Notes under the pieces: model-generated
The model's input: the letters and a program-made list of their open reading frames with translations, nothing else
Databases searched by the model: none
What the model was told of the DNA's origin: nothing
NCBI RefSeq assembly: GCF_001282685.1
Contig: NZ_LN875035.1
Coordinates: 2,466,001-2,530,000 of the forward strand
Origin: Niameybacter massiliensis
GTDB lineage: Bacteria; Bacillota; Clostridia; Lachnospirales; Cellulosilyticaceae
Direction of reading: 5' to 3'
DNA: 64,000 nucleotides
Program-made: the position numbers and the translations under genes
Shown here: positions 1 to 64,000 of the stretch, one piece after another
Layout: each line of letters begins with the position of its first letter
How positions within the stretch are numbered: the first letter of the stretch is position 1

Positions 1-892
1 CATACTGAGAGCTATTGATCCAATCTTGTAAATGTTCAATACGCATCCCCATAGCAAAAGGTTTTTGAACCATATTCACACTGTGTTCATAAAGCATTTT
101 AAATGTGTCTCTTGCACTATGTCCTAATGCAAGTACACAAACCTCTGTTTCAATCCACTCATTATCATTGACTTGTACTGCCTTCAACTCACCTTCTTCA
201 ATACGAAGTGCTGTAAGTTTAGTTTCAAAACGGTAACTTCCACCAAGCCTTTCAATTTCATGACGAATATTCTTAACAACATCCCTTAATACATCCGTTC
301 CAATGTGTGGTTTGTTTTTGTAGCGAATTTCTTCTGGTCCACCGAACCTAGCTAATTCTTCAAGTACTTTATGACAACGAACATTTTTAATTTGTGTAGT
401 AAGCTTTCCATCTGAAAAGGTTCCTGCCCCACCTTCTCCAAATTGAACATTAGAGATTGGACTAAACTTGCCTTCTTTCCAAAAAGCTTCTATATCTTGC
501 ACACGTGCATCAACTGCTTTTCCACGTTCAATGACGATAGGCTTATATCCCATCTGAGCAAGTATAAGTGCCGCAAACATACCACAAGGTCCACTACCAA
601 CTATAACTGGACGATGCTTAAGTACTTTATCTCCTACTTCTGGATAATAATAATTAAGATCTGGTGTTTTTAAATTAGAAAACTTCTTAAGAAGTTCTTT
701 TTCTTTTTTTGTTTCTACATCTACTGTATAAACAATTTTTATATCTTGCTTTTTACGTGCATCTATCGCTTTTTTAAAAATACGATACTGTTGAATATCT
801 GCTTCTCCTATACGAAGCTTTTTTGCTATTTTATTTTTTAATACACTTTCATCTTCTTTTAAAGTGAGAGAAAGGTCTTGTACTCGAATCAT
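1..892 (-). CDS. FAD-dependent dehydrogenase, COG2509 type (3' end outside window)
   Basis: The gene reads leftward and runs out of the window at position 1, so only about 297 N-terminal codons are present. A roughly 90-residue N-terminal region starting MIRVQDLSL precedes a Rossmann FAD-binding motif (VIVGSGPCGMFAAL, near residue 95) and the conserved block FGEGGAGTFSDGKL. These are hallmarks of the uncharacterised COG2509 flavoprotein family. The start was read directly from the sequence: ATG at 892 is preceded by GAGGAAA at a good distance. It lies 31 bp downstream of the HI0933-type flavoprotein gene, so both are probably one operon. The substrate is unknown. Confidence 0.85.
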   Translation of the reverse strand, partial: MIRVQDLSLTLKEDESVLKNKIAKKLRIGEADIQQYRIFKKAIDARKKQDIKIVYTVDVETKKEKELLKKFSNLKTPDLNYYYPEVGDKVLKHRPVIVGSGPCGMFAALILAQMGYKPIVIERGKAVDARVQDIEAFWKEGKFSPISNVQFGEGGAGTFSDGKLTTQIKNVRCHKVLEELARFGGPEEIRYKNKPHIGTDVLRDVVKNIRHEIERLGGSYRFETKLTALRIEEGELKAVQVNDNEWIETEVCVLALGHSARDTFKMLYEHSVNMVQKPFAMGMRIEHLQDWINSSQY

Positions 893-923
893 ATTTGTTT
901 CCTCAAGCTTTCTAATTTTTGTT

Positions 924-2150
924 CTAATTTTGTACGACAGATTCGCCCGCTACAAGGCCTGTAGACCATGCCCATTGTAAGTTATACCCACCACAATCAC
1001 CATCTACATCTAGTACTTCTCCTGTTATATAAAGGCCTGGTGCCTTTAAAGATTCCATCGTTTCTAAATTCACTTCATCTAAAGTAATACCACCAACTGT
1101 AGCTTGTGCAAACTTAAATCCTCTTGTGCCTTTAACTTCAAACACTAATTTTTTCATGGTCTCAGCTAATGCTTCTACCATTTCATAGTCTAAATTTTCA
1201 CATGGTGCAACTGGGCTTCCTACATCAGCTTGTTTAATAATTGCCATAACGGCACGCTTATTTAACCAACCTATAAAAAGTTCCTCTATTGTTTTATGTG
1301 CCCCATTACCTATACGTTCGTAAATCGTTGCTACTAAATCTTCCTTAGTTGCCTCTGGCATAAAGTCCATATGAATCTCACATGCTTGCTTCTTCGCGAA
1401 ACTATCTGCTGCAATACGACTTAATTGAAAAATCGGTGGTCCAGATAAACCATCTTCAGTAAAGAGCACTTCTCCTCTTTCTGTACGAACCTTTGTGCCC
1501 TCTACCAAAATACTGACTTCACTTTTAAAACGCATGCCTTGCATCATCTTACAGTATTTTGTTGGTGATACAATATGAACAAGTGTTGGAAGTGTTGGGA
1601 CTTGATGGTGTCCTAAAGCTTTTAATAAACCATAACCTGTTTCATCACAACCGAGCTGTGGTGCTGCAAGTCCTCCCGTTGCTACGATGATGCGTTCAAA
1701 AGTATACTTGTCATTAGCTTCTGTTAAGACATTCCACTTTACGCCTTCTGGTTTAAGTTTCGTCACTTTAGTATCTACTAAAACCTCTATACCTAGTCGT
1801 TCTACTTCCATACGTAGAACATCTACTACACTACTTGCTTGCTCTGAAGCTGGGTAGACTTTTGTCTTTTCTATAAGTCTTTCAATGCCAAGTGTTTTAA
1901 AGAATGCAAGTGTAGTCTCTACATTTTTACTCACAACAGGCTGATAGCAGTCTTTCTTGCTTGCTGTGTGGAAACGCTCTGCTCCCATATCTATATTGGT
2001 TATATTACATCTACCGTTACCGGTTACTAATATCTTCTTACCTATTCTGTTTTGTCTTTCAAAAATAGTGACTTTAGCGCCTAACCTTGCTGCAGTGATT
2101 GCTGCTACAAGACCAGATGCACCGCCACCAATAATGGCTATATCCCTCAT
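924..2150 (-). CDS. HI0933/YhiN-family NAD(P)/FAD-dependent oxidoreductase
   Basis: The protein has 408 residues, the usual length for the HI0933 (YhiN, 'aminoacetone oxidase family') flavoproteins. It opens with an FAD dinucleotide-binding motif (IAIIGGGASGLVAAI) and continues with GKKILVTGNGRCNITN, which is diagnostic of the family. The C-terminus carries the second FAD contact, YITGEVLDVDGDCGGYNLQWA. A weak AAAGGATG ribosome site precedes ATG 2150. The physiological substrate is not established. It is followed 31 bp later by a second flavoprotein gene, so the two probably share a transcript. Confidence 0.9.
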   Translation of the reverse strand: MRDIAIIGGGASGLVAAITAARLGAKVTIFERQNRIGKKILVTGNGRCNITNIDMGAERFHTASKKDCYQPVVSKNVETTLAFFKTLGIERLIEKTKVYPASEQASSVVDVLRMEVERLGIEVLVDTKVTKLKPEGVKWNVLTEANDKYTFERIIVATGGLAAPQLGCDETGYGLLKALGHHQVPTLPTLVHIVSPTKYCKMMQGMRFKSEVSILVEGTKVRTERGEVLFTEDGLSGPPIFQLSRIAADSFAKKQACEIHMDFMPEATKEDLVATIYERIGNGAHKTIEELFIGWLNKRAVMAIIKQADVGSPVAPCENLDYEMVEALAETMKKLVFEVKGTRGFKFAQATVGGITLDEVNLETMESLKAPGLYITGEVLDVDGDCGGYNLQWAWSTGLVAGESVVQN

Positions 2151-2233
2151 GTTAGTTAGTCATCCTTTCTTTGTCTTTTATTGTAGGGGTATTTAATGAC
2201 CTTTGCAAGTACAAAGGGGGTATTTCAAATTTT

Positions 2234-2366
2234 ACAAAAAGGCAGTTGAACTGTACACCTTTTGTTTCTGCTCCTAAGACCTAAAAATACTTCACTATTT
2301 TTAAGTTCTCCCTAAAGAAACTTTCAGAGTACAACTCCCCTGCCTTTTCATAAATAAAAGGGGTAC
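2234..2366 (-). ncRNA. candidate structured small RNA, possibly CsfG-like
   Basis: This stretch between two genes has no ORF but strong structure. On the minus strand AAAAGGCAG (2237-2245 pairing with 2340-2348) closes a roughly 110-nt multi-hairpin domain that ends in CTGCC followed by TTTTTG, a terminator-like end. Inside are an AAGTT/AACTT hairpin and an AAAAATA/TATTTTT hairpin. The 5' segment CCCCTTTT can alternatively pair with AAAAGG-GGGG, competing with the closing stem. A sigma-F-like promoter lies just upstream. Endospore formers have a conserved forespore small RNA, CsfG, with this kind of promoter. Equating the two is a guess from memory, not a match I could verify. Confidence 0.45.
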
Positions 2367-2371
2367 ACTTA

Positions 2372-2402
2372 TATTGTCCCCCTTCTAGATTACTCACTAT
2401 AA
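2372..2402 (-). promoter_or_regulatory. sigma-F/G-like promoter of the candidate small RNA
   Basis: On the minus strand GGGGACAATA (2372-2381) fits the sigma-F -10 consensus GGnnAnAnTA at every defined position. TTATA (2398-2402) lies 16 bp upstream and matches the -35 consensus GYWTA at four of five positions. It overlaps the last codons of the BofC-like gene, itself a type of gene expressed in the forespore. Confidence 0.45.
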
Positions 2403-2998
2403 TTTTGTAAAATTTCTTCTATATAATAAGCATCTTTTTCTAGTTTACGTTTTTGTTCTATTGTTAGCTGAATACTTTGATTAGAAATAAGATCTACTGT
2501 ACGCATTGAAAAATCTCTTGTACTTAAACCCAAATTAATAAATGAAGGGTTTTTTCCTTCTACCACAATACCTATTTGATCATTTTCTATACCAAGAGCA
2601 AAAGAAGGTGCTTCTTTGATAATGTAAGTTTGCCTTGTAAGAATCACCTCTTCTGGTGTAAACTTCTCAATTTGATAATCTCTAAAAAGAGCTTGTACTT
2701 CTTCCATCGTCTTACTGAGTAAGCTTAATGTATTCAAAGTTTGCTCTTCTACAATGTATCCTTCTTGATCAAGTAACTTTGCCGTAATCTTAGTTGTAGG
2801 TAAGATCCTACTACTTTCTTCTGTTTCTACTTCTACAATAGGCTCTTCTGGGTCAAAAGTCTCAATGACCGCATCAGGATTAACTATAGGGTCACTAATC
2901 CCTTTGCGATATGCCACTTGAAAACAGACAGTAGCTATTATAATAAAAACGAATGCAGCAACAGTAAGTAAGGTAATAAATTGCTTCTTCGTAAACAT
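2390..2998 (-). CDS. BofC-like membrane-anchored protein
   Basis: The 202-residue protein has one N-terminal membrane segment (about residues 8-29) and an extracytoplasmic remainder. An acidic linker (EEPIVEVETEE) precedes a region resembling the BofC C-terminal domain: paired beta strands around TKITAKLLDQEGYIVEE, then a helix with the family-like spacing of MEEVQALFRDYQIEKFTPEEVIL. In Bacillus, BofC is a forespore-made inhibitor of the SpoIVB protease in the sigma-K checkpoint. The assignment rests on pattern only. A sigma-G-like promoter upstream supports forespore expression. It may be a related protein with a different role. Confidence 0.5.
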   Translation of the reverse strand: MFTKKQFITLLTVAAFVFIIIATVCFQVAYRKGISDPIVNPDAVIETFDPEEPIVEVETEESSRILPTTKITAKLLDQEGYIVEEQTLNTLSLLSKTMEEVQALFRDYQIEKFTPEEVILTRQTYIIKEAPSFALGIENDQIGIVVEGKNPSFINLGLSTRDFSMRTVDLISNQSIQLTIEQKRKLEKDAYYIEEILQNYSE

Positions 2999-3035
2999 GT
3001 ATATCCTCCTAAACGTCCTTGTTCATTACGTTTGG

Positions 3036-3066
3036 GAGTATAACCATCTTTTTACACCTTTATACA
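3036..3066 (-). promoter_or_regulatory. sigma-G-like promoter of the BofC-like gene
   Basis: On the minus strand TGTATA (3061-3066) and TATACTC (3036-3042) are separated by 18 bp. The sigma-G consensus is roughly TGAATA-N17/18-CATACTA. The -10 has two mismatches, so a vegetative sigma-A promoter cannot be excluded. Confidence 0.35.
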
Positions 3067-3084
3067 CCTCTAGCCCTTATTCTA

Positions 3085-4752
3085 TCAAGCTTCTTTAAAA
3101 AGTTTATTAATAAGCTTACGACCACCAGGTACATTTTCTAAATCTTTAGCAGTAATAGTACGTGTTAAAAGTCCTAATACACCATAGACTACCATAGCTA
3201 TTGGTATAACAATAAGCATCATAAGTGTTGCATGACCAAATACCTTTACAAGTAAATTAAACAATACATAGCTTACAATCCCCATAACTGCTGCTACTAA
3301 AATAGGTTTAATAATAAGCTTTTTGATATTAATTTTAATATGAATAGTACGTACTAAGTAAACTACATTTAATATGGCATAGATTAAATAACAAATCGAT
3401 GTACTATGAACAACACCATAAATATGCATACTTGGCATAGATAAAAGAATTAAGTTAGCAATAACCTTAACACCACAAGCAATCGCTGCATGGATTGTTG
3501 GAATACTTTGTTTTCCCATTCCCTGTAATACACCTGTTGTAATCTGAGCAACGGTAATAAAGATAATACTAACGCTACCATAGACTAAAAGCTCTCCACC
3601 ATCTGGTGCCATAGAATAAAGCATACGAATCACTTGATCGCCAAATACCATAAGCCCTACAGCCGATGGTGCAGCAAAAAGCATACCGATTTTAAGAACC
3701 ATATTCGTCTTACGGCGTACATCTTTAAAGTCTTGTTTTGCCACTGCAGCTGAAATAGCTGGAATAACCGCCATTCCTAGTGTAAGAATTAAATTAACTG
3801 GTAAGTTAATCAATGTGGTGTACTTGGTTGAAAATTGTCCTGCCAAACTATTTACAATAGCAGTCTGACTTGTGAGAACTTCTGGATCTGAAATAGGTAG
3901 ATTTACAAGTTGTCCTGCTAGTGACATCTTTTCTATTGTATTTGGAAGTATTTTATAAATCATAGAGTAATCAATGAGTCCCATAATAGAAAAAATTGAG
4001 GAACTAATCATAATTGGAATACTCATAATAAGTATTTTCTTTAAGAGCTCTCTATTTGTTTCATCTGTTGTGGTACGTGACTTACGTCTACGCTTATTAA
4101 TACTTGGCTTGATTAAATAATAGACAAATACTAAAACCAAAAGTGCAAAAAGTGCACCCACTGAAGTTCCAAATGAAGCACCTGTAACCGCTGCCTCTAG
4201 GCTTTTTTCCAATAGCATATAAGCCAATACCACACTAACAATAGCATGTACAAATTGTTCAACGACTTGAGATATAGCTGTTGGCGTCATAGAACTCATA
4301 CCTTGGAAATAGCCTCTCATAACAGCCATAATAGCTACTAAGAAAATAGCTGGCACTAATGCTTTCATTGGCAGTGCAGCTTCTGGCATATTAAAGAATA
4401 TCGTAGAGATACTATCTGCTCCAAACCATAAAACAACAGATAATATAGCCCCAATTAATACTGAATAAATCATTGCCACTTTGTAAACACGGTGTGCATC
4501 TTCATAAGCCCCAATAGCTCTTCGTTCTGATACCATCTTAGAAATTGCTGTTGGAAGGGCAACCGATGACAGTGTAAGCATTACCATATAAACTTGATAA
4601 GAGGGTGCAAAAATACCATTTCCACTATCTCCAATAGCTCCCGTTAGTGGAATGCGATATAAAATACCTATTAGTTTACTGATAAATACAGCAATCGATA
4701 AAATCATAGCACCTTTTAAAATATGTGCGCCTGTTTGCTTATTATTTTCCAT
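3085..4752 (-). CDS. MurJ/SpoVB-type polysaccharide or lipid II flippase
   Basis: This 555-residue, entirely hydrophobic protein has about 14 predicted membrane helices. It matches the Wzx/SpoVB branch of the MOP superfamily, close to YtgP/MurJ-type flippases that move lipid-linked cell-wall precursors across the membrane. Family-like stretches are KGAMILSIAVFISKLIGILY at the N-terminus and GVLQGMGKQSIPTIHAAI in the second half. The longer reading frame starts at 4776, but ATG 4752 has a good AAGGAAAAG site 3 nt upstream and the earlier one has none, so I use 4752. A long structured leader precedes it. Whether it acts in vegetative or spore cortex synthesis cannot be read here. Confidence 0.85.
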   Translation of the reverse strand: MENNKQTGAHILKGAMILSIAVFISKLIGILYRIPLTGAIGDSGNGIFAPSYQVYMVMLTLSSVALPTAISKMVSERRAIGAYEDAHRVYKVAMIYSVLIGAILSVVLWFGADSISTIFFNMPEAALPMKALVPAIFLVAIMAVMRGYFQGMSSMTPTAISQVVEQFVHAIVSVVLAYMLLEKSLEAAVTGASFGTSVGALFALLVLVFVYYLIKPSINKRRRKSRTTTDETNRELLKKILIMSIPIMISSSIFSIMGLIDYSMIYKILPNTIEKMSLAGQLVNLPISDPEVLTSQTAIVNSLAGQFSTKYTTLINLPVNLILTLGMAVIPAISAAVAKQDFKDVRRKTNMVLKIGMLFAAPSAVGLMVFGDQVIRMLYSMAPDGGELLVYGSVSIIFITVAQITTGVLQGMGKQSIPTIHAAIACGVKVIANLILLSMPSMHIYGVVHSTSICYLIYAILNVVYLVRTIHIKINIKKLIIKPILVAAVMGIVSYVLFNLLVKVFGHATLMMLIVIPIAMVVYGVLGLLTRTITAKDLENVPGGRKLINKLFKEA

Positions 4753-4786
4753 AGTCTTTTCCTTTAACCTTATCATTCTTCATTGC

Positions 4787-4887
4787 TTATCCGCTGGCTA
4801 GTATTATGCAGTACTAACCCCTGGATAACGTCATCTAAAATTCAGCTAATCTAAATAATTATCTGAACTAAGAACGCTGTTTATCCG
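4787..4887 (-). promoter_or_regulatory. structured 5' leader of the flippase gene
   Basis: The 228-bp gap upstream of the flippase gene contains pairing potential. TTATCCG occurs twice, at 4787-4793 and 4881-4887, and both copies can pair with GGATAA at 4823-4828. They would form mutually exclusive stems. A near-perfect stem lies between them (TTCAGCTAAT at 4841, ATTATCTGAA at 4858). A possible -10 (TATAAT, minus strand, about 4895-4900) sits upstream. I recognise no known riboswitch class. Confidence 0.3.
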
Positions 4888-4980
4888 ATGCACTATTATA
4901 GCACAAAACTTTGAAGAAAATATAGTCTTAATTCATATAAATAAGAAAGAATACATAAAAATAGTGTGCTCTATAGCACA

Positions 4981-5436
4981 CTATTCTTCTTCTGGTAAGG
5001 GCTCAAGTATTTTTATACGCATTTTGCGTTTACTATATAAACGATAACGATTAATGATTTCTGGGTACTGTCTCACAAAGCATACAAAGCGTTCAACACT
5101 TTCAAGTGCTTCATAAGATAAGAACTGCTTCATGCCTTCTCTCTCTTCTTCACGATTATTCGTAAGCTGTAGAATGTCCAAAAATTCATCAATAAGTTCA
5201 TCCCGAGAAATCAAGTACTTTGCCATTTCTTTTCCTTTATCTGTAATCGTAATGGGTTGATAAGCAAGGTAAACGATATACTTTTGAAAATGCATACGTT
5301 GAAGGGCCTGGATGGTTTTTTTGAGTGGCATGTTTAGCTCTGTACTTAATTCACTACTTTTAATTTCTTGACCTTGCTCACTCAACTTATAAATATGAAT
5401 GAGATATTGTTCTAAACTTGAAGAGAGCACATCCAT
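4981..5436 (-). CDS. DtxR/MntR-fold transcriptional regulator with degenerate metal site
   Basis: The 151-residue protein has the N-terminal winged helix and dimerisation region of the DtxR/MntR metalloregulators (LEQYLIHIYKLSEQG, then ITITDKGKEMAKYLISRDELIDEFL). Aligned by eye with MntR, only one of the six metal ligands survives. The positions equivalent to D8, E11, H77, E102 and H103 are Q10, I13, D79, K103 and Q104, while the E99 equivalent is E100. It therefore probably does not sense Mn or Fe in the usual way. It is transcribed divergently from the degV gene. The target genes are unknown. Confidence 0.75.
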   Translation of the reverse strand: MDVLSSSLEQYLIHIYKLSEQGQEIKSSELSTELNMPLKKTIQALQRMHFQKYIVYLAYQPITITDKGKEMAKYLISRDELIDEFLDILQLTNNREEEREGMKQFLSYEALESVERFVCFVRQYPEIINRYRLYSKRKMRIKILEPLPEEE

Positions 5437-5499
5437 TCCTCCTTTTACTATAACAGTACAGTATATGCGAGGCTAGCTTATCCTAATGCTAAACTTATC

Positions 5500-5528
5500 T
5501 TGCAAACTTCTTTCTATTCCCATATAAT
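5500..5528 (+). promoter_or_regulatory. sigma-A promoter of degV-family gene
   Basis: TTGCAA (5500-5505) and TATAAT (5523-5528) are separated by exactly 17 bp, a strong housekeeping promoter about 50 bp upstream of the start codon. Confidence 0.7.
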
Positions 5529-5577
5529 ATAATCGGAATGTTGTACAAATAAAATTCCTATTAAGGAGGTGAATGTA

Positions 5578-6459
5578 ATGAGTGAAATCGTACTTATAAC
5601 AGATACATCAAGTGATTTAAGTGACACTATAGTTAAAGAATTTGGAATTACACGTATTCCTTTTTATGTTTCATTTAATCAAGTCGATTATTTTAAAGAA
5701 ATCGTAGAAATGCCTATTAAAGATTTCTATACAAAAATGCGTGAAAGTAAAGTCTTCCCTAAAACATCACTTCCATCAATCAATGATTATCTTGAAGTGT
5801 TTACACCACTTGCAGAGGCTGGTAAATCCATTATCTGTGTTTGTTTATCCGGGTATTTTAGCGGTTCATATAGTTCTGCTGTTAATGCCAAAGAAATTAT
5901 TTTAGAAAATTATCCTAATACGCAAATTGCAATTATTAATTCATTAAATGCCACAGGTGGTCAAGGACTTTTAGTAACAGAGATTGGTCGTATGATTCAA
6001 GATGGACTTGAATTTGACCAAATTATTAATCTTACAGATAAACTTATTGAAAAAGCTAGAATTTTCTTCTTTGTTGATACACTTGATTATTTAGAAAATG
6101 GCGGTCGTATCGGAAAAGCATCTGCTCTTCTTGGTACAATGCTCAATGTTAAGCCTATTCTCTTTTTAGAGAAAGGACAACTTTATCCACTTGCTAAAGT
6201 ACGTGGTAAGAAAAAAGCTATTGCTAAAATTATCGAATCCACTGTGGAATATATTGGTGATCGTCCTTGTGACTACAACTACATAGTTGGTCATGCTGAC
6301 AACTTAGAAGATGCCAATACTATTTTAGCAGGTGCTAGAGCAAGTATTGCTGCTCCTATTCCTGATGAATTCTTCTTCATCGGAGTAACTATTGGTGTAA
6401 ATACAGGTCCTGATGCATGCGGAATCTGTGTTATTCCAAAGTATCAAACATTAATGTAA
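5578..6459 (+). CDS. DegV family fatty-acid-binding protein
   Basis: The 293-residue protein matches the DegV family in length and in its motifs: ITDTSSDLS at the N-terminus, KTSLPSINDY, CLSGYFSGSYSSA in the fatty-acid pocket region, and DTLDYLENGGRIGKAS. DegV/FakB proteins bind a fatty acid and present it to the kinase FakA for incorporation into phospholipid. No FakA is in the window. The open frame can be read from GTG 5569, but that codon lies inside the AAGGAGG ribosome site, so ATG 5578 (8 nt after the site) is the start. Confidence 0.9.
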   Translation: MSEIVLITDTSSDLSDTIVKEFGITRIPFYVSFNQVDYFKEIVEMPIKDFYTKMRESKVFPKTSLPSINDYLEVFTPLAEAGKSIICVCLSGYFSGSYSSAVNAKEIILENYPNTQIAIINSLNATGGQGLLVTEIGRMIQDGLEFDQIINLTDKLIEKARIFFFVDTLDYLENGGRIGKASALLGTMLNVKPILFLEKGQLYPLAKVRGKKKAIAKIIESTVEYIGDRPCDYNYIVGHADNLEDANTILAGARASIAAPIPDEFFFIGVTIGVNTGPDACGICVIPKYQTLM

Positions 6460-6461
6460 CT

Positions 6462-6503
6462 AAAAAGGAAGGTAGGATAATTATTTATCCTACCTTCCTT
6501 TTT
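6462..6503. terminator. bidirectional intrinsic terminator
   Basis: A 19-bp perfect stem (AAAAAGGAAGGTAGGATAA and its complement) with a 4-nt loop lies between the convergent degV and 7-TM genes and ends in T runs on both strands. Confidence 0.9.
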
Positions 6504-6514
6504 CACTTTTCAAC

Positions 6515-7192
6515 TTATCTTCTCTTAACTGGCTTAATATAAAACGCATAGGCAATGGCCATAAACGCGAAAATTTCTGTTGCCGTAAATGGTGGTATGA
6601 TATTAAGTAGATTAACAAAATACCCTATTCCATCCAATGTCAATAAAATACATGCTGCAATAATAAGTGCATAACTACTTCTTAAATATTCATTCTTATA
6701 CTTAAGAAAGCCAATCACACAAAGTATAATCATGATAGCTACAAAAGTACCTTGTACAACACTTAAATACAGAGGAAACTGACCTGTAAGTTCTAGTCTA
6801 TAGCCAAATGTTGCTGTCACAATCTTGGTAGGTTGAGTGATAATAACATATATGTAGAATAAAATCCAAGGTGTAAATAAAACTAAATAAGTTAAATAAT
6901 TTAATTTTTCCCTTATGTAAGGTGTAATGCACCATACTGCTGAAGCCATTGTCATAGTAATTCCAATGCTTGTTGCTAAATAGAAGTAACGTAGGATTTC
7001 AAGTTGTCCAAGCGTTGGATGGTCTCCATATACAATTAGTGTTAAATACCTCATCATAGAAAATGCAAATAGAAATGTACAAATCCATTTCAAAGTTACA
7101 TTTTCTTTCTTTTGTACAATACCTATATTCACCATTAGGACTATCAGTGCTAAAACGCACAAAACAATGAGTAAAAAATAGCTCGTTGACAT
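6515..7192 (-). CDS. seven-helix integral membrane protein of unknown function
   Basis: The 225-residue protein is almost all membrane, with seven hydrophobic segments (roughly residues 5-25, 34-53, 67-89, 99-119, 143-163, 172-192 and 197-215) and a short basic C-terminus (KPVKRR). The topology resembles the 7TM sensor domains found in front of histidine kinases, but no output domain follows. I do not recognise it. A GTP-free pore or transport motif is also not visible. ATG 7198 directly abuts the GGGGGAGG ribosome site, so ATG 7192, six bases further on, is the likelier start. Confidence 0.65.
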   Translation of the reverse strand: MSTSYFLLIVLCVLALIVLMVNIGIVQKKENVTLKWICTFLFAFSMMRYLTLIVYGDHPTLGQLEILRYFYLATSIGITMTMASAVWCITPYIREKLNYLTYLVLFTPWILFYIYVIITQPTKIVTATFGYRLELTGQFPLYLSVVQGTFVAIMIILCVIGFLKYKNEYLRSSYALIIAACILLTLDGIGYFVNLLNIIPPFTATEIFAFMAIAYAFYIKPVKRR

Positions 7193-7279
7193 GGACATCC
7201 TCCCCCTTTTTTATTATTTTTATGGACAAGGAAGTTATTTTAGAACTAGATTCTCTAAATTTCTTTGTATAAGAATACA

Positions 7280-7305
7280 AAAGAGGCCACCTAAGTGACC
7301 TCTTT
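7280..7305 (-). terminator. intrinsic terminator after the thioredoxin-reductase-like gene
   Basis: AAAGAGG-C-CAC and GTG-A-CCTCTTT form a stem with a 4-nt loop just downstream of the stop codon at 7312. Confidence 0.75.
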
Positions 7306-7311
7306 ATTCTA

Positions 7312-8175
7312 CTATTTAGATACTTTATCTTTTGTATGAAGATAACTTACTGCTTGAAGTGCAGCTGTAGCACCTTCTCCTACTGCTTTTGCCACTTGGT
7401 AAGGACGACCTGTACAGTCTCCAGCAGCATATACACCTGGCATATTAGTTTCCATAAAGCGATTAACTTTAATCGCTTTTTCATCAATTTCAAGACCTTT
7501 AAGAAGTTGTGTTGTTGGAATACTTTCTTTAATGATGAATACACCACTTACATTAAGTTCCCCATCTTTTAGCACAAGCTTATTAACAACACCTTCACCT
7601 TCTACAGCTTTAGGTTTCCCACTTACAACTTCAACACGTTCTCCAAGAGAACCTACATTTTTGTAAAGTGGAATATAATAAACTTTTTCACATACTTCAT
7701 TTAAATAGTTTACATCTTCTTCTGCATGGGCACTATCACCAATAAGGGCTACTGTTTTCCCCCTATATAAAGGACCATCACAAGTTGCACAGTAACTTAC
7801 ACCACGACCTAGAAAAGCTTCTTCACCTTCTACAGAACTTGCTTTTGTAATCCCATTTGCTAAAATAACTGTTTTAGCTTCAATAAATTCATTTTCTGCA
7901 TTAAGCATATAGAAATCACCCATATTGAAGATCTCTAAAACTTTTTTATTTTCTATCTCAACATTCATCTCTTTTGCATGGCCTAAGAAAGATTCCATCA
8001 TTTCTTGACCTGTGGCACCCATCATCCCAATATAATTATCTATTTTTTCAGCTTTATATAAATAGCTGGTTGTAATATCATTTCCAAAGATTTTTACTTT
8101 CTTATTACGAATAACACCATTTATAGCAGCAGATAGACCTGCTGGTCCTCCGCCGATGATTGCGATATCTAACAT
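7312..8175 (-). CDS. thioredoxin reductase-like NAD(P)/FAD oxidoreductase
   Basis: The 287-residue protein has the TrxB layout: an N-terminal FAD motif (IAIIGGGPAGLSAAI), the redox-active dithiol YCATCDGPLYRGK near residue 132, an NADPH-site motif variant (VALIGDSAHAEEDV) and the C-terminal FAD motif VYAAGDCTGRPYQVAKAVGEGA. It is about 20 residues shorter than classical TrxB. The second motif lacks the usual G-G-D-S spacing, so the partner may not be standard thioredoxin. No thioredoxin gene adjoins it. Related clostridial enzymes include ferredoxin-linked flavin thioredoxin reductases, and which type this is cannot be decided from sequence alone. Confidence 0.82.
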   Translation of the reverse strand: MLDIAIIGGGPAGLSAAINGVIRNKKVKIFGNDITTSYLYKAEKIDNYIGMMGATGQEMMESFLGHAKEMNVEIENKKVLEIFNMGDFYMLNAENEFIEAKTVILANGITKASSVEGEEAFLGRGVSYCATCDGPLYRGKTVALIGDSAHAEEDVNYLNEVCEKVYYIPLYKNVGSLGERVEVVSGKPKAVEGEGVVNKLVLKDGELNVSGVFIIKESIPTTQLLKGLEIDEKAIKVNRFMETNMPGVYAAGDCTGRPYQVAKAVGEGATAALQAVSYLHTKDKVSK

Positions 8176-8258
8176 AATAGTTCCTCACCTTCTGTCTTTT
8201 TATTGCTCACTTATATTATATGTGATTTTTTTCTTATTGAGTAAATTATTTTGGTAAC

Positions 8259-9122
8259 CTAGTCACACTTACCACATCTTTGGCAAGCTGTTTTTGTCGC
8301 TGCAAGACCACCAAGTGCTGTTTCACGTAGTTCAAATGGAATACTACGTCCTACTTTATACATTGCTTCTACAGTTTCATCAAATGGAACCAGATGCTTA
8401 ATACCCGCTAATGTAATCTCTGCACTAATTAAGGCATTAGAAGCCCCCATGCCGTTTCTATTTTGACAAGGTGCTTCTACTAATCCACCTACTGGGTCAC
8501 ATACAAGTCCTAAAATATTTGCTAGCGCTGTAGATGCTGCATCTAAACATTGTGCAGGTGTACCACCAAGAAGTTCTACTACTGCTGAAGCTGCCATTGC
8601 AGAAGCTGAACCAATCTCTGCTTGGCATCCACCTTCTGCACCAGATACTGTAGCATTACGTGTAATCAAATACCCTACTGCACCTGCATTTAAAAGGGCT
8701 TCAAGCATTTTATCATCACTAAACCCGCGTTCTTCCTGAATAGCTATAAATACACCTGGAATAACTCCCGATGAGCCTGCTGTTGGTGCTGCTACAATAA
8801 GTCCCATAGACGTATTGACTTCTAATACACCCATTGCATAGCTAATAGCTTTAGATACTAAACTGCCACAAGCTGAATCTTCTTTTCTTTTATAGATCTT
8901 TTTAGCTTCTCCACCAATAAGTCCTCCCATTGAGGTAAGGTCTTCTGTAAGCGAGCTTTTAATTGCATTTTTCATGATATCATAAGAATGCATTAATGCT
9001 TTTAAAATATCCTCTTCACTCATATGTCCTATTGTTTTTTCACGTTCTAGCATAACCTTTGAAATAGGAAGTCCATGTTCCTTACAAAGGTTAAGTAACT
9101 CTTCGGCTGTTTGAAAGTTCAT
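8259..9122 (-). CDS. sdaAA: L-serine ammonia-lyase (Fe-S), alpha subunit
   Basis: The 287-residue protein matches the alpha chain of the oxygen-sensitive [4Fe-4S] L-serine dehydratase, which deaminates serine to pyruvate and ammonia. Typical stretches are GGLIGGEAKKIYKRKE, NTSMGLIVAAPTAGSSGVIPG, GAEGGCQAEIGSASAMAA, LVCDPVGGLVEAPCQNRN and the C-terminal Cys cluster CQRCGKC. Cysteines in these blocks bind the cluster. It follows the beta-subunit gene by 36 bp in the same orientation, and the pair forms the two-subunit enzyme. Confidence 0.95.
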   Translation of the reverse strand: MNFQTAEELLNLCKEHGLPISKVMLEREKTIGHMSEEDILKALMHSYDIMKNAIKSSLTEDLTSMGGLIGGEAKKIYKRKEDSACGSLVSKAISYAMGVLEVNTSMGLIVAAPTAGSSGVIPGVFIAIQEERGFSDDKMLEALLNAGAVGYLITRNATVSGAEGGCQAEIGSASAMAASAVVELLGGTPAQCLDAASTALANILGLVCDPVGGLVEAPCQNRNGMGASNALISAEITLAGIKHLVPFDETVEAMYKVGRSIPFELRETALGGLAATKTACQRCGKCD

Positions 9123-9158
9123 AGTTAGTGTCTCCTATCTTTACCTAAAAAAGCTTGT

Positions 9159-9821
9159 CTATATAATGGTTACCTTTAAGATAGATGAATGGTTTCTGAT
9201 CTTATCTACTACACCTTCATCTATATTTTCGTCTGTTTCAATAATAGTGTAGGCCATTGTTCCTTTACTTTCACGATAAAGACGCATAAATGCAATATTA
9301 ATGTTGTAATCACTAAGGGCTTCTGTAATATGAGCTACAACCCCTGGTGTATCTTGTTGTTTAATAATCATTGTACAGTATTCACCTGTAAACTCTACAT
9401 CAATGCCATTGATTTGATCAATACGAATGTTGCCTCCCCCAATAGAAACACCAACAACTGTTGTAATATCTCCAGTTTCATCTTTGGCAATAACTTCTAC
9501 TGTATTAGGATGATCTGTATGTTTTACTTCATTTGGCTCAAATGTATATTTAAGACCAGCTTCTTTTGCATGGTAAAAAGCATCTTTAATGCGTTCATCT
9601 TCTGTGTCCATGCCTAAAATACCTGCTACAAGAGCTTTATCTGTCCCATGCCCTCTATAAGTTTGTGCAAAAGAACCATATAAAATAAACTTCACTTCAC
9701 AAATTGGTTTTTGAACGAGCTTGCGTACCATAAGTGCAATACGTACCGCTCCTGCTGTATGTGAACTGGAAGGTCCAATCATATTTGGTCCAATTACGTC
9801 AAAAATACTTATTTCTTTCAT
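9159..9821 (-). CDS. sdaAB: L-serine ammonia-lyase (Fe-S), beta subunit
   Basis: This 220-residue beta chain begins with SIFDVIGPNMIGPSSSHTAGA, the signature of the family. It ends with an ACT domain (about residues 147-220, TPGVVAHITEALSDYNINIAFMRL onwards in part) that in this enzyme type binds serine or regulates activity. It is the first gene of the sdaAB-sdaAA operon and has a clear sigma-A promoter upstream. Confidence 0.95.
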   Translation of the reverse strand: MKEISIFDVIGPNMIGPSSSHTAGAVRIALMVRKLVQKPICEVKFILYGSFAQTYRGHGTDKALVAGILGMDTEDERIKDAFYHAKEAGLKYTFEPNEVKHTDHPNTVEVIAKDETGDITTVVGVSIGGGNIRIDQINGIDVEFTGEYCTMIIKQQDTPGVVAHITEALSDYNINIAFMRLYRESKGTMAYTIIETDENIDEGVVDKIRNHSSILKVTII

Positions 9822-9859
9822 GTCTTTTTACCTCGTCTCTTTTTGACATTTCCTTTTAT

Positions 9860-9888
9860 ATTATACATAGATGTGGTTTATAAGCCAA
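9860..9888 (-). promoter_or_regulatory. sigma-A promoter of sdaAB-sdaAA
   Basis: On the minus strand TTGGCT (9883-9888) and TATAAT (9860-9865) are 17 bp apart, about 40 bp upstream of the sdaAB start. Confidence 0.65.
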
Positions 9889-9917
9889 ATCTATTTTTCA
9901 ACCTACATCTAAAACGT

Positions 9918-12035
9918 CTATTCGCCTAATCCTGAAAGCTTAAACTTTTCATTAAAAAGTTCATGTACAATTTTTAATGATTTCTTAAAGAGTAAACCTA
10001 CTAATAAAAATACAATAGCAAATATAGCTAAATGAATAAGTTGATTATATAAGTTTGGATAGAATATTCCCCCTTGAGCTTCTCTTAAAGTACCTATAGC
10101 ATAGGTAAAAGGCACAAATCTACTTATAATTCTAAAGAAAGATGGAATAACTTCGATTGGGAAGGTCCCACCTGCCGAAGAAATTTGTAGTACTAATAAA
10201 ATAATTACAATCCCTTTTCCTAAGTTACCAAATAAAGCAACCAATGTATAAATAACACAGGTGAATACAAAAGCACTCACCAGGCTTAAGAGAATGAAAG
10301 CTAGTTTATTAGATACATAAACTTTTACAATGAAAAGGTCTCCTAATGCAATAATTAAACTTTGGATTAAAGATAGAAAAAGATAAGTCATGCCCTTACC
10401 TATATATTCTTCTCTTGGTGTGACATCTTCTAAGGCAGATTCTGTTGTAAGCATAGCTGATAAAATAACAATACCTACCCATATTGCCAAAACAGTATAA
10501 AAAGGTGTCATCGCTGAACCATAGTTAGGAATAGGATAAAGTGCCTCTTCCTCTAGCACAACTGGTGAAGCAATATATTTGGCTATAAGTTCTGGATTGG
10601 TTTCTAAAAGTTCTATGAGACTATCTAGCTCTTCTCCATTTTGAAAGAAACTTAATTTCTCTGCAAATCTATGAAGTTCATCTTGAACCGTTGGTAACTG
10701 CTCTTGCACTTTGTTAAGAACCTTTTCCCCCTTTTGAAGCGCATCAATCCCTAACCCTTCTACATTTTCAAGTTTTGGAAACAGTAAGGTCACATCTTCA
10801 CCAAGTGTACTTACTTGCCCTGCTATTTGAGTGGTCTGGTTAATCATTCGATTAATCTGTGGTCTTAATTCATTTTGGAAGAAAGTTAAACTTTCTGTAA
10901 TCGTACTCTTTATATTAATGGTTTCTATATTAATAGTTTCTAAACCACTTAAAGCTTCTTCCTTACCTTGTACAAGCATATCACTTGCTGTATTAAGTTC
11001 TGCTTCTAATGTCTTTATACTTATATTGAGATTCTTTAAGGAATCATGAGGTAGCTTAAGTACACTTAAAAGCCCCATGACATTTTGATTCATCTTTTTT
11101 AAACTCCCTACTGCCCCTTGTATATCTTGTAAAGTATCATAAACTGCTTCGGAGTTACTTAATTCAGTTTTTACCTGCTCTACAAAGTCTATCACACCAC
11201 CTGCAATGTTTTCCATTTCATTCAATGTATTTTCTGTTGTATCTCCAATATCTCTGAGTACTTCAGAGGTCCCTTCTAATGCCTCTTGTGCATTGGCTGC
11301 TACCTGCCCTATTTGAATAACTGTATCTTCTGCTAAAGGAAGCTTATCACCTACTGTTTCTAATACTTCTTCTGCTTGTACAATACCTTCATAGTAACGT
11401 GTAATATCTTTAGCAATTTGTTCTCTATTCTCATCTAACTCCATCATAGCTAGGGCAAGGTCTTTAAGCTGTGGCATATTTTCTTCTAAGGAAAAACCTA
11501 CTTGATTAAATGCTTCAAAGATTACTTCATTAGCTGTAGTAATAATATTTTCTGAAACCGTTGCCTTAAGTGAATTGGCACCACTTGAAGTTATTTTAGG
11601 TGCTATGGCATTGCTCTTCTCATTAATGACATACACCAATGTAGGCTTTTGCTGATTTTGAGTTGTAATACTTTTTAGATCTTCAGTAAAAGTAGAAGGA
11701 ATCTTAATGTATGCATAATACTTCCCACTGCGTACACCATATTCTGCATCTTCTAATCCTACAAATTCCCATCCCAATTTCGTATTCTTTTGCAGTTCTT
11801 CAATGACCTGATTACCAATATTTAATGGTTCATCTAAAAGTATCGTCCCTTGATCCTCATTAACAACAGCTACTTTTATTCCTCCTGTTGCACCATAAGG
11901 ATCCCAATTGGCTTTGATGTTAAACCAAGCATATAACGAAGGTAAAATAAGTAACCCACACACAATAATAAATGTAGGAATATTAGTGGTCATACGTTTT
12001 AAATCTTGTTTAAAAATTGTCCCTATTTTTCTCAT
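9918..12035 (-). CDS. YhgE/Pip domain ABC-2-like membrane protein
   Basis: The 705-residue protein has the YhgE/phage infection protein (Pip) architecture. One N-terminal membrane helix (about residues 20-40, ending PSLYAWFNIKANWDPYG) is followed by a long extracytoplasmic region (about 45-500) rich in coiled coil, and the C-terminal part has five to six ABC-2-type membrane helices. Relatives serve as phage receptors or as parts of export systems including type VII secretion. No type VII genes are nearby. ATG 12041 is only one base from the AAAGGA site, so I prefer ATG 12035. Confidence 0.88.
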   Translation of the reverse strand: MRKIGTIFKQDLKRMTTNIPTFIIVCGLLILPSLYAWFNIKANWDPYGATGGIKVAVVNEDQGTILLDEPLNIGNQVIEELQKNTKLGWEFVGLEDAEYGVRSGKYYAYIKIPSTFTEDLKSITTQNQQKPTLVYVINEKSNAIAPKITSSGANSLKATVSENIITTANEVIFEAFNQVGFSLEENMPQLKDLALAMMELDENREQIAKDITRYYEGIVQAEEVLETVGDKLPLAEDTVIQIGQVAANAQEALEGTSEVLRDIGDTTENTLNEMENIAGGVIDFVEQVKTELSNSEAVYDTLQDIQGAVGSLKKMNQNVMGLLSVLKLPHDSLKNLNISIKTLEAELNTASDMLVQGKEEALSGLETINIETINIKSTITESLTFFQNELRPQINRMINQTTQIAGQVSTLGEDVTLLFPKLENVEGLGIDALQKGEKVLNKVQEQLPTVQDELHRFAEKLSFFQNGEELDSLIELLETNPELIAKYIASPVVLEEEALYPIPNYGSAMTPFYTVLAIWVGIVILSAMLTTESALEDVTPREEYIGKGMTYLFLSLIQSLIIALGDLFIVKVYVSNKLAFILLSLVSAFVFTCVIYTLVALFGNLGKGIVIILLVLQISSAGGTFPIEVIPSFFRIISRFVPFTYAIGTLREAQGGIFYPNLYNQLIHLAIFAIVFLLVGLLFKKSLKIVHELFNEKFKLSGLGE

Positions 12036-12104
12036 ATTCATATCCTTTGCCTACATATTTTCTTATCTTTATAGTTTGGTTTTGAAAGTTAAAATATACT
12101 TTTA

Positions 12105-12172
12105 CATGAAAAAAGGAAGATAAAATGAAAAACTCTTTTAATGAGTTTTCCATTTATCTTCCTTTTTTCATG
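12105..12172 (-). terminator. long terminator hairpin after the lipoprotein gene
   Basis: An imperfect stem of about 30 bp runs from CATGAAAAAAGGAAGAT to its complement ending in CATG, with a 7-nt loop around 12136-12142. It lies immediately downstream of the lipoprotein gene and before the YhgE/Pip gene. Confidence 0.8.
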
Positions 12173-12189
12173 TATCTATTTAGAAATTT

Positions 12190-13440
12190 TTAGTAGATTG
12201 CAATTGAACCAACTGCTTTCTCTACTGTATAGCCTAATTTTTGAAGTTCTTCTACACTAATGTATGAAGTACTATTGTCTGTAATAGTATTAAGTGCTAC
12301 AAATGTACCATCTACTTCAATACCAGCTTTTTTAGCTACTTCGTCATATTTAACTTCTTGACCAAGGTAACCTAATGTTAGTTTTGCTGGTACATAAACT
12401 TTATCTGCTTTAACAAGCACTTTACAAGTTTCTTCTTTTCCCATACCATCCATGATGATATTTGTGTTTGTGTTAATGATAGCCATTTTAGGCATCATTG
12501 CTTCCATTAATTCTGTTTGTGTCATTTCTAACACTTTTTCTGGTGCTTTGATTTCTTTTACTTCTGCTTTTGCAGTATCAGCATCCATACTCATATTCAT
12601 AGTCATATTAAGCATAGGAATTGCAAAATTCATTACTAATTTTTGATTCACTACATCTTTACCAAAAGTATAATCCATTTTAAATGTACCTTTTACCATA
12701 GCTTCTGCCATTGGTATAAGTTGATCAAGTTGTACTTTGACTTCATCCATTTGACCTTTTAATTCTGCAATTTTGTCAGCTGGAATGTTTAATTTGTATT
12801 TTGTATTTAAGCTTTCAATATTCTCTGTTGTTGTTAAAATAATTTGTTTTACAAGAGCTAATACTTCTTTTTCATTTAATTCGATTGTATATGTATTATC
12901 TTTTTTAGTTACTGCTACATCAAATCCTAAATCTGCAGCAACATCTTTCATCATTTCATAGTATTTTGCTGGATCTTCTAACATACTTTGTTTTACAAGA
13001 GCCATCATCATAGCTGTTTGTTCATTACTATCTGTAAATGTGATAAAATCTGTATCAGCGTTTGTTAAGATTTCTGGTACAGTCATACCATCTACTGCAA
13101 AGCATTGTGCTAAGTAGTTTTTACTGATATAAGTTTTATCATCTTTCATAATGATTTTTGCATCATTCACTTTAATTACTTGACCTGTAGCTGTAGCATT
13201 CATATTCATAGTAAGTTCACTACTCATATCTGCTGTATTAGCATGTCCATCCATATCCATTGTCATTTTCATAGTTTCATCAGCTACTGTCATATCCATT
13301 GCCATTTTAGCTTTAATTGTACTTGCTTCCCACTTGCTAGACTCTTGGCATTTGTTCCAAAATTCTACTTGAGTTGTACTACAACCTGTGAAAACAAGTG
13401 CAAGCACAAGTAAAAGAACGGGTAATAATCTCTTCTTCAT
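12190..13440 (-). CDS. lipoprotein with copper-amine-oxidase-type C-terminal region
   Basis: The 416-residue product starts with a lipoprotein signal peptide (MKKRLLPVLLLVLALVFTGC; lipobox Cys 20), so it should be anchored to the outer face of the membrane. The central region is rich in Met, Asp and Lys, with repeated MxMxMD-type strands, similar to LppX/LolA-like 'DUF6612'-style folds. The last 75 residues (VPAKLTLGYLGQEVKYDE to the end) resemble the copper amine oxidase N-terminal-like cell-surface domain. The role is unknown. An upstream in-frame ATG at 13473 lacks a ribosome site, while ATG 13440 has GGGAGG six bases before it. Confidence 0.75.
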   Translation of the reverse strand: MKKRLLPVLLLVLALVFTGCSTTQVEFWNKCQESSKWEASTIKAKMAMDMTVADETMKMTMDMDGHANTADMSSELTMNMNATATGQVIKVNDAKIIMKDDKTYISKNYLAQCFAVDGMTVPEILTNADTDFITFTDSNEQTAMMMALVKQSMLEDPAKYYEMMKDVAADLGFDVAVTKKDNTYTIELNEKEVLALVKQIILTTTENIESLNTKYKLNIPADKIAELKGQMDEVKVQLDQLIPMAEAMVKGTFKMDYTFGKDVVNQKLVMNFAIPMLNMTMNMSMDADTAKAEVKEIKAPEKVLEMTQTELMEAMMPKMAIINTNTNIIMDGMGKEETCKVLVKADKVYVPAKLTLGYLGQEVKYDEVAKKAGIEVDGTFVALNTITDNSTSYISVEELQKLGYTVEKAVGSIAIY

Positions 13441-13472
13441 AATAATCCTCCCTAAAAGTTTTTTCATAGACA

Positions 13473-13500
13473 ATTATACTCCTTTGTTTAAATTTTACAA
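13473..13500 (-). promoter_or_regulatory. sigma-A promoter of the lipoprotein gene
   Basis: On the minus strand TTGTAA (13495-13500) and TATAAT (13473-13478) are separated by 16 bp, directly upstream of the ribosome site. Confidence 0.6.
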
Positions 13501-13613
13501 GTATTGTAACTATATTTTAATATTAAGATTTGTTAAGGTTTAATATTATTCACTCCTTAACTTTACATTATGCTATAATAAGAGTACATTAAATTCTATT
13601 GTGAGGTGTTTTC

Positions 13614-14249
13614 ATGTCTATTCAAAAAGAGTTCTTTGCTAAACAAGCTGATGTTATTATGAAACAACTTCAAAAACGTCATATGAATGGTTATTACTGT
13701 GAAACAAAAGAAGATGCGCTTAAATTAGCCCTTTCTATGATGCCAGAAGGCTCTAGTATTTCTTGGGGTGGCTCTGAAAGTATTAAAGAAATCGGTCTCT
13801 TAGATACACTTTATGAAAAAGGTACATATACACTCTATGATAGAGCCCGTGCTCTTCCTAATGAGATAGACGATATGCTTCGTCGTAGCTATTTTGCTGA
13901 CTTCTATTTAATGAGTAGCAATGCAATTACATTAGGTGGAGAACTGATCAATATTGATGGTAACGGTAACCGTGTTTCTGCTATGATTTATGGTCCTAAA
14001 AAAGTTGTTATGATTGTTGGGATGAATAAAGTGACTACTAATGTTGAAGAAGGTATTGCACGTATTAAAGCAACTGCTTGTCCACAAAATGGCATTCGTC
14101 TTAATCGTAATACGCCTTGTGGTACTGTCGGCGTTTGCGGCAATTGCTTAAATCCTGATTGCATGTGTATGCACACTGTTATTACACGCAATAGTCGGGA
14201 AGCTGATCGTATTCACATTATCTTAGTTGGTGAAAGCTTAGGGTATTAA
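13614..14249 (+). CDS. LUD domain protein (LutC/YkgG-like)
   Basis: The 211-residue protein is a stand-alone LUD (DUF162) domain. Its motifs are SISWGGSESIKEIGLLD, YFADFYLMSSNAITLGGELINIDGNGNRVS and IVGMNKVTTNVEEGIARIK. The C-terminal part carries a Cys-rich stretch, TPCGTVGVCGNCLNPDCMCM, which is common in clostridial versions and could bind a metal. LUD proteins take part in lactate oxidation as LutB/LutC, but the partners LutA and LutB are absent here. The function of single-domain forms is not established. Confidence 0.85.
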   Translation: MSIQKEFFAKQADVIMKQLQKRHMNGYYCETKEDALKLALSMMPEGSSISWGGSESIKEIGLLDTLYEKGTYTLYDRARALPNEIDDMLRRSYFADFYLMSSNAITLGGELINIDGNGNRVSAMIYGPKKVVMIVGMNKVTTNVEEGIARIKATACPQNGIRLNRNTPCGTVGVCGNCLNPDCMCMHTVITRNSREADRIHIILVGESLGY

Positions 14250-14299
14250 ATCCTTAAGCTTTCCCAATTAACTTTATTCTTAATTTTGATTTACCAATA

Positions 14300-14328
14300 T
14301 TGACAAATGTACAGTAATATGATATTCT
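14300..14328 (+). promoter_or_regulatory. sigma-A promoter of tRNA-Thr
   Basis: TTGACA (14300-14305, perfect consensus) and TATTCT (14323-14328) are spaced by 17 bp, ending 20 bp before the mature tRNA. Confidence 0.75.
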
Positions 14329-14348
14329 AATTGAGCATTCAGTCATGC

Positions 14349-14421
14349 GCTGTTATAGCACAGTCGGTAGTGCACTACATTGGTAGTGTAGAGGTCGCGG
14401 GTTCGATTCCCGCTAACAGCT
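14349..14421 (+). tRNA. tRNA-Thr, anticodon GGU
   Basis: The 73-nt sequence folds into a standard cloverleaf. The acceptor stem is GCTGTTA/TAACAGC, the D stem GCAC/GTGC, and the anticodon stem CTACA/TGTAG with loop TTGGTAG, giving anticodon GGT that reads ACC and ACU. The T stem is GCGGG/CCCGC with loop TTCGATT. The discriminator is T and the CCA end is not encoded. It is a single-gene unit with its own promoter and terminator. Confidence 0.96.
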
Positions 14422-14423
14422 CT

Positions 14424-14454
14424 AAAAGCAACCTTCATTGTGAGGTTGCTTTTT
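14424..14454 (+). terminator. terminator of tRNA-Thr
   Basis: AAAAGCAACCT and AGGTTGCTTTT form an 11-bp stem with an 8-nt loop followed by a T run. Confidence 0.9.
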
Positions 14455-14486
14455 GTTTGCCTAGAATTAAATTTGACCAATTAAAG

Positions 14487-14526
14487 ATAGCATCTATGAA
14501 ATTCTATTGAATTTCATAGATGCTAT
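14487..14526. terminator. terminator between tRNA-Thr and the sulfatase gene
   Basis: An 18-bp perfect stem (ATAGCATCTATGAAATTC and its complement) with a 4-nt loop ends three bases from the sulfatase stop codon. It probably ends the sulfatase transcript. Confidence 0.85.
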
Positions 14527-14528
14527 TT

Positions 14529-15905
14529 TTATTGGTAGTCAGGATTCTTAACAGGAATTTCTCCTTTTACATCTGCTAACCATTCTTTTAACTTAGCTAG
14601 TAATTCCTCTGCTATCGTTGGATATTCTTCTGCTAAGTCTGTTGTTTCACCTATATCACTTACTACATCAAATAACTCATAACTTTCACTCTCATAAAAA
14701 TAAATTAATTTATATTTCCCATGTCTAACAGCAGAATATGGTCTTCCTCCTTGATTTCCATAATGTGGATAATGCCAAAAAATAGGTTTTTCTCTCTGCT
14801 TCTCTACACCTATTAATGTCTCATAAAAACTTTCTCCATCTACGTGCTGTTCTGGCATACTTTGCCCCCCTGCTACTTCCATGAGAGTTGGATAAAAGTC
14901 TGGACTACTTACTAATCTATGACTCACACTACTAGGAGACACTCTACCTTTCCAGCAGACAATAAGAGGTTCTCTGACACCTCCATCATACATCCACCCT
15001 TTCCCTTCACTTAAAGGTGCATTGCAAGTTGGTGATCCTTCTGCGCTTGATAACCCACCATTATCTGAGGTAAAAATAACTATCGTATCTTGTAAAATGC
15101 CTTCTTCCTCAAGTGTCTTCATAATTCTTCCAATATTCCAATCTAAGTTATAAATCATAGCTGCATAAACAGGGTCAGATTGAAGAATCCTTCTGGTTAC
15201 TTTTTCATTTTTCTTATGTTCACAAGGAAAATGTTCGCCTTCTATTAATGCTGGTTGATTATCTAGGCCTAATTTTTTAGCTTTATTCTTAAAATACTCA
15301 ATATCATCATCTTTTGCTTGAATCGGTGTATGTACTGTATAATGCCACAAGTTAAGGAAAAATGGCTTGGTCTTATCTCTATTTCGGATTAAGTTAATAC
15401 TTTCTTCTGTCAAACGATCTGTTAAGTATTCTCCTTCTGGCCCCTCTTCTAAGTTTTCTAATTGATATGGACTAAAATACCCATTATGTGGATGACCTTT
15501 ATGGTTTCCTCCTATATTCACATCAAATCCATGCTTATCTGGATAGTAATCACTCGTCCCTAAATGCCATTTTCCTACATGCCAAGTTGCATATCCATGT
15601 TCTCTTAAGCTTGTTGCCAAACTTTTTTCTTCTAATGGTAAATGATCTACATAAGGAGCATCTATTAATTTCCCTTTTGCACTTGCTCCAATCCAATCTG
15701 TTACTTTTACCCTTGCTGGATATTTTCCACTCATAATACTAGCTCTTGTTGGTGAACACACAGGACAAGCCGCATAAGCATTATCAAATAACATACCTTG
15801 TTTAGCAAGTTCATCTATATAAGGTGTTTCGTAATATGTACTTCCGTAACAGGCTAAGTCCCTCCATCCCATATCATCAATCAATATATATACGATATTG
15901 GTCAT
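14529..15905 (-). CDS. sulfatase, Cys-type, cytoplasmic
   Basis: This 458-residue type I sulfatase would hydrolyse sulfate esters, probably on a sugar. The formylglycine signature CSPTR starts at C50 in ACPVCSPTRASIMSGKYP, which must be oxidised by an anaerobic sulfatase-maturating radical-SAM enzyme not present in this window. Metal ligands are visible in ILIDDMG (D10, D11) and in IFTSDNGG. There is no signal peptide, so it acts inside the cell on imported substrate. The longer frame from 15944 lacks a ribosome site, while ATG 15905 has GGAGGAG six bases upstream. The exact substrate cannot be told; arylsulfatase A-like and glycan sulfatases are both possible. Confidence 0.88.
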   Translation of the reverse strand: MTNIVYILIDDMGWRDLACYGSTYYETPYIDELAKQGMLFDNAYAACPVCSPTRASIMSGKYPARVKVTDWIGASAKGKLIDAPYVDHLPLEEKSLATSLREHGYATWHVGKWHLGTSDYYPDKHGFDVNIGGNHKGHPHNGYFSPYQLENLEEGPEGEYLTDRLTEESINLIRNRDKTKPFFLNLWHYTVHTPIQAKDDDIEYFKNKAKKLGLDNQPALIEGEHFPCEHKKNEKVTRRILQSDPVYAAMIYNLDWNIGRIMKTLEEEGILQDTIVIFTSDNGGLSSAEGSPTCNAPLSEGKGWMYDGGVREPLIVCWKGRVSPSSVSHRLVSSPDFYPTLMEVAGGQSMPEQHVDGESFYETLIGVEKQREKPIFWHYPHYGNQGGRPYSAVRHGKYKLIYFYESESYELFDVVSDIGETTDLAEEYPTIAEELLAKLKEWLADVKGEIPVKNPDYQ

Positions 15906-16021
15906 TGCTTCTCCTCCATATAAATATAGTAATATTTTATACACTTTTATATTTTAAATTATATTATTCTATTTATAAAGTACCATTATAATAAATTTTA
16001 TTATAATTTTCTATTAAAAAT

Positions 16022-16056
16022 AGCACTTCCTAAATGTCTTATACTTAGGAAGTGCT
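16022..16056 (-). terminator. terminator after the CZB chemoreceptor
   Basis: AGCACTTCCTAA pairs with TTAGGAAGTGCT around an 11-nt loop, followed on the minus strand by ATTTTTAA. Confidence 0.85.
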
Positions 16057-16066
16057 CTCTATGACC

Positions 16067-17539
16067 TTAGACTACTTTTAACTCAAAAATTCTTTCATCC
16101 TGTTGACTTAATTGATAGGATTTCTCTTTTATTTCCTTTAAGCGATTGACAATAATATAAGATTCTTCTTTAGTCTTTTCAAAAAGTTCTTTGGCTTTAT
16201 CTATATTATGTTGTTCAATACATTCCATAATACTATGTCCGTGTTTATGAAGTGATTGGTGAACAGCATCAATACTTTCCCATTCTTTTTTAATAAGTGG
16301 ATGCTCTACTTCTATTCCATGATAGAAGTGTCCAAATGCACATTTCATTCCATCGGTTTGAATAGCTTTTGTTTGTCCATTTATAACCATTTGTTCTAGC
16401 TTTTTAATCCAGCCTTGATGGGCAATAATGGCTTTATCAATATTCTCAATAAAGCTTTCATTTGTAATTGGATGGGTTCCATTATTCATGATAAGCAGGA
16501 ATTCCCTAATCGTCTCAAATAAGCTATCATCTATGTTTCTAATTTGCTTTGCATAAGTACTTGCATCTTCAGCCTCCTTAGATACCACTTGAGACATGCT
16601 TGTAATATGCTCCGTTTCTGTTGCTACCGTTCCCATCGCTTCTACAATCTCTTGACTTGCACTATTAATCTCTTGCATTGTACTTGAAAGGCCTTGTATA
16701 CTGTCAACAGCTTTTACAAGATCGCCTACACTTACTTCAAAACTTTCATTAACTACATCTATCTTTTTCCCAATATCCTCAATTGAAGTAATAGTTGTAT
16801 GGACACTTTTAATGCCCTCTTGTGTAGCATCTTTCATATGATTGGTGAAGTTTTCCATATTACTTAGCTTAGTTTTTGTATCTTCTGCTAGCTTTCTAAT
16901 CTCTTCTGCTACCACTGCAAAGCCTCTTCCCTGTTCTCCTGCTCTTGCAGCTTCTATACTTGCATTAAGCGCTAGCAAGTTGGTTTGCTCTGCAACACCT
17001 CTTACTCCTTCTACGATATTTTGCACATTTTTAGTCATCTCTTCTAGCGTGCTAATTTTATCTTCCATAATCGTAGCATTGTCAGAAACAATATCTTTTA
17101 ATTTTGCTATTTCCTCTAACTGTTTTACACTTTCTTCATTTACATTTTTTAAATTTACTGCTTTAGCAGTAATTTCTTCTAATACCCCCGTACTTTGGTC
17201 AAGTGCCATAGATGCTTCATTGACACTCGCTGTAGTTTCCTCCACTACTCCCATGTAAAAAGTACTTGACCCTGCTAATTCATTTGCAACTTTTTTAAGA
17301 TTATCTGAAGTAAACCCCATATTTACATCAAATTCACTTAACTTGGCAGCCTGTTCAATAAGCCCTAGTATCTTTTCTTGATTAATATGATTATTACTAA
17401 GAAGTACTTCTAGTAATTCCATAATCAATTTATTCTTGGGATACTTAAGTTTAGGTTGTTCTATCTGTTCACCTTCTAAAGTTTTTTTCACATAATCATA
17501 TACTTTATCTACTTCTTCATGTCTTCTTATAGCCAGCAT
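16067..17539 (-). CDS. soluble chemoreceptor with C-terminal CZB zinc-binding domain
   Basis: The 490-residue protein has no membrane segment. A roughly 65-residue N-terminal helical part leads into a methyl-accepting signalling domain whose hairpin tip carries [31 protein letters not shown]. The last 120 residues form a chemoreceptor zinc-binding (CZB) domain with the expected ligands: H in IAHQGWI, C in [10 protein letters not shown], and two H in [14 protein letters not shown] receptors sense zinc or oxidants such as hypochlorite and feed into CheA. The gene is the last of the sensory island, 200 bp after the HAMP receptor, and ends at a terminator. Confidence 0.9.
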
Positions 17540-17739
17540 TATTCGTCTCCTTTTTTCTATCTCTCTTAATCGACATAGAAATTTTATATTATATTTATAA
17601 TACTACACTATATATTTAAATATAAGTATATTTAAATAAACTCTTTTTATATTATCAGTAATTATTTAATATGTATTCTTAAAATTATTTGTTTATAAAC
17701 CTTTACTCTAATATTCTTTATGCCTTTTCATTAAGTCCT

Positions 17740-19077
17740 TTATTTTCTTAGATTAAAATACTTAAGAATGTCTTGAAGATGCTTCGCCTCTTCCGTTAAC
17801 ATTTCACTAATAGCCGCTCCTTCTTGCGCAGCCCCACTATTTCTTTCCGTAATATTTGTTAACTGCTTTGTTCCTTCCACAAGTTCATTCATAGTCTTTC
17901 TTTCTTGCTTACTACTTTCTATTTGACTATTAATAACTATTTCTACTTCACCTATGACTTGTAATATTTCATCAAAAGATATCGCTGTATACTCTGCTGT
18001 TTTTTTATTATCATATACCTTCTCTACATTGCTTTGAACGATTTTTTCTACTTCACTTACTATTTCTATGGTTCTATTCGCAAGCTCTCTTATCTCACTC
18101 GCTACTACAGCAAATCCTCTTCCTGACTCTCCCGCTCTTGCCGCTTCAATAGCTGCATTTAAAGCTAACAAATTCGTCTGGCTTGCTATTTCATCAATAC
18201 TCTTAACAACTGAAACAATAGCTTGACTTGAATGTGTTACTGCCTCAGTGGATTCCTTCATATTATTAATTAAATGTTTTCCTTGATTCGCCTTTAATCC
18301 TACTTGTTCTATAACGCCTATCTCTTTTTGAACACATGCAACATTTTGAGTAATCATTTGCATCATTTCTTCTATGGATGAAGCAAACTCTTGTATAATA
18401 CTTGTTTGCTCTGTAGCTGCCTCAGCAACCTCTCCAGCTCCACTTGCTACGGTCTCTGAACTAATCGTTAATTGTGTTGCCATTTCTTCTATAGGTTTGA
18501 TATTAATGGATATGTTTTCTATAAACTTCTCTATAGATATTTTTATACTTCTAAAATCTCCTGTAAAAGTATCTGAAACCATTATATTAAAGTTTCCTTT
18601 TGCCATCTCTCCCATTAACATGTCTATTTCTTTGATTTGGCACCCTAATATTTTAATTACTTGTCTTAAGTGAGTTGCTAATTCTCCTAATTCATCTTTC
18701 CCATCATACTCAATGGTTGTATTAAGATTCCCTTCTGAAAGCCCTTTTAAATCATCCTTTATTTGTTGAATGGGTCTTAAAATACTTTTTCTCATTTTTC
18801 TTGATAAAACCCACACAATACCTACAGCAGTACAAAACATTAACGCCGCTATAACCACTGTTAAATTGGCAATAGAAATTTCTTGTTCCATACTGCTTCG
18901 AATGGCTTCAATTTGTATTGGGCTTAAACCCACTTCTAGTATCTCTATAATTTTTAATAAATCACTCTTTAACAAATTAATTCCTAATACTAAAGTAAGT
19001 ACACATAAAAGTGATAATCCACCTATTGATAAAATAACAGTAATCCACTTCTTTGATATTGACATATTATTAAACAT
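17740..19077 (-). CDS. methyl-accepting chemotaxis protein with HAMP, minimal sensor
   Basis: The 445-residue receptor has two membrane helices (about residues 12-33 and 73-92) enclosing only some 40 extracytoplasmic residues, so it has almost no ligand-binding domain. A HAMP domain ([19 protein letters not shown]) and a signalling domain with [31 protein letters not shown] follow. It starts 3 bp after the cheV stop codon, so the two are translationally coupled. Such a receptor may sense the membrane state or act with the CheV and hemerythrin encoded just upstream. Confidence 0.92.
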
Positions 19078-19080
19078 ATT

Positions 19081-19977
19081 TTATCTCCCCATTAATCTAT
19101 TGATTTCTTCTACCAATACCTTTATTGAAGGTTTACTAATTTGAGAATCGGCGCCTACCTCCATCCCTTTATGTTTTAATTCCTCTGTAATTAAAGAAGA
19201 AAAGAGAATGACCTTTAGCCTTTGGAGCGTCTCATCACTTTTTATCCATTTTGTTAAACTATATCCATCTAAAACAGGCATCTCTATATCTGAAATAAGC
19301 AAATCTATCTTTTTATAAAACTCTTGTCCATATTGATTCTTTAATTCGTAAATATAGTCTTTAGCTTCTTGCCCATTATTGAAAATTTTTATATTTCTAA
19401 AACCAGCCTCTTCAAGCGTACATCTTAACATCTCACATATAGCTTTAGAGTCTTCTGCCAAAACAATTTTTATATTTTTTAACCTATGATTTTTCTGTAC
19501 TTTTTGCCCTTGTGCCTCATAGCCTTTTCCAATCTTTGCGCCTATTGCAATACTCTCAAAATCCAACATCACAGTAACATGTCCATCACTTAAAATTGTA
19601 CCTATAGTTAAATTTTTTTCTGAGATTTGTTCTATTGGATTGATATCTTTCCATGATATTCTTTTAATTTGCTCCACATAATCTACTAAAAATATAACTT
19701 GGGTTCCATTAAATTCACATAATAATCCTAGTGCATGTTGATATTGTTCCCTTGGCTTACTACATAAAAGTTGCTGGAGGTCAATCACTACACTTACTTT
19801 CCCCCTTACATGAGCTAAACCGGCTATTTCCTCCGAAGCTTTAGGTACTTTTATAACTTCATTTATAGGAATGATTTCTCTTACTTTCAAAACATTTATG
19901 CCATAAAACTGTCCATTTATCATAAACTCTATAATTTCAAGTTCACCATTTCCTACCTTTAATAAAATTTCACTCAT
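19081..19977 (-). CDS. cheV: CheV: CheW-REC chemotaxis coupling protein
   Basis: The 298-residue protein joins an N-terminal CheW-like domain (about 12-150; FYGINVLKVREIIPI, LAHVRGKVSVVIDLQQLL) to a C-terminal receiver domain (about 170-298). The receiver keeps the acidic pair in VLAEDS, the phosphoacceptor Asp in LISDIEMPVLDG, the Ser in LFSS and the Lys in ISKPS. CheV couples receptors to the CheA kinase and helps adaptation through its phosphorylation. It is 16 bp downstream of the hemerythrin gene and 3 bp upstream of a receptor gene. Confidence 0.93.
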   Translation of the reverse strand: MSEILLKVGNGELEIIEFMINGQFYGINVLKVREIIPINEVIKVPKASEEIAGLAHVRGKVSVVIDLQQLLCSKPREQYQHALGLLCEFNGTQVIFLVDYVEQIKRISWKDINPIEQISEKNLTIGTILSDGHVTVMLDFESIAIGAKIGKGYEAQGQKVQKNHRLKNIKIVLAEDSKAICEMLRCTLEEAGFRNIKIFNNGQEAKDYIYELKNQYGQEFYKKIDLLISDIEMPVLDGYSLTKWIKSDETLQRLKVILFSSLITEELKHKGMEVGADSQISKPSIKVLVEEINRLMGR

Positions 19978-19993
19978 AGCACTTCCTCCATAT

Positions 19994-20404
19994 TTAGTTA
20001 AAACCTTTCATAACTTTCATATCTTCAATAAGTATATGATTAAGTACCCATTCTTGAAGAATAATATTTAAATATTTAATGCCTTCTTGTTGATCTTCTA
20101 CTAATTTTATACAGTTAATCTTATTTATTTTTTCTATCAAGTCATCATGTAATGCTTTATGCTCTTTTAGAGCTTCTTTGTTGATTTGCTCAATAACCGC
20201 TTCCTCTGTATGAAAATGATAGGTAATATACTCTCTCACCTCACATAGATACTTCAATACTTCCTGCTCACTTATTTGCCCTGTCCTCGTTAAAATAAGT
20301 TGTTCTAGATCTCTTCCTATTCTAAATAATTCTTTATGCTGCTCATCTATTTCATTTATCCCTACACTAATACGATTGTCCCAATTAAATTTAAAATCTA
20401 GCAT
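19994..20404 (-). CDS. bacteriohemerythrin
   Basis: The 136-residue single-domain protein has all seven ligands of a hemerythrin di-iron site: H23, H63 with E67 (HFHTE), H82 and H86 (HKALH), and H123 with D128 (HILIED). It opens with the family-typical WDNRISVGINEIDEQHKELF. Such proteins bind O2 reversibly and can store it, scavenge it or report it to receptors. Its place in a cluster of chemoreceptors and cheV suggests a role in oxygen avoidance, which is inference. Confidence 0.95.
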   Translation of the reverse strand: MLDFKFNWDNRISVGINEIDEQHKELFRIGRDLEQLILTRTGQISEQEVLKYLCEVREYITYHFHTEEAVIEQINKEALKEHKALHDDLIEKINKINCIKLVEDQQEGIKYLNIILQEWVLNHILIEDMKVMKGFN

Positions 20405-20438
20405 AACATTACTTCCTTTTATAGTTTAATAATTAAGA

Positions 20439-20479
20439 AATTAGATAACAAAGTGCATATTGCACCTTATTATCTAATT
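20439..20479 (-). terminator. hairpin between the EIIC-receptor and hemerythrin genes
   Basis: AATTAGATAA pairs with TTATCTAATT and an inner GTGCA/TGCAC stem extends it. It lies in the 87-bp gap and may terminate most of the EAL-HD-GYP-receptor transcript, letting hemerythrin and cheV be expressed at another level. Confidence 0.6.
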
Positions 20480-20491
20480 CTCATAAGCATT

Positions 20492-22813
20492 TTACAATTT
20501 ATAACTACTAATAAAACTTTCTAATTGATCTGTATCAATCTTAATACTATTTGATGTTACATCCATTATTTCTGCTACTTGCTTAATATTTTCTGCATTC
20601 TTTGTGATATTTTCTGCATACTCTAGTTGTTTTTTAGAAATTTCATATATTTCTTCGATATTTATTTCTACTGAGGTATTTTTTTCTTGAATACTATAAC
20701 CTGTATCATAAACACTGTTTGCATTATCACTTACAATTTTTATTAATTCTTTTATCTTTTTAAATAACTCAATCATTATTTTACTGTTATATTCTTGTAG
20801 CTCTATTTGAGTACCTAAGTTCTCTTTTGTTCTACTGATTACTTCAATATTTTCAGTAATTAAGTCTGTCTTTTCCACGATTTCACTTAATATAGTTTCC
20901 GTCGCACTAGCCAATTTGCTTATTTCTTTTGCCAGTACAACAAAACCTTTCCCACTTTCTCCTGCTCTTGCAGCTTCAATGGTTGTATTAAGCGCTAGGA
21001 TATTCGTTGTAGCTGCTATATTTTTTATTGCTCCAACTAATTCGCCTACTTTTTCTACATTATAATTAGTGGTTATAACGGATTCTTCTAAATCTCTAAA
21101 GGAACTAGAAGTTTCTTGCATAATCTCTTCAAGCTTCGTTAATTCTCTTTCTCCAACCAAAGTCATTTCTGTTACTTGATCTGTACTTTGTGTTACTTCT
21201 TTCACGTTATCTTTAATATGTAGTAAATGCATCTTAAACTCATTTAAGTTACCTATGATGCTCTGAATATTCCTTACTTGATTATTTGCTCCCTCTAAAG
21301 AATCAACAAGTTCTTTATCAATATCTTGGATATTTACATTAAGCTCTTGTGAGTACTTTGTAAGCACTAACGCTTGATTAATACGTTCTTTCATTTGATA
21401 TCTTATATCACGTATTACTTTGACTAATCCTTTTTGAGTATGTGTAATTGCTCTTGCCATTACCCCAACATCATCTGTTCGCTTTAAGTAGCGATCATCT
21501 ATCTCATCTGATAAATCCCCATTTATAATCTTATCTGAGAACTCTGCAATCTGATTATTTCTTTTATATTTTGTGGCTTCATGTAGCTTTACGAAAGGCG
21601 CATAAATTATTACTCCAACTATGATATTAATAAACTGTAAAATAGCTCCTGCAAACGAACCTGTAATCACTACACCACTAATAAATACAGGTGATGTCCA
21701 GTGGCTATTCGCCGTAACAATTGGAACTAACTCCATACTTGTTGCTAGATAAGAAATAATATTTAATACAATAGGTACACCTATAAATGGAATTAAAAAG
21801 ATAGGATTAAGCACAATAGGCAGCCCTAACACAAGTAATTCATTTACATTAAATAGCCCCATAATAATCGCTAGTGTAGCTATACGACGCGTATGCTTTT
21901 TCTTGCTAAAAATTAGCATAGCAATTGCTAGACATAAAGTTGCTCCCGATCCTCCTAAATACACAAAGAAATCAAAAAACGGTTGATTAAAGATTTCTGT
22001 TGCAATACCCCCATTAGCTATAGCCATTACATTCGCTTCAATATTAGGAACAAATATATTATTATTAAGTCCCTCTGTAACAGCTGATCCATGGATTCCA
22101 AAGAACCATGCCACTTGGTTAAGTAATATGTATATGATGGATGTTAATAGCCCGTTTCCTAGGTTATTAAATGGCATTTGTATCATACTATAGAAGAAAT
22201 TATAAATGTCTCGAGTATTAAATATTAACATAAAAATTTGACGTGTTGTCGCTACAATAATAATAGTAAGCAACGCTGGTACAATAACTTCAAATGCTTT
22301 TCTACTGTTATCACTTACCTCACCTACTGGAATACGTATTCTTAATTTTTCTTTTCTATAGAAATAAGCAAATAGATTGGTTATAACAATAGCTATCAAG
22401 ATAGCCATACACATCCCTTTTGTACCTAAATCCTTATAATCTGCGCCCCCCTCTATTGTTGGCTCTAGCAAAATAAACAAGGTAACAATGGCTATTAGAA
22501 TAGCTGTAGATTGGGGTACCCCTTTATGATCTGCTACTTTGTTCGTTAAACTAATCAATAACAGAATGGATAATATGCCAAATGTCCCTTGCCATATCAT
22601 GCCACCATAACTCTTCCATCCTTCTCCAAATAGTTCTATCATTAAATTCTGATACGCATCTATAGGTAAATTGTTCATTATAGTAAAAAATGAACCTATA
22701 AGTACCAATGGAATTAATTCAATGAAAGCTTCTTTGATCATCATAAGATATTTCTTTTCACTAATTTTATTTTGTATATTTAGAACGTGCATTTTTACAA
22801 CTTGTTTATTCAT
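20492..22813 (-). CDS. chemoreceptor with PTS EIIC sugar-permease sensor (EIIC-HAMP-MCP fusion)
   Basis: The 773-residue protein joins two systems that are normally separate. Residues about 15-410 form a complete lactose/cellobiose/chitobiose-type EIIC permease with roughly ten membrane helices. It keeps the pocket histidine (FGIHGS, H241) and the glutamate of the NEPI loop (E325), although the loop here reads [16 protein letters not shown]-like linker (about 425-470) and a methyl-accepting signalling domain follow, with the tip [27 protein letters not shown]. No EIIA or EIIB is encoded nearby. The likely role is sensing of a beta-glucoside or disaccharide and direct control of CheA. ATG 22813 has GGGAG six bases upstream; the earlier ATG 22840 has no site. 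It is the third gene of the EAL operon. Confidence 0.9.
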
Positions 22814-22864
22814 TTGTTTCTCCCTATATTTAGATTCCATTTACTTATCAGTTATTTTGTTGTA

Positions 22865-23686
22865 TCAACATTCAAAAAGGTCTGCTAAATATTCTACATA
22901 TTTTATCTCATATTTATTAGATTGACTTCTCATGTACTCTAGAATATCTTCTAGCTTATTCCTTTTATCTGAATATGTCTGATATTCGAAGCAATCTGCT
23001 ACAGCAACTATTTTGGATTGTTCTATCATTTTCTCTCCTCTTAATTTGTGTGGATACCCACTACCATCTAAACATTCATGATGTTGAAGAATAATATTTT
23101 TACTGACCTCTGGAAATTTTATATTTTGAATCACGCCTACTCCTAGCTCACAATGCTTCTCAAATATTACATGCTCCTCTTGGGAAAAAGTGTTCCTATT
23201 TTCATAATGTAGATTATTAGGAATAAGCATCATCCCTATATCATGAAAGAATGCTCCTAATACTATTTCTTGTATTTCCTCTTCAGTATACTTGCATTGT
23301 TTCGCTATTAAAGCTGCAATAATAGCCACATTCATAGAATGAGAGTAATACCATGGAAGTGTATTAATATATGTATTTAAATGAATATACCATCCTTCAG
23401 CTTTCTTTTTATAAATGATATCTTGTATAAGAGGAATGGTAGCGTAGTATTTCTCATAAAACACTTCATACTTTTCTCCTATATTATGAGTTGGAATAAC
23501 AATTTTACCCCATTCATCCCTATATAAATTATTCTTTTGAATATTTATTAACTCTTGTATATCTATGCCATAGCACTTTAACTTTTTCAACAAATGCCTA
23601 TTATGATCTACACGTGTTCCCTTTGAAAGAATAAGTACACCTTGCTCATTAAAAATGTCTTCTTGTATCACTAATTCTTTATCCAT
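22865..23686 (-). CDS. HD-GYP domain c-di-GMP phosphodiesterase
   Basis: The 273-residue protein has an N-terminal region of about 100 residues of unknown fold and an HD-GYP domain. Visible motifs are H116 (YSHSMNV), the HD pair H148-D149 (FFHDIGM), HHECLDGSGYP at 202-212 and VAVADCFEYQTYSD. The GYP motif is intact, which indicates hydrolysis of cyclic di-GMP to GMP rather than a generic HD phosphohydrolase. It lies 14 bp after the EAL gene and 51 bp before the EIIC-receptor gene. Confidence 0.9.
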   Translation of the reverse strand: MDKELVIQEDIFNEQGVLILSKGTRVDHNRHLLKKLKCYGIDIQELINIQKNNLYRDEWGKIVIPTHNIGEKYEVFYEKYYATIPLIQDIIYKKKAEGWYIHLNTYINTLPWYYSHSMNVAIIAALIAKQCKYTEEEIQEIVLGAFFHDIGMMLIPNNLHYENRNTFSQEEHVIFEKHCELGVGVIQNIKFPEVSKNIILQHHECLDGSGYPHKLRGEKMIEQSKIVAVADCFEYQTYSDKRNKLEDILEYMRSQSNKYEIKYVEYLADLFEC

Positions 23687-23700
23687 TCTAACTCCTTTTC

Positions 23701-24462
23701 TTAAATTTTATAAAATTCACTTAAACAACTTGGTTTTCCTATATAGTAACCTTGTATGATATGACATGGCGTATGATATCTAATATATTCATACTCTTCT
23801 CTACTTTCTATTCCTTCTGCTATTATCGACAGCTCTAATACATTGGCCATTTGTATAATAAAGTCTAACAATGCTTGGCTTATCTCATTTTTATGTATAT
23901 CTCTTATTAAATCTTTATCAATTTTTAAAATATCAAAATTTAATTTTCTTAGGCATTCAATATTTGCAAAGCCTTTCCCAAAATCATCTATTGCTATTTT
24001 CATTCCATATTGTCTTAGCTTTTCTATATTACTTTGGGCATGCCTAAAATCTAGAATTCTTATTTCTTCAGTAAGTTCTATTTCTAGCTTATTAAACCAT
24101 TCTGGCTTATTTATAAAAAGTGACTCTACTTCTTGCATAAATCTTACACTGCAAAGACTCTTAGCTGATAAGTTAATAGCTACTGGATAACTATATAACT
24201 TATCTTCTTCCATCTTCCATATATTTTCTATTGCTTTATGTAAGACCCATATATCAAGATCTATTATTTTTCCTAATTTAAAAACATCTTCAAAAAAATC
24301 ATTTGGACCTATTTCTCCTAGATAAGGATGCTGCCATCTTATTAAAGCCTCTAGTCCAATAATCTTCTCTTCTTCTAGATCATATTTAGGCTGGTAATAT
24401 AATATAAATTGATTTTTTAAAAAAGCTTCTTCTAATGCTTGAGGTGTTATACTTTTCTTCAT
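23701..24462 (-). CDS. EAL domain c-di-GMP phosphodiesterase
   Basis: The 253-residue protein is a single EAL domain with no GGDEF partner or membrane segment. Catalytic elements appear complete: EAL at 38-40 (GLEALIRWQHP), N97 (INLSAKS), E132 (IELTEE), D159-D160 (IDDFGKGF), K180 (ILKIDK), E216 (IIAEGIES) and Q237 (IIQGYYIGKP). It should linearise cyclic di-GMP to pGpG. It is the first gene of the operon with the HD-GYP and EIIC-receptor genes, behind a promoter that carries a LytTR-type direct repeat. Confidence 0.94.
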   Translation of the reverse strand: MKKSITPQALEEAFLKNQFILYYQPKYDLEEEKIIGLEALIRWQHPYLGEIGPNDFFEDVFKLGKIIDLDIWVLHKAIENIWKMEEDKLYSYPVAINLSAKSLCSVRFMQEVESLFINKPEWFNKLEIELTEEIRILDFRHAQSNIEKLRQYGMKIAIDDFGKGFANIECLRKLNFDILKIDKDLIRDIHKNEISQALLDFIIQMANVLELSIIAEGIESREEYEYIRYHTPCHIIQGYYIGKPSCLSEFYKI

Positions 24463-24553
24463 ATTATTTATCCTCCTTTTCTCTTAATATTTTTATATTT
24501 CAACCTACTTCCTAGTTTATTTATCTACAAAATATTTTTCTCAAATACTATTA

Positions 24554-24621
24554 ATTATAATCTAGTTTCTCTTAGACAACTTTTTTCTGTTCCATAATGC
24601 AGATTTTTTGTCTCAAAATGC
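24554..24621 (-). promoter_or_regulatory. LytTR-type direct repeat and promoter of the EAL operon
   Basis: On the minus strand GCATTTTGAGAC (24610-24621) and GCATTATGGAAC (24589-24600) are direct repeats 21 bp apart start to start. That is two helical turns, the arrangement used by AgrA/LytTR regulators. Six bases further is a poor -35 (AAGTTG, 24577-24582), then 17 bp to a perfect -10 TATAAT (24554-24559). This looks like an activator-dependent promoter, and the neighbouring LytTR regulator is the natural candidate. Confidence 0.65.
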
Positions 24622-24639
24622 ATTAATCTTTTAAATAAA

Positions 24640-24675
24640 AAATATCCTATAGTACTTAAGTACTATAGGATATTT
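24640..24675. terminator. perfect 36-bp palindrome, terminator of the kinase gene
   Basis: AAATATCCTATAGTACTT and its exact complement meet with no spacer, just after the histidine kinase stop codon at 24688. It separates the two-component operon from the EAL operon. Confidence 0.75.
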
Positions 24676-24687
24676 CATTTCCCCTTA

Positions 24688-26019
24688 CTAATCTAATGTA
24701 TGTGGTAAATATATTTGTAATATAAATTTTTTATTTTTTTGATCTGTCTTTATGTTTAATAATCCTTTATGTTTCTCTATTATTTCCTGTATATTTTTTA
24801 TACCTAAGCCATGTTCAAAGGGATCATCTTTTGTAGTGATAAAATGATTATTTCTTATGATGAGTCTTTCATTTAAAGTATTTTCTACTTTAATCACTAC
24901 CCCCTCTTTTGTATTAATTGTTTTTATATTAATAAATCTTCTTTCTATATCAGGGGCCTTTTCACAAGCCTCTATACAGTTCTCAATGATATTTAAAAAT
25001 ACTCTACATACTTCTAGATCTGTTAATTGAGCACCTTTAGGAATATATATGTACGCATCAAACTGAATCTCTAATTTCTTAATTCTTTCCTGAGCATCCC
25101 ATAAAATAGCTTGGAGCAATGAATGATTAGAATACTCTTTATAGTCGTCTATAATCGCTCTCATCTCTACATCCATTTCTTCTACAAAGCGCTTCAATCC
25201 CTTTATATCTTCCTTAATAATAAGATAGCTTATGCCTTCTATCATATGTTTATAGTCATGTTTGAATTTCCTTAATTTATTTATATGTTCTTTTTGTATT
25301 TCATAATAGCTTACTTGTTTACTTATTTGGTTTTCCAATAATATATTTTTAACTTGAGTATCTATATAAAAATCATAAGTCTTTGTATATTGAATGGTTA
25401 TATAATAAATAAATAACATCAATATAATGATCATTCCCCACTCATATCGCTCTGTTTCAATAGCAAGGCTGTAGTAGGCTCCATATACAATAATTAAGAT
25501 ATTTAGTAATGTTTGTATTTTATATATGATATTAATTGAAAACTTACTTAACCAAATATCTTGCAACTTTTTATATCTAATGATAAAAATAACAGCTATA
25601 ACTATAGAAATACCCAATTTCATTATGACATATAAATAATTAAAAATTGTATTTTTTAATATTTCTCCTACTTCAATTCTTAAACATCCTGCCATAAAGC
25701 AAAATGCTATAAGTCCTATACCACATAAATGTAATACTATATTGCCTGAGGCAAATAAAATATCTTTTTTTCTTCCATCAAACAATAAAGCAAAAAATAT
25801 AATCATATGAATATAAGTAATGATATAAACTATATAACCTGGAATATATGTATTATTAACTGACACAAAAATAATACTTGATATAAGAATAACGATACTT
25901 GTTATATACTTATTAGTTCTTTTTTTTAATATCAGAGATGTTGCATTTATCATAATCACAAAATAAATTATACACGTAACAAATGTTATAACTTTTAATA
26001 TGATCTCTAATGTATTCAC
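24688..26019 (-). CDS. AgrC-like GHKL sensor histidine kinase
   Basis: The 443-residue protein has about six to seven membrane helices in the first 215 residues. A dimerisation segment follows with the phosphoacceptor His in KFKHDYKHMIEG (about 255), and then a GHKL ATPase domain with N box NIIENCIEAC and G box GLGIKNIQEI. This is the AgrC/VirS type that signals to LytTR regulators, often sensing peptides. The start is GTG, with AAGGAG before it. It follows the regulator gene by 15 bp. No precursor peptide gene of the AgrD kind is visible nearby. Confidence 0.9.
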   Translation of the reverse strand: MNTLEIILKVITFVTCIIYFVIMINATSLILKKRTNKYITSIVILISSIIFVSVNNTYIPGYIVYIITYIHMIIFFALLFDGRKKDILFASGNIVLHLCGIGLIAFCFMAGCLRIEVGEILKNTIFNYLYVIMKLGISIVIAVIFIIRYKKLQDIWLSKFSINIIYKIQTLLNILIIVYGAYYSLAIETERYEWGMIIILMLFIYYITIQYTKTYDFYIDTQVKNILLENQISKQVSYYEIQKEHINKLRKFKHDYKHMIEGISYLIIKEDIKGLKRFVEEMDVEMRAIIDDYKEYSNHSLLQAILWDAQERIKKLEIQFDAYIYIPKGAQLTDLEVCRVFLNIIENCIEACEKAPDIERRFINIKTINTKEGVVIKVENTLNERLIIRNNHFITTKDDPFEHGLGIKNIQEIIEKHKGLLNIKTDQKNKKFILQIYLPHTLD

Positions 26020-26034
26020 CTATTCTCTCCTTAT

Positions 26035-26748
26035 CTATTCTGCAAATAAATAGTCTTTAAACTTTTCTTTCACATCATTTAAGTATTTTCTCCCTATTTT
26101 TAAAGTTTCATTATCTACAAGAACTACCATATCTTTCTCTATATATTTTATAAATTTTAGATGTACTACATAAGACCTATGTATTCTTATAAACGTTTTA
26201 TCATTTATTTCTTCTATTAAATTCTCTAAACTATTATAGTATTCAAATTTTTCATTTCTATAATAAACTACTATTTTTCTTTTAATTACTTCAAAGTATA
26301 CAATTTCATCGAGAATTATTTTATATATTTTAGCATTCTTCTTAAAATATAAATATCTTTTTTCTTTCGATTGTACTATTTCAACGGCTTTAAAAAATAC
26401 CTTTTCGAACTGATCTGTATTCATATTGGCTTTTATTAGATAATTTAAAGGTTGGACTTCAAAAGAATCAAATACATAATCTTTATTGACTGTTAAATAT
26501 ATAATTTGTGCAGTACACCCTAGCTCCCTTAATTTTAGTCCTGTTTCTATTCCATTTATTTCATCCATTTCTATATCTAAATAAATGATATCTGCATCTA
26601 CATCTTCCATATTAAATATTAATTCTTTTCCATTATTATAAAATTTAATATGTACGTTTAATGCATGTTTTTCTGCTACTTCTATTATTCGTTCTTTAAG
26701 CTGCTCTAAAAATTTAGAATTATCATCACATAAATAAATATTAATCAT
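26035..26748 (-). CDS. LytTR-family response regulator
   Basis: The 237-residue protein has a receiver domain (about 1-120; acidic residues in YLCDDN, phosphoacceptor in IIYLDIEMDEINGIETG) and a LytTR DNA-binding domain (about 135-237; FIRIHRSYVVHLKFIKYIEK, LKIGRKYLNDVKEKF). It is the partner of the kinase encoded 15 bp downstream. The direct repeat upstream of the EAL operon makes control of that operon plausible. Confidence 0.93.
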   Translation of the reverse strand: MINIYLCDDNSKFLEQLKERIIEVAEKHALNVHIKFYNNGKELIFNMEDVDADIIYLDIEMDEINGIETGLKLRELGCTAQIIYLTVNKDYVFDSFEVQPLNYLIKANMNTDQFEKVFFKAVEIVQSKEKRYLYFKKNAKIYKIILDEIVYFEVIKRKIVVYYRNEKFEYYNSLENLIEEINDKTFIRIHRSYVVHLKFIKYIEKDMVVLVDNETLKIGRKYLNDVKEKFKDYLFAE

Positions 26749-26791
26749 TTGTAACTCCTTCCTTCTCTCTATCCCCAGAATAAGCTTAAGT

Positions 26792-26819
26792 ATTATACCA
26801 TAATTTATTATTTCGTTAA
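26792..26819 (-). promoter_or_regulatory. sigma-A promoter of the LytTR two-component operon
   Basis: On the minus strand TTAACG (26814-26819) and TATAAT (26792-26797) are 16 bp apart. The rest of the 283-bp gap (26749-27031) holds only this promoter and the terminator at 27001; I see no gene. Confidence 0.55.
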
Positions 26820-27000
26820 TTACAAATTTAGTTTTTCATCACTTAGTGTCACATCATTATTAATTCACTTATTTTCATAAGACAATCTATCTTAGAATCT
26901 GTACTCTAGACTACTATTTTTTACTACTTTTACTATTTTTTTATTTTTAAATTTTATTTTAGTAGTCAATCTCTCTATTATATTTCTTTTGCGCAAACAA

Positions 27001-27026
27001 AAAGAACATCTAAAAAGATGTTCTTT
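27001..27026 (-). terminator. terminator after the secreted 162-residue protein
   Basis: AAAGAACATCT and AGATGTTCTTT form an 11-bp stem with a 4-nt loop immediately downstream of the stop codon at 27032. Confidence 0.85.
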
Positions 27027-27031
27027 TTCTA

Positions 27032-27520
27032 TTATTCGCCGATTAAATTCTTAGTAAATTTGAGTGTATTCCCTGCATAAATCTTAAAGTTAAAATAACG
27101 TTCCAATGTTATTATTTTTTCCGCTCCACTTGTTTGATTAACTAAATAACTTAACTCTGATAATGCACTTTTCATATAGTTGATTGTATTATCTAACATA
27201 AGCAAATCTCTATTCATATACAAGCTATTCTCTATGGAAGAGTCTTTAATCAAATCACTATCTATTTTTCCTCTTAGAGTATCTAAATACTTATTTAGAT
27301 TTTTTACAGTATCCTTTACATAACTCATATTTACTTCCTGTTCGAAAACAACCTTCTGAGCAAGAGAAAAAATTTGATTCTGTAAAATATTTAATTCTTC
27401 TATATAAGCCTGTACATTCTCTTTATGAGCATTATTCATGGTAGCCATACTCTGAACAGGATTACTTATACAGCAAATGATTGCTATCGTCAAAAATATC
27501 TTTTGTATAGTTGATTTCAT
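27032..27520 (-). CDS. small secreted helical protein of unknown function
   Basis: The 162-residue protein begins with a clear signal peptide (KIFLTIAIICCISNPVQSMA, cleavage near residue 26). The mature part is predicted to be almost all helical, without cysteines or recognisable motifs, and is rich in Asn, Leu and Lys. It is monocistronic between a terminator and the merR-family gene. I do not recognise a family. Confidence 0.65.
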   Translation of the reverse strand: MKSTIQKIFLTIAIICCISNPVQSMATMNNAHKENVQAYIEELNILQNQIFSLAQKVVFEQEVNMSYVKDTVKNLNKYLDTLRGKIDSDLIKDSSIENSLYMNRDLLMLDNTINYMKSALSELSYLVNQTSGAEKIITLERYFNFKIYAGNTLKFTKNLIGE

Positions 27521-27594
27521 TAAGTATACCTCTATCTTATAATATATATTTTAGAGTGTACCAAATAAAAATAAAATATACCTTTTATTTTCCA

Positions 27595-28407
27595 TTAAAC
27601 TTTTTCTACCCGTATTTGAATCTCTGTTACAAACTCTTTCTCTTGTCCTGTTTCATGGATATCTATTTTATAAATTTCTAGTGGATCACCTATAATCGTA
27701 TACTCTTTTTTTCTTATATACTCTAGTATTTGCTTCATACAATTCTTATTATTTTTATAAGCCCCTGTATAATGGCAACTCATATAAGTCCCGGCCTCTA
27801 ATTTAAAATTAAAGATCTCAGCATCTTCTCCTAATAAACAAAAAACTGACTTAAAGACATTACAAATGCCTTGTTGCACTTTTTCATAATCAAATACAGC
27901 GCCAATATTATGATTGCCTAGTATATAAAATTGATCCTCATAGTCCTTTTGAAGTTTTTGAATTAAAATATCTACTTCTTCATCTCTTGTAATATTTGCA
28001 TTTAAAATTAATGCTTTCCTTTTAGGCATTTCTTTTACTTGAATATGATAAGGTTCTATCCCCTCTACAACTTCTTCTATATCTTTTAGTCTTTCTTTAA
28101 TATTTTCTTTATGAGCTAAGAGTTCTTCTATCTTTTGGTCAATTAAAGCTACTTCTGTATTTAAAATGCTCTGTGTAGAGGCTATCGTTCTATCGTCTAA
28201 GTAATCTTTAATCTTCTTCATAGAGAAGTCTAGGGCTCTCAATTCCTTTATTAGATTTAAACGCCATATATCATGAAGGCTATAAAAGCGATACCCATTT
28301 TCTCCTCTCACTGGTTTTAAAATACCTAATTCTTCGTAATACATCAAAGAATCTTTACCAATTCCATAAATTTTAGAGATCTCCCCTATTTTATAATAAG
28401 GTTTCAT
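27595..28407 (-). CDS. MerR-family regulator with GyrI-like effector domain (BmrR type)
   Basis: The 270-residue protein has an N-terminal MerR winged helix (YKIGEISKIYGIGKDSLMYYEELGIL), a coiled-coil dimerisation helix (about 75-118), and a C-terminal domain (about 120-270) that fits the GyrI-like, drug-binding effector fold of BmrR regulators. It is divergent from the yitT-type gene. The promoter between them has the 19-bp spacer that MerR activators require. Confidence 0.9.
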   Translation of the reverse strand: MKPYYKIGEISKIYGIGKDSLMYYEELGILKPVRGENGYRFYSLHDIWRLNLIKELRALDFSMKKIKDYLDDRTIASTQSILNTEVALIDQKIEELLAHKENIKERLKDIEEVVEGIEPYHIQVKEMPKRKALILNANITRDEEVDILIQKLQKDYEDQFYILGNHNIGAVFDYEKVQQGICNVFKSVFCLLGEDAEIFNFKLEAGTYMSCHYTGAYKNNKNCMKQILEYIRKKEYTIIGDPLEIYKIDIHETGQEKEFVTEIQIRVEKV

Positions 28408-28442
28408 TTTATCATTCCTTTTTAACTTTTTTCAAAAAACCT

Positions 28443-28473
28443 TTGACTCTAGTATTATGCCATAGTTTATACT
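28443..28473 (+). promoter_or_regulatory. MerR-type promoter with 19-bp spacer for the YitT-family gene
   Basis: TTGACT (28443-28448) and TATACT (28468-28473) are 19 bp apart instead of 17, the stretched spacing that MerR-family activators correct by untwisting DNA. The element begins TTGACTCT, similar to BmrR-class operators. It lies between the divergent merR-type gene and the gene it probably controls. Confidence 0.65.
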
Positions 28474-28495
28474 TATGATAAAGGAGTTGATATTT

Positions 28496-29257
28496 ATGTA
28501 TACTCGTCTAAAAAAAATACCTTATAAATCTATTCTTCTGGTTATGGCGGGTGCAACCATTCTTTCGTTCGGAACTTTTAACTTTAACTATCAAAATAGC
28601 GTTACTGAAGGTGGTATTCTAGGATTGCTCTTACTCTTTAAAAATCTTTTTAATATTTCTCCTTCTCTTACAAGTGTTGTCTTAGACTTTTCCCTATTTC
28701 TTTTTGGTACTAGGTACTTTGGTAAAAGTTTCTTAATGTATTCTTTCTTGTCTACGGCAACTTTCTCCACTACATATGGTATATGGGAACATATAGGACC
28801 TATTGTTCCAAGCTTATCTAATCATATGTTAGCAGCTAGCTTACTTGCTGGATTATTCGTAGGTGTAGGTGTAGGACTTGTTGTACTCGGTGGTGGTGCA
28901 TCTTGCGGTGATGATGTGATTGCACTTGTTGTAAGCAAATTAACCCCACTTAAAATTAACTGGGTTTATATGATTACAGACTTCATTGTACTTGCATTAT
29001 CTTTAACCTACTTAAGCTTCTATCAAATTTTCTGGTCTTTAATCGCTGTTACTGTAAGCGGTAAGGTTATTGGTATAATCCACGAATTTGGTGAAAAACG
29101 AAAAGCAGCTCAAGAAACTGATCATACACTTCTTGAGTCACCTACAGAAGAAGAAGATACTATACTTACTGTTGATCATTCTTCTACAACAGAAGCTGAT
29201 GAGATGAATATAGATAATGAAGAAACACTTACACTTGATAGTGAAACTGCATCTTAA
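28496..29257 (+). CDS. YitT-family (DUF161) membrane protein
   Basis: The protein has about 253 residues, with five or six membrane helices between residues 15 and 190 and an acidic, Thr/Ser/Glu-rich cytoplasmic tail of some 50 residues. Typical YitT motifs are VTEGGILGLLLLFK, NISPSLTSVVLDFSLFL and GLVVLGGGASCGDDVIALVVSK. The family's function is unknown. The full-length YitT C-terminal DUF2179 domain is missing and replaced by the acidic tail. The frame opens at 28475, but that ATG contains the ribosome site AAAGGAG; ATG 28496 is the start. Confidence 0.82.
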   Translation: MYTRLKKIPYKSILLVMAGATILSFGTFNFNYQNSVTEGGILGLLLLFKNLFNISPSLTSVVLDFSLFLFGTRYFGKSFLMYSFLSTATFSTTYGIWEHIGPIVPSLSNHMLAASLLAGLFVGVGVGLVVLGGGASCGDDVIALVVSKLTPLKINWVYMITDFIVLALSLTYLSFYQIFWSLIAVTVSGKVIGIIHEFGEKRKAAQETDHTLLESPTEEEDTILTVDHSSTTEADEMNIDNEETLTLDSETAS

Positions 29258-29258
29258 T

Positions 29259-29292
29259 AAAAAGGCTGTTGCCCAAATGCAACAGCCTTTTT
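29259..29292. terminator. bidirectional terminator between yitT-type gene and dinB
   Basis: AAAGGCTGTTGC and GCAACAGCCTTT form a 12-bp stem with a 6-nt loop between convergent stop codons. Confidence 0.92.
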
Positions 29293-29293
29293 A

Positions 29294-30562
29294 TTATTCT
29301 TCTGTAACCTCACAATGTGTAATTCCTGTTTTCTTTTCTTTAGCAATGCCACCTGCCATATGGTCAAGCTTACTTCCTACAAAAGTTGAACGCATAATCG
29401 CATCTTCTCCAAATTTTTGTCGTATTTGATCAACGGCTTGGTCTAGCCTCCCATACTTGGTAGTCTCTGGTGTATCGAATAAGGTACACTGCTCTTCCTT
29501 CTCATACGTAATATGACTTGTGTGTACCCCTAACTGTCTAATAGGCATTTTATAATCCCAAGATTCTCTTAAAAGTTTACAAACACATGTATAAAGTTGA
29601 TGCGTCACATCTGTTGGCGATATAAGCATCATTTGATGTGAACGCCTTTCAAAGAAGGTATCAACCATACTCACAGCAATGCAGCTTGCACGCGCTCCAT
29701 CTTTTCTTAGCCGCATTCCTACTGTTTCACAAAGGGAAAGCAAAATCTTCTGGGCATCTTCCTTACAGCTTACATCATAAGGAATGGTTGTAGCATTACC
29801 ATAGCCTTTATTAGGTATTTTTTTTGTTGCAACTTCTAATCTATCAATACCATTTGCATAATGATAAATCACTTCCCCCTGCTTTCCTAAGTACGTCCTA
29901 AGCATTTTCATATCTGCCTTTGCAAGATCACCTATTGTCCGTATTCCTAACCTTTTTAGTTTTTCTTCTGCTGCACGTCCTACAAAGAAAAGTTCACGTA
30001 CTGGCATGGGCCACATTTTATCTTCTATTTCATAAGGAAATAACGTATGGATAAGATTGGGCTTTTTTAAGTCACTTGCCATTTTTGCTAATAGCTTATT
30101 AGAAGAAATACCTATATTAACCGTAAAGCCTAGTTCCTGTTCTATTCTATCTTTAATTACCTGGGCAATACTTAACGGGCTACCGTATAAGCCTTCTGTC
30201 CCTGTCATATCCATAAAGGCTTCATCTATAGAATATTGTTCAACTACAGGAGTGTATGTTCTTAGGAGAGTAATAAACTCTCTAGAACAAGCCTCATAAA
30301 GTTCATGATTAGGCTTTACAATAACTAAATCCGGACATTTCATCAATGCTGAAGTAATGGGTTCTCCTGTTTGAACTCCATAGGCTTTTGCAGCTATAGA
30401 TTTTGCTAAAATAACACCTTTTCGCTGCTCCCTATCACCACCTACTGCTGAAGGTAATGTACGTAAATCCACGCAGTCACCTAAAACTTGAACTCTATAG
30501 GCTGCTTCCCAGCTCAAAAAGGCTGAGTTCACATCTATATGAAATATAATACGCTCTACCAT
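29294..30562 (-). CDS. dinB: DNA polymerase IV, Y family
   Basis: The 422-residue translesion polymerase has the catalytic acidic residues D10 (IIFHIDVNSAFLSWEAA) and D113-E114 (YSIDEAFMDMTG). Other family marks are GVILAKSIAAKAYGV, the NIGISSNKLLAKMASDLKKP block and a little-finger domain (about 240-350). The extra 60 C-terminal residues include HITYEKEEQCTLFD, whose QCTLFD is a plausible beta-clamp-binding motif. It is the second gene of an operon headed by a small gene with a LexA-type box, so it is probably damage-induced. Confidence 0.94.
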   Translation of the reverse strand: MVERIIFHIDVNSAFLSWEAAYRVQVLGDCVDLRTLPSAVGGDREQRKGVILAKSIAAKAYGVQTGEPITSALMKCPDLVIVKPNHELYEACSREFITLLRTYTPVVEQYSIDEAFMDMTGTEGLYGSPLSIAQVIKDRIEQELGFTVNIGISSNKLLAKMASDLKKPNLIHTLFPYEIEDKMWPMPVRELFFVGRAAEEKLKRLGIRTIGDLAKADMKMLRTYLGKQGEVIYHYANGIDRLEVATKKIPNKGYGNATTIPYDVSCKEDAQKILLSLCETVGMRLRKDGARASCIAVSMVDTFFERRSHQMMLISPTDVTHQLYTCVCKLLRESWDYKMPIRQLGVHTSHITYEKEEQCTLFDTPETTKYGRLDQAVDQIRQKFGEDAIMRSTFVGSKLDHMAGGIAKEKKTGITHCEVTEE

Positions 30563-30571
30563 AAATACCTC

Positions 30572-30841
30572 CTAACAAATCACACGCCTAATGGTCCATT
30601 TATGGCTCACAATATGATAACGTAATTCTAGCATCTTCTCACTTGCTTCAAACTGTACTTTACAACCATAATCTAATGTTTTAGTGCCTGCAAATTGATT
30701 CTCATTGGTATAAATAATATTCACAACTTTTGCCGTTTGCAAATGATGATTTTCATCTTCTAAACGTAACTTTAATGGTACAATTTCCCCTAGTGCATTA
30801 AACTTAGAAATGATTTCAATAGGTAGATTGATCCATTCCAT
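30572..30841 (-). CDS. small conserved-looking protein in the dinB operon
   Basis: The 89-residue protein (MEWINLPIEIISKFNAL start) is mixed alpha/beta and ends with WTIRRVIC. Nine bases separate it from dinB. I do not recognise the family; it may assist or regulate the polymerase. The frame can be extended upstream to 30865, but that start lies within the LexA-type box and has no ribosome site, while ATG 30841 has AAGGAG at good distance. Confidence 0.65.
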   Translation of the reverse strand: MEWINLPIEIISKFNALGEIVPLKLRLEDENHHLQTAKVVNIIYTNENQFAGTKTLDYGCKVQFEASEKMLELRYHIVSHKWTIRRVIC

Positions 30842-30858
30842 AAACCCACTCCTTATAT

Positions 30859-30872
30859 CGAACATATGTTTG
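30859..30872 (-). promoter_or_regulatory. LexA (SOS) box
   Basis: CGAACATATGTTTG matches the Firmicute SOS consensus CGAACnnnnGTTCG with one mismatch. It sits about 18 bp upstream of the small gene that heads the dinB operon. Confidence 0.75.
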
Positions 30873-30971
30873 TTTTAAGTGTATCAGAACAGATATATTT
30901 TGTAAATCATTTTCTGTAACTTTCTTAATATTAAATATTATTAATCTACATTTTTCTATTTTCCAATTGTC

Positions 30972-30999
30972 ACTCTTCTATATAATTGGACATATGATA
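30972..30999 (+). promoter_or_regulatory. sigma-K-type promoter
   Basis: AC (30972-30973), 17 bp, then CATATGATA (30991-30999) fits the mother-cell sigma-K consensus AC-N16/17-CATAnnnTA exactly. It serves the first Cys-tailed protein gene. Confidence 0.65.
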
Positions 31000-31071
31000 T
31001 ACAAGATAGATTAAATAAAAATATTTAATACTATCTTAAAATCTATTTCATCTAATTAGGGAGGTTTTTTT

Positions 31072-31422
31072 ATGGCCATGAATGAAAATGTAAACTTCAC
31101 TCCAGAAGAAAAAATTACACCTGAAGCACCAGTTGCTGCACCACCTTCTCCTACTCCAAAAGGTTTTTGCGAAAATCTTAGCGATGTACTCACAAGTATT
31201 GGTGACACTGAAACAAAACTTGGCACTAGCTTAAACAATCTTTCTTATGCTATTCAAACTGCTGTAGCTACTCAACACTTATCTGAAGCTATCACCTTAC
31301 TTGCTGAATTCCCAGATGCTGTTTACTCACTTGTATTATTAGAATATGCAACTGCTACAAAACTTACAAGGGTATGCAATTGCCAGGCTTGTCAAGGTTG
31401 TGGATGCTCTACTCGTCCATAA
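31072..31422 (+). CDS. Cys-tailed helical spore-surface-like protein, family member 1
   Basis: The 116-residue protein has a Pro/Ala-rich N-terminus (TPEAPVAAPPSPTPKG), two to three amphipathic helices (FCENLSDVLTSIGDTETKLG onwards) and a C-terminal Cys cluster CNCQACQGCGC. It has no signal peptide or membrane segment. It aligns with the next gene over most of its length, for example VYSLVLLEYATATKL against IYALILLEQATIRKL. I know no named family. A sigma-K-type promoter and the Cys tail suggest a cross-linked spore coat or exosporium component; that is inference. Confidence 0.75.
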   Translation: MAMNENVNFTPEEKITPEAPVAAPPSPTPKGFCENLSDVLTSIGDTETKLGTSLNNLSYAIQTAVATQHLSEAITLLAEFPDAVYSLVLLEYATATKLTRVCNCQACQGCGCSTRP

Positions 31423-31484
31423 TAGTCTACTATTTTTCATATAAAACTATTTCATATTATTTTACTAGTGCTTTATATCCTATC

Positions 31485-31519
31485 AAAAGAGTAGATCTTA
31501 ATCTAGATCCGCTCTTTTT
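31485..31519 (+). terminator. terminator after Cys-tailed protein 1
   Basis: AAAAGAG-TA-GATC and GATC-CG-CTCTTTT form a stem with internal mismatch and an 8-nt loop, followed by a T run. It lies within the 265-bp gap before the next gene. Confidence 0.7.
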
Positions 31520-31560
31520 GTTCATCCTTAAATATATTTTTCTTTTTTACAGGATTTTTC

Positions 31561-31588
31561 ACCTTTATACATATTCCAACATATTATA
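31561..31588 (+). promoter_or_regulatory. sigma-K-type promoter
   Basis: AC (31561-31562), 17 bp, then CATATTATA (31580-31588) is an exact fit to AC-N16/17-CATAnnnTA. It lies about 100 bp upstream of the second Cys-tailed protein gene. Confidence 0.65.
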
Positions 31589-31687
31589 TGGTAGATAGAC
31601 CAAATATATCCTATTTAGTTTATTAGTAGGACAGAGTAATGCTCTTTCTTACAGTGATCTTTATTAATTTATTAGGAGGTTTTTTTT

Positions 31688-32029
31688 ATGGAGAATTCTA
31701 ACCCTGAACTCCTACAAGAAAAAGGCTATACAACTAAACAATCTGGCCCTATATGTCACCCATCAGCAACTAGCTTTTGTAGTGAACTTGCAGAAATTCT
31801 TTCTAGCATTGCTTCTGTAGAGGAAGATCTTGGTGATACTTTAAAAAGCTTAGCATGTTCCTTAGATAAAGTAACTACTGCTGAAGATGTCATAAAAATC
31901 CTTAACACTTTACCAGATACTATTTATGCCCTTATACTTCTTGAACAAGCAACAATCAGAAAACTCAATATAGTTTGTGAATGCCCTACTTGTAAAGCTT
32001 GTGCCTGCAAACATCATAAAGAATTTTAG
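31688..32029 (+). CDS. Cys-tailed helical spore-surface-like protein, family member 2
   Basis: The 113-residue paralogue of the preceding protein shares the pattern FCSELAEILSSIASVEEDLG, a middle helix, the LPDTIYALILLEQAT block and a C-terminal Cys/His cluster (CECPTCKACACKHH). There is no signal peptide. It has its own sigma-K-type promoter and a strong AGGAGG site. The third family member follows after 52 bp and probably shares this transcript. Confidence 0.75.
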   Translation: MENSNPELLQEKGYTTKQSGPICHPSATSFCSELAEILSSIASVEEDLGDTLKSLACSLDKVTTAEDVIKILNTLPDTIYALILLEQATIRKLNIVCECPTCKACACKHHKEF

Positions 32030-32051
32030 AACATTTTAATGTTCTAAAATT
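32022..32051 (+). repeat. perfect inverted repeat between family members 2 and 3
   Basis: AATTTTAGAACATT and its complement are directly adjacent and overlap the stop codon of the preceding gene. There is no T run, so it is more likely an RNA-stabilising or attenuating hairpin than a full terminator. Confidence 0.55.
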
Positions 32052-32081
32052 CTCCCATAAACTACACAAGGAGGTGTAACT

Positions 32082-32576
32082 ATGTCAATGATTCAAAATC
32101 AAGATTGTCCAAAAAAGGGGAGATTTATTGAATTAATAAATTCTACCTATTATCAAATGGATATGCTAGACTATCTCATGTGCAAAGGAAATGAAAAGGT
32201 TTGTAATAGTCTTGAAACGCTCTGCCACTCTTGTTACAACTGCTGCAATACAGAAAATGATTTAAAGAATGCATTGAATAATTTAAACATGGCTATTAAT
32301 TTGTATTATTTCCACTTAAACGCAAAACTTGACCTACTTTGTAACCATCCTATCCTTTTAGATTGTGTGTGTACTCCTTTAGGTTCTAGACATAATACTT
32401 CTAGTACTAAATGCTGCCATTGTAAAGTATGTGGAAGATCTAGGCAACACAAGCACCACACAAGTTGTCACTGTCCTTGTTGCCAACAGTGTTTACAAAA
32501 CACTTGTTGTGAGCAGCCTACTCATAGACATAAAAATACTCATACTAATTCTGCTTTCTATACGACAAATAAGTGA
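32082..32576 (+). CDS. Cys/His-rich spore-surface-like protein, divergent family member 3
   Basis: The 164-residue protein has a helical N-terminal half similar in spacing to its two upstream neighbours (FIELINSTYYQMDMLDYLM, NAKLDLLC) and a C-terminal half very rich in Cys and His (CCHCKVCGRSRQHKHH, SCHCPCCQQC). It contains over 20 cysteines in total. There is no signal peptide. Metal binding or disulfide cross-linking is likely from composition. It is probably expressed with the preceding gene. Confidence 0.7.
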   Translation: MSMIQNQDCPKKGRFIELINSTYYQMDMLDYLMCKGNEKVCNSLETLCHSCYNCCNTENDLKNALNNLNMAINLYYFHLNAKLDLLCNHPILLDCVCTPLGSRHNTSSTKCCHCKVCGRSRQHKHHTSCHCPCCQQCLQNTCCEQPTHRHKNTHTNSAFYTTNK

Positions 32577-32596
32577 AGTTACTGAGTTTGAAATTA

Positions 32597-32655
32597 AAAT
32601 ATATTATAAAGGAGTAGCCACTCACTTGAGTGGCTACTCCTTTATAATATATTTT
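32597..32655. terminator. long bidirectional terminator
   Basis: A stem of about 26 bp (ATATTATAAAGGAGTAGCCA and complement) with a 4-nt loop separates the Cys-tailed gene trio from the convergent array of small proteins and ends in a T run. Confidence 0.92.
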
Positions 32656-32673
32656 TTGATTTATAATAAATAT

Positions 32674-33009
32674 TTATACCATCGTATTGATATAAATACT
32701 TCCACTTAGCTTCGTGGGTATACTTTGAAACATAATAAAATCTGCAACTGTATAAGTAACTCCGGATTGAGTTGCAATAATTGCTGGTCCCAATATCTTC
32801 CAGCTTAACTGGGTATATGTTTGTGTACCAATGGTATAGTTTACAGGTATATAGAAATAAGCTTCCTGATTAGCTGTAATGCTTAAATCATTGCCTGATA
32901 CCTGTGCTATAATTGTACTAAAACTTCCTGGTTCCTTTCCTGCATTGTCTCCAGTAATCTCTGCATCAGACAAAATCATTTTGAAAACAACATTGTTTAT
33001 TACAGCCAT
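32674..33009 (-). CDS. small beta-rich protein, TGDNAG family, last gene of the array
   Basis: The 111-residue protein is predicted to be all beta, with no signal peptide and no Cys. It is a clear paralogue of the first gene of the array (35784-36113): both have A-x-[VI]-TGDNAG-x-EP near residue 20 and a later LSW motif. Ends of such operons with related proteins suggest a shared structural role. The family is not one I can name. It is preceded by AAAGGAGG. Confidence 0.7.
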   Translation of the reverse strand: MAVINNVVFKMILSDAEITGDNAGKEPGSFSTIIAQVSGNDLSITANQEAYFYIPVNYTIGTQTYTQLSWKILGPAIIATQSGVTYTVADFIMFQSIPTKLSGSIYINTMV

Positions 33010-33043
33010 AATTCATTCCTCCTTTGCTTAAATCTGTTATGAC

Positions 33044-33379
33044 TTATACAGTATCATAGAATTGTACAGTTACTTCCCCTTGTAATTGTATGTGCGCTTG
33101 AGTCTGATTTACCATTCCAGGGCATTCCATCATTACTCCACTTAATATATAATTGGTATTTGCTATTTGATTTGTTTTATAAATAAACTGTTTTTTTATT
33201 TCAATAATAGAATTTTGTTGATTAATACTTACTGGAACTTGTAAACTAACGATGAGCCATGCATCTGTATAGTTCTGTATCATATCCTTTAATGCACTAA
33301 AATCTATCGTTATATTAAACGTATTCAAATCACCTATAGTTTCTAATGTAATTTGGTTAGGCTGTATACTTATTTGCAT
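33044..33379 (-). CDS. small beta-rich array protein
   Basis: The 111-residue protein has no signal peptide. Its core NITIDFSALKDMIQNYTDAW fits a pattern seen across the array: a strand ending in Asp, a short amphipathic helix with a Tyr, then alternating strands. The last strand is VTVQFYDTV. The function is unknown; it is probably a structural surface protein. Confidence 0.65.
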   Translation of the reverse strand: MQISIQPNQITLETIGDLNTFNITIDFSALKDMIQNYTDAWLIVSLQVPVSINQQNSIIEIKKQFIYKTNQIANTNYILSGVMMECPGMVNQTQAHIQLQGEVTVQFYDTV

Positions 33380-33390
33380 AATATCCCCCC

Positions 33391-33744
33391 TTATAGCTGC
33401 TTTATATTATAGACGATGAGTTGTACCTGCGCTTGCGGACTTCTAGTACTATCTATTTCTATAAGTCCTGAATAAAGCGTCGTTAAAGTTACTTTTTGTT
33501 TTATAATCTGCGCTACTTCAAATCTATTTGCAATTCCAATAGTCGTTATTGTCTGTATAGAGTTCCCTTGACTCTTTTTTTGTATAGTTGGTAATTCTAA
33601 GATCCCCGTTACATAAATCCACATGTATTTAGCAATACTTTGCCATACTACGCTTAAGTCCACTACAACTGTTGCTTCTTCTTCTTGTACATTCACTACA
33701 GTAACAGAACCTAATGGAATCAATACATTTTGTGCCAATGTCAT
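33391..33744 (-). CDS. small beta-rich array protein
   Basis: The 117-residue protein has the array's core motif as VVVDLSVVWQSIAKYMWIYV and ends in a strand, VQLIVYNI. No signal peptide is visible. The frame opens at GTG 33747, but ATG 33744 is placed better relative to AAGGAGA. It lies 11 bp before the next gene. Confidence 0.65.
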   Translation of the reverse strand: MTLAQNVLIPLGSVTVVNVQEEEATVVVDLSVVWQSIAKYMWIYVTGILELPTIQKKSQGNSIQTITTIGIANRFEVAQIIKQKVTLTTLYSGLIEIDSTRSPQAQVQLIVYNIKQL

Positions 33745-33763
33745 CACATCTCCTTTGCAAATC

Positions 33764-34333
33764 TTATAAGATACTTACTTGAGTAGGTAATTCAATAATA
33801 TTATGATGTATTGGATATAACCCTTGTTCACAACTTTCATACTGTACCCTCAAAAAGGGATGCATATGCTTGACTTCAAATAGATTTCCTGCAAATCCTA
33901 CACACGAATATTCACTGTGTCCCTTGATGCACACACCTTTATTTTCTAACTCATTACTCATCCATTTTTCCACAATAGTTGTTACGTCTACTTCTATATA
34001 ACTCTGCTTCTTGTCTATTTCAAAAACTATTTCATTTGTATCATCTATTTTAGGCCATGTATAACATTCATCATACACATTTATAAAGTCTAATAACGGT
34101 GCAATACTATATTCCATTTTATCGTAAAGTTTATATCTATTATTCAGAGGAACTGTAAACAGTATTAGCTTAGCATTTATAATATGTGTAATACCCTTTA
34201 ATCCCGATAAGTCAATATAAAGTGTACTACTTACGCCTCTTCCTATATATAACAGTTCCCCTGCTTCTTCAATGTTTGTACAGCGTTCATTTAGTATGAA
34301 ACTATCTATATCCCTCAAATCAATTTGACTCAT
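33764..34333 (-). CDS. DNRLRE domain protein in the small-protein array
   Basis: The 189-residue protein is the only member with a recognisable domain. The pattern AKLILFTV, the long middle section, YIEVDVTTIVEKWMSNELENKG and the final PFLRVQYES matches the DNRLRE beta-sandwich found in carbohydrate-associated surface proteins. It lacks a signal peptide, unusual for DNRLRE proteins but normal for spore-coat or exosporium proteins made in the mother cell. It overlaps the end of the preceding gene by 14 bp, so translation is probably coupled. Confidence 0.7.
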   Translation of the reverse strand: MSQIDLRDIDSFILNERCTNIEEAGELLYIGRGVSSTLYIDLSGLKGITHIINAKLILFTVPLNNRYKLYDKMEYSIAPLLDFINVYDECYTWPKIDDTNEIVFEIDKKQSYIEVDVTTIVEKWMSNELENKGVCIKGHSEYSCVGFAGNLFEVKHMHPFLRVQYESCEQGLYPIHHNIIELPTQVSIL

Positions 34334-34658
34334 TTTCCCACTTCCTTTTGCATACTAAACTTGCTTGTGTTCTACATTGTATACTATTAATATCTATAAT
34401 TTCTCCATATACCAGAGCTTCAAATTCTATTTTATTGTCTTTGCATTCACTATAAATATTACTATAGTCATAGATCCTTACATAAGATGCCTGTGTCGTT
34501 TGATCTAGGGTAGCTACTGAGATACTTGTCTTAAGCATTACATCATATCTTGCTAAAAATTGTTGTATAGATAAGCAATCTACAGTCACCAATAAACGTG
34601 TTACAAGCCCCCCATTGCCACTTACTAAGTAAGGCTGTATCATTACCTGAATTGACAT
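34320..34658 (-). CDS. small beta-rich array protein
   Basis: The 112-residue protein (start MSIQVMIQPYLVSG) carries the array motif LLVTVDCLSIQQFLARYDVM and a C-terminal strand region, TQASLVCKRKW. It has four cysteines, unlike most neighbours. The frame can be read from 34700, but ATG 34658 follows an AAGGAGG site. Confidence 0.65.
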   Translation of the reverse strand: MSIQVMIQPYLVSGNGGLVTRLLVTVDCLSIQQFLARYDVMLKTSISVATLDQTTQASYVRIYDYSNIYSECKDNKIEFEALVYGEIIDINSIQCRTQASLVCKRKWENESN

Positions 34659-34678
34659 ATACTTTTGCCTCCTTACTT

Positions 34679-34996
34679 TTAGTTTTGTCCAATATACCAA
34701 ATTTCCCCTGTTGCATTTATAATTTGATCCGATGTAACTTCTCCAATCGCCATATACATTCCCTCTAATTGTAGGATTCCCTTACCATTTTGATACTGTA
34801 TTGCAGATGCAGGTAAAGTTTGTGAAATAACTATATGTTGAGAGAGTAGGTCGAAATTTACACTTACAATCAAGTTGCTATCTATTTGAGTTGGAATCGT
34901 TCCATCAAAAGATAATGTCATTCCTATTTGACTTACAGGGACTTGATTCCCTGTAATTTGATAAAGAATATTAAATGTTGTATTGATTGTATACAT
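34679..34996 (-). CDS. small beta-rich array protein
   Basis: The 105-residue all-beta protein has no signal peptide and no Cys. Its SVNFDLLSQHIVISQTL segment corresponds weakly to the array core. It ends with a GEIWYIGQN strand. No family is recognised. Confidence 0.62.
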   Translation of the reverse strand: MYTINTTFNILYQITGNQVPVSQIGMTLSFDGTIPTQIDSNLIVSVNFDLLSQHIVISQTLPASAIQYQNGKGILQLEGMYMAIGEVTSDQIINATGEIWYIGQN

Positions 34997-35011
34997 TTTT
35001 TATCCCCTCTT

Positions 35012-35326
35012 TTAATTAGCAGAGTCACTTACATAGGTTATGGTGACCTGCTCATTTTGTAAATCACTAGGTCCTGTATATAATCCTAATAGTGTAAATG
35101 CGCCTAGCTGTAATAACTTCTCTTGGCTGATATCACTTAATTTATATATATTCACAAAATAATAGGTCCTATTCTGAAAAGAAAATTGAAATCTTAGAAT
35201 GAACTGATTACTTAAAGGTGTTTTTACATACTCTGACCAATCCAGTTCCATAGTGACTATAGAGATAGGTACGCCTAATCCAGTTAATTGTTGTTGAATG
35301 ACTACATTTGTTATACTATATTGCAT
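35012..35326 (-). CDS. small beta-rich array protein
   Basis: The 104-residue protein (MQYSITNVVIQQ start) is predicted to be beta-rich, with the array-like stretch IVTMELDWSEYVKTPLSNQF and a final VTITYVSDSAN strand. The frame extends to 35392, overlapping the previous gene, but ATG 35326 has GGAGGGAG upstream and is the better start. Confidence 0.62.
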   Translation of the reverse strand: MQYSITNVVIQQQLTGLGVPISIVTMELDWSEYVKTPLSNQFILRFQFSFQNRTYYFVNIYKLSDISQEKLLQLGAFTLLGLYTGPSDLQNEQVTITYVSDSAN

Positions 35327-35340
35327 ACTGACTCCCTCCT

Positions 35341-35712
35341 TTATCCATTTCCTTGTACATGCTGATAAATCCAAATAGTAGCTTGTGCACATTCCTTTAC
35401 TGTACTTTGGTTATTATATGTACCATTATAGGCTGCATATAACGTTACTATTTTGTCTGTTGGTATAGATGAGACTAACATCTCTTGTGATATACCACTG
35501 TTTATAATAGCAGCCTGACCTTGTGAATCTATAATAGGTATACTAAATTGAACTTGTATATAAATATACACTTCACCAGTATATCTATTCGCTTCTTCTA
35601 AAATAGTATTCCATATTGAATCTAATTGTACTAAAAGTATTAAATTAGAAGGTTTAACCCCTTTATCTACCGTTGTATTTGATGATATTAATTTAATACA
35701 GACATCTGCCAT
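35341..35712 (-). CDS. small beta-rich array protein
   Basis: The 123-residue protein shows the array core clearly: LILLVQLDSIWNTILEEANR, then YTGEVYIYIQVQFSIPI and a terminal ATIWIYQHV strand. It has no signal peptide and starts after GAGGAGG. It is separated from the first array gene by a hairpin that may lower its expression relative to that gene. Confidence 0.65.
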   Translation of the reverse strand: MADVCIKLISSNTTVDKGVKPSNLILLVQLDSIWNTILEEANRYTGEVYIYIQVQFSIPIIDSQGQAAIINSGISQEMLVSSIPTDKIVTLYAAYNGTYNNQSTVKECAQATIWIYQHVQGNG

Positions 35713-35744
35713 AGTGCCTCCTCATTTCTGCTGAATTATTCAGA

Positions 35745-35778
35745 GAAGAAGCTATTAGCCAATGGCTAGTAGCTTCTT
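35745..35778 (-). terminator. attenuator-like hairpin after the first array gene
   Basis: GAAGAAGCTA-T-TAGCC pairs with GGCTA-G-TAGCTTCTT around a 3-nt loop in the 71-bp gap. On the minus strand only a weak T/C run follows, so partial read-through into the rest of the array is likely. Confidence 0.6.
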
Positions 35779-35783
35779 GCTTC

Positions 35784-36113
35784 TTAGAAGTTCCAGATTG
35801 CTCCGTCGTATACTTTACCATCTGTAAATACTGTAGAAGCTGTTAAAAGAAGTAATGGGTTAACTGTAAATGCTACACCAGCAGTTGCAAAGTCATCTGC
35901 TGCTTGCACTTTGTAAGTCCAGCTAAGTGGAACTATTGCACTTGTACCATTTTTAGAATCTACATAAAATTTCAAATTATCATTAGTTGCTACTGTACTT
36001 CCTGTAATTTTAACTAAGATGGTATCTAATGTTGGTTCTGTTCCTGCGTTGTCTCCTGTAACTTGTGCATTTGTTGCTTGATAAGTGAAGCTTACTCCTT
36101 GAAGTTGTGCCAT
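35784..36113 (-). CDS. small beta-rich protein, TGDNAG family, first gene of the array
   Basis: The 109-residue protein has no signal peptide and no Cys, is rich in Thr, Ala and Val, and is paralogous to the last gene of the array through NAQVTGDNAGTEP and PLSWTYKV. A very strong AGGAGG site and first position before an attenuator-like hairpin suggest it is the most abundant product, perhaps the main subunit of a surface layer or fibre. That role is inference. Confidence 0.7.
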   Translation of the reverse strand: MAQLQGVSFTYQATNAQVTGDNAGTEPTLDTILVKITGSTVATNDNLKFYVDSKNGTSAIVPLSWTYKVQAADDFATAGVAFTVNPLLLLTASTVFTDGKVYDGAIWNF

Positions 36114-36173
36114 ATTAAAAAACCTCCTTTTATTTTGCAGCTTCTGTTTTTATTCTTAACTAAAGCTGTACTA

Positions 36174-36201
36174 TATACTATTAGGCATCTTTTTAAAGTG
36201 T
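36174..36201 (-). promoter_or_regulatory. possible sigma-K-type promoter of the small-protein array
   Basis: On the minus strand AC (36200-36201), 17 bp, then AATAGTATA (36174-36182) fits AC-N16/17-CATAnnnTA with one mismatch. It is about 60 bp upstream of the first array gene. Confidence 0.4.
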
Positions 36202-36247
36202 GATTGCTTGTATAAATTATTTTTCAAATTTTAATCTAAAGCACAAA

Positions 36248-36276
36248 AAAGGCGAGACCTTTTAGGCCTCACCTTT
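36248..36276 (-). terminator. terminator after the methyltransferase gene
   Basis: AAAGG-C-GAG and CTC-A-CCTTT form a stem around 11 bases directly after the stop codon, with a T run on the minus strand. Confidence 0.75.
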
Positions 36277-37773
36277 CTAATCTACCTGATTCACAGTAAT
36301 GATAAACACATAGCTTTCTTCCTTTTTAGAAATAGTCCATGTCTTTTCTAATTGATAATAATGAGGATAGTTTGCTAATCCCCTCTCTACAAGGTCTTTA
36401 TCTCTAGAATAAAGGATCATTACACTATTTGCTTCCATCATAGTATGTGCCTTTTGGAAGAATAGAGCATATAGTTCTACAATCTCTCCTTGTGTTTTAC
36501 GTCCTATAGCTGTTGGCATATTGGTAATGAGTTCATCGAACAAGTACTTATGAGTAAAGTCAAAGAAATCTCTATTGATGAGATAGATATCTGTACTTGC
36601 CCAATTAGCATTTTCTATTGCATGATCTATCGCCTCACCATAGATGTCTACACCATATAGAACCTTTGCTTTTTCTACTTTTTGTCTTTCAATAAGTATT
36701 GTCCCTACACCACAGAATGGATCAAGTACCTGAGCCTCTTCTTTTAAATAGGGTTTCGCAAGCTGCATAGTAAGTGCTGCTGTACTTGGTGCAATACTTA
36801 CAGCCAAAGTTTTCTTTCTATAACTAAAACGTTTATCTTCTATTGTAAAAAGTTTAAGTAGTACATTAAAACGCCCTTCTTTATTTTCAATAAGACGGAT
36901 TTCAAATTCATAGTGAGATGTAGAATTGATGAGCTGACGATTTGATATACGCTCAAGCTCACTTGCTAATCGCTTTGTAAAAGTACTACGTTTATCAAGA
37001 GCCATTTTACTTTTCACTTCTATTCTAAAATAAAAAGGTGGATAACCTTTGTGACGTGTCAGTAAGAAGTTTAAAAGTCCGCCTTCAAATAAGGTTTGAG
37101 CTGCTTCTTCTGGATGAGCTTCTACTGTACTTACCTCTGGAAGTTTAAACAATAAATCGGAATAAGTACGAATACGTAAAATTTCCTTTAAGTCTTCCGT
37201 ACGTACCATAATTCCTGCACCAAAAGCTTTGGCTTTTCCCTTTGTAATCTGATCTAAAGTAACTTGCTGGTGGTCACGATTGGTGAGTAAAATCATATCT
37301 GATAGCACTTTATAGCCATTAAACTCATGTTTTTGAGGTTCTTCTAATTTTAATGTAAGCTGTGTTAATAGACGCAGTTCTTCATTAATATGTTTCTTAT
37401 TGTTTTCTTCTACTGGTTTACTACTTAATTGAAAGAGGCGCGTCTTTAACACCTCTTGTAAGTCACTACAATCGAAGCAACTTAAGGCTGTTAAATAATC
37501 ACTTCTTATAAAAAGCTTCTCTTCATTTTCATAAGCCTTCAATAATAATGGTTTAAAATCTTCTATTTTTAAATCGCCCATAATAAGCACTACATTTTTA
37601 CGTACTTTAGCATCTTCATCTTGTAACAAACTTTCAAGTACACTAAAATCGCCATCTAATTCATAATAAAAAGCACGTTTATTATTAGCGTCTTTAATAA
37701 GCTGGCGTAACTCAATAAGACTTTTTCTTACATTTTGTCCTGCACAAATATTACTATATAATGTCTGTATCAT
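36277..37773 (-). CDS. TRM11/RlmL-like SAM-dependent methyltransferase with N-terminal helical repeats
   Basis: The 498-residue protein starts with about 130 residues of HEAT-like helices (SVLESLLQDEDAKVRKNVVL). A middle region (about 150-310) resembles a THUMP-type RNA-binding segment, and the C-terminus is a class I methyltransferase (about 315-498) with the SAM motif VLDPFCGVGTILIERQK and a catalytic loop ELITNMPTA in place of the usual NPPY. It most likely methylates guanine or adenine in tRNA or rRNA. The loop variation makes the exact chemistry uncertain. Confidence 0.8.
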   Translation of the reverse strand: MIQTLYSNICAGQNVRKSLIELRQLIKDANNKRAFYYELDGDFSVLESLLQDEDAKVRKNVVLIMGDLKIEDFKPLLLKAYENEEKLFIRSDYLTALSCFDCSDLQEVLKTRLFQLSSKPVEENNKKHINEELRLLTQLTLKLEEPQKHEFNGYKVLSDMILLTNRDHQQVTLDQITKGKAKAFGAGIMVRTEDLKEILRIRTYSDLLFKLPEVSTVEAHPEEAAQTLFEGGLLNFLLTRHKGYPPFYFRIEVKSKMALDKRSTFTKRLASELERISNRQLINSTSHYEFEIRLIENKEGRFNVLLKLFTIEDKRFSYRKKTLAVSIAPSTAALTMQLAKPYLKEEAQVLDPFCGVGTILIERQKVEKAKVLYGVDIYGEAIDHAIENANWASTDIYLINRDFFDFTHKYLFDELITNMPTAIGRKTQGEIVELYALFFQKAHTMMEANSVMILYSRDKDLVERGLANYPHYYQLEKTWTISKKEESYVFIITVNQVD

Positions 37774-37850
37774 ATATTCTCCTGACTATTTCAATCTTTT
37801 TGTTAGAGTCTGTCTCTTACTCTAACATTATTCACTTTAAAGTACAACCT

Positions 37851-39041
37851 CTAAGTCTGTTTCTTTATATACGCTTCTGTCTCTATAGGTTTATTCTTTT
37901 TTTCAAGTTTGTTTTCAGTATATATTTTAAAAATTTTAAACACTACAGAAAGTGTAGGCACACCCAGTAGTACACCTAAAAATCCAAAAAGTCCTCCTCC
38001 AAGCATAATAGCAACCAATACCCAGAAGCCTGATACACCTATAGAATCTCCAATAATCTTAGGGACTAAAATATTGCCATCTATTTGTTGAAGTATAAAG
38101 ATCATAATACCAAACCCAAGTGCTTGCATGGGGCCACCTGCCATTAAAATAATAAAGACACCTGGTACAGCACCGATAAATGGGCCTAAATAAGGAATAA
38201 CATTTGTACAGGTTACAATTACACTTATAAGGAGAGAAAACTCAAAGCCACATAGATTCATAGCAATAAAACATAATGTTCCTACAATCAAGGCATCTGT
38301 CATTTGCCCTACAAAATAACGCCCAAAGGTATCATCAAAAATCTCTATTATCAAACTAATACGGCTTATAATTTTATCTGAAAGTACTGCGTGCATTAGC
38401 TTACAATTACGCGCAAAAAATTGTTCTTTATCTACCAATAAATAAATGGATACAACCGTTGCTAAAAACGTATTCAAAACAGCACCTGTCAGTTTAAAAG
38501 AAACGTCTACTAACATAGGAATTACTTTACCTGTAATTTGCAAAATCATCCCAGACACATCTCCTACAAATTCCGATATCACTTGATAAGCATTGCCCTC
38601 TACACCATTTTGCAAGAGTAATGTATTTAATGAAGCTTCCAAACTCTTAAAAAACTCTGGTATCTTCTGATAGAGTATATTTAAACTCTGTATTATTTGA
38701 GGGAGTACAAAAGAAAAAAGTGAAACCAAAACAAGTAATACAATAAGATATAGAACAATTACACCTACAACACGAATAAAATGCTTAGCAACCTTTTGCC
38801 TAAAAACATATTTATCAAGATAATGCTCAATCCATCTTAAGGGGCGCCAAAATAAGTAGGCCATTGCTATTCCTAATATAAACGGATTTAAAATCCCTAT
38901 AATCTTATGCACTCCACTTGTTACAATATTAAAATTAAGAAGTATAAAGTAAAAACTTATTGAAGTGAGTGTAATCATTAAATAGGTCAATATTTTATTT
39001 TTATCAACGTTAAAATGCACCTTTATTCCTACTTTCTTCAT
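37851..39041 (-). CDS. AI-2E family transporter (PerM/YtvI type)
   Basis: The 396-residue membrane protein has about eight helices and the family motifs GRYFVGQMTDALIVGTLCFIA, TNVIPYLGPFIGAVPGVFI and DGNILVPKIIGDSIGVSGFW. Members include exporters of autoinducer-2 and sodium/proton antiporters; the YtvI subgroup in spore formers is uncharacterised. It is monocistronic. The ribosome site is weak. Confidence 0.9.
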   Translation of the reverse strand: MKKVGIKVHFNVDKNKILTYLMITLTSISFYFILLNFNIVTSGVHKIIGILNPFILGIAMAYLFWRPLRWIEHYLDKYVFRQKVAKHFIRVVGVIVLYLIVLLVLVSLFSFVLPQIIQSLNILYQKIPEFFKSLEASLNTLLLQNGVEGNAYQVISEFVGDVSGMILQITGKVIPMLVDVSFKLTGAVLNTFLATVVSIYLLVDKEQFFARNCKLMHAVLSDKIISRISLIIEIFDDTFGRYFVGQMTDALIVGTLCFIAMNLCGFEFSLLISVIVTCTNVIPYLGPFIGAVPGVFIILMAGGPMQALGFGIMIFILQQIDGNILVPKIIGDSIGVSGFWVLVAIMLGGGLFGFLGVLLGVPTLSVVFKIFKIYTENKLEKKNKPIETEAYIKKQT

Positions 39042-39217
39042 TAGTCTCGTTATGTACTAGTATAGCATGTTTACTTCATTACTACCATCTGTAATACACC
39101 CTTCTCTATATCCATTACTTTTGTGGTCACTATGCGTATTACACATGATTTATGCTTTTTAAAAAGTATAATTGTATCTATAAATTTATATTTATTTTAA
39201 ATATTTTTGGCAAGTAT

Positions 39218-39244
39218 ACATTCTTTACCTTTACGCATAAAATG
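39218..39244 (+). promoter_or_regulatory. possible sigma-K-type promoter of the GNAT-like gene
   Basis: AC (39218-39219), 16 bp, then CATAAAATG (39236-39244) has one mismatch to AC-N16/17-CATAnnnTA. A GCTAAG/CTTAGC hairpin lies between it and the gene. The rest of the 257-bp gap shows nothing else I can name. Confidence 0.3.
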
Positions 39245-39298
39245 CTATAATAAGGCTAAGCTATTCTTAGCTTTAAAAAATATTTTGGAGGGATTTTT

Positions 39299-39868
39299 AT
39301 GGAATCAGAGGATGCAGATAGTGATACTGATACCGATAAGTTGATTGGATTAAGTGAAAAGGTATATTCTTGGAGCCCTGATAAACAAGAGCTTTCTATC
39401 ACCATCACTTATGAGAATCAACGAGTAGGCTATCTAAATGCGGTAATTATGGATGTGGGGTCTTTAAAATCAGGTGGTTTTAGAGATGATAAGCTGAAGT
39501 GCCAAGATAAGGAAATCGAAGAGGAGCTCTTAACCTTCTACAAAAGTCTAAGTGACGTGTTAGAAACTCGTGTAGTCTTCTACATTACAGACTTCTTCTT
39601 AGAAAAAGTTTATCGTGGCATGGGGATTGGAGGTGACATACTAAACCTTCTTCCTGAGTGGCTAGACACCCATTTCCCAGAGGTCAATGATTTATACCTT
39701 TTTCCGTATCCTCTTGAAAAAAGTAATGGAAAAGTAGAATGTGTTAAAAATGTAGACGATAAAAAGTTATTGGAGATGAGAACAAAGCTCATACGCTTTT
39801 ATTTAAGCCATGGGCTAAGAAGAACACAGACACAGTTTTTATATAGGCCAATTAAGCCAGCTGCATAG
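39299..39868 (+). CDS. GNAT-like acetyltransferase-fold protein
   Basis: The 189-residue protein has an acidic N-terminus (ESEDADSDTDTDK) and a core resembling a GNAT fold. The segment YITDFFLEKVYRGMGIGGDI has the spacing of the acetyl-CoA pyrophosphate loop (R-G-x-G-I-G). The substrate is unknown. The end of the coding region is part of a strong terminator. It could instead be a non-catalytic GNAT-like domain. Confidence 0.6.
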   Translation: MESEDADSDTDTDKLIGLSEKVYSWSPDKQELSITITYENQRVGYLNAVIMDVGSLKSGGFRDDKLKCQDKEIEEELLTFYKSLSDVLETRVVFYITDFFLEKVYRGMGIGGDILNLLPEWLDTHFPEVNDLYLFPYPLEKSNGKVECVKNVDDKKLLEMRTKLIRFYLSHGLRRTQTQFLYRPIKPAA

Positions 39869-39920
39869 ATAAAATAAAAACAGGTTGCTGTATAAAAGAG
39901 CAACCTGTTTTTATTTTATC
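39868..39920. terminator. bidirectional terminator after the GNAT-like gene
   Basis: A stem of about 20 bp (ATAAAAACAGGTTGCT and complement) with a 10-nt loop begins at the stop codon and ends in T-rich sequence. Confidence 0.9.
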
Positions 39921-39995
39921 TATTATTTTAAATTTTTATTTTACTTTATTTTTATTTTCTATGCTTTAAAAAATTCAATCTAGACTCTCCTATGT

Positions 39996-40023
39996 ACACT
40001 TTCCTTTCATTTAACATAAAATA
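39996..40023 (+). promoter_or_regulatory. sigma-K-type promoter of the GT2 gene
   Basis: AC (39996-39997), 17 bp, then CATAAAATA (40015-40023) is an exact fit to AC-N16/17-CATAnnnTA, 49 bp upstream of the start codon. Confidence 0.6.
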
Positions 40024-40072
40024 TACTAGCAGTGTTATGTATAATTTTCATCTAATGAAAGTGGGTGCTTTT

Positions 40073-40681
40073 ATGAAAAAAGTAAGTGTTTTAATTCCTG
40101 TCTTTAATCAAGAAGTTCTTATCAGAAAAGCTATTACAAGTATTCCCCAGAGAGACGATCTAGAAATTATAGTTTGCGATGATGCTTCTACAGATAAGAC
40201 GGTTCAAGTAATAGAAAGCTTTTCTAATATAAAACTACTAAAGAATTCTATAAATAAAGGTATAGGTCACACAGTGAATAAACTGCTTGACTCCGCTACT
40301 GGAGAGTATATTGTTCTTTTAGGAAGTGATGATTATTTTTATACAGAAGTCTTCAATCATGTTATAAATACATTCCTCTATAGCGACATTAACTATGATA
40401 TTGTCTATTTTAATCTAGAAATAAACAATGGTACTGTTTGGTGCCTTACAGAATCTACTAAATATTACTACTGCGGATCTGTAAAGTTTATTAGACGTTG
40501 CTTTATTGGTACTATACGATGTCCTGAAATAAGATATGCTGAAGACTATCCCTTTTTTATAGAATTGATGAAAAAATCCCCTAAAGAAATTTTTACTAAT
40601 CAGATTGTTAAACATTATAATTTTCCTCGTATAAATAGTCTTGTTGATGAAGTTTTACAAGGATCAACTGTTCAACCCTAA
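40073..40681 (+). CDS. small family 2 glycosyltransferase
   Basis: The 202-residue protein is a short GT-A fold. It has the nucleotide-sugar-binding start VSVLIPVFNQEVLIRKAI, IVCDDASTDKT, and the DxD-like motif LLGSDDYFY. It lacks the usual C-terminal extension and any membrane segment. The exact sigma-K-type promoter suggests that it modifies a spore-surface polymer or protein in the mother cell. An in-frame upstream start at 39992 overlaps that promoter and is unlikely. Confidence 0.8.
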   Translation: MKKVSVLIPVFNQEVLIRKAITSIPQRDDLEIIVCDDASTDKTVQVIESFSNIKLLKNSINKGIGHTVNKLLDSATGEYIVLLGSDDYFYTEVFNHVINTFLYSDINYDIVYFNLEINNGTVWCLTESTKYYYCGSVKFIRRCFIGTIRCPEIRYAEDYPFFIELMKKSPKEIFTNQIVKHYNFPRINSLVDEVLQGSTVQP

Positions 40682-40764
40682 CTTCTACAACTTAATTATA
40701 ATGTTTCTATACTAACATCTTTCGAATCACTTCTAATCACTATCCCCCCTATTTGAGCAATAAC

Positions 40765-40825
40765 ATAAGCCAAACTAAAATTTTCTATATTTCACAAAAG
40801 AAAAAGTTATTTTAGTTTGGCTTAT
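40765..40825. terminator. terminator between the GT2 gene and the convergent glycosyltransferase operon
   Basis: ATAAGCCAAACTAAAAT and its exact complement form a 17-bp stem around about 27 bases. Confidence 0.8.
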
Positions 40826-40844
40826 ATTAATGTAACATTGAAAT

Positions 40845-41864
40845 TTATATTTGTTTCAAACTCTCTATGACTTGTCTCTCATTATCTTCATACCACTCTT
40901 CATATAAGTTTAAAATTTCATCTCTATGCTCTAAAGCTTTTACTGCTTTCTTATAAATAGCTGGTGCACTATCCACTTCTTCTATCACTAACCAATTTCT
41001 AAGCGGGTGCTCTTCAAAATAATGATGATTATTTCCAGTCAAACAAATTACTCCTTGATTGAGACTTTCAAGCGGTAATAATGGGGCACATTCTGTAAAG
41101 GTAACATAAAAATTAATCATATTCTTGGCAAGCTCTTCTTGAAATGCCTTACGACTTAGCTGCATTGTATGTTTCACAACAGTAATACCCAGCTGGTTAG
41201 CAAAGCATATCATTCTGTCATTAGCGGGGATAAGACTAATTTGAGCTTGATGAAATAAGCTTGCAGCAGCAATTTGAGTATATGCATTTTTAGCCCATGT
41301 TTCTCCTGAAGCATAAATACCTATTGAAGTAGGATATGCTAGATTAAAAGACCACCTCTTCTGATATTTATCTACTACTTCTTTCTTTTTTACATGATTT
41401 TTTAAATGAATAACTGAAATACCTAGCTTTTTATATACCTCACACATGTTTTGTTTGGCTAAGGCAAGTTGGTCAATATGGTGGTCTTTGGCTAATTGTA
41501 GAATTTCATAGTGCCTCACCCAAGAATACTCTTCGTACATATGCGTTGTATTGCCGTGCCAAAAAATAGTAATTTGAAGTTTTGCATCCTGTTGTTTTAA
41601 ATAACTGCAAAGTGTATTCCATCCTGCTGCAAATCCACTTATTACAATTTTTTTCACATGGGACTCCAAGATCTTCATGCCTATTGCTACAACTTGTTCA
41701 TAGCTATTTAAGTCCTCTATCTCTATTACGAATTCAAATAATTCCTGCGTAGCATGCTTTACACCTAACCAATGACGATGTGTAATGGCTAAAATTTCTA
41801 TATCGTGCTTTTTAATATTTTCCATTTGCACTTGAAATGCCTGTACAATCCTATCTTCATCCAT
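40845..41864 (-). CDS. GT-B-type glycosyltransferase-like protein
   Basis: The 339-residue protein is the third gene of a glycosyltransferase operon. Its fold pattern (ITIFWHGNTTHMYEEYSW in the first half, LNQGVICLTGNNHHYFEEHPL in the second) is that of a GT-B enzyme, but the typical donor-site E-x7-E motif is replaced by FTECAPLLPLESLNQGVICL. It starts 2 bp after the upstream stop codon, with its ribosome site GAGGTGAT inside that gene, so translation is coupled. Confidence 0.65.
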   Translation of the reverse strand: MDEDRIVQAFQVQMENIKKHDIEILAITHRHWLGVKHATQELFEFVIEIEDLNSYEQVVAIGMKILESHVKKIVISGFAAGWNTLCSYLKQQDAKLQITIFWHGNTTHMYEEYSWVRHYEILQLAKDHHIDQLALAKQNMCEVYKKLGISVIHLKNHVKKKEVVDKYQKRWSFNLAYPTSIGIYASGETWAKNAYTQIAAASLFHQAQISLIPANDRMICFANQLGITVVKHTMQLSRKAFQEELAKNMINFYVTFTECAPLLPLESLNQGVICLTGNNHHYFEEHPLRNWLVIEEVDSAPAIYKKAVKALEHRDEILNLYEEWYEDNERQVIESLKQI

Positions 41865-41866
41865 TA

Positions 41867-43504
41867 CTAAATCACCTCAACCTTATCCTCATACCCCTGC
41901 CCTAACGCTTCCAAGTACGTCTGTTGAATCTTTTCTGATGGGCAAATAACTTTATCTATTTGTCTATAAAGCTTTCTTGTATAATCTAGAGTATACCCTA
42001 TATGACTACTTGCATAGTCTTCTTGCACCCAACTTATTTTAGCTATAGGCTCTTTTAATTCACTTATAAGCCATACCGTCAAAATTCCACCACATGCCAC
42101 GATACATTCATAGTCCTCTGTCTCTAATTGTATTATTTCTGGATGTTCTACTTGTTTCCACAATTCATTAATGTTCTTATATATAGTACCTTGAAAACCT
42201 TGGATCTCTACCAATGAACTTCCTTGTACAACTGCCTTTACCCCTATCCTAAAGCCTTTCTCTTCTATTTGTTGTAAAAATTTCATAAGCTGTATATCAA
42301 TTGTACCTACATCATATATAAGGAATAAAATCTTTTTGTACTTCTTGAATAATTCTATCAATCTTTTATGCTCTTCTTTAGAAGGTAAGATATTAAAAAG
42401 TGTATCTAAAGAAGGTTCTGTTATATACTCTGCCTTAGTTCGAATATTTTCACGGCTATAAGGATTATGGATAACCTTGAGCTTAGAGCGGTATCTTTCT
42501 CCTAAATACTCTATAACAGTTTCTTGCAGCCTTTTTGAAACACATACAATTACATCTATGGTATCATATAATGCTTGCATTGTCTCTTTAGCGTAGCCCC
42601 AAAAAGAGTATTTAAACTCACCATGTACCCAATTAACTTTGACTGCATGAGGATTACCATAATTTTTAAAAAGTAAAGGTCCTATAATTCCTAAAAAGCC
42701 CACTTCATAGTCATAATCAGAGTCTAATCTTAGCTCTAACGAATCTGCTTCATATGCTGTCCAAAAAGCTTCTTCCGTTGGATAAATAAATCTTATTTTG
42801 GCTCTATCATCTAAATGAATAGCTTCTGATTTACTATCAGCAAGAACTAGTAACTCAATCTCATATTTATTATAATCCATAATTTCTAGTATATGTGCAA
42901 GAATAGTCTCTGCACCACCTAGTAACATATTCATCATTACAAAAAGTATTTTTGTCTTACGATTACTATCTGGTGGTATAAATAATGCTTCTAATTGTTT
43001 TAATATCAATGTTTCATCAAAGGGGAATATTGGACTATTTTCCAACCTATACGTATAGTACGCTCTAAGCTCTTCATCTTGTAACATACGTTTAATCCCC
43101 TCATATAATCCCTCCTCCGTATTGTCGACAAGTAAACCATATGCACCTTCTTGAAGTAGTTCACTCGGCCCCATACTTCTTGTTGCAACAATAGGCTTAT
43201 TTAAATACATACTCTCTACAACAACTCCAGATAATCCTTCACTTAACGAACTACAAACAAATAAATCTGCCTGCTTCATATATGGAAGAGGATTTGATTT
43301 GGCACCTAGTAACTTACAAGATTGCTCGACCTCCAGTTTCTGAATCAACTTTTCCAACTCTGAGTGCAATACTCCTTCTCCTATTATAGTTAGTGTATGC
43401 TTAATACCTTCTCTAATTAGCCTAGCATGTATATGAATTAGACGTTCATATCCCTTTTCCCAAACTAAACGTCCAACCGTAACAACATGTAATGTCCGTT
43501 GCAT
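41867..43504 (-). CDS. glycosyltransferase with permuted GT4 domain order (C-N-N)
   Basis: The 545-residue protein begins directly with a GT4 C-terminal donor-binding domain (about 1-165; VGRLVWEKGYERL, CSSLSEGLSGVVVESMYLNKPIVATRSMG). Two successive GT4 N-terminal-type domains follow (about 180-360, with MNMLLGGAETILAHIL, and about 375-545). It ends at DKVEVI, where a C-terminal domain would normally begin. The first domain is a clear paralogue of the end of the preceding gene's product. The start is supported by GGGAGG seven bases upstream, so the arrangement is not a start-site error. Confidence 0.75.
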   Translation of the reverse strand: MQRTLHVVTVGRLVWEKGYERLIHIHARLIREGIKHTLTIIGEGVLHSELEKLIQKLEVEQSCKLLGAKSNPLPYMKQADLFVCSSLSEGLSGVVVESMYLNKPIVATRSMGPSELLQEGAYGLLVDNTEEGLYEGIKRMLQDEELRAYYTYRLENSPIFPFDETLILKQLEALFIPPDSNRKTKILFVMMNMLLGGAETILAHILEIMDYNKYEIELLVLADSKSEAIHLDDRAKIRFIYPTEEAFWTAYEADSLELRLDSDYDYEVGFLGIIGPLLFKNYGNPHAVKVNWVHGEFKYSFWGYAKETMQALYDTIDVIVCVSKRLQETVIEYLGERYRSKLKVIHNPYSRENIRTKAEYITEPSLDTLFNILPSKEEHKRLIELFKKYKKILFLIYDVGTIDIQLMKFLQQIEEKGFRIGVKAVVQGSSLVEIQGFQGTIYKNINELWKQVEHPEIIQLETEDYECIVACGGILTVWLISELKEPIAKISWVQEDYASSHIGYTLDYTRKLYRQIDKVICPSEKIQQTYLEALGQGYEDKVEVI

Positions 43505-43586
43505 TTATATGCCTCCCTTTTTATACAAATTACTCTATTAATATATTCTATTTCTAAGCTATTTGTTCTTTTTTCTATATTTCTAT

Positions 43587-44639
43587 CTATTCAAAAGGAT
43601 AATCCCTTGTCTCTTTAAGCCTTTTAGTATAGTAAGCTCTTAAACTACTTTCGGTTAACATACGCTTAATACCTAAATACAATCCCTTTTGGCTATTTTC
43701 TACCAACAAGCCTAAGTCATCTTTTAGAAGTTCATGGTTACCCATAACATCTGTCGCTACTATAGGTCTATATAAAAGCATAGCTTCTATCAATACGAGT
43801 GGTAAGCCTTCTCCATATGATGCAGACACTATACAGGTAGCTTGTTGCATCATGATATAGGGATTACTTTGATACCCCATAAGTATACAGCTTTCTTCTA
43901 TATGCATTATTTGTATCAAATCTTCTAGCGCCTCTTTTTCCTCACCTTCTCCTAGTATAAGTAACCTATGTCTATAACCTTCTTGCTGTAATTGGTTATG
44001 TACATGAATTAAACGCTCAAAGCCTTTTTCCGTAGATAATCTACCAACTGATACAACAGTAGGTAACCTCTCTTTCTCATTTCTCTGTTCCCCACTCATC
44101 CTTTGTATGACTTCTCTATTAACTATAGGATAAATAACCTTTAAACGTGTTTCAAATGAATCTCCTAAAAAGCGTCTATAATCCTCTTTCACTTGATGAG
44201 ATACACAGACAAGAAAATTCATCTTTTCATATAACATTTTAGTATAATTAAGTTGAAATCCTTTATGGCTCACTTCATAGCCTGCATGTAGCCAAGTCAT
44301 TTTTTTCTTACATCCTTGTACTTGACCTACTCCCCAACTTGTGAGTATACCATCATAAGCAATAAGTACATCTACTTTCTCTAGAAAAGGTAGCGCTATA
44401 CTCCCTTGTTCAATCGCCTTCCATAGTTCATGCTCAGATGCATAAATACCATAGGATTTTATAAAATCCATTTCTTCCTGTTTCAACAAAGTTACTACTT
44501 CAACTCTATATCCACCTTTTTTCAATGCCTCCATTAACCCTATGAGACTTTTGGTTACTCCATCATATTTTAGGGTATACATTAGAATCAATATACTTTT
44601 ATCGTCTTGGAATAATCGGTATAATCCCTCTAAATTCAA
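43587..44639 (-). CDS. family 4 glycosyltransferase
   Basis: The 350-residue GT-B enzyme has an acceptor domain (about 1-185; LMYTLKYDGVTKSLIGLMEAL) and a donor domain (about 190-350; VVSVGRLSTEKGFERLIHVH, VSASYGEGLPLVLIEAMLLY with the E-x7-E motif). It begins with TTG at 44639 preceded by AAGGAG. It is about 15 residues shorter than typical at the C-terminus, lacking the final helix. It is the first gene of the three-gene operon. The acceptor is unknown. Confidence 0.85.
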   Translation of the reverse strand: MNLEGLYRLFQDDKSILILMYTLKYDGVTKSLIGLMEALKKGGYRVEVVTLLKQEEMDFIKSYGIYASEHELWKAIEQGSIALPFLEKVDVLIAYDGILTSWGVGQVQGCKKKMTWLHAGYEVSHKGFQLNYTKMLYEKMNFLVCVSHQVKEDYRRFLGDSFETRLKVIYPIVNREVIQRMSGEQRNEKERLPTVVSVGRLSTEKGFERLIHVHNQLQQEGYRHRLLILGEGEEKEALEDLIQIMHIEESCILMGYQSNPYIMMQQATCIVSASYGEGLPLVLIEAMLLYRPIVATDVMGNHELLKDDLGLLVENSQKGLYLGIKRMLTESSLRAYYTKRLKETRDYPFE

Positions 44640-44681
44640 TCTTACATCTCTCCTTAATTAAATTTCATACTTTTTTTAACA

Positions 44682-44708
44682 ACATAGGACATAATCTTTC
44701 ATATAATA
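44682..44708 (+). promoter_or_regulatory. sigma-K-type promoter
   Basis: AC (44682-44683), 16 bp, then CATATAATA (44700-44708) is an exact fit to AC-N16/17-CATAnnnTA, about 50 bp upstream of the Cys-headed protein gene. Confidence 0.65.
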
Positions 44709-44759
44709 GAGTGTAAGCCGTTACATTCTATCTTTTTAACAAAGGAGGTTCTATTATTT

Positions 44760-45461
44760 ATGATTATGCGTAATCGTTGTAATTATTACTCTCAACATGT
44801 ATCATGCGATTGTCCATGTGATTGTTCATGTAATAACTCATGTGACCACTCTTATACTTGTCCATATGATTGCCCTTATCAAGGTTGTCCTTTTTCTTTG
44901 CAAGATTTTCAACCTTCATCTACTTCTACTTTTACTTCACGTGCTTCAATGTTTGTGGATACACTTCAGCTCGTTATGAATTCTACTTTAGCTGACTTTC
45001 TTAATCCTTCTACCTTTACACTTTACTCAGATAATCTCACTACACCACAAGATATGACTGAAATTCTAAAAATTGGTGATCATAAGTCTCCGTACCTTCA
45101 GTTTACAAGTATATCTCCTTACGATACACTTCCTCTAAATAACTTGTATGCTTTTTCTATACAAATTAAAAATCCACCAACTAATCTTCCTATCTTAAGA
45201 TCTTTACTTAGAACTTATTTCCCTGACTATTCCTGTACAGAACAAAGTTCTCTCCGAAATTCTCTAACTTGTCATGATGGATTTCTTAATGTCAATATTC
45301 AAGGAGAAGACTTTACAAACCTTGAGCTTGTTGGTCTATCCGACTTATTAGCTTGCTTCACACAATCTAGTGTAACTACTACAAGCCCTCCCGTTCCCTA
45401 TTCACGTTTGATTATCACTTATATTAATGATATTTCTGCTGTGGGCCACCCTACCTTCTAA
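44760..45461 (+). CDS. spore-surface-like protein with Cys-rich head
   Basis: The 233-residue protein has no signal peptide. Residues 4-45 are packed with Cys in C-x-C-P and C-D-C-S-C type pairs (CDCPCDCSCNNSC, CPYDCPYQGC). The remaining 190 residues are a Ser/Thr-rich, probably beta-containing domain that I cannot assign. A similar Cys-rich head is found on the BclA-like protein at 51042-51731. The exact sigma-K-type promoter and the divergent glycosyltransferase operon point to an outer spore layer. Confidence 0.75.
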   Translation: MIMRNRCNYYSQHVSCDCPCDCSCNNSCDHSYTCPYDCPYQGCPFSLQDFQPSSTSTFTSRASMFVDTLQLVMNSTLADFLNPSTFTLYSDNLTTPQDMTEILKIGDHKSPYLQFTSISPYDTLPLNNLYAFSIQIKNPPTNLPILRSLLRTYFPDYSCTEQSSLRNSLTCHDGFLNVNIQGEDFTNLELVGLSDLLACFTQSSVTTTSPPVPYSRLIITYINDISAVGHPTF

Positions 45462-45514
45462 AAAATTAGGGCTATTGCATTGATAATCATAATTTCAACG
45501 CAATAGCCCTTTTA
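45462..45514. terminator. bidirectional terminator
   Basis: AGGGCTATTGC and GCAATAGCCCT form an 11-bp stem around about 21 bases, between the convergent Cys-headed protein and MFS genes. Confidence 0.85.
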
Positions 45515-45530
45515 TATTTACATTAACTAT

Positions 45531-46697
45531 TCACTTTTTTAATCTTATTGTACCTATTACTAAAAGAATTGGAAAAATTGCCGCAGCTAGTAACCCTGCC
45601 TTTAATCCTAAGCCTACTACATCTGATACTACACCTGCCATCCAAGGTCCTACTGCTGCACCAATATCTCCAAATACAGCTAATATTCCAAACATGGCTG
45701 TTCCACCTCTTGGATAGGTACTTGCCGTAAGGCTAAATGTTCCCGGCCACATTAAACTTACTGATAGACCACATACTGCACATCCTAAAAGGGATACAAA
45801 AGGATTCGTTGCAAATACTGTAACAACGTAGCAAAGAATACAAAGAATACCACTTCCCAATAAGGCTCGGTTCAAATTAATCTTACTCCCCCATATGCCA
45901 TAAATCATACGTCCCGCCCCCATTAAAACAGCAAAAAGACAGGGTCCAAGTAAATCTCCCATCACTTTAGGAACTTGTAAACCTTGTTCTGCGAAAAGTG
46001 AAGACCACTGTGACATAGTCAGCTCAGAAGCACCTGCCGCTAACATAAGAAGAAGGGCAATAACAAAACCTTTAGTGGATAAAAGTTCTTTGACTGACAT
46101 ACTCTTTTCTTCCTCGTGAGGTTCAATAATAGGTACCTTTAAAAATCTAGTCACATTATAAAGTGGAATAAGTGCCCATAATATAGGTAGTACGAACCAT
46201 AAATCACCACCTATTAGTTTTAATAAAAGGGTACTTATAAGTACAACACCTACTTGCCCCCAGCAATAAAACGAATGAAGTAAACTCATGGCTGAAGCCT
46301 TTTCATCTCCTGGTAAGAATTCTACAATTGGGCTTACTAAAACTTCTATAATTCCGCCTCCAATTGCGTAGAGCACAACCGCTATCATGAGTCCTATATA
46401 AGGATAAGGTAATACTTTTGGCAGTACCCCTAAACTAATCAGCCCTAATGCACAACATATATGTGCTATAACTGTAGCCTTTCTATAACCCATACGATCT
46501 ACATATTTTACTGTAAGTATATCCACTACAATCTGAGTAGCAAAGTTAATTAAAATCAGTCGTCCTAACATTTCTAATGAAATTTGAAATTGATTTTGAA
46601 AAATAATAAAAAGAATTGGTGCTAAGTTATTAACAATGGCTTGAGTAATATAGCCAAAGTAACACGCCTTAAGCGTATGTTTATATGTATATTTCAT
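45531..46697 (-). CDS. MFS transporter
   Basis: The 388-residue protein has about 12 membrane helices and the MFS motif after helix 2 (VKYVDRMGYRKATVIAH), with a second-half counterpart at IYGIWGSKINLNRALL. It resembles the sugar/FHS-like MFS branch. The gene lies downstream of the alpha-mannosidase gene in the same direction but behind a terminator, so joint regulation is uncertain. The substrate may be a sugar released by the mannosidase; this is inference. Confidence 0.88.
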   Translation of the reverse strand: MKYTYKHTLKACYFGYITQAIVNNLAPILFIIFQNQFQISLEMLGRLILINFATQIVVDILTVKYVDRMGYRKATVIAHICCALGLISLGVLPKVLPYPYIGLMIAVVLYAIGGGIIEVLVSPIVEFLPGDEKASAMSLLHSFYCWGQVGVVLISTLLLKLIGGDLWFVLPILWALIPLYNVTRFLKVPIIEPHEEEKSMSVKELLSTKGFVIALLLMLAAGASELTMSQWSSLFAEQGLQVPKVMGDLLGPCLFAVLMGAGRMIYGIWGSKINLNRALLGSGILCILCYVVTVFATNPFVSLLGCAVCGLSVSLMWPGTFSLTASTYPRGGTAMFGILAVFGDIGAAVGPWMAGVVSDVVGLGLKAGLLAAAIFPILLVIGTIRLKK

Positions 46698-46857
46698 TTT
46701 ATTCCCCTCACTTCTTGGGTATTTTTTCCAGACATAATATCTGCAACCCTTCTTCTTCCAGCTTAAGCAAGTATATGCTCTTTGACTCAGCTACATTAGC
46801 ATTTCATCTAAAATTAGAATTCTATATAATTACTGATTACCTTTTGTAATTTTACAG

Positions 46858-46898
46858 AAAAATAACGCCTTTGGTCAAACCCATAAGGCGTTATTTTT
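46858..46898 (-). terminator. terminator after the alpha-mannosidase gene
   Basis: AAAAATAACGCCTT and AAGGCGTTATTTTT form a 14-bp stem with a 12-nt loop just after the stop codon. Confidence 0.92.
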
Positions 46899-46910
46899 GT
46901 TTATCTTAAA

Positions 46911-49598
46911 TTATTTATCAAAGCCAAGTGTAATGATTTGATATGGATTTACTGTTACTGTATGTTCTACTGCACCATGGTTTTCTTCAAGTAAGTTACT
47001 CATGAACATATTCATATCTGCATCTAATGTAAGATTCGCTTCTTTGTCTGATACAGAATACCAACGTGTTACAACATTACCTTCATGGTTAAGTTTAAGT
47101 GATGAGTAAATGATTCCGTCTCCTGCTGTTGGTACAATAATTGGTGCGTATTCTTTTACTTCACCAACTTGTACTACTGTTTGCATTGCTGCAAATGGAA
47201 TTTGGAATTGGTATGCTTCGATGTATGAAGCATACACATCTTTTCCATGAGGAATGATTTCAAACTCAACTTCTTGGTAACCTAAGCATTGTGCTTCTGG
47301 TGTTGGGAATACACCCCAGTCCCCAAGTTCACGTGTACCTCTATGAATTGTAAGAGCAATTGTATTTTCTCCATCACGAAGAAGTTCATATTCGTTAAGA
47401 CCAATGTTTGCAACTGTTAAACCAACATTTTCATCATGTACGTTGATAAATACTTGTTGATGTTGTGCATTACATGGGTTTTTCCATTCTTTAGATGGTA
47501 CTGTATCACGTTTTGCAACTTCGAAGATAGAGTCTGCATAGTGGAATGGTGTATCAAGTTTTGTAGTAAATAATGCACGTACTCTATGATCGATTGCTTC
47601 ATTTACAAAGCTTGTTTTAACTTTGATTCCTTTTCCAAGTCTTTCTAATGTGTATACTGTTGTAATTTCCATTGGAATTGTTTCTTCTACACGTTGTGCT
47701 TTTCTTCCATTGAACCAAACAAGCTCTCTCATTTCTTTATCAAGTTGTTCATTTGCTGATTTTGGAATATTGATTGTTACTTTTGTTTCAATCTCCGCTA
47801 CGTGAGGAAGATTTTTCACAACACGCACTTGGGCTTTTGCATCTTTTGATGTAATTGGTTTCTCACCAAGTGGCATGAAGTAGATGTATTCATTACCAAG
47901 ATCACCATGGTCTTCGTAAATACATTGTTCTTCAAATGTATGACCTGTTGTTTTATCTGTAATAGTGATAGAACCATTGTCTTCTACTTTTGCACTGATA
48001 AATGCATTTTCTAAGATACGTCTTTCTTTTACAAGGCTACCTTCTGCTTCTACTTTTGTATCAACAGGGATAAGTGCAAGTCTTCTAATGCCAAATGCTT
48101 CTAATGCATCTACTTCAACAGTTACTTTAAGTTGTTGACACATATATGGTTGACGGAATTTGTCTTTTGGAAGGTCATAACCAAAGTGAAGACCAAGTTC
48201 TACGATTTCACCATTTACTTCATTTCCATTTTCATCAACGATTTTGTAGGCTGGTACAGCTGCATGGTTAGCATCATCAATTGCGCCTTGTACATAGTTT
48301 GGTGCGAAGTATTTTTTAGCTACTTCTACGTTAAGTTCTACTAAACCAGTTTTTGTATGACCTGTTGGATTGATTACAAAGAATGGTTCTGCTTCTTCAC
48401 TAATATTTTTGAATTTCATTGTATCAAGTTTAGCTTTGATAAATTTCATTGCTTCATCAATAATGTGAAGTGCAACTTGTTCTGCTTTTTCGAAACGAGA
48501 TACCATTTCTCTGTGTACCTCATCTACGCTACAACCACAAATACTATCATGTGGATGGTTTTGCATTAATACTTTCCAACCATATGTGAAAAGATGGTGT
48601 GGGTAGTCCATACCCATTTTATGTGCAAGTGTTGCTACTGGTTCTGCTACTTTTTCAAATAATGTTTGGCATTTCGCATTCATTTGTTTTAAGTAAATAC
48701 GAGCTGAAGCTGTATTTGCAAGTGTACACCAACCATCTGTTTGTTGGCTTCTAAGTTCTCCGTGGATTGTTACTAAGTTATCTGGAAGCTCAGCTTTAAT
48801 CGCTTCGATGTACTCTGGGAAGTTTGAGTGAATGAATTCTACATCTTTGAAGAACTCTCCTGCATTTCTTAATGCTTCACTTAAATCTGTTTGAACCGGT
48901 TGATGATCACAACCATTCATAAATAACATGTGGTCTGTTGAAGCAAAGTGTGCTGCACCTTCAAGTTTTGAATTCCAGTATTCTACTAACTTTTCTTTAT
49001 CTGTTGGTGCTTCCATACCATTACAGTACCAGTTTGCAAAAAGTACACCAAGTACTTTTGATCCATCTGGACTTTCCCAGTACATTTCTGAGTATGGAGA
49101 TTCAAAAGCTTCTCCGCTTACTTCGTTATTGAAACCTGTAGGTTTAACCCCACGACCAAATACTGCTGTTTCGATACCAGCTTGTTGTAACATTTGAGGT
49201 GCTTGACCCATGTTACCAAATGAATCTGGGAAGTAACCTACTTTACATACATCTCCGTACATTTTGGCATCATCGTGACCTACTTGAAGGTTACGTACAT
49301 TTGCTTCACTACTTGTTAGCCATTCATCTTGAAGGATGTACCATGGACCAATGTGAATACGACCATCTTTGATCATTTTTGTTAAAAGTTCACGTTTTTC
49401 TGGTCTTACTTGAAGGTAATCTTCTAAAATAATTGTTTGTCCATCTAAATGGAAACTTTTGTATTCAGGATCTTTTTCTAATGTATCAAGTAAAGTATCC
49501 ATAAACTCGATTAAGAGCATGTGATGTTTTTCGTAAGGTAAATACCATTCTCTGTCCCAATGTGTATGTGAAATAACATGTGCTTTTTTGTTAGCCAT
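46911..49598 (-). CDS. glycoside hydrolase family 38 alpha-mannosidase
   Basis: The 895-residue enzyme has the GH38 layout. The catalytic barrel contains zinc-ligand motif SHTHWDREWYLPYEKHHM (H and D), the nucleophile Asp in GYFPDSFGNMGQAPQML, and NHPHDSICGCSVDEVH as the later zinc-site loop. A middle helical domain and large C-terminal beta domains follow. There is no signal peptide, so it acts inside the cell on imported manno-oligosaccharides, possibly phosphorylated ones as in MngB. It is divergent from a GntR/LacI-type regulator with an operator-like palindrome in its promoter. Confidence 0.95.
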   Translation of the reverse strand: MANKKAHVISHTHWDREWYLPYEKHHMLLIEFMDTLLDTLEKDPEYKSFHLDGQTIILEDYLQVRPEKRELLTKMIKDGRIHIGPWYILQDEWLTSSEANVRNLQVGHDDAKMYGDVCKVGYFPDSFGNMGQAPQMLQQAGIETAVFGRGVKPTGFNNEVSGEAFESPYSEMYWESPDGSKVLGVLFANWYCNGMEAPTDKEKLVEYWNSKLEGAAHFASTDHMLFMNGCDHQPVQTDLSEALRNAGEFFKDVEFIHSNFPEYIEAIKAELPDNLVTIHGELRSQQTDGWCTLANTASARIYLKQMNAKCQTLFEKVAEPVATLAHKMGMDYPHHLFTYGWKVLMQNHPHDSICGCSVDEVHREMVSRFEKAEQVALHIIDEAMKFIKAKLDTMKFKNISEEAEPFFVINPTGHTKTGLVELNVEVAKKYFAPNYVQGAIDDANHAAVPAYKIVDENGNEVNGEIVELGLHFGYDLPKDKFRQPYMCQQLKVTVEVDALEAFGIRRLALIPVDTKVEAEGSLVKERRILENAFISAKVEDNGSITITDKTTGHTFEEQCIYEDHGDLGNEYIYFMPLGEKPITSKDAKAQVRVVKNLPHVAEIETKVTINIPKSANEQLDKEMRELVWFNGRKAQRVEETIPMEITTVYTLERLGKGIKVKTSFVNEAIDHRVRALFTTKLDTPFHYADSIFEVAKRDTVPSKEWKNPCNAQHQQVFINVHDENVGLTVANIGLNEYELLRDGENTIALTIHRGTRELGDWGVFPTPEAQCLGYQEVEFEIIPHGKDVYASYIEAYQFQIPFAAMQTVVQVGEVKEYAPIIVPTAGDGIIYSSLKLNHEGNVVTRWYSVSDKEANLTLDADMNMFMSNLLEENHGAVEHTVTVNPYQIITLGFDK

Positions 49599-49638
49599 TT
49601 TTTCGTCCTCCTAGAATGTGGTGGTTCTTGTTTATAAG

Positions 49639-49670
49639 TAGATTTTAAAAGATAGATAGTCTATAATCAA
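49639..49670. promoter_or_regulatory. overlapping divergent promoters with palindromic operator
   Basis: For the mannosidase gene (minus strand), TTGATT (49665-49670) and TAAAAT (49642-49647) are 17 bp apart. For the regulator gene (plus strand), TAGATT (49639-49644) and TATAAT (49662-49667) are also 17 bp apart. The palindrome ATAGA-TAG-TCTAT (49652-49664) fills the shared spacer, an ideal position for a repressor. Confidence 0.5.
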
Positions 49671-49736
49671 TGGAAGTGATATAAAAAGATGATAAAGTTG
49701 GTATACTTGATATATCGTAGAAAGGACTTTTATATT

Positions 49737-50804
49737 ATGCAAAATGAACCATTATATATTAGTATGCGTAAATATTTATTAGAAATTATTGAACAAAACA
49801 AGCATACGCCTGACTTTAAACTACCTTCTGAAAATCAATTAGCACTTCGATTTAATGCCAGCCGTATTAGTGCTAAAAATGCTATTTTATCTTTAGAAAA
49901 AGATGGGCTTATTTATCGTAAACAAGGTAAGGGAACTTTCATTGCTCCTAAGGCCAGTGAATTCGAGCTTTTAAAAGCTGATAAGCAAAATCCTATGATC
50001 TGCTTCATTGTACCGGGTGTAGGTGGAAAATTTATAGGTAAAATTTTAGAAGGACTTCAAACCTTCACTTTAGAACATCATTTAAACTTAAGTATTATGG
50101 TTACAGGCGGTGATCAGAAGATTGAAGAAGAAATGATTCGTGTTGCTACTCAAAATAACTGTAAGGGACTTATTATTTATCCTGTTGATAATAATGTCTA
50201 TAATAAGGAAATTTTAAAACTTAGTTTAAATAACTTCCCTGTTGTTCTAGTAGACCGTTACTTAACAGGATTAGATTTAAGTTATGTTGCTTGTGACCAT
50301 TTCACTGCAGCTTATAATGGAACTAAGTATCTTATTGATAACGGTCACACCCATATCGGTTTTTTAAGCCAAGATCCTCACTCTGTAAGTTCTGTTTTAG
50401 AACGTAGTAATGGTTATCAAAAGGCTCTTCTTGATCATATTGGTTCTTTTGATACCAATCTTCAATTAACTATTGATCATACCGACCCAGATTTTCTAGA
50501 AACAGTCTATACTTATTTACAAGATAATCCTAGTCTTACTGCCCTTATCACAACAAGCATTGGCTATGGTCTCAACCTTGTACCCTATTTGCAACAAAAA
50601 GGGATTCATATACCTGAAGATCTAACTTTAATGCTTTTTGATAATGAATTTGAAGGCTACTTACCTCTCCTTTCCTTTAAACCAATTATTATTGATCAAA
50701 ATCCTTATGAAATAGGACTAAAGGTAGGTGAGGTTTTATATCGTCTTCTTTATAGAAACCCAAAACCAAAAAAAATTTTATTAAAAGAATCTATTCTGTA
50801 TTAA
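49737..50804 (+). CDS. GntR-type regulator with LacI-like sugar-binding domain (AraR architecture)
   Basis: The 355-residue protein joins a GntR winged helix (about 1-70; YISMRKYLLEIIEQNKHTPD, LRFNASRISAKNAILSLEKD) to a LacI/periplasmic-binding-protein-like effector domain (about 85-355; PVVLVDRYLTGLDLSYVACD, HTHIGFLSQ). This is the AraR architecture. It is divergent from the alpha-mannosidase gene and probably represses it until mannose or an oligomannoside binds. The frame opens at 49689, but ATG 49737 has AGAAAGGA and fits the domain start. Confidence 0.9.
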   Translation: MQNEPLYISMRKYLLEIIEQNKHTPDFKLPSENQLALRFNASRISAKNAILSLEKDGLIYRKQGKGTFIAPKASEFELLKADKQNPMICFIVPGVGGKFIGKILEGLQTFTLEHHLNLSIMVTGGDQKIEEEMIRVATQNNCKGLIIYPVDNNVYNKEILKLSLNNFPVVLVDRYLTGLDLSYVACDHFTAAYNGTKYLIDNGHTHIGFLSQDPHSVSSVLERSNGYQKALLDHIGSFDTNLQLTIDHTDPDFLETVYTYLQDNPSLTALITTSIGYGLNLVPYLQQKGIHIPEDLTLMLFDNEFEGYLPLLSFKPIIIDQNPYEIGLKVGEVLYRLLYRNPKPKKILLKESILY

Positions 50805-50864
50805 ATTTTATAGTTGATATAATCTTATCTTTTTATATTATTATTCTAAGTATTTTTATTACAA

Positions 50865-50978
50865 CTATAAGTATATGCTTTTATAAATGTGAGGTCGTTC
50901 AGATAATTTTTGCATCTCTGTATCTAAAAATAATGAATTTACTAATGACGAATCTAATATATAGATTGTAGATAACAT
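50865..50978 (-). CDS. possible 37-residue small ORF
   Basis: A 37-codon frame starting MLSTIYILDSSLVNSLF follows AGAAAGGA by about eight bases and ends with TAG. It lies within the 237-bp gap downstream of the BclA-like gene's terminator. No similarity is recognised. It could be a real small peptide, a gene remnant or chance. Nothing else is seen in this gap. Confidence 0.25.
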   Translation of the reverse strand: MLSTIYILDSSLVNSLFLDTEMQKLSERPHIYKSIYL

Positions 50979-50994
50979 TTTCTATTCCTTTCTA

Positions 50995-51031
50995 AAAAAG
51001 CTGGTACACAAATAATATGTACCAGCTTTTA
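50995..51031 (-). terminator. terminator after the BclA-like gene
   Basis: AAAAGCTGGTACA and TGTACCAGCTTTT form a 13-bp stem with an 8-nt loop. Confidence 0.92.
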
Positions 51032-51041
51032 AGATAACTAC

Positions 51042-51731
51042 TTATGCTTGATTGATAATAATTGTTACATTCACAAGATTCAGAGTAAAACTTGTATCAG
51101 CTGGTGTCAAGAGACTACCTACTCGTATTGTATCTCCAGCTGCTACATTTACTAATGTTGTTCTTGTAATAGGAATTTGTGTACCCACTGCCGGAAAAGC
51201 TGGTGTAGCAGGTTGACTAGAACTTGTACCCGCTGCTACTGGACCTCTTAAAGTAAGAGAGGTTGCTGAACCATTTGCTGCATTACCATTTTGATACAAT
51301 TGAATTGTATAGTTACCTGTTTTAGGAGGTGTACCATACGTAACTGCTGATGGTACACCTGTAAAATTAGCTACTACTTGATAGGTGATAAGATATGAGC
51401 CAGCTTTATTAAATGTAATAGTATTTGTGCCCGGTATAAAGGCAATAAGAGGGTTCCTAATTGGCAAATTAATATCCCCACTACCACTTGCAAATGTTAC
51501 ATATATCGGCGTTATACCTGCAACAATAGCTGGTTGTGGTACACTTCCAATTAACTGGGCTGTCAATGGCATATAGGGCACTGGATATGGGCATGGTGGC
51601 ATTGGACCTGGGCATGGTCTATGACATGGACACTCACATCCACAGTTACACCTATTTTCACAGCATGTATTTCTGTTACAATTACAGCAAGAATTATTGT
51701 TTTGATAATCCATATTACGGTATTGTGACAT
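51042..51731 (-). CDS. BclA/C1q-like spore-surface protein with Cys-rich head
   Basis: The 229-residue protein has no signal peptide. The N-terminal 45 residues are dense in Cys and Asn (NSCCNCNRNTCC, CNCGCECPCHRPC), followed by a Pro/Tyr linker. The C-terminal 165 residues resemble the C1q/TNF jelly roll of BclA-type exosporium proteins: ITFNKAGSYLITYQVVANF, then YTIQLYQNGNAANGSA and VNVAAGDTIRVGSLL. The collagen-like Gly-X-Y repeat of BclA is absent. An exact sigma-K-type promoter supports a spore-surface role. Confidence 0.8.
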   Translation of the reverse strand: MSQYRNMDYQNNNSCCNCNRNTCCENRCNCGCECPCHRPCPGPMPPCPYPVPYMPLTAQLIGSVPQPAIVAGITPIYVTFASGSGDINLPIRNPLIAFIPGTNTITFNKAGSYLITYQVVANFTGVPSAVTYGTPPKTGNYTIQLYQNGNAANGSATSLTLRGPVAAGTSSSQPATPAFPAVGTQIPITRTTLVNVAAGDTIRVGSLLTPADTSFTLNLVNVTIIINQA

Positions 51732-51786
51732 TAAACGACACTCCTTTTTTTTCAGACTAGAAGCATAATTTTTCTACTTCTGCTAT

Positions 51787-51814
51787 TATAATATGTGATT
51801 ATAAGCTATAAGGT
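51787..51814 (-). promoter_or_regulatory. sigma-K-type promoter of the BclA-like gene
   Basis: On the minus strand AC (51813-51814), 17 bp, then CATATTATA (51787-51795) is an exact fit to AC-N16/17-CATAnnnTA, about 55 bp upstream of the start codon. Confidence 0.65.
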
Positions 51815-51845
51815 GAATACTGTGTCATAATAGTAAAGATTTAGT

Positions 51846-52334
51846 CTATTTATCTTTTGGTATCCCAATTAAAAAACCTATACTTCCACTTACAAAACTT
51901 CTAAACTGGGAGATAGTTGCAAGGGCATCATCAGGTAACTGAACTAAATCTCTTGCTATAATTAATACAAGCAGAGAACTAATACCTATAACTGTTGCAA
52001 TAATTACTTGTATATTATTGGTCTCTTCTTTAATTGGTTCATCTTCGTTTTCATTTTCTTCTTCTAGCTCTTTACATATACATTCAATCTTAGCTTGTTT
52101 CTTAGAACGTTGTTTTTTTGTGGTAGGCTTTTTAATCATAAAATTACTTCCCAATAAATAGCCAAATATAGAAGCCATTGTTGTTCTTACTACTATATCA
52201 ATAGCAGCAGAATGTTTTCCCCCTATTGGCGTAAATAGAGAATATGCTGAATCTATAATTAAAATAATCATAAATAGCATAACGCATTTATCCCTTAAAC
52301 TAATGTCTCCGATAAATTTCCTTATCTTTTTCAC
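51846..52334 (-). CDS. small membrane protein of unknown function
   Basis: The 162-residue protein has two helices near the N-terminus (about 17-34 and 44-66), a charged middle loop (KKPTTKKQRSKKQ followed by acidic EEENENEDEP) and two C-terminal helices (about 109-130 and 140-158). The start codon is GTG, after AGGAG. I do not recognise a family. The strong charge switch in the loop suggests a protein-protein contact. Confidence 0.6.
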   Translation of the reverse strand: MKKIRKFIGDISLRDKCVMLFMIILIIDSAYSLFTPIGGKHSAAIDIVVRTTMASIFGYLLGSNFMIKKPTTKKQRSKKQAKIECICKELEEENENEDEPIKEETNNIQVIIATVIGISSLLVLIIARDLVQLPDDALATISQFRSFVSGSIGFLIGIPKDK

Positions 52335-52467
52335 ACACTCTCTCTCCTTTTCAACTTGTACTATATTTTATGCTACTCTTAAATGAAATGAGAAAGTTAA
52401 TTATAAATTATTTAGCGTATAAAAAAAGCAACCTCATGAGCATTTATACTCCTGAAGCCACTCTTTT

Positions 52468-52737
52468 TTAAAGACATAATTTATTTTGTAAACAATGTAA
52501 AATATCACTTCTAGAAATCATCTCTATCATTCTTTCTGTATCTTCATTAAATAACTGATAAAGCCTTGCAACACATTCTAAAAGTTCATCATAACATTCA
52601 AAACATAATGTAGGATTAACGCCATCAGAGGTTACTAACATTTGAAATCTTTGATCTTCTGGTAATGTTGAATCATATAAAGTATGATTTTCATCTATTT
52701 TACCACAAGCAATACATTTCACTGGTTTTTTCATCAT
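52468..52737 (-). CDS. small zinc-ribbon-like protein
   Basis: The protein is about 89 residues long, with CIACGK near the N-terminus and CFECYDELLEC in the middle. This gives two CxxC pairs that could hold one zinc ion. The second half is helical. I do not know the family. Two adjacent ATGs (52737 and 52734) follow GGGAGG and either could be used; the frame's TTG at 52749 lies inside the ribosome site. A weak hairpin with a T run lies downstream at about 52420-52470. Confidence 0.6.
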   Translation of the reverse strand: MMKKPVKCIACGKIDENHTLYDSTLPEDQRFQMLVTSDGVNPTLCFECYDELLECVARLYQLFNEDTERMIEMISRSDILHCLQNKLCL

Positions 52738-52832
52738 ATTTCCTCCCAAGATTGTTTTTATTTTATTATACCCCTTTATAAAATTATAAAAAACAACCTA
52801 TGTTACGTATAGTCAATAGATTATTAAAAGAC

Positions 52833-52860
52833 AAAAAAAGAAGAAGCCTTAGCTTCTTCC
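52833..52860 (-). terminator. terminator with the DUF1540 stop codon in its loop
   Basis: GGAAGAAGC and GCTTCTTC flank the TAA stop codon (52849-52851), which forms the loop. A seven-T run follows on the minus strand. Confidence 0.85.
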
Positions 52861-53175
52861 ACATCTAAATGTTCCACATTGTGTATCATGACTACAAGTA
52901 CAAGTAGATGCACCTGCTACACCTACTTCTTCAGCATGACATTCTGTATGATGATTAAAAATACAGTTGTCTGCTGTACATTTAATATCTACTACTGCTT
53001 GAGCCATATGTTCTTGATTACTTAATGTATACTCAGTAGAATCAAAATTTGCACAACATGTATCTTCTACATTTGTTGCTTGTTTTCCATTTCCATCAAT
53101 TTCAATATAGTTCAAACTGCAGTAGTCTTCCTTATTATAAGAACAGTTTGTTACTGTACAACGTAATTTAGGCAT
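52849..53175 (-). CDS. tandem DUF1540 Cys-rich protein
   Basis: The 108-residue protein holds two DUF1540 units. The first is CTVTNCSYNKEDYCSLNYI to CCANF; the second is CTADNCIFNHHTECHAEEV to CGTF. Each has about four to five conserved cysteines and the C-x4-C-x-[YF]-N start, typical of small proteins in spore-forming clostridia. The function is unknown. The upstream region has a near-perfect sigma-G-type promoter, so it may be a forespore product. Confidence 0.9.
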   Translation of the reverse strand: MPKLRCTVTNCSYNKEDYCSLNYIEIDGNGKQATNVEDTCCANFDSTEYTLSNQEHMAQAVVDIKCTADNCIFNHHTECHAEEVGVAGASTCTCSHDTQCGTFRCGRS

Positions 53176-53207
53176 ACATATCCTCCTCTAAAATCGACTT
53201 GTAAAAT

Positions 53208-53237
53208 TAGTATGCCTCATTTATTATATTTTATTGT
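53208..53237 (-). promoter_or_regulatory. sigma-G-type promoter of the DUF1540 gene
   Basis: On the minus strand CATACTA (53208-53214) is an exact -10 match to the sigma-G consensus. ACAATA (53232-53237), 17 bp upstream, matches TGAATA at four of six positions. Confidence 0.55.
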
Positions 53238-53238
53238 T

Positions 53239-53733
53239 TTAAATTTTTGTATTTTCAAGGGTTTTAATGGTAATTTTAAGCTCTTGAATACGCTCATCTA
53301 TCACACAATATAGACTTTCGTCTAATACCAATGTAAATTTATAAGTATTAAACTTTTCAATAAAACTACCTGTTGTATAAGTCTTAGTATCTTCTTCTGT
53401 CTTACCTATATAAAATAATTCATTTGCATTGACATAAATTACTTCTATATCATCAAATGTAAGAAACTTATATCCCCCTACACTAATTCCATACTTCAAA
53501 AATAACTTATTCATTTCTTTAATTTGTTTCAATACTTCTTTACCACTTTTATAATGAGACCCGTCTAATTTGCTTATTTCATCTTTAATTTGCTCAAGTC
53601 CTAAGCTACTTTCCTTATAAGTCCCTATTAATAAATTCATTGTATTTTTAAGTTGCAATTCCGCCTCTGATTTAATAGGCTTAGGTTTTTGTTCTCCCTT
53701 ACCTTTACTAGGAAATTGATAAACTTTTGCCAT
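53239..53733 (-). CDS. uncharacterised 164-residue cytoplasmic protein
   Basis: The protein has a basic N-terminus (PSKGKGEQKPKPIKSE), a helical middle and a beta-rich part (YKFLTFDDIEVIYVNANELFYI), then a C-terminal coiled-coil-like helix. No signal peptide, Cys or known motif is visible. A sigma-A promoter (TTAAAT-17-TATAAT on the minus strand) lies about 40 bp upstream, so expression is probably vegetative. Confidence 0.6.
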   Translation of the reverse strand: MAKVYQFPSKGKGEQKPKPIKSEAELQLKNTMNLLIGTYKESSLGLEQIKDEISKLDGSHYKSGKEVLKQIKEMNKLFLKYGISVGGYKFLTFDDIEVIYVNANELFYIGKTEEDTKTYTTGSFIEKFNTYKFTLVLDESLYCVIDERIQELKITIKTLENTKI

Positions 53734-53868
53734 CCTACTTACCTACTTTCTTTTATTTCTAATAGGTATTATATCATACCCTAATACGAGATTTAATCTT
53801 ATCTTTTGTGTAATTTCTACTATATTTATACTATTTTTACTATATTTTAAAACTTTCACACAAAATAT

Positions 53869-53896
53869 TTGTTGATTCAAAAACATATGTTATACT
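53869..53896 (+). promoter_or_regulatory. sigma-A promoter of the dCache chemoreceptor gene
   Basis: TTGTTG (53869-53874) and TATACT (53891-53896) are 16 bp apart, some 65 bp upstream of the start codon. Confidence 0.55.
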
Positions 53897-53964
53897 TATT
53901 TTACACATTTATCTACACTCAATTCTATATATTCATCTATATTTTATACTAAGGTGGGGAAAAC

Positions 53965-55938
53965 ATGAAAAACTCAATCCAATTTAAACTCTTAGCAAAT
54001 ATTTTAGTGATTACTTTAGCAATTATTTTAGTGATGTATTTTTCACTTAGCTCTATCCTTAAAACAGTTCTAAAAGAAAGTAATTTAGAACATATTCAAA
54101 CCCTTTCTACTTGCGCAAGAGATCAGATTGAACTTTATACAACAAACAATCTTAATATTGTCGATGCCATTGCTAATAACTCTATCTTAGTTGACTTACA
54201 AACTACAATGAATGAAAAGCAAAACTTTTTAAGAAATAGTGCTTCGAAATATGGTGCCACCCAAATAGGTTTAGTTAATTCTTCAGGATTATTATCTTTT
54301 CCTGACCAAACTACACAAGATATAAAAGATACAACCTATTATCAAAACTTAATGCACGGTAAATCTGAGGTATTTGGCCCTTATTATACAGATGACCAAA
54401 GTGAATTTTTAATTGGTTTTACTGCCCCTGTGATACAAAATGGTAGAGTAACTGGTGGTGTTATTCTCTATAAAAATGGTCTTGACCTGTCTCAATTTAT
54501 AAGCCAATTTAACTTTGGTCAAAACGGACATGCTTATATCTTAAATACAGAAGGCACGCTCATTGCTTCCTCTAAAAATACACTAGATGAACAAGAAGTA
54601 TCCATTGAAGATCGTACGCTCCTTCATCAAGAAATCTTAGATAATAAATTAGGTACAACCACTTATTCATCTTCTGACGGAGAGCTTTGTCTTTCTTATC
54701 TAAATGTTCCTTCTACTGGCTGGAGCATCGTTTTAGAATCCTTAGAAAGTGATCTATTTGCTAATATGTATCGTATTTTAAATACATTACTTATAATTAG
54801 TATTATAGCTATTCTTTTAGCCGTCTTAGGAAGTAGCTTTATTGCACGTAGTCTTTCTAAAAGGCTCTCTACTTTTAAACAAACTTTTGAACAACTAGCT
54901 ACTGGTGATTTTTGTATAGAGCTTAATCAAAAAGAACTTCAACAAAAAGATGAGATCGGAGCTTTATATCAAGCTTTAAATCAATTCATGCACTCTATGC
55001 AAGATATGCTTTTAGCTGTTAAAGAAAGTAGTGCTACACTTTCTTCACATTCTGATGATCTTCTTATGACTTCTTCTGCTCTCCTTCACTCTTCTGAGTA
55101 TATTAATGATACTTCTCAAGACATTGCTCATGGGACTACACTTCAAAATAATGATCTAGTGATTGTGAATCAACTAGTTGAAAATGTAAATGAGCATATT
55201 CAAGAAGTACGTCTAAGTCTCGATAACATCACAACATTTATCCAAGAAGTAAATCATTCTACTTCTATTAGTACTGCAGATATGGAAAAACTTTCTACTT
55301 CTTTGATAAACTTTAATGCTATTTTCTCTAATCTATCTGAAAGCATTATGTCTATGAATACTAAAATGTACGCCATTACAGACATTACACATATTATCAA
55401 TGGAATCTCTGAGCAAACCAACTTACTTGCTCTCAATGCTGCCATTGAAGCTGCCAGAGCTGGTGAAAGTGGACGTGGTTTTTCCATTGTTGCCACTGAA
55501 ATCCGTAAACTGGCTGAACAAAGTAAACTGGCTGCTCAAAATATTAATCATGTTATTAAAGATGTCATTGGAGAAAATCAAAATATTATCTCATCCAACG
55601 AAGACCTAGCCCATGAACTTAATGCCCAAAAAGAACATGTTTATAATACACTCGCATCATTTCAAACTATTATTAGTGGTGTAGAAGAAATTACACCTAA
55701 AATCACGGTTATTTCAGGAAAAACTACAACGCTTAATAATGAAAAAGAAAAACTCTACCACAATATTAAGAATATCACTACCACTTCTATTAAAATTGCT
55801 TCAAAAGCTGATGACGCCTATACAGAAACTACTTGTCTTCAAGATGCAAGCCAACAAATTAATGAGACAGCCTCTCACCTAACTTATTTAACCGAGCACC
55901 TCGGCAATAAGATGAAGCAATTTAAGCTTAATCATTAG
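53965..55938 (+). CDS. dCache-domain methyl-accepting chemotaxis protein
   Basis: The 657-residue receptor has a membrane helix at about 9-29 and a double-Cache extracellular sensor (about 35-265; [51 protein letters not shown]). A second membrane helix at about 272-293, HAMP (about 294-350) and the signalling domain with [31 protein letters not shown] follow. Such sensors usually bind amino acids or other small organic ligands. The specific ligand motif for amino acids is not complete enough to call. Confidence 0.94.
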
Positions 55939-56258
55939 GTTTATCTATCATATTATGTCAAACTATGTCGTAAATTTTATCGAATTTGCACTTAAATGAT
56001 GCATTATTACAAAATTACTTGTTTAAATCAGTTTTTGTGATAATCTATTGTCAAGGGAAAGCCCCTTACTTTCCCTCTCTTATGCACAAAGTCTTTTGAT
56101 CGGCTCCCCTATTTTCGATCAACTCTACATATATAGCATAAACCCCTAAAACGTTAATATAATACTAACTATAAATGATTTTGTTGCATAAGCTATCCCT
56201 TACCAAAATAAAAGAACCTACCTACATTTCCCTTATCTACATGTAGTTAGGTTCTTTT
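55939..56258. other. 320-bp intergenic region without a recognisable gene
   Basis: The gap lies between the convergent receptor and kinase genes. It holds a GGGAAAG/CTTTCCC hairpin (about 56055-56075), a GATCG/CGATC hairpin (about 56118-56141) and the terminator at 56210. The central 56040-56150 part is less A/T-rich than its surroundings and could be a small RNA, but I see no clear promoter. Confidence 0.4.
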
Positions 56259-56260
56259 TT
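56210..56260 (-). terminator. terminator of the second two-component operon
   Basis: AAAGAACCTA pairs with TAGGTTCTTT, partly extended by TAC/GTA, and overlaps the kinase stop codon. Confidence 0.75.
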
Positions 56261-57944
56261 AACATTTAGGCTTTGGTAACATCACCATTAAGCTAAATTC
56301 ACTTATTTCCTCATTATAGCTCCATTTTACATTTCCACCATAATACTCTGTAACCTTGTAAATAATTTGCATTCCATAGCCATGGCCTTCTTTTTCTAAT
56401 TTACGAGTTAAAAATCTTTTTTCTCGTATCTTAGGTTGCTGATCACAAGTATTAATAAGCTTTAACACCATCCAACTCTCATTAAATGTATAAGTAATAA
56501 ATTTAATTTGTTTAATTTCCTTATGACTAATATGCTGTATTGCATTATCTAACATATTGCTCAATAGACTTACTTGATCTTTTAATTTTATAAAAGATAA
56601 ATCTATAGGTTCAATATCTAATTCACATTCAATACGGTTTTGATCCATTATTCCAAGTTTCTCACTTAAAATAACATCTAATATTTCATTACCTGTTATA
56701 ACAGTATGCCTATATTTTTCAATTTCTACGTTCATACTTTCTATGTATTCTATCACTTTATCATCTGAAGCATTTTTAGCTAGAGAATGTACACATATCA
56801 AATGATTCTTTATATCATGAATAATTGTATTTCCACTATTATATTTTTCTTCTAATAGCTTATAGTGTGCTTTACTTATTTTTTCTCTCTCCTCTATAAG
56901 CTGCTTCTCTTTTTTCATATGATAAATCCAAATAATACTTCCAGCTGTTCCACTAAATAGCATGACCCCTAAAATATTAATAAAACTTATATCTATTTGT
57001 CTTTTTATACCTTCTGCAAGATAATTACTATTTTCTTCTACATAAGCTGTTATATCATCAATATAAATTCCTGCCGAAATAATCCAATTATAAGGTTTAT
57101 AAAGCTTAGTATAGCTAATTTTCAAGGCAACATCATTACTGTCTTTCTTTTTATAGTGATAAGTATTCCATGATTCACCTGTTCTTTTTATATCTTCAAG
57201 CTCTTTTTGATATGGAAAATTCCCTGTTTTATCAATACGATATGTAGATAACAAGTGCCCTTCTCGCTCTGGCATCGTATGGTCCACAATACATCTAGCG
57301 TAGTCTGTACCACCGTTATAGTCTAAAATTTCGCTAACCCATATATAAATATCCTTCCCCATTCCCATATTACGGATATCATTTAAGGCTAATTCCTTAG
57401 CTCTTTCTTCTATAGCTTCTTTTGTAAGACCGAAAATAATTACTGTATCCTTAGATTGTATATATCTTATAGCATGTTTCGCAAAACCTTGGGTATATTT
57501 TGCAAGTTCAGCTTGACTCATTTGTATGCCTTCTAATGCACGATTACTGCTATATCTCACACTATTATTTTTACTATCCCATATAATCATATCTGCTTGA
57601 AGCTGATCACATGATTGCTGTAAACCCAACTGTTCCTCAAAGTCTTCTCTTATTATCTCATCTTTAATTTCTATATTTTCAAATACATTACCAAATGTTT
57701 GTAAATAATAGTCAATATCCTTTTCCAAACGTGCTTTTTCTATTTCTATTTGACTATAAACAATGTCAACAACCTCTTCTATGCGTCGTTTTTGTTTGTC
57801 AATTAACATTTGATGAAAATTATCACTTACAACCTTATATGTATTTTCTGTATCCATTCTATAAATAATAGCTAAACATATTCCTACTATGAAGATCAGT
57901 AAAATAATAATGCTAACTACGCTTGCTTTTCTTGCCCACTTCAA
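56259..57944 (-). CDS. Cache-domain GHKL sensor histidine kinase
   Basis: The 561-residue kinase has a membrane helix at about 8-28, a Cache-type extracytoplasmic sensor (about 35-310; KDIYIWVSEILDYNGGTDYA, YNWIISAGIYIDD) and a second helix at about 322-342. The phosphoacceptor His lies in IIHDIKNHLICVHSL (near 380), and a GHKL ATPase follows with NMLDNAIQHI and GHGYGMQIIY. The start is TTG 57944, preceded by a GGGGGA-type site. It follows the LytTR regulator gene by 12 bp. Confidence 0.88.
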   Translation of the reverse strand: MKWARKASVVSIIILLIFIVGICLAIIYRMDTENTYKVVSDNFHQMLIDKQKRRIEEVVDIVYSQIEIEKARLEKDIDYYLQTFGNVFENIEIKDEIIREDFEEQLGLQQSCDQLQADMIIWDSKNNSVRYSSNRALEGIQMSQAELAKYTQGFAKHAIRYIQSKDTVIIFGLTKEAIEERAKELALNDIRNMGMGKDIYIWVSEILDYNGGTDYARCIVDHTMPEREGHLLSTYRIDKTGNFPYQKELEDIKRTGESWNTYHYKKKDSNDVALKISYTKLYKPYNWIISAGIYIDDITAYVEENSNYLAEGIKRQIDISFINILGVMLFSGTAGSIIWIYHMKKEKQLIEEREKISKAHYKLLEEKYNSGNTIIHDIKNHLICVHSLAKNASDDKVIEYIESMNVEIEKYRHTVITGNEILDVILSEKLGIMDQNRIECELDIEPIDLSFIKLKDQVSLLSNMLDNAIQHISHKEIKQIKFITYTFNESWMVLKLINTCDQQPKIREKRFLTRKLEKEGHGYGMQIIYKVTEYYGGNVKWSYNEEISEFSLMVMLPKPKC

Positions 57945-57956
57945 TACCTATTCCCC

Positions 57957-58664
57957 CTATTTAATATTATCTATGTAGTTAACAAACTCTTCCTTAAACT
58001 TTTTATATTTTCTTTGTGAAACATAGATGATTTCATTGTCTGTCAAAATAATTTTTTCTCTATCTAAGTGTTTGACATATTTTAAATTTACCAAATAACT
58101 TGTATGTGGATTTGAAAATCCAAAGCCTTTTAACTTTTCATTCCACTCACTTAAGGAAATAGTAGTCTTATAAGTCTCATCCCAGGTATGAATAATAACT
58201 TTTCTTGCTTCTATAGCCAAGTATTTAATTTGAGCTATCTGAATACGTTTTATTTCTCCTTCACTCTTTATAATAATACAATTTTTATTTTTTTTAATTG
58301 CTTCTATAAGCCCTATCATTGTTTCATGAAATTCTTCTATCTGAATTGGCTTAAGAAGATAACGATAAGCTTTCACTGCATATCCTTCAGCCCAAGAACT
58401 TTCTAAAGCTGTCAAAAATACAATTTGTATATTTTCATTAACTTTCCTTATACTTTTTGCTATTTCTACACCACTTACCCCCTTCATTTGTATATCTAAT
58501 AAAAGAATATCATATTGATTAAAATCCTTTTTCAGTAGTTCTTCCCCTGAAGTATACGTATCTATTTTTAGAGAGATTTTAATCTTTTGTTGTAGGTCAT
58601 TTAGCATTTCTTTAATCTTATCTTGCCATATTATTTCATCTTCACAAATAGCAATCGTATACAT
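57957..58664 (-). CDS. LytTR-family response regulator (second system)
   Basis: The 235-residue protein has a receiver domain (AICEDE; phosphoacceptor in ILLLDIQMKGVSGVEIAKS; Lys in YLLKP) and a LytTR DNA-binding domain (FSNPHTSYLVNLKYVKHLDR, IYVSQRKYKKFKEEF). The frame starts at GTG 58676, but ATG 58664 follows GAGG by six bases. It forms a two-component system with the Cache kinase. It is related to, but clearly distinct from, the regulator at 26035-26748. Confidence 0.92.
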   Translation of the reverse strand: MYTIAICEDEIIWQDKIKEMLNDLQQKIKISLKIDTYTSGEELLKKDFNQYDILLLDIQMKGVSGVEIAKSIRKVNENIQIVFLTALESSWAEGYAVKAYRYLLKPIQIEEFHETMIGLIEAIKKNKNCIIIKSEGEIKRIQIAQIKYLAIEARKVIIHTWDETYKTTISLSEWNEKLKGFGFSNPHTSYLVNLKYVKHLDREKIILTDNEIIYVSQRKYKKFKEEFVNYIDNIK

Positions 58665-58701
58665 TGTACACCTCACTTTATGTCTATTTTATGCCAATTT
58701 T

Positions 58702-58730
58702 ATTATACGAACCTTTAAAGTGAAATGCAA
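58702..58730 (-). promoter_or_regulatory. sigma-A promoter of the second two-component operon
   Basis: On the minus strand TTGCAT (58725-58730) and TATAAT (58702-58707) are 17 bp apart. The -35 lies within two copies of GCATTTC spaced 10 bp, which might be a regulator contact. Confidence 0.6.
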
Positions 58731-58751
58731 GAAATGCCTAATAATTCCCTA

Positions 58752-59144
58752 CTATTTCACAAATTTCTTCCAATCTCCCGATGAGATGTATTTCCCTTTA
58801 TTTTTTGCTTCCTCTTCATTAGCATAAGTATATACCCAACACCATTCTTCTGTTCCATCATCTAATATCGTTTTATGCTTTGTTCGAATGTATAAATTAT
58901 CCTCTCCTTCTCCAAAATAGCCTTCTAAAAAGTCTAAGCTCCTAAGTAATTTATCTTGGTTTATAGTCATCACTTCACCATGTACTTCATCTGTTCCTCT
59001 AATAACAGCCGGATACCCTGCAGGTAAATGATAAAGTTTTCCTTTTATTGTTCCATTTTGAATATGACGTACTCTATTTTTAAGCACTTTGTCATGATTC
59101 CAAAAATCTTGACGAAGTGAACCGTAAACAAATATTTTTTCCAT
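58752..59144 (-). CDS. gamma-glutamylcyclotransferase-like (GGCT/AIG2) protein
   Basis: The 130-residue protein has the GGCT fold marks: the substrate-loop motif FVYGSLRQ at the N-terminus, GKLYHLPAGYPAVI, and the catalytic acid position in LDFLEGYFGEG. These enzymes release 5-oxoproline from gamma-glutamyl amines or peptides. Its neighbour is the pyroglutamyl-peptidase operon, also 5-oxoproline-linked, although a terminator separates them. Confidence 0.85.
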   Translation of the reverse strand: MEKIFVYGSLRQDFWNHDKVLKNRVRHIQNGTIKGKLYHLPAGYPAVIRGTDEVHGEVMTINQDKLLRSLDFLEGYFGEGEDNLYIRTKHKTILDDGTEEWCWVYTYANEEEAKNKGKYISSGDWKKFVK

Positions 59145-59171
59145 GTGTTGTCCTCCTTGATGTCAAACTAA

Positions 59172-59218
59172 AAAGAAAAGGTCTGTAACCCGCGCCTTGG
59201 GTTACAAACCTTTTCTTT
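59172..59218 (-). terminator. terminator after pcp
   Basis: A 20-bp stem with one mismatch (AAAGAAAAGG and CTGTAACCC with their complements) has a 7-nt loop and ends the DUF969-DUF979-pcp operon. Confidence 0.85.
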
Positions 59219-59309
59219 GGTAAGTGAATCATAATAATAGACTTTTAACGTTGATAATCTTATTATAAGATTGTTACTTTAAAAAATATAGATGTAATAT
59301 TTGGTTACA

Positions 59310-59951
59310 CTAGCAGATTGTTCCTGCTGCTACTTTAAGATCTTCCTCTACTTCACTGATTGTACGTAAACAAATTTCAAGACCTTTTGTAATATCTTTT
59401 ACTGACATAGATGGCATGTTTGGTTTGGCTACAACTTGTCCTGGGATATATGGTACGTGGATAAAGCCACCTTTCATATGAGGATAGCGTTTGTTAATCA
59501 TATAAAGTACACCATACATAACATGGTTACATACAAATGTCCCTGCAGTATTAGAAAGTGAAGCTGGGATACCTGCTTTTACCATTTCAGCAACCATTGC
59601 TTTTACTGGTAAATTGGTAAAGTAGGCATTCTCACCATCAGCAAATACGGGTGTATCTACTGGTTGTTTGCCTTCATTATCTTCAATACGTGCATCATCC
59701 ACATTGATTGCTACACGCTCTGGTGTAATTCCAAAGCGTCCACCTGCTTGACCAATAGATACAACCACGTCTGGATTGTATTGTTTGATGGCCTCTTCAA
59801 TTTTTTCTAAACTTTTATTAAATACGGTTGGAATCTCTAGTTTGATAATTTCTGCTTTTCCAACTGTATCAGGTAATTTTTTTACTGCTTCTAATGCTGG
59901 ATTGATTGCTTCTCCACCAAATGGATCAAATCCTGTAATAAGTATTTTCAT
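59310..59951 (-). CDS. pcp: pyroglutamyl-peptidase I
   Basis: The 213-residue cysteine peptidase removes N-terminal 5-oxoproline from peptides. The family start [17 protein letters not shown] is present. The catalytic triad can be placed at E79 ([16 protein letters not shown]), C141 ([15 protein letters not shown]) and H165 ([10 protein letters not shown]). It lies about 110 bp downstream of the two membrane-protein genes DUF969 and DUF979, with which it is commonly associated in Firmicutes. Confidence 0.96.
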
Positions 59952-60060
59952 ACTAGCATACCTCTCTTTCCTTACTTAAACTCTTATCTTATACTTAAAT
60001 TCCTAGCTTATCTATATAGCTGACTAATAGATTTTTTATAACTTGCTCCTATAGCTTCTA

Positions 60061-60975
60061 CTAGAATGCCCAGAAGTACATCAGTGCAATATGAATGATA
60101 AGAAGTGGAATAGCTAGCATTACTTGATGCTTGATCACCGCATTCTTATCTTTTGTCTGTAAGAGTACTGCTGGAAGTACATTAAAGTTAGCTGCCATAG
60201 GTGTTAAAAGTGTTCCACAGTATCCTGCTGTTAATGCCAGCGTGGAAGCAATAATCACATTTCCTCCTTGGGCGAAAACAAATGGTACACCAATCCCTAC
60301 TGTAATAACAGAGAATGCTGCAAAGGCATTTCCCATAATCATTGTAAAGAGCGCCATACCTACACAGTATGCTATAACACCAAGTAAAATATTGCCCTCT
60401 GGAATAACAACAGCTATCCCCCTTGAGATTACATCACCTACGCCTGCTTCTGTAAAGAGTGTACCAAGTGATGCTAAAAGTTGAGGCAAAATACACATTG
60501 CTCCAATAGCTTGAAGCATACGATTTCCATCTTGACCAACTGTTTTTATTGGTGCTTTTGTTAAAAGCAGTGTAAATACAAGGGTAATACAGGCTGCTAT
60601 TCCAATAGCTACTGTACCACTTAAGCTTGTAAACTTAGCTACACATACAACAATAATTACAATTGCTAGAGATGGCAAGAAAATCTTATTGCCTAAGCGT
60701 TTAGCTTGCTCTATTGTAAAGCCTTGCTCTGGCATATTTACTTTTCCCATATTTACTTGCTTGGTAGCTGTGAGCACTCCAATTATAACTAAAAGTGCAC
60801 CAACTACTGTACCTGGTAAGTAACTTCCAAAAATAAAAATACTTCCTAAGATGACCCAAAAAGTCATTGTACCTATTCTCGTTTTGTGTGTTGTATCTTT
60901 GAAGATGTTAAAGGCAACTAAGTACATTAAACAGCCTACTAATACATAAAAAAGTTCTAATAAGAAGTCTCCCAT
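60061..60975 (-). CDS. DUF979 membrane protein, permease half
   Basis: The 304-residue integral membrane protein has about nine to ten helices. The DUF979 pattern is seen in LGSIFIFGSYLPGTVVGALLV, GNAFAAFSVITVGIGVPFVF and LTAGYCGTLLTPMAANFN. DUF969 and DUF979 proteins occur as adjacent pairs beside pcp and probably form one two-part transporter, perhaps for 5-oxoproline or pyroglutamyl peptides. Its ATG overlaps the DUF969 stop codon as TAATG, so translation is coupled. Confidence 0.9.
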   Translation of the reverse strand: MGDFLLELFYVLVGCLMYLVAFNIFKDTTHKTRIGTMTFWVILGSIFIFGSYLPGTVVGALLVIIGVLTATKQVNMGKVNMPEQGFTIEQAKRLGNKIFLPSLAIVIIVVCVAKFTSLSGTVAIGIAACITLVFTLLLTKAPIKTVGQDGNRMLQAIGAMCILPQLLASLGTLFTEAGVGDVISRGIAVVIPEGNILLGVIAYCVGMALFTMIMGNAFAAFSVITVGIGVPFVFAQGGNVIIASTLALTAGYCGTLLTPMAANFNVLPAVLLQTKDKNAVIKHQVMLAIPLLIIHIALMYFWAF

Positions 60976-61652
60976 TACTTAATCCCCCTTTTCTTTTCAA
61001 TCATTTTACGAATACTACGATCTAAATGTATATTTTGTATTACACCAAGTACTAGCGCAATAATTGCCACTGGTATAGCAATCTGTGCAATCTGAACGGT
61101 ATCAGCTATATAGCCTAGCTCTTCTAATGTTCCTGCAATTAAAAGAACACCTGAGTTTGCAATAAAGATATTTTGTGCAAAGAAGTTTCCATAGTTATCC
61201 GATGCAGCAGATGCAGCTTTAATTTTCTCTTCAATCTCTTCATCTAATTCACCATATTGGCTTACTGCTGCACCATTTGCCATTGGCTCAATGAGTGGGC
61301 GTACAAACTCAGCATGTCCACCTAAACGTAAGCCCATAGCAATAGCAATCTCCCGAATAAGTAAGTATATAGATAAGATTTTTCCTGTTGACATATTTTT
61401 TAGACTTTTAATAAGTTCTATAGCACGTTGTTTAAGTCCATAGCGTTCTGATATACCTATAATTGGTAAAATTAATAAATACAACGCCATATGCCTTTGT
61501 TTAATAAATGTATCGCCAATTGTACCTAAAATTTCAAAGATACCCATATCTGCTACAAGCCCTGTAACAATACCCGCTGTTAAGACAACAGCAATTGTAT
61601 CAAATTTTAGAATAAAACCTACGATAACAATTACAATTCCTATTAGTTCCAT
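60975..61652 (-). CDS. DUF969 membrane protein, permease half
   Basis: The 225-residue protein has about six helices and the family stretches IIGISERYGLKQRAIELIKSL, GLRLGGHAEFVRPLIEPMA and ASDNYGNFFAQNIFIANSGVL. It is the first gene of the DUF969-DUF979-pcp operon. The pair likely acts as a symporter of the ArsB/NhaD-like ion-transporter kind; the substrate is inferred only from the pcp link. Confidence 0.9.
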   Translation of the reverse strand: MELIGIVIVIVGFILKFDTIAVVLTAGIVTGLVADMGIFEILGTIGDTFIKQRHMALYLLILPIIGISERYGLKQRAIELIKSLKNMSTGKILSIYLLIREIAIAMGLRLGGHAEFVRPLIEPMANGAAVSQYGELDEEIEEKIKAASAASDNYGNFFAQNIFIANSGVLLIAGTLEELGYIADTVQIAQIAIPVAIIALVLGVIQNIHLDRSIRKMIEKKRGIK

Positions 61653-61904
61653 GTTGTCCTCCTTATAAGTTCATTATTTCTATTATACGCACTTTCCCTC
61701 CTAATAACTACCTTTTTTGTCGTTTTATAGCTTTTTATATTTTTTAATCTATTAATATACATTCTAGGGCTCAAAATATAAAATCCCAACGACACTATAG
61801 TCCACCCATATAAAATATTAGAAAACTCTAGACTAGCTACATAAAAAATATTAAAATAATACTACTGTCTAAATTTATTTTATAATGACTACAAGGGGAG
61901 AAAT

Positions 61905-63086
61905 ATGCAGTCAACAGTTGAAATTACTAAGGGGAACTACAAAGGGAAAATCAAAAATAACTTAAAGAGTCATGATCGTTTTATGTGGAAAGCAACTTTC
62001 AAAGATTTGAAGTATTTTTCAAACTATAGAGCATCTGATTTTTATATTACCGATTGCTACCATATGCGCCTTGACTGTCAGGTTGAAATTGATCCTGAAC
62101 AAGCAATGGTACGTGTTATACCTACATATAACTATGACAAAAACAAATATTATTATCTTACTATTAAGTATACCTTACGTAAGGAGCCACTCTACGTAGC
62201 TTTTCGTATTACAGATGCTCATTTTGAAACCATTTCTTTTGCTAATAAGGCAGAATATGCAGATTTTATGAAAGAAGACCGACTTTCTACTAAAGAATCT
62301 TTTCAGACTAAAAACAACTCTAATGAAAAATCTTTAGAAGATACCTTTGTTGTACCTCCTCGTGAGTACTTAGGTCCTCTACCTTTTAAATTTAACCTAT
62401 TCTTTATGTGGCTTAATATTTTAGTTGTACTTATAGAAATTATACTTGAAATGACCATGATGGATACAGGTGTTACCAATGCAACCATGCCACTTGTCAT
62501 TTTTCTCGTCCCACTAACTACTATTTTGCAACTTTTTGTTTATCTTAAACAAAAAAAGTCACCAGCTTATCAAGCTATAACGACATATAATAATGGCGTT
62601 ACAGCTTTTAATGCCAGTGACTATCCTTTAGCACGAGATTATTTCCAAGAAGCCCTTACCTTCAATCCACATAATCTTGCTATTGAAAAAGGGCTTGAAC
62701 TCTGTCAAAAATATACTACATCAATGAGTTTGTTAGATAAGGAAACCGTTTATTTTGAAAAGGCACATTTTAATTATAATCATACCTTTATTATTGTGTC
62801 AGGTATTTTAAATTTTCTTCAAATTTTGATTGTCCATATTCTAGAACTTCAATGGCGTTTTAGTCAGTATATCTATGATTTTTTTATTATTACATTTATA
62901 CTTCAGCTTATTGTTCTAATCATTCAATATACAAGTAAGAAGCAAAAATCTATTGCTACTTATAATGCGGGGATTTCATCGCTTCTAGCAAAAGACTTCA
63001 CCTTATCAAAAGAACTGCTACTTAAAAGTCATTCTCTTGATGGTAACAATCTACACACAATAAAAGCTTTAGAATATCTTACTTAA
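61905..63086 (+). CDS. TPR-containing membrane protein with internal duplication
   Basis: The 393-residue protein begins with a cytoplasmic beta-rich domain of about 130 residues (KNNLKSHDRFMWKATFKDLK, PLYVAFRI). Two similar modules follow, each made of two membrane helices and one TPR-like hairpin: helices at about 165-215 with AITTYNNGVTAFNASDYPLA, and helices at about 295-345 with SIATYNAGISSLLAKDFTLS. I know no named family. Its stop codon overlaps that of the convergent downstream gene by 3-4 bp. Confidence 0.7.
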   Translation: MQSTVEITKGNYKGKIKNNLKSHDRFMWKATFKDLKYFSNYRASDFYITDCYHMRLDCQVEIDPEQAMVRVIPTYNYDKNKYYYLTIKYTLRKEPLYVAFRITDAHFETISFANKAEYADFMKEDRLSTKESFQTKNNSNEKSLEDTFVVPPREYLGPLPFKFNLFFMWLNILVVLIEIILEMTMMDTGVTNATMPLVIFLVPLTTILQLFVYLKQKKSPAYQAITTYNNGVTAFNASDYPLARDYFQEALTFNPHNLAIEKGLELCQKYTTSMSLLDKETVYFEKAHFNYNHTFIIVSGILNFLQILIVHILELQWRFSQYIYDFFIITFILQLIVLIIQYTSKKQKSIATYNAGISSLLAKDFTLSKELLLKSHSLDGNNLHTIKALEYLT

Positions 63087-64000
63087 AGTTGTTTTAAGTA
63101 GTCTTCCATAGTGAGGGCTACTTTTTTTGCATTAGCTACTGCCTCAACTACTGTACGTGCGCCAGTAACCACATCACCAGAAGCAAATACACCTTGTTTG
63201 GTTGTATGACCTGATTCATCTGTTACAATAAGGCCATATTTATTAACTTCTAGTCCTTTAGAAGTGCTCACAACGTTACTATTAGGCACTTGACTTACAG
63301 CAATGATAATACTATCTGCTTGTATGAGTTCATTTGAATCTTCCACACCTATAACACTCATGCGTCCCTCTTCATCTTCTACTCTTTGCGTAGCTTGAAC
63401 AATAAGTCCTTCATCTGTAATTTCTATAGGCGCTTTATAAGTTGCAAATAAGACCTCATCCTCCAATGCTTCTTTAATTTCTACTTTTGTAGCTGGCATA
63501 TCAGGGAAATCTTTTCTATAAACAATGGTTACTTCTTTAGCACCTTGGCGTTTGGCAGTACGGGCAGCATCCATGGCTACATTCCCCGCACCAATAACAA
63601 GAACTTTGTCACCTAAATGATAAGCTTCTGGAGACTTGAGATAGTTTACAGCATAGTGAACATGACCTAAAGTCTCTCCTTTTATATTTAACGTTTTAGG
63701 ATCCCATACACCTGTTCCAATAAATATAGCTTTATAACCATCTGCCATAAGTCTATCTAAGGTAATAACAGGACCTATTAAAGTGTTGTAACGAATTTTC
63801 ACATTAAGTGCTAATAAACGCTTTTGAATTTGTTCTAATAATGCACTTGGTAATCTAAATTTAGGAATACCATAGCGTATCATACCCCCAATTTCATCAT
63901 TCATTTCAAATAACGTTACTTCATAGCCTTTTTCTGCAAGCATACAAGCCACTGTAATCCCAGCTGGACCTGCTCCAACTACTGCTACCTTTTCACCATT
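63083..64000 (-). CDS. GltD/NfnB-type NADPH-dependent oxidoreductase (5' end outside window)
   Basis: The open frame continues through the right edge, so the Met near 63952 is internal; reading on gives the FAD motif VAVVGAGPAGITVA. Further motifs are FEMNDEIGGMIRYGIPKFRLP, the NADPH site VLVIGAGNVAMDAARTAKRQGA and the C-terminal FAD motif GVFASGDVVTGARTVVEA. This fits the small subunit of glutamate synthase and its close relatives NfnB and SudA. Which one it is depends on the missing N-terminal Fe-S region and neighbours. Confidence 0.88.
   Translation of the reverse strand, partial: NGEKVAVVGAGPAGITVACMLAEKGYEVTLFEMNDEIGGMIRYGIPKFRLPSALLEQIQKRLLALNVKIRYNTLIGPVITLDRLMADGYKAIFIGTGVWDPKTLNIKGETLGHVHYAVNYLKSPEAYHLGDKVLVIGAGNVAMDAARTAKRQGAKEVTIVYRKDFPDMPATKVEIKEALEDEVLFATYKAPIEITDEGLIVQATQRVEDEEGRMSVIGVEDSNELIQADSIIIAVSQVPNSNVVSTSKGLEVNKYGLIVTDESGHTTKQGVFASGDVVTGARTVVEAVANAKKVALTMEDYLKQL

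Follow-up and report, generated by a model that had tools for sequence, protein, structure and literature searches.

A putative sugar chemoreceptor of Niameybacter massiliensis with a PTS EIIC domain as its sensor

In Niameybacter massiliensis, one uninterrupted gene joins a full PTS EIIC domain of the ChbC type, a HAMP-like linker and an MCP signalling domain. The fusion is real, and on balance we regard it as probable that its product senses a sugar directly, without transporting it, and signals to CheA, and that it arose by a swap of MCP for EAL on an EIIC-EAL-like sensor. Direct wiring from sugar to CheA is the best reading because the ligand residues are intact, the CheA/CheW hairpin is well kept and no PTS partners are seen beside the gene. 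The new element is the origin of the EIIC part, i.e. an existing class of EIIC sensors has probably acquired a new output here, and the protein is probably no working permease.

As we infer it from the sequence, the EIIC domain would have turned into a sugar receptor, with a disaccharide similar to cellobiose or chitobiose as the probable ligand. Sugar in the pocket would shift the mobile part of an EIIC dimer, and the last membrane helix, continuous with the HAMP-like linker, would convey this movement to the long MCP rod. The tip of the rod would then set CheA activity and with it a taxis response, while EI, HPr, EIIA and EIIB would be unneeded. Such a movement of an EIIC on ligand without phosphotransfer is plausible because the EIIC-Glc pair of E. 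coli gives a FRET conformational response to glucose even without EI, as described in a passage of PMC4996493. The first-pass annotation had suggested that sugar binding or transport could be wired straight to CheA; the direct wiring stands as the best reading, but the lost permease residues favour binding without transport.

The fusion gene and its neighbourhood

The gene lies on the minus strand of the window, i.e. the whole stretch of 64,000 nucleotides that was analysed, as a frame of 782 codons without stop (22840..20492). Its second Met, M10 at position 22813, where the first-pass annotation also placed the start, is preceded by AGGGAG at a distance of six bases and would start a product of 773 aa, which makes this start likelier than the one at 22840 (782 aa); by ORF reading and Pfam, the likelier CDS of the EIIC-MCP chemoreceptor is thus 20492..22813. 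The residue numbering of the fusion protein follows the 782-aa ORF throughout. Pfam detects PTS_EIIC (PF02378) at residues 37-353, covering profile positions 2-316 of 319 (E 8.9e-36, 124 bits), and MCPsignal at residues 569-725 (E 5.3e-21, 75.7 bits against a cut-off of 34.6). Both matches are far above chance level and confirm the earlier claim of EIIC and MCP in one uninterrupted frame; the linker between them matches a home-made HAMP-like profile (1.2e-5, see below). An assembly join as the source of the fusion is unlikely, because the frame is single, the window contains no N, the two halves have a GC content of 0.325 and 0.299, the contig is longer than 3 Mb and the same architecture recurs in three other genomes.

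The MCP signalling domain (residues 569-725, positions 20666..21136, minus strand; Pfam and hairpin alignment) has its hairpin tip near residue 617. The CheA/CheW hairpin aligns without gaps with those of 23 other MCPs of the same genome and carries T where 21 of the 23 have Q. From the tip to the C-end the fusion has 166 residues, and 15 of the 23 have 165-168. A strict methylation consensus was not found in the MCP half of the fusion, as is also the case for 9 of the 23. The 4.57-Mb genome contains 12 matches to EIIC, 25 to MCP and a single one to CheA.

The fusion is part of a row of genes, all on the minus strand and with gaps of 3-87 bases, which was established by ORF reading and Pfam. 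First in this likely operon is an EAL gene for a c-di-GMP phosphodiesterase (23701..24462), followed by an HD_5 gene, which is of HD-GYP type by motif (22865..23686). The fusion comes next, and beyond it lie a single-domain hemerythrin gene (19994..20404), a CheV gene with CheW and receiver domains (19081..19977) and a HAMP-MCP chemoreceptor gene (17740..19077). A di-iron protein has reportedly been found to act as an oxygen sensor in chemotaxis (Muok 2019). Because the EAL and HD_5 genes lie upstream of the fusion, its stimulus may be linked to c-di-GMP as well. The composition of the row, above all these two genes, would also suit an MCP part that drives c-di-GMP or gene control instead of flagellar motion. 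However, the single CheA and the 25 MCP matches suggest one common array and the adjoining CheV fits an ordinary one, which makes such an output distinctly unlikely.

The EAL gene was also considered as the cut-off EAL domain of an ancestral EIIC-EAL. This origin was not supported: its BLAST identity to the EAL domains of the EIIC-EAL rows listed (29-34%) is about the same as that to other EAL domains of the genome (29-36%). Around CheV in eight relatives, no operon with an EIIC-MCP was found; CheV is present and MCP genes occur in some of these regions, of which some end at contig ends. For a relative of the HD_5 gene, one additional region was read (in G007). Another neighbourhood of CheV and c-di-GMP was observed in the relative G022, where the gene after CheV is an ORF of 570 aa that matches EAL (L246, 5829-8443).

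EIIA and EIIB of the Lac/Cel type are only about 100 aa long. Neither of them was detected by Pfam in 30 proteins (the hemerythrin protein and 29 out of 42 ORFs with at least 200 aa in the window), and no similar small gene was recognized by eye among the ORFs of at least 90 aa at 14-30 kb of the window. Within this scope, the absence of a nearby EIIA or EIIB, as claimed in the first-pass annotation, holds. Elsewhere in the genome, one cellobiose-type EIIC (on C8) adjoins an EIIB and an EIIA, both read by eye, and retains the motifs VPPAV and NEP. The genome furthermore encodes one EIIC-EAL (on C10; L250:5453-9734), which adjoins an ORF with a GGEEF motif. If the first start codon is used, the EIIC-EAL ORF overlaps this upstream ORF by approximately 35 bases, and the two are therefore probably co-translated.

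The EIIC domain, its pocket and its last helix

The EIIC domain (residues 16-425, positions 21566..22795, minus strand) was delimited by Pfam, a structure-sequence search and the predicted model. In a sequence search of solved structures it matches residues 6-427 of ChbC (3qnq) with an E value of 3.5e-63. The alignment is gapless from residue 209 to beyond 334; hence His250 (codon 22091..22093, minus strand) and Glu334 (21839..21841, minus strand) correspond to positions 250 and 334 of the ChbC chain. According to a passage of PMC11393339, E334 and H250 are ligand residues of IIC-Chb and are common to it and the glucose permease. The proposal that the pocket His (in FGIHGS) and Glu (in NVNEL) are kept is borne out in this way, both motifs being read in frame, and the ligand residues expected of a ChbC-like pocket are both in place by alignment. 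A degenerate pocket was not supported, since W245, H250, D290, N331, N333, E334 and W381 are all retained in the alignment columns.

For comparison, residues were counted in the columns of 96 standalone EIIC rows and 70 rows with EAL or histidine kinase output (68 EAL and 2 HK; EAL/HK rows hereafter). Altogether 170 rows were collected, including 4 with MCP; architecture labels were assigned by text patterns and three matches shorter than 350 residues were left out. The seven pocket residues occur in 66-70 of the 70 EAL/HK rows and in 81-95 of the 96 standalone rows. No phosphorylation of EIIC itself is known, and the conservation of H250 and E334 (68 and 70 of the 70 EAL/HK rows) would be needless for a mere docking platform. 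Both points make it very unlikely that the EIIC, instead of sensing sugar, serves to receive PTS phosphorylation or to dock EIIB, even though a c-di-GMP review files PTS_EIIC as a 'phosphoreceiver' in one of its passages (PMC8846402) and many partners are regulated by PTS proteins, as stated in part of PMC6978683.

Two prolines largely distinguish standalone from signalling EIICs, in a signature that was defined in the present comparison. Pro176 is found in 91 of 96 standalone rows and in none of the 70 EAL/HK rows, the fusion having Ser176, and Pro335 is found in 90 of 96 against 2 of 70, the fusion having Leu335. Two of the rows counted as standalone (L087 and L188, neither of them in the trees) resemble cut EIIC-EALs, and without them the counts are 91/94 for Pro176 and 90/94 for Pro335. 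The motif VPPAV of the standalone EIICs is replaced by VSDNS in the fusion (residues 175-179, positions 22304..22318, minus strand; 3qnq alignment and column counts). The loop NELL in place of NEPI had been pointed out before. It does differ from most standalone EIICs, but it is no oddity in the signalling class, which is usually without Pro335. Moreover, the solved ChbC itself lacks Pro335 and carries NINEM, and therefore NELL alone is no sign of a broken pocket.

From the sequence comparison, loss of the prolines would mean loss of transport, and binding without transport is favoured because these permease residues are gone. As an alternative, the protein could be a transceptor, i.e. the EIIC still transports with EIIB and EIIA from elsewhere, for example from the cellobiose-type operon on C8, and reports this transport to CheA. 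The full fold and pocket are consistent with this, as is the presence of the EIIB-EIIC-EIIA set in the genome. Furthermore, two residues of the fusion are permease-like, P171 (91/96 standalone, 4/70 EAL/HK) and V175 (90/96 and 6/70), and the AU test described below does not reject kinship with standalone EIICs (p 0.154). Nevertheless, the fusion shares the loss of Pro176 and Pro335 with 70 and 68 of the 70 EAL/HK rows and no EIIA or EIIB was seen beside it, and we consider a transceptor unlikely, though it should be kept in mind. K286, which is present in 94% of the EAL/HK rows, is absent from the fusion (Q286).

Structure prediction for the EIIC part alone gave a model with a mean pLDDT of 90.8 and a pTM of 0.87. 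Its best solved match is 3qnq (Z 26.0, rmsd 9.4 over 378 residues; Foldseek TM 0.51-0.53), and MalT 5iws matches with Z 15.7 and rmsd 4.6 over 362. The high rmsd to 3qnq probably reflects a different conformational state, but it may also stem from a flawed model.

In both predicted models, residues 396-439 form one helix, in which the last membrane helix runs unbroken into the linker (positions 21524..21655, minus strand). This helix contains G398, Q402, N405 and G409, which occur in 70, 70, 65 and 66 of the 70 EAL/HK rows and in 75, 56, 65 and 11 of the 96 standalone rows, respectively. Hence, only G409 is distinctive, because the other three are common in standalone EIICs as well.

The helix passes into a HAMP-like linker with the motif NGDL (residues 425-475, positions 21416..21568, minus strand), which was recognized by linker profiles. 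Pfam listed no HAMP match in the fusion at a maximum E of 10, with filters that discard most matches above 0.1. A HAMP-like profile was built from 11 segments of the genome's other chemoreceptors, of which 8 are HAMP by eye and about three are not, and the fusion linker matches it at 1.2e-5 (best of 200 shuffles 0.19). A second profile, made from the linkers of the 70 EAL/HK rows, matches the fusion at residues 413-466 with 1.5e-6, the 23 other MCPs of the genome scoring at least 0.31, and without the YxPF anchor the fusion still reaches 1.9e-4 (best of 200 shuffles 1.1). By these profile scores the linker is HAMP-like and is also similar to the EIIC-EAL linker. Since EIIC-EAL linkers reach just 0.017 at best against the HAMP-like profile, the linker could be a HAMP that was imported together with the MCP.

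Occurrence and descent of the fusion

EIIC-MCP proteins are rare. None was found in 23 other genomes of the family. Relatives of the fusion EIIC were sought in 392 genomes of the order, 391 of the class and 299 of the phylum, the own genome being counted in each; in the class and phylum searches scoring covered the top 2-3 candidates of each genome, so that weaker EIIC-MCPs may have escaped. Within the portion read, these relatives are EIIC-EALs and standalone EIICs and include no other chemoreceptor, and in the order search all 27 other open frames above 600 aa have EAL or EAL-like tails and none has MCP. When 84,980 species genomes were scanned with an alignment (A1), 549 loci were confirmed, of which we analysed the best 80. 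Here, 77 loci yielded 80 distinct EIIC ORFs (40 standalone, 35 with EAL, 3 with MCP and 2 with histidine kinase), and the other three (L129, L141 and L162) are EIIC-EALs that duplicate sequences already in the set. A scan of genome contigs with P0001 alone as query gave no match.

The search for proteins with both PTS_EIIC and MCPsignal was thus successful in three cases beyond N. massiliensis among the best 80 of 549 loci. They belong to an uncultured Lachnospiraceae (L143), Acetatifactor muris (L160) and bacterium 1XD21-70 (L163), and Pfam finds both domains in a single frame in each. When L143 was searched against a single family of the order (397 genomes), one more genome was found to carry an MCP half with 71% identity at a contig end. 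The hairpin of L143 is fair and those of L160 and L163 are eroded; the EIIC pocket residues of the latter two are intact. Erosion after CheA loss was not supported as an explanation, since a CheA match was present in all four genomes tested. At the signature positions, L143, L160 and L163 have A, P and A at residue 176 and I in all three at residue 335. The earlier note had named a join absent in relatives as a possible refutation of the fusion; the absence is true for the 23 other family genomes, but the architecture is present elsewhere.

Several long matches proved to be no EIIC-MCPs. In Sporomusa ovata, what appeared as a second full match (L112, residues 25-782) is actually an MCP gene adjoining an EIIC-EAL gene, and those in G713 and G881 cross stops into neighbouring genes. 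Adjoining EIIC-EAL and MCP genes, as in L112 and, by sight, in L195 (G907), are a possible halfway state to a fusion. Two spirochaete records (L114:4712-7777 and L144:908-3982) contain PTS_EIIC with HisKA, HATPase_c and receiver domains and PAS matches, which are weak in L114; as judged by these domain matches, EIIC-histidine kinases are a third output for signalling-type EIICs. Finally, an EIIC match in L279 (G725) lies in a 748-aa frame whose tail of 429 residues fits neither the EAL nor the MCP pattern and is PAS-like at sight.

For the lineage of the N. massiliensis protein itself, no second copy was found in the 23 family genomes, in the order, class and phylum genomes at the scope given above or among the best 80 of 549 loci. 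Together with the eroded hairpins of L160 and L163, two of the three proteins in the other EIIC-MCP lineage, this would fit a fusion that arose by chance in a single genome and has no function. However, the protein has retained its pocket, last helix and hairpin despite an EIIC identity of at most 38% to every tree row, and the gene sits in a tight row, and such a chance product is highly improbable.

Trees were calculated to place the EIIC. One tree of the EIIC part only comprises 94 rows, namely a random selection of 49 of 68 EAL and 39 of 96 standalone rows, into which L010 and L004 of the own genome were always taken, plus the 4 MCP and 2 HK rows. A branch with SH-aLRT 100 parts all 39 standalone EIICs from all 55 fusions (49 EIIC-EAL, 4 EIIC-MCP and 2 EIIC-histidine kinase), the N. 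massiliensis protein included. In a second tree of 42 rows, for which a few named rows were kept by choice and the long-branched L105 was left out, the standalone group is supported at 97/98, and the N. massiliensis fusion groups with 16 EIIC-EALs at 96/94. The row with the top identity to the fusion EIIC (38%) is a standalone EIIC, L113. Judged from these trees, the fusion EIIC probably belongs with an existing signalling EIIC class, consisting mostly of EIIC-EALs, and is probably not a freshly captured transporter. This grouping with the EIIC-EAL type leads us to read the fusion as a swap of the output domain, but an AU test did not reject its placement within the standalone group (p 0.154). 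One clade of the four EIIC-MCPs was not rejected either (AU p 0.32), and such a clade appears in 3% of 200 bootstrap trees.

More broadly, and with somewhat less than even confidence, this old EIIC clade may represent a general membrane sugar receptor, in which transport was given up, the pocket kept and the last helix changed. It would feed into c-di-GMP enzymes and histidine kinases and also, perhaps through two independent events, into chemotaxis arrays, and the N. massiliensis protein would be a direct sugar chemoreceptor that bypasses EI and HPr.

Comparison with known systems

Among the matches listed, in a scope that did not extend to subscription papers and Pfam architecture lists, no description of an EIIC-MCP protein was found in the literature; PMC1698476 deals, in the part available, with co-regulated separate genes. 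PTS_EIIC in c-di-GMP proteins is already in print and is called rare in a passage of PMC8846402. The fusion resembles EIIC-EAL proteins in its signalling-type EIIC, with Pro176 and Pro335 missing and Gly409 present, and in its similar linker. Unlike them it ends in an MCP rod for CheA and not in an EAL enzyme, and it differs further in having P171 and V175 and in the absence of K286. With the three other EIIC-MCPs it shares the combination of PTS_EIIC and MCPsignal in one frame, but identity over the alignment is only 26-27%, their linkers score 0.005-0.007 against the EIIC-EAL/HK linker profile, and the hairpin is eroded in two of the three. Compared to the ChbC/CelB permease (3qnq), fold and the ligand residues His250 and Glu334 are alike and the NEL loop makes no difference, since 3qnq has NEM. 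In contrast, the fusion is without VPPAV, has no EIIA or EIIB in sight and carries a signalling domain.

The pattern of kept pocket, lost permease prolines and a last-helix Gly409 provides a sequence test, by which signalling EIICs can largely be told apart from standalone permeases. It therefore offers a testable ligand class for EAL proteins with unknown input and for proteins that now bear the annotation of a permease component. Furthermore, signalling EIICs are natural proteins that might allow ligand-driven movement to be followed in the absence of phosphotransfer.

Whole transporter folds as sensors of signalling proteins have precedents in the transporter-like sensor kinases, to which CbrA belongs. 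Another of these, CrbS, joins an SLC5 domain to a histidine kinase, as described in a passage of PMC5715377. CrbS differs from the fusion in its unrelated transporter family and in its output, which is two-component and not chemotaxis. In the PTS chemotaxis of E. coli, EI and likely EIIA-Glc bind at the CheA complex, according to part of PMC4996493. Here too sugar reports to CheA, but E. coli uses soluble phosphocarriers, whereas the fusion has sensor and output on one chain. If the one-chain receptor is true, it would represent a second, direct route from PTS sugars to CheA beside the route via EI and EIIA-Glc.
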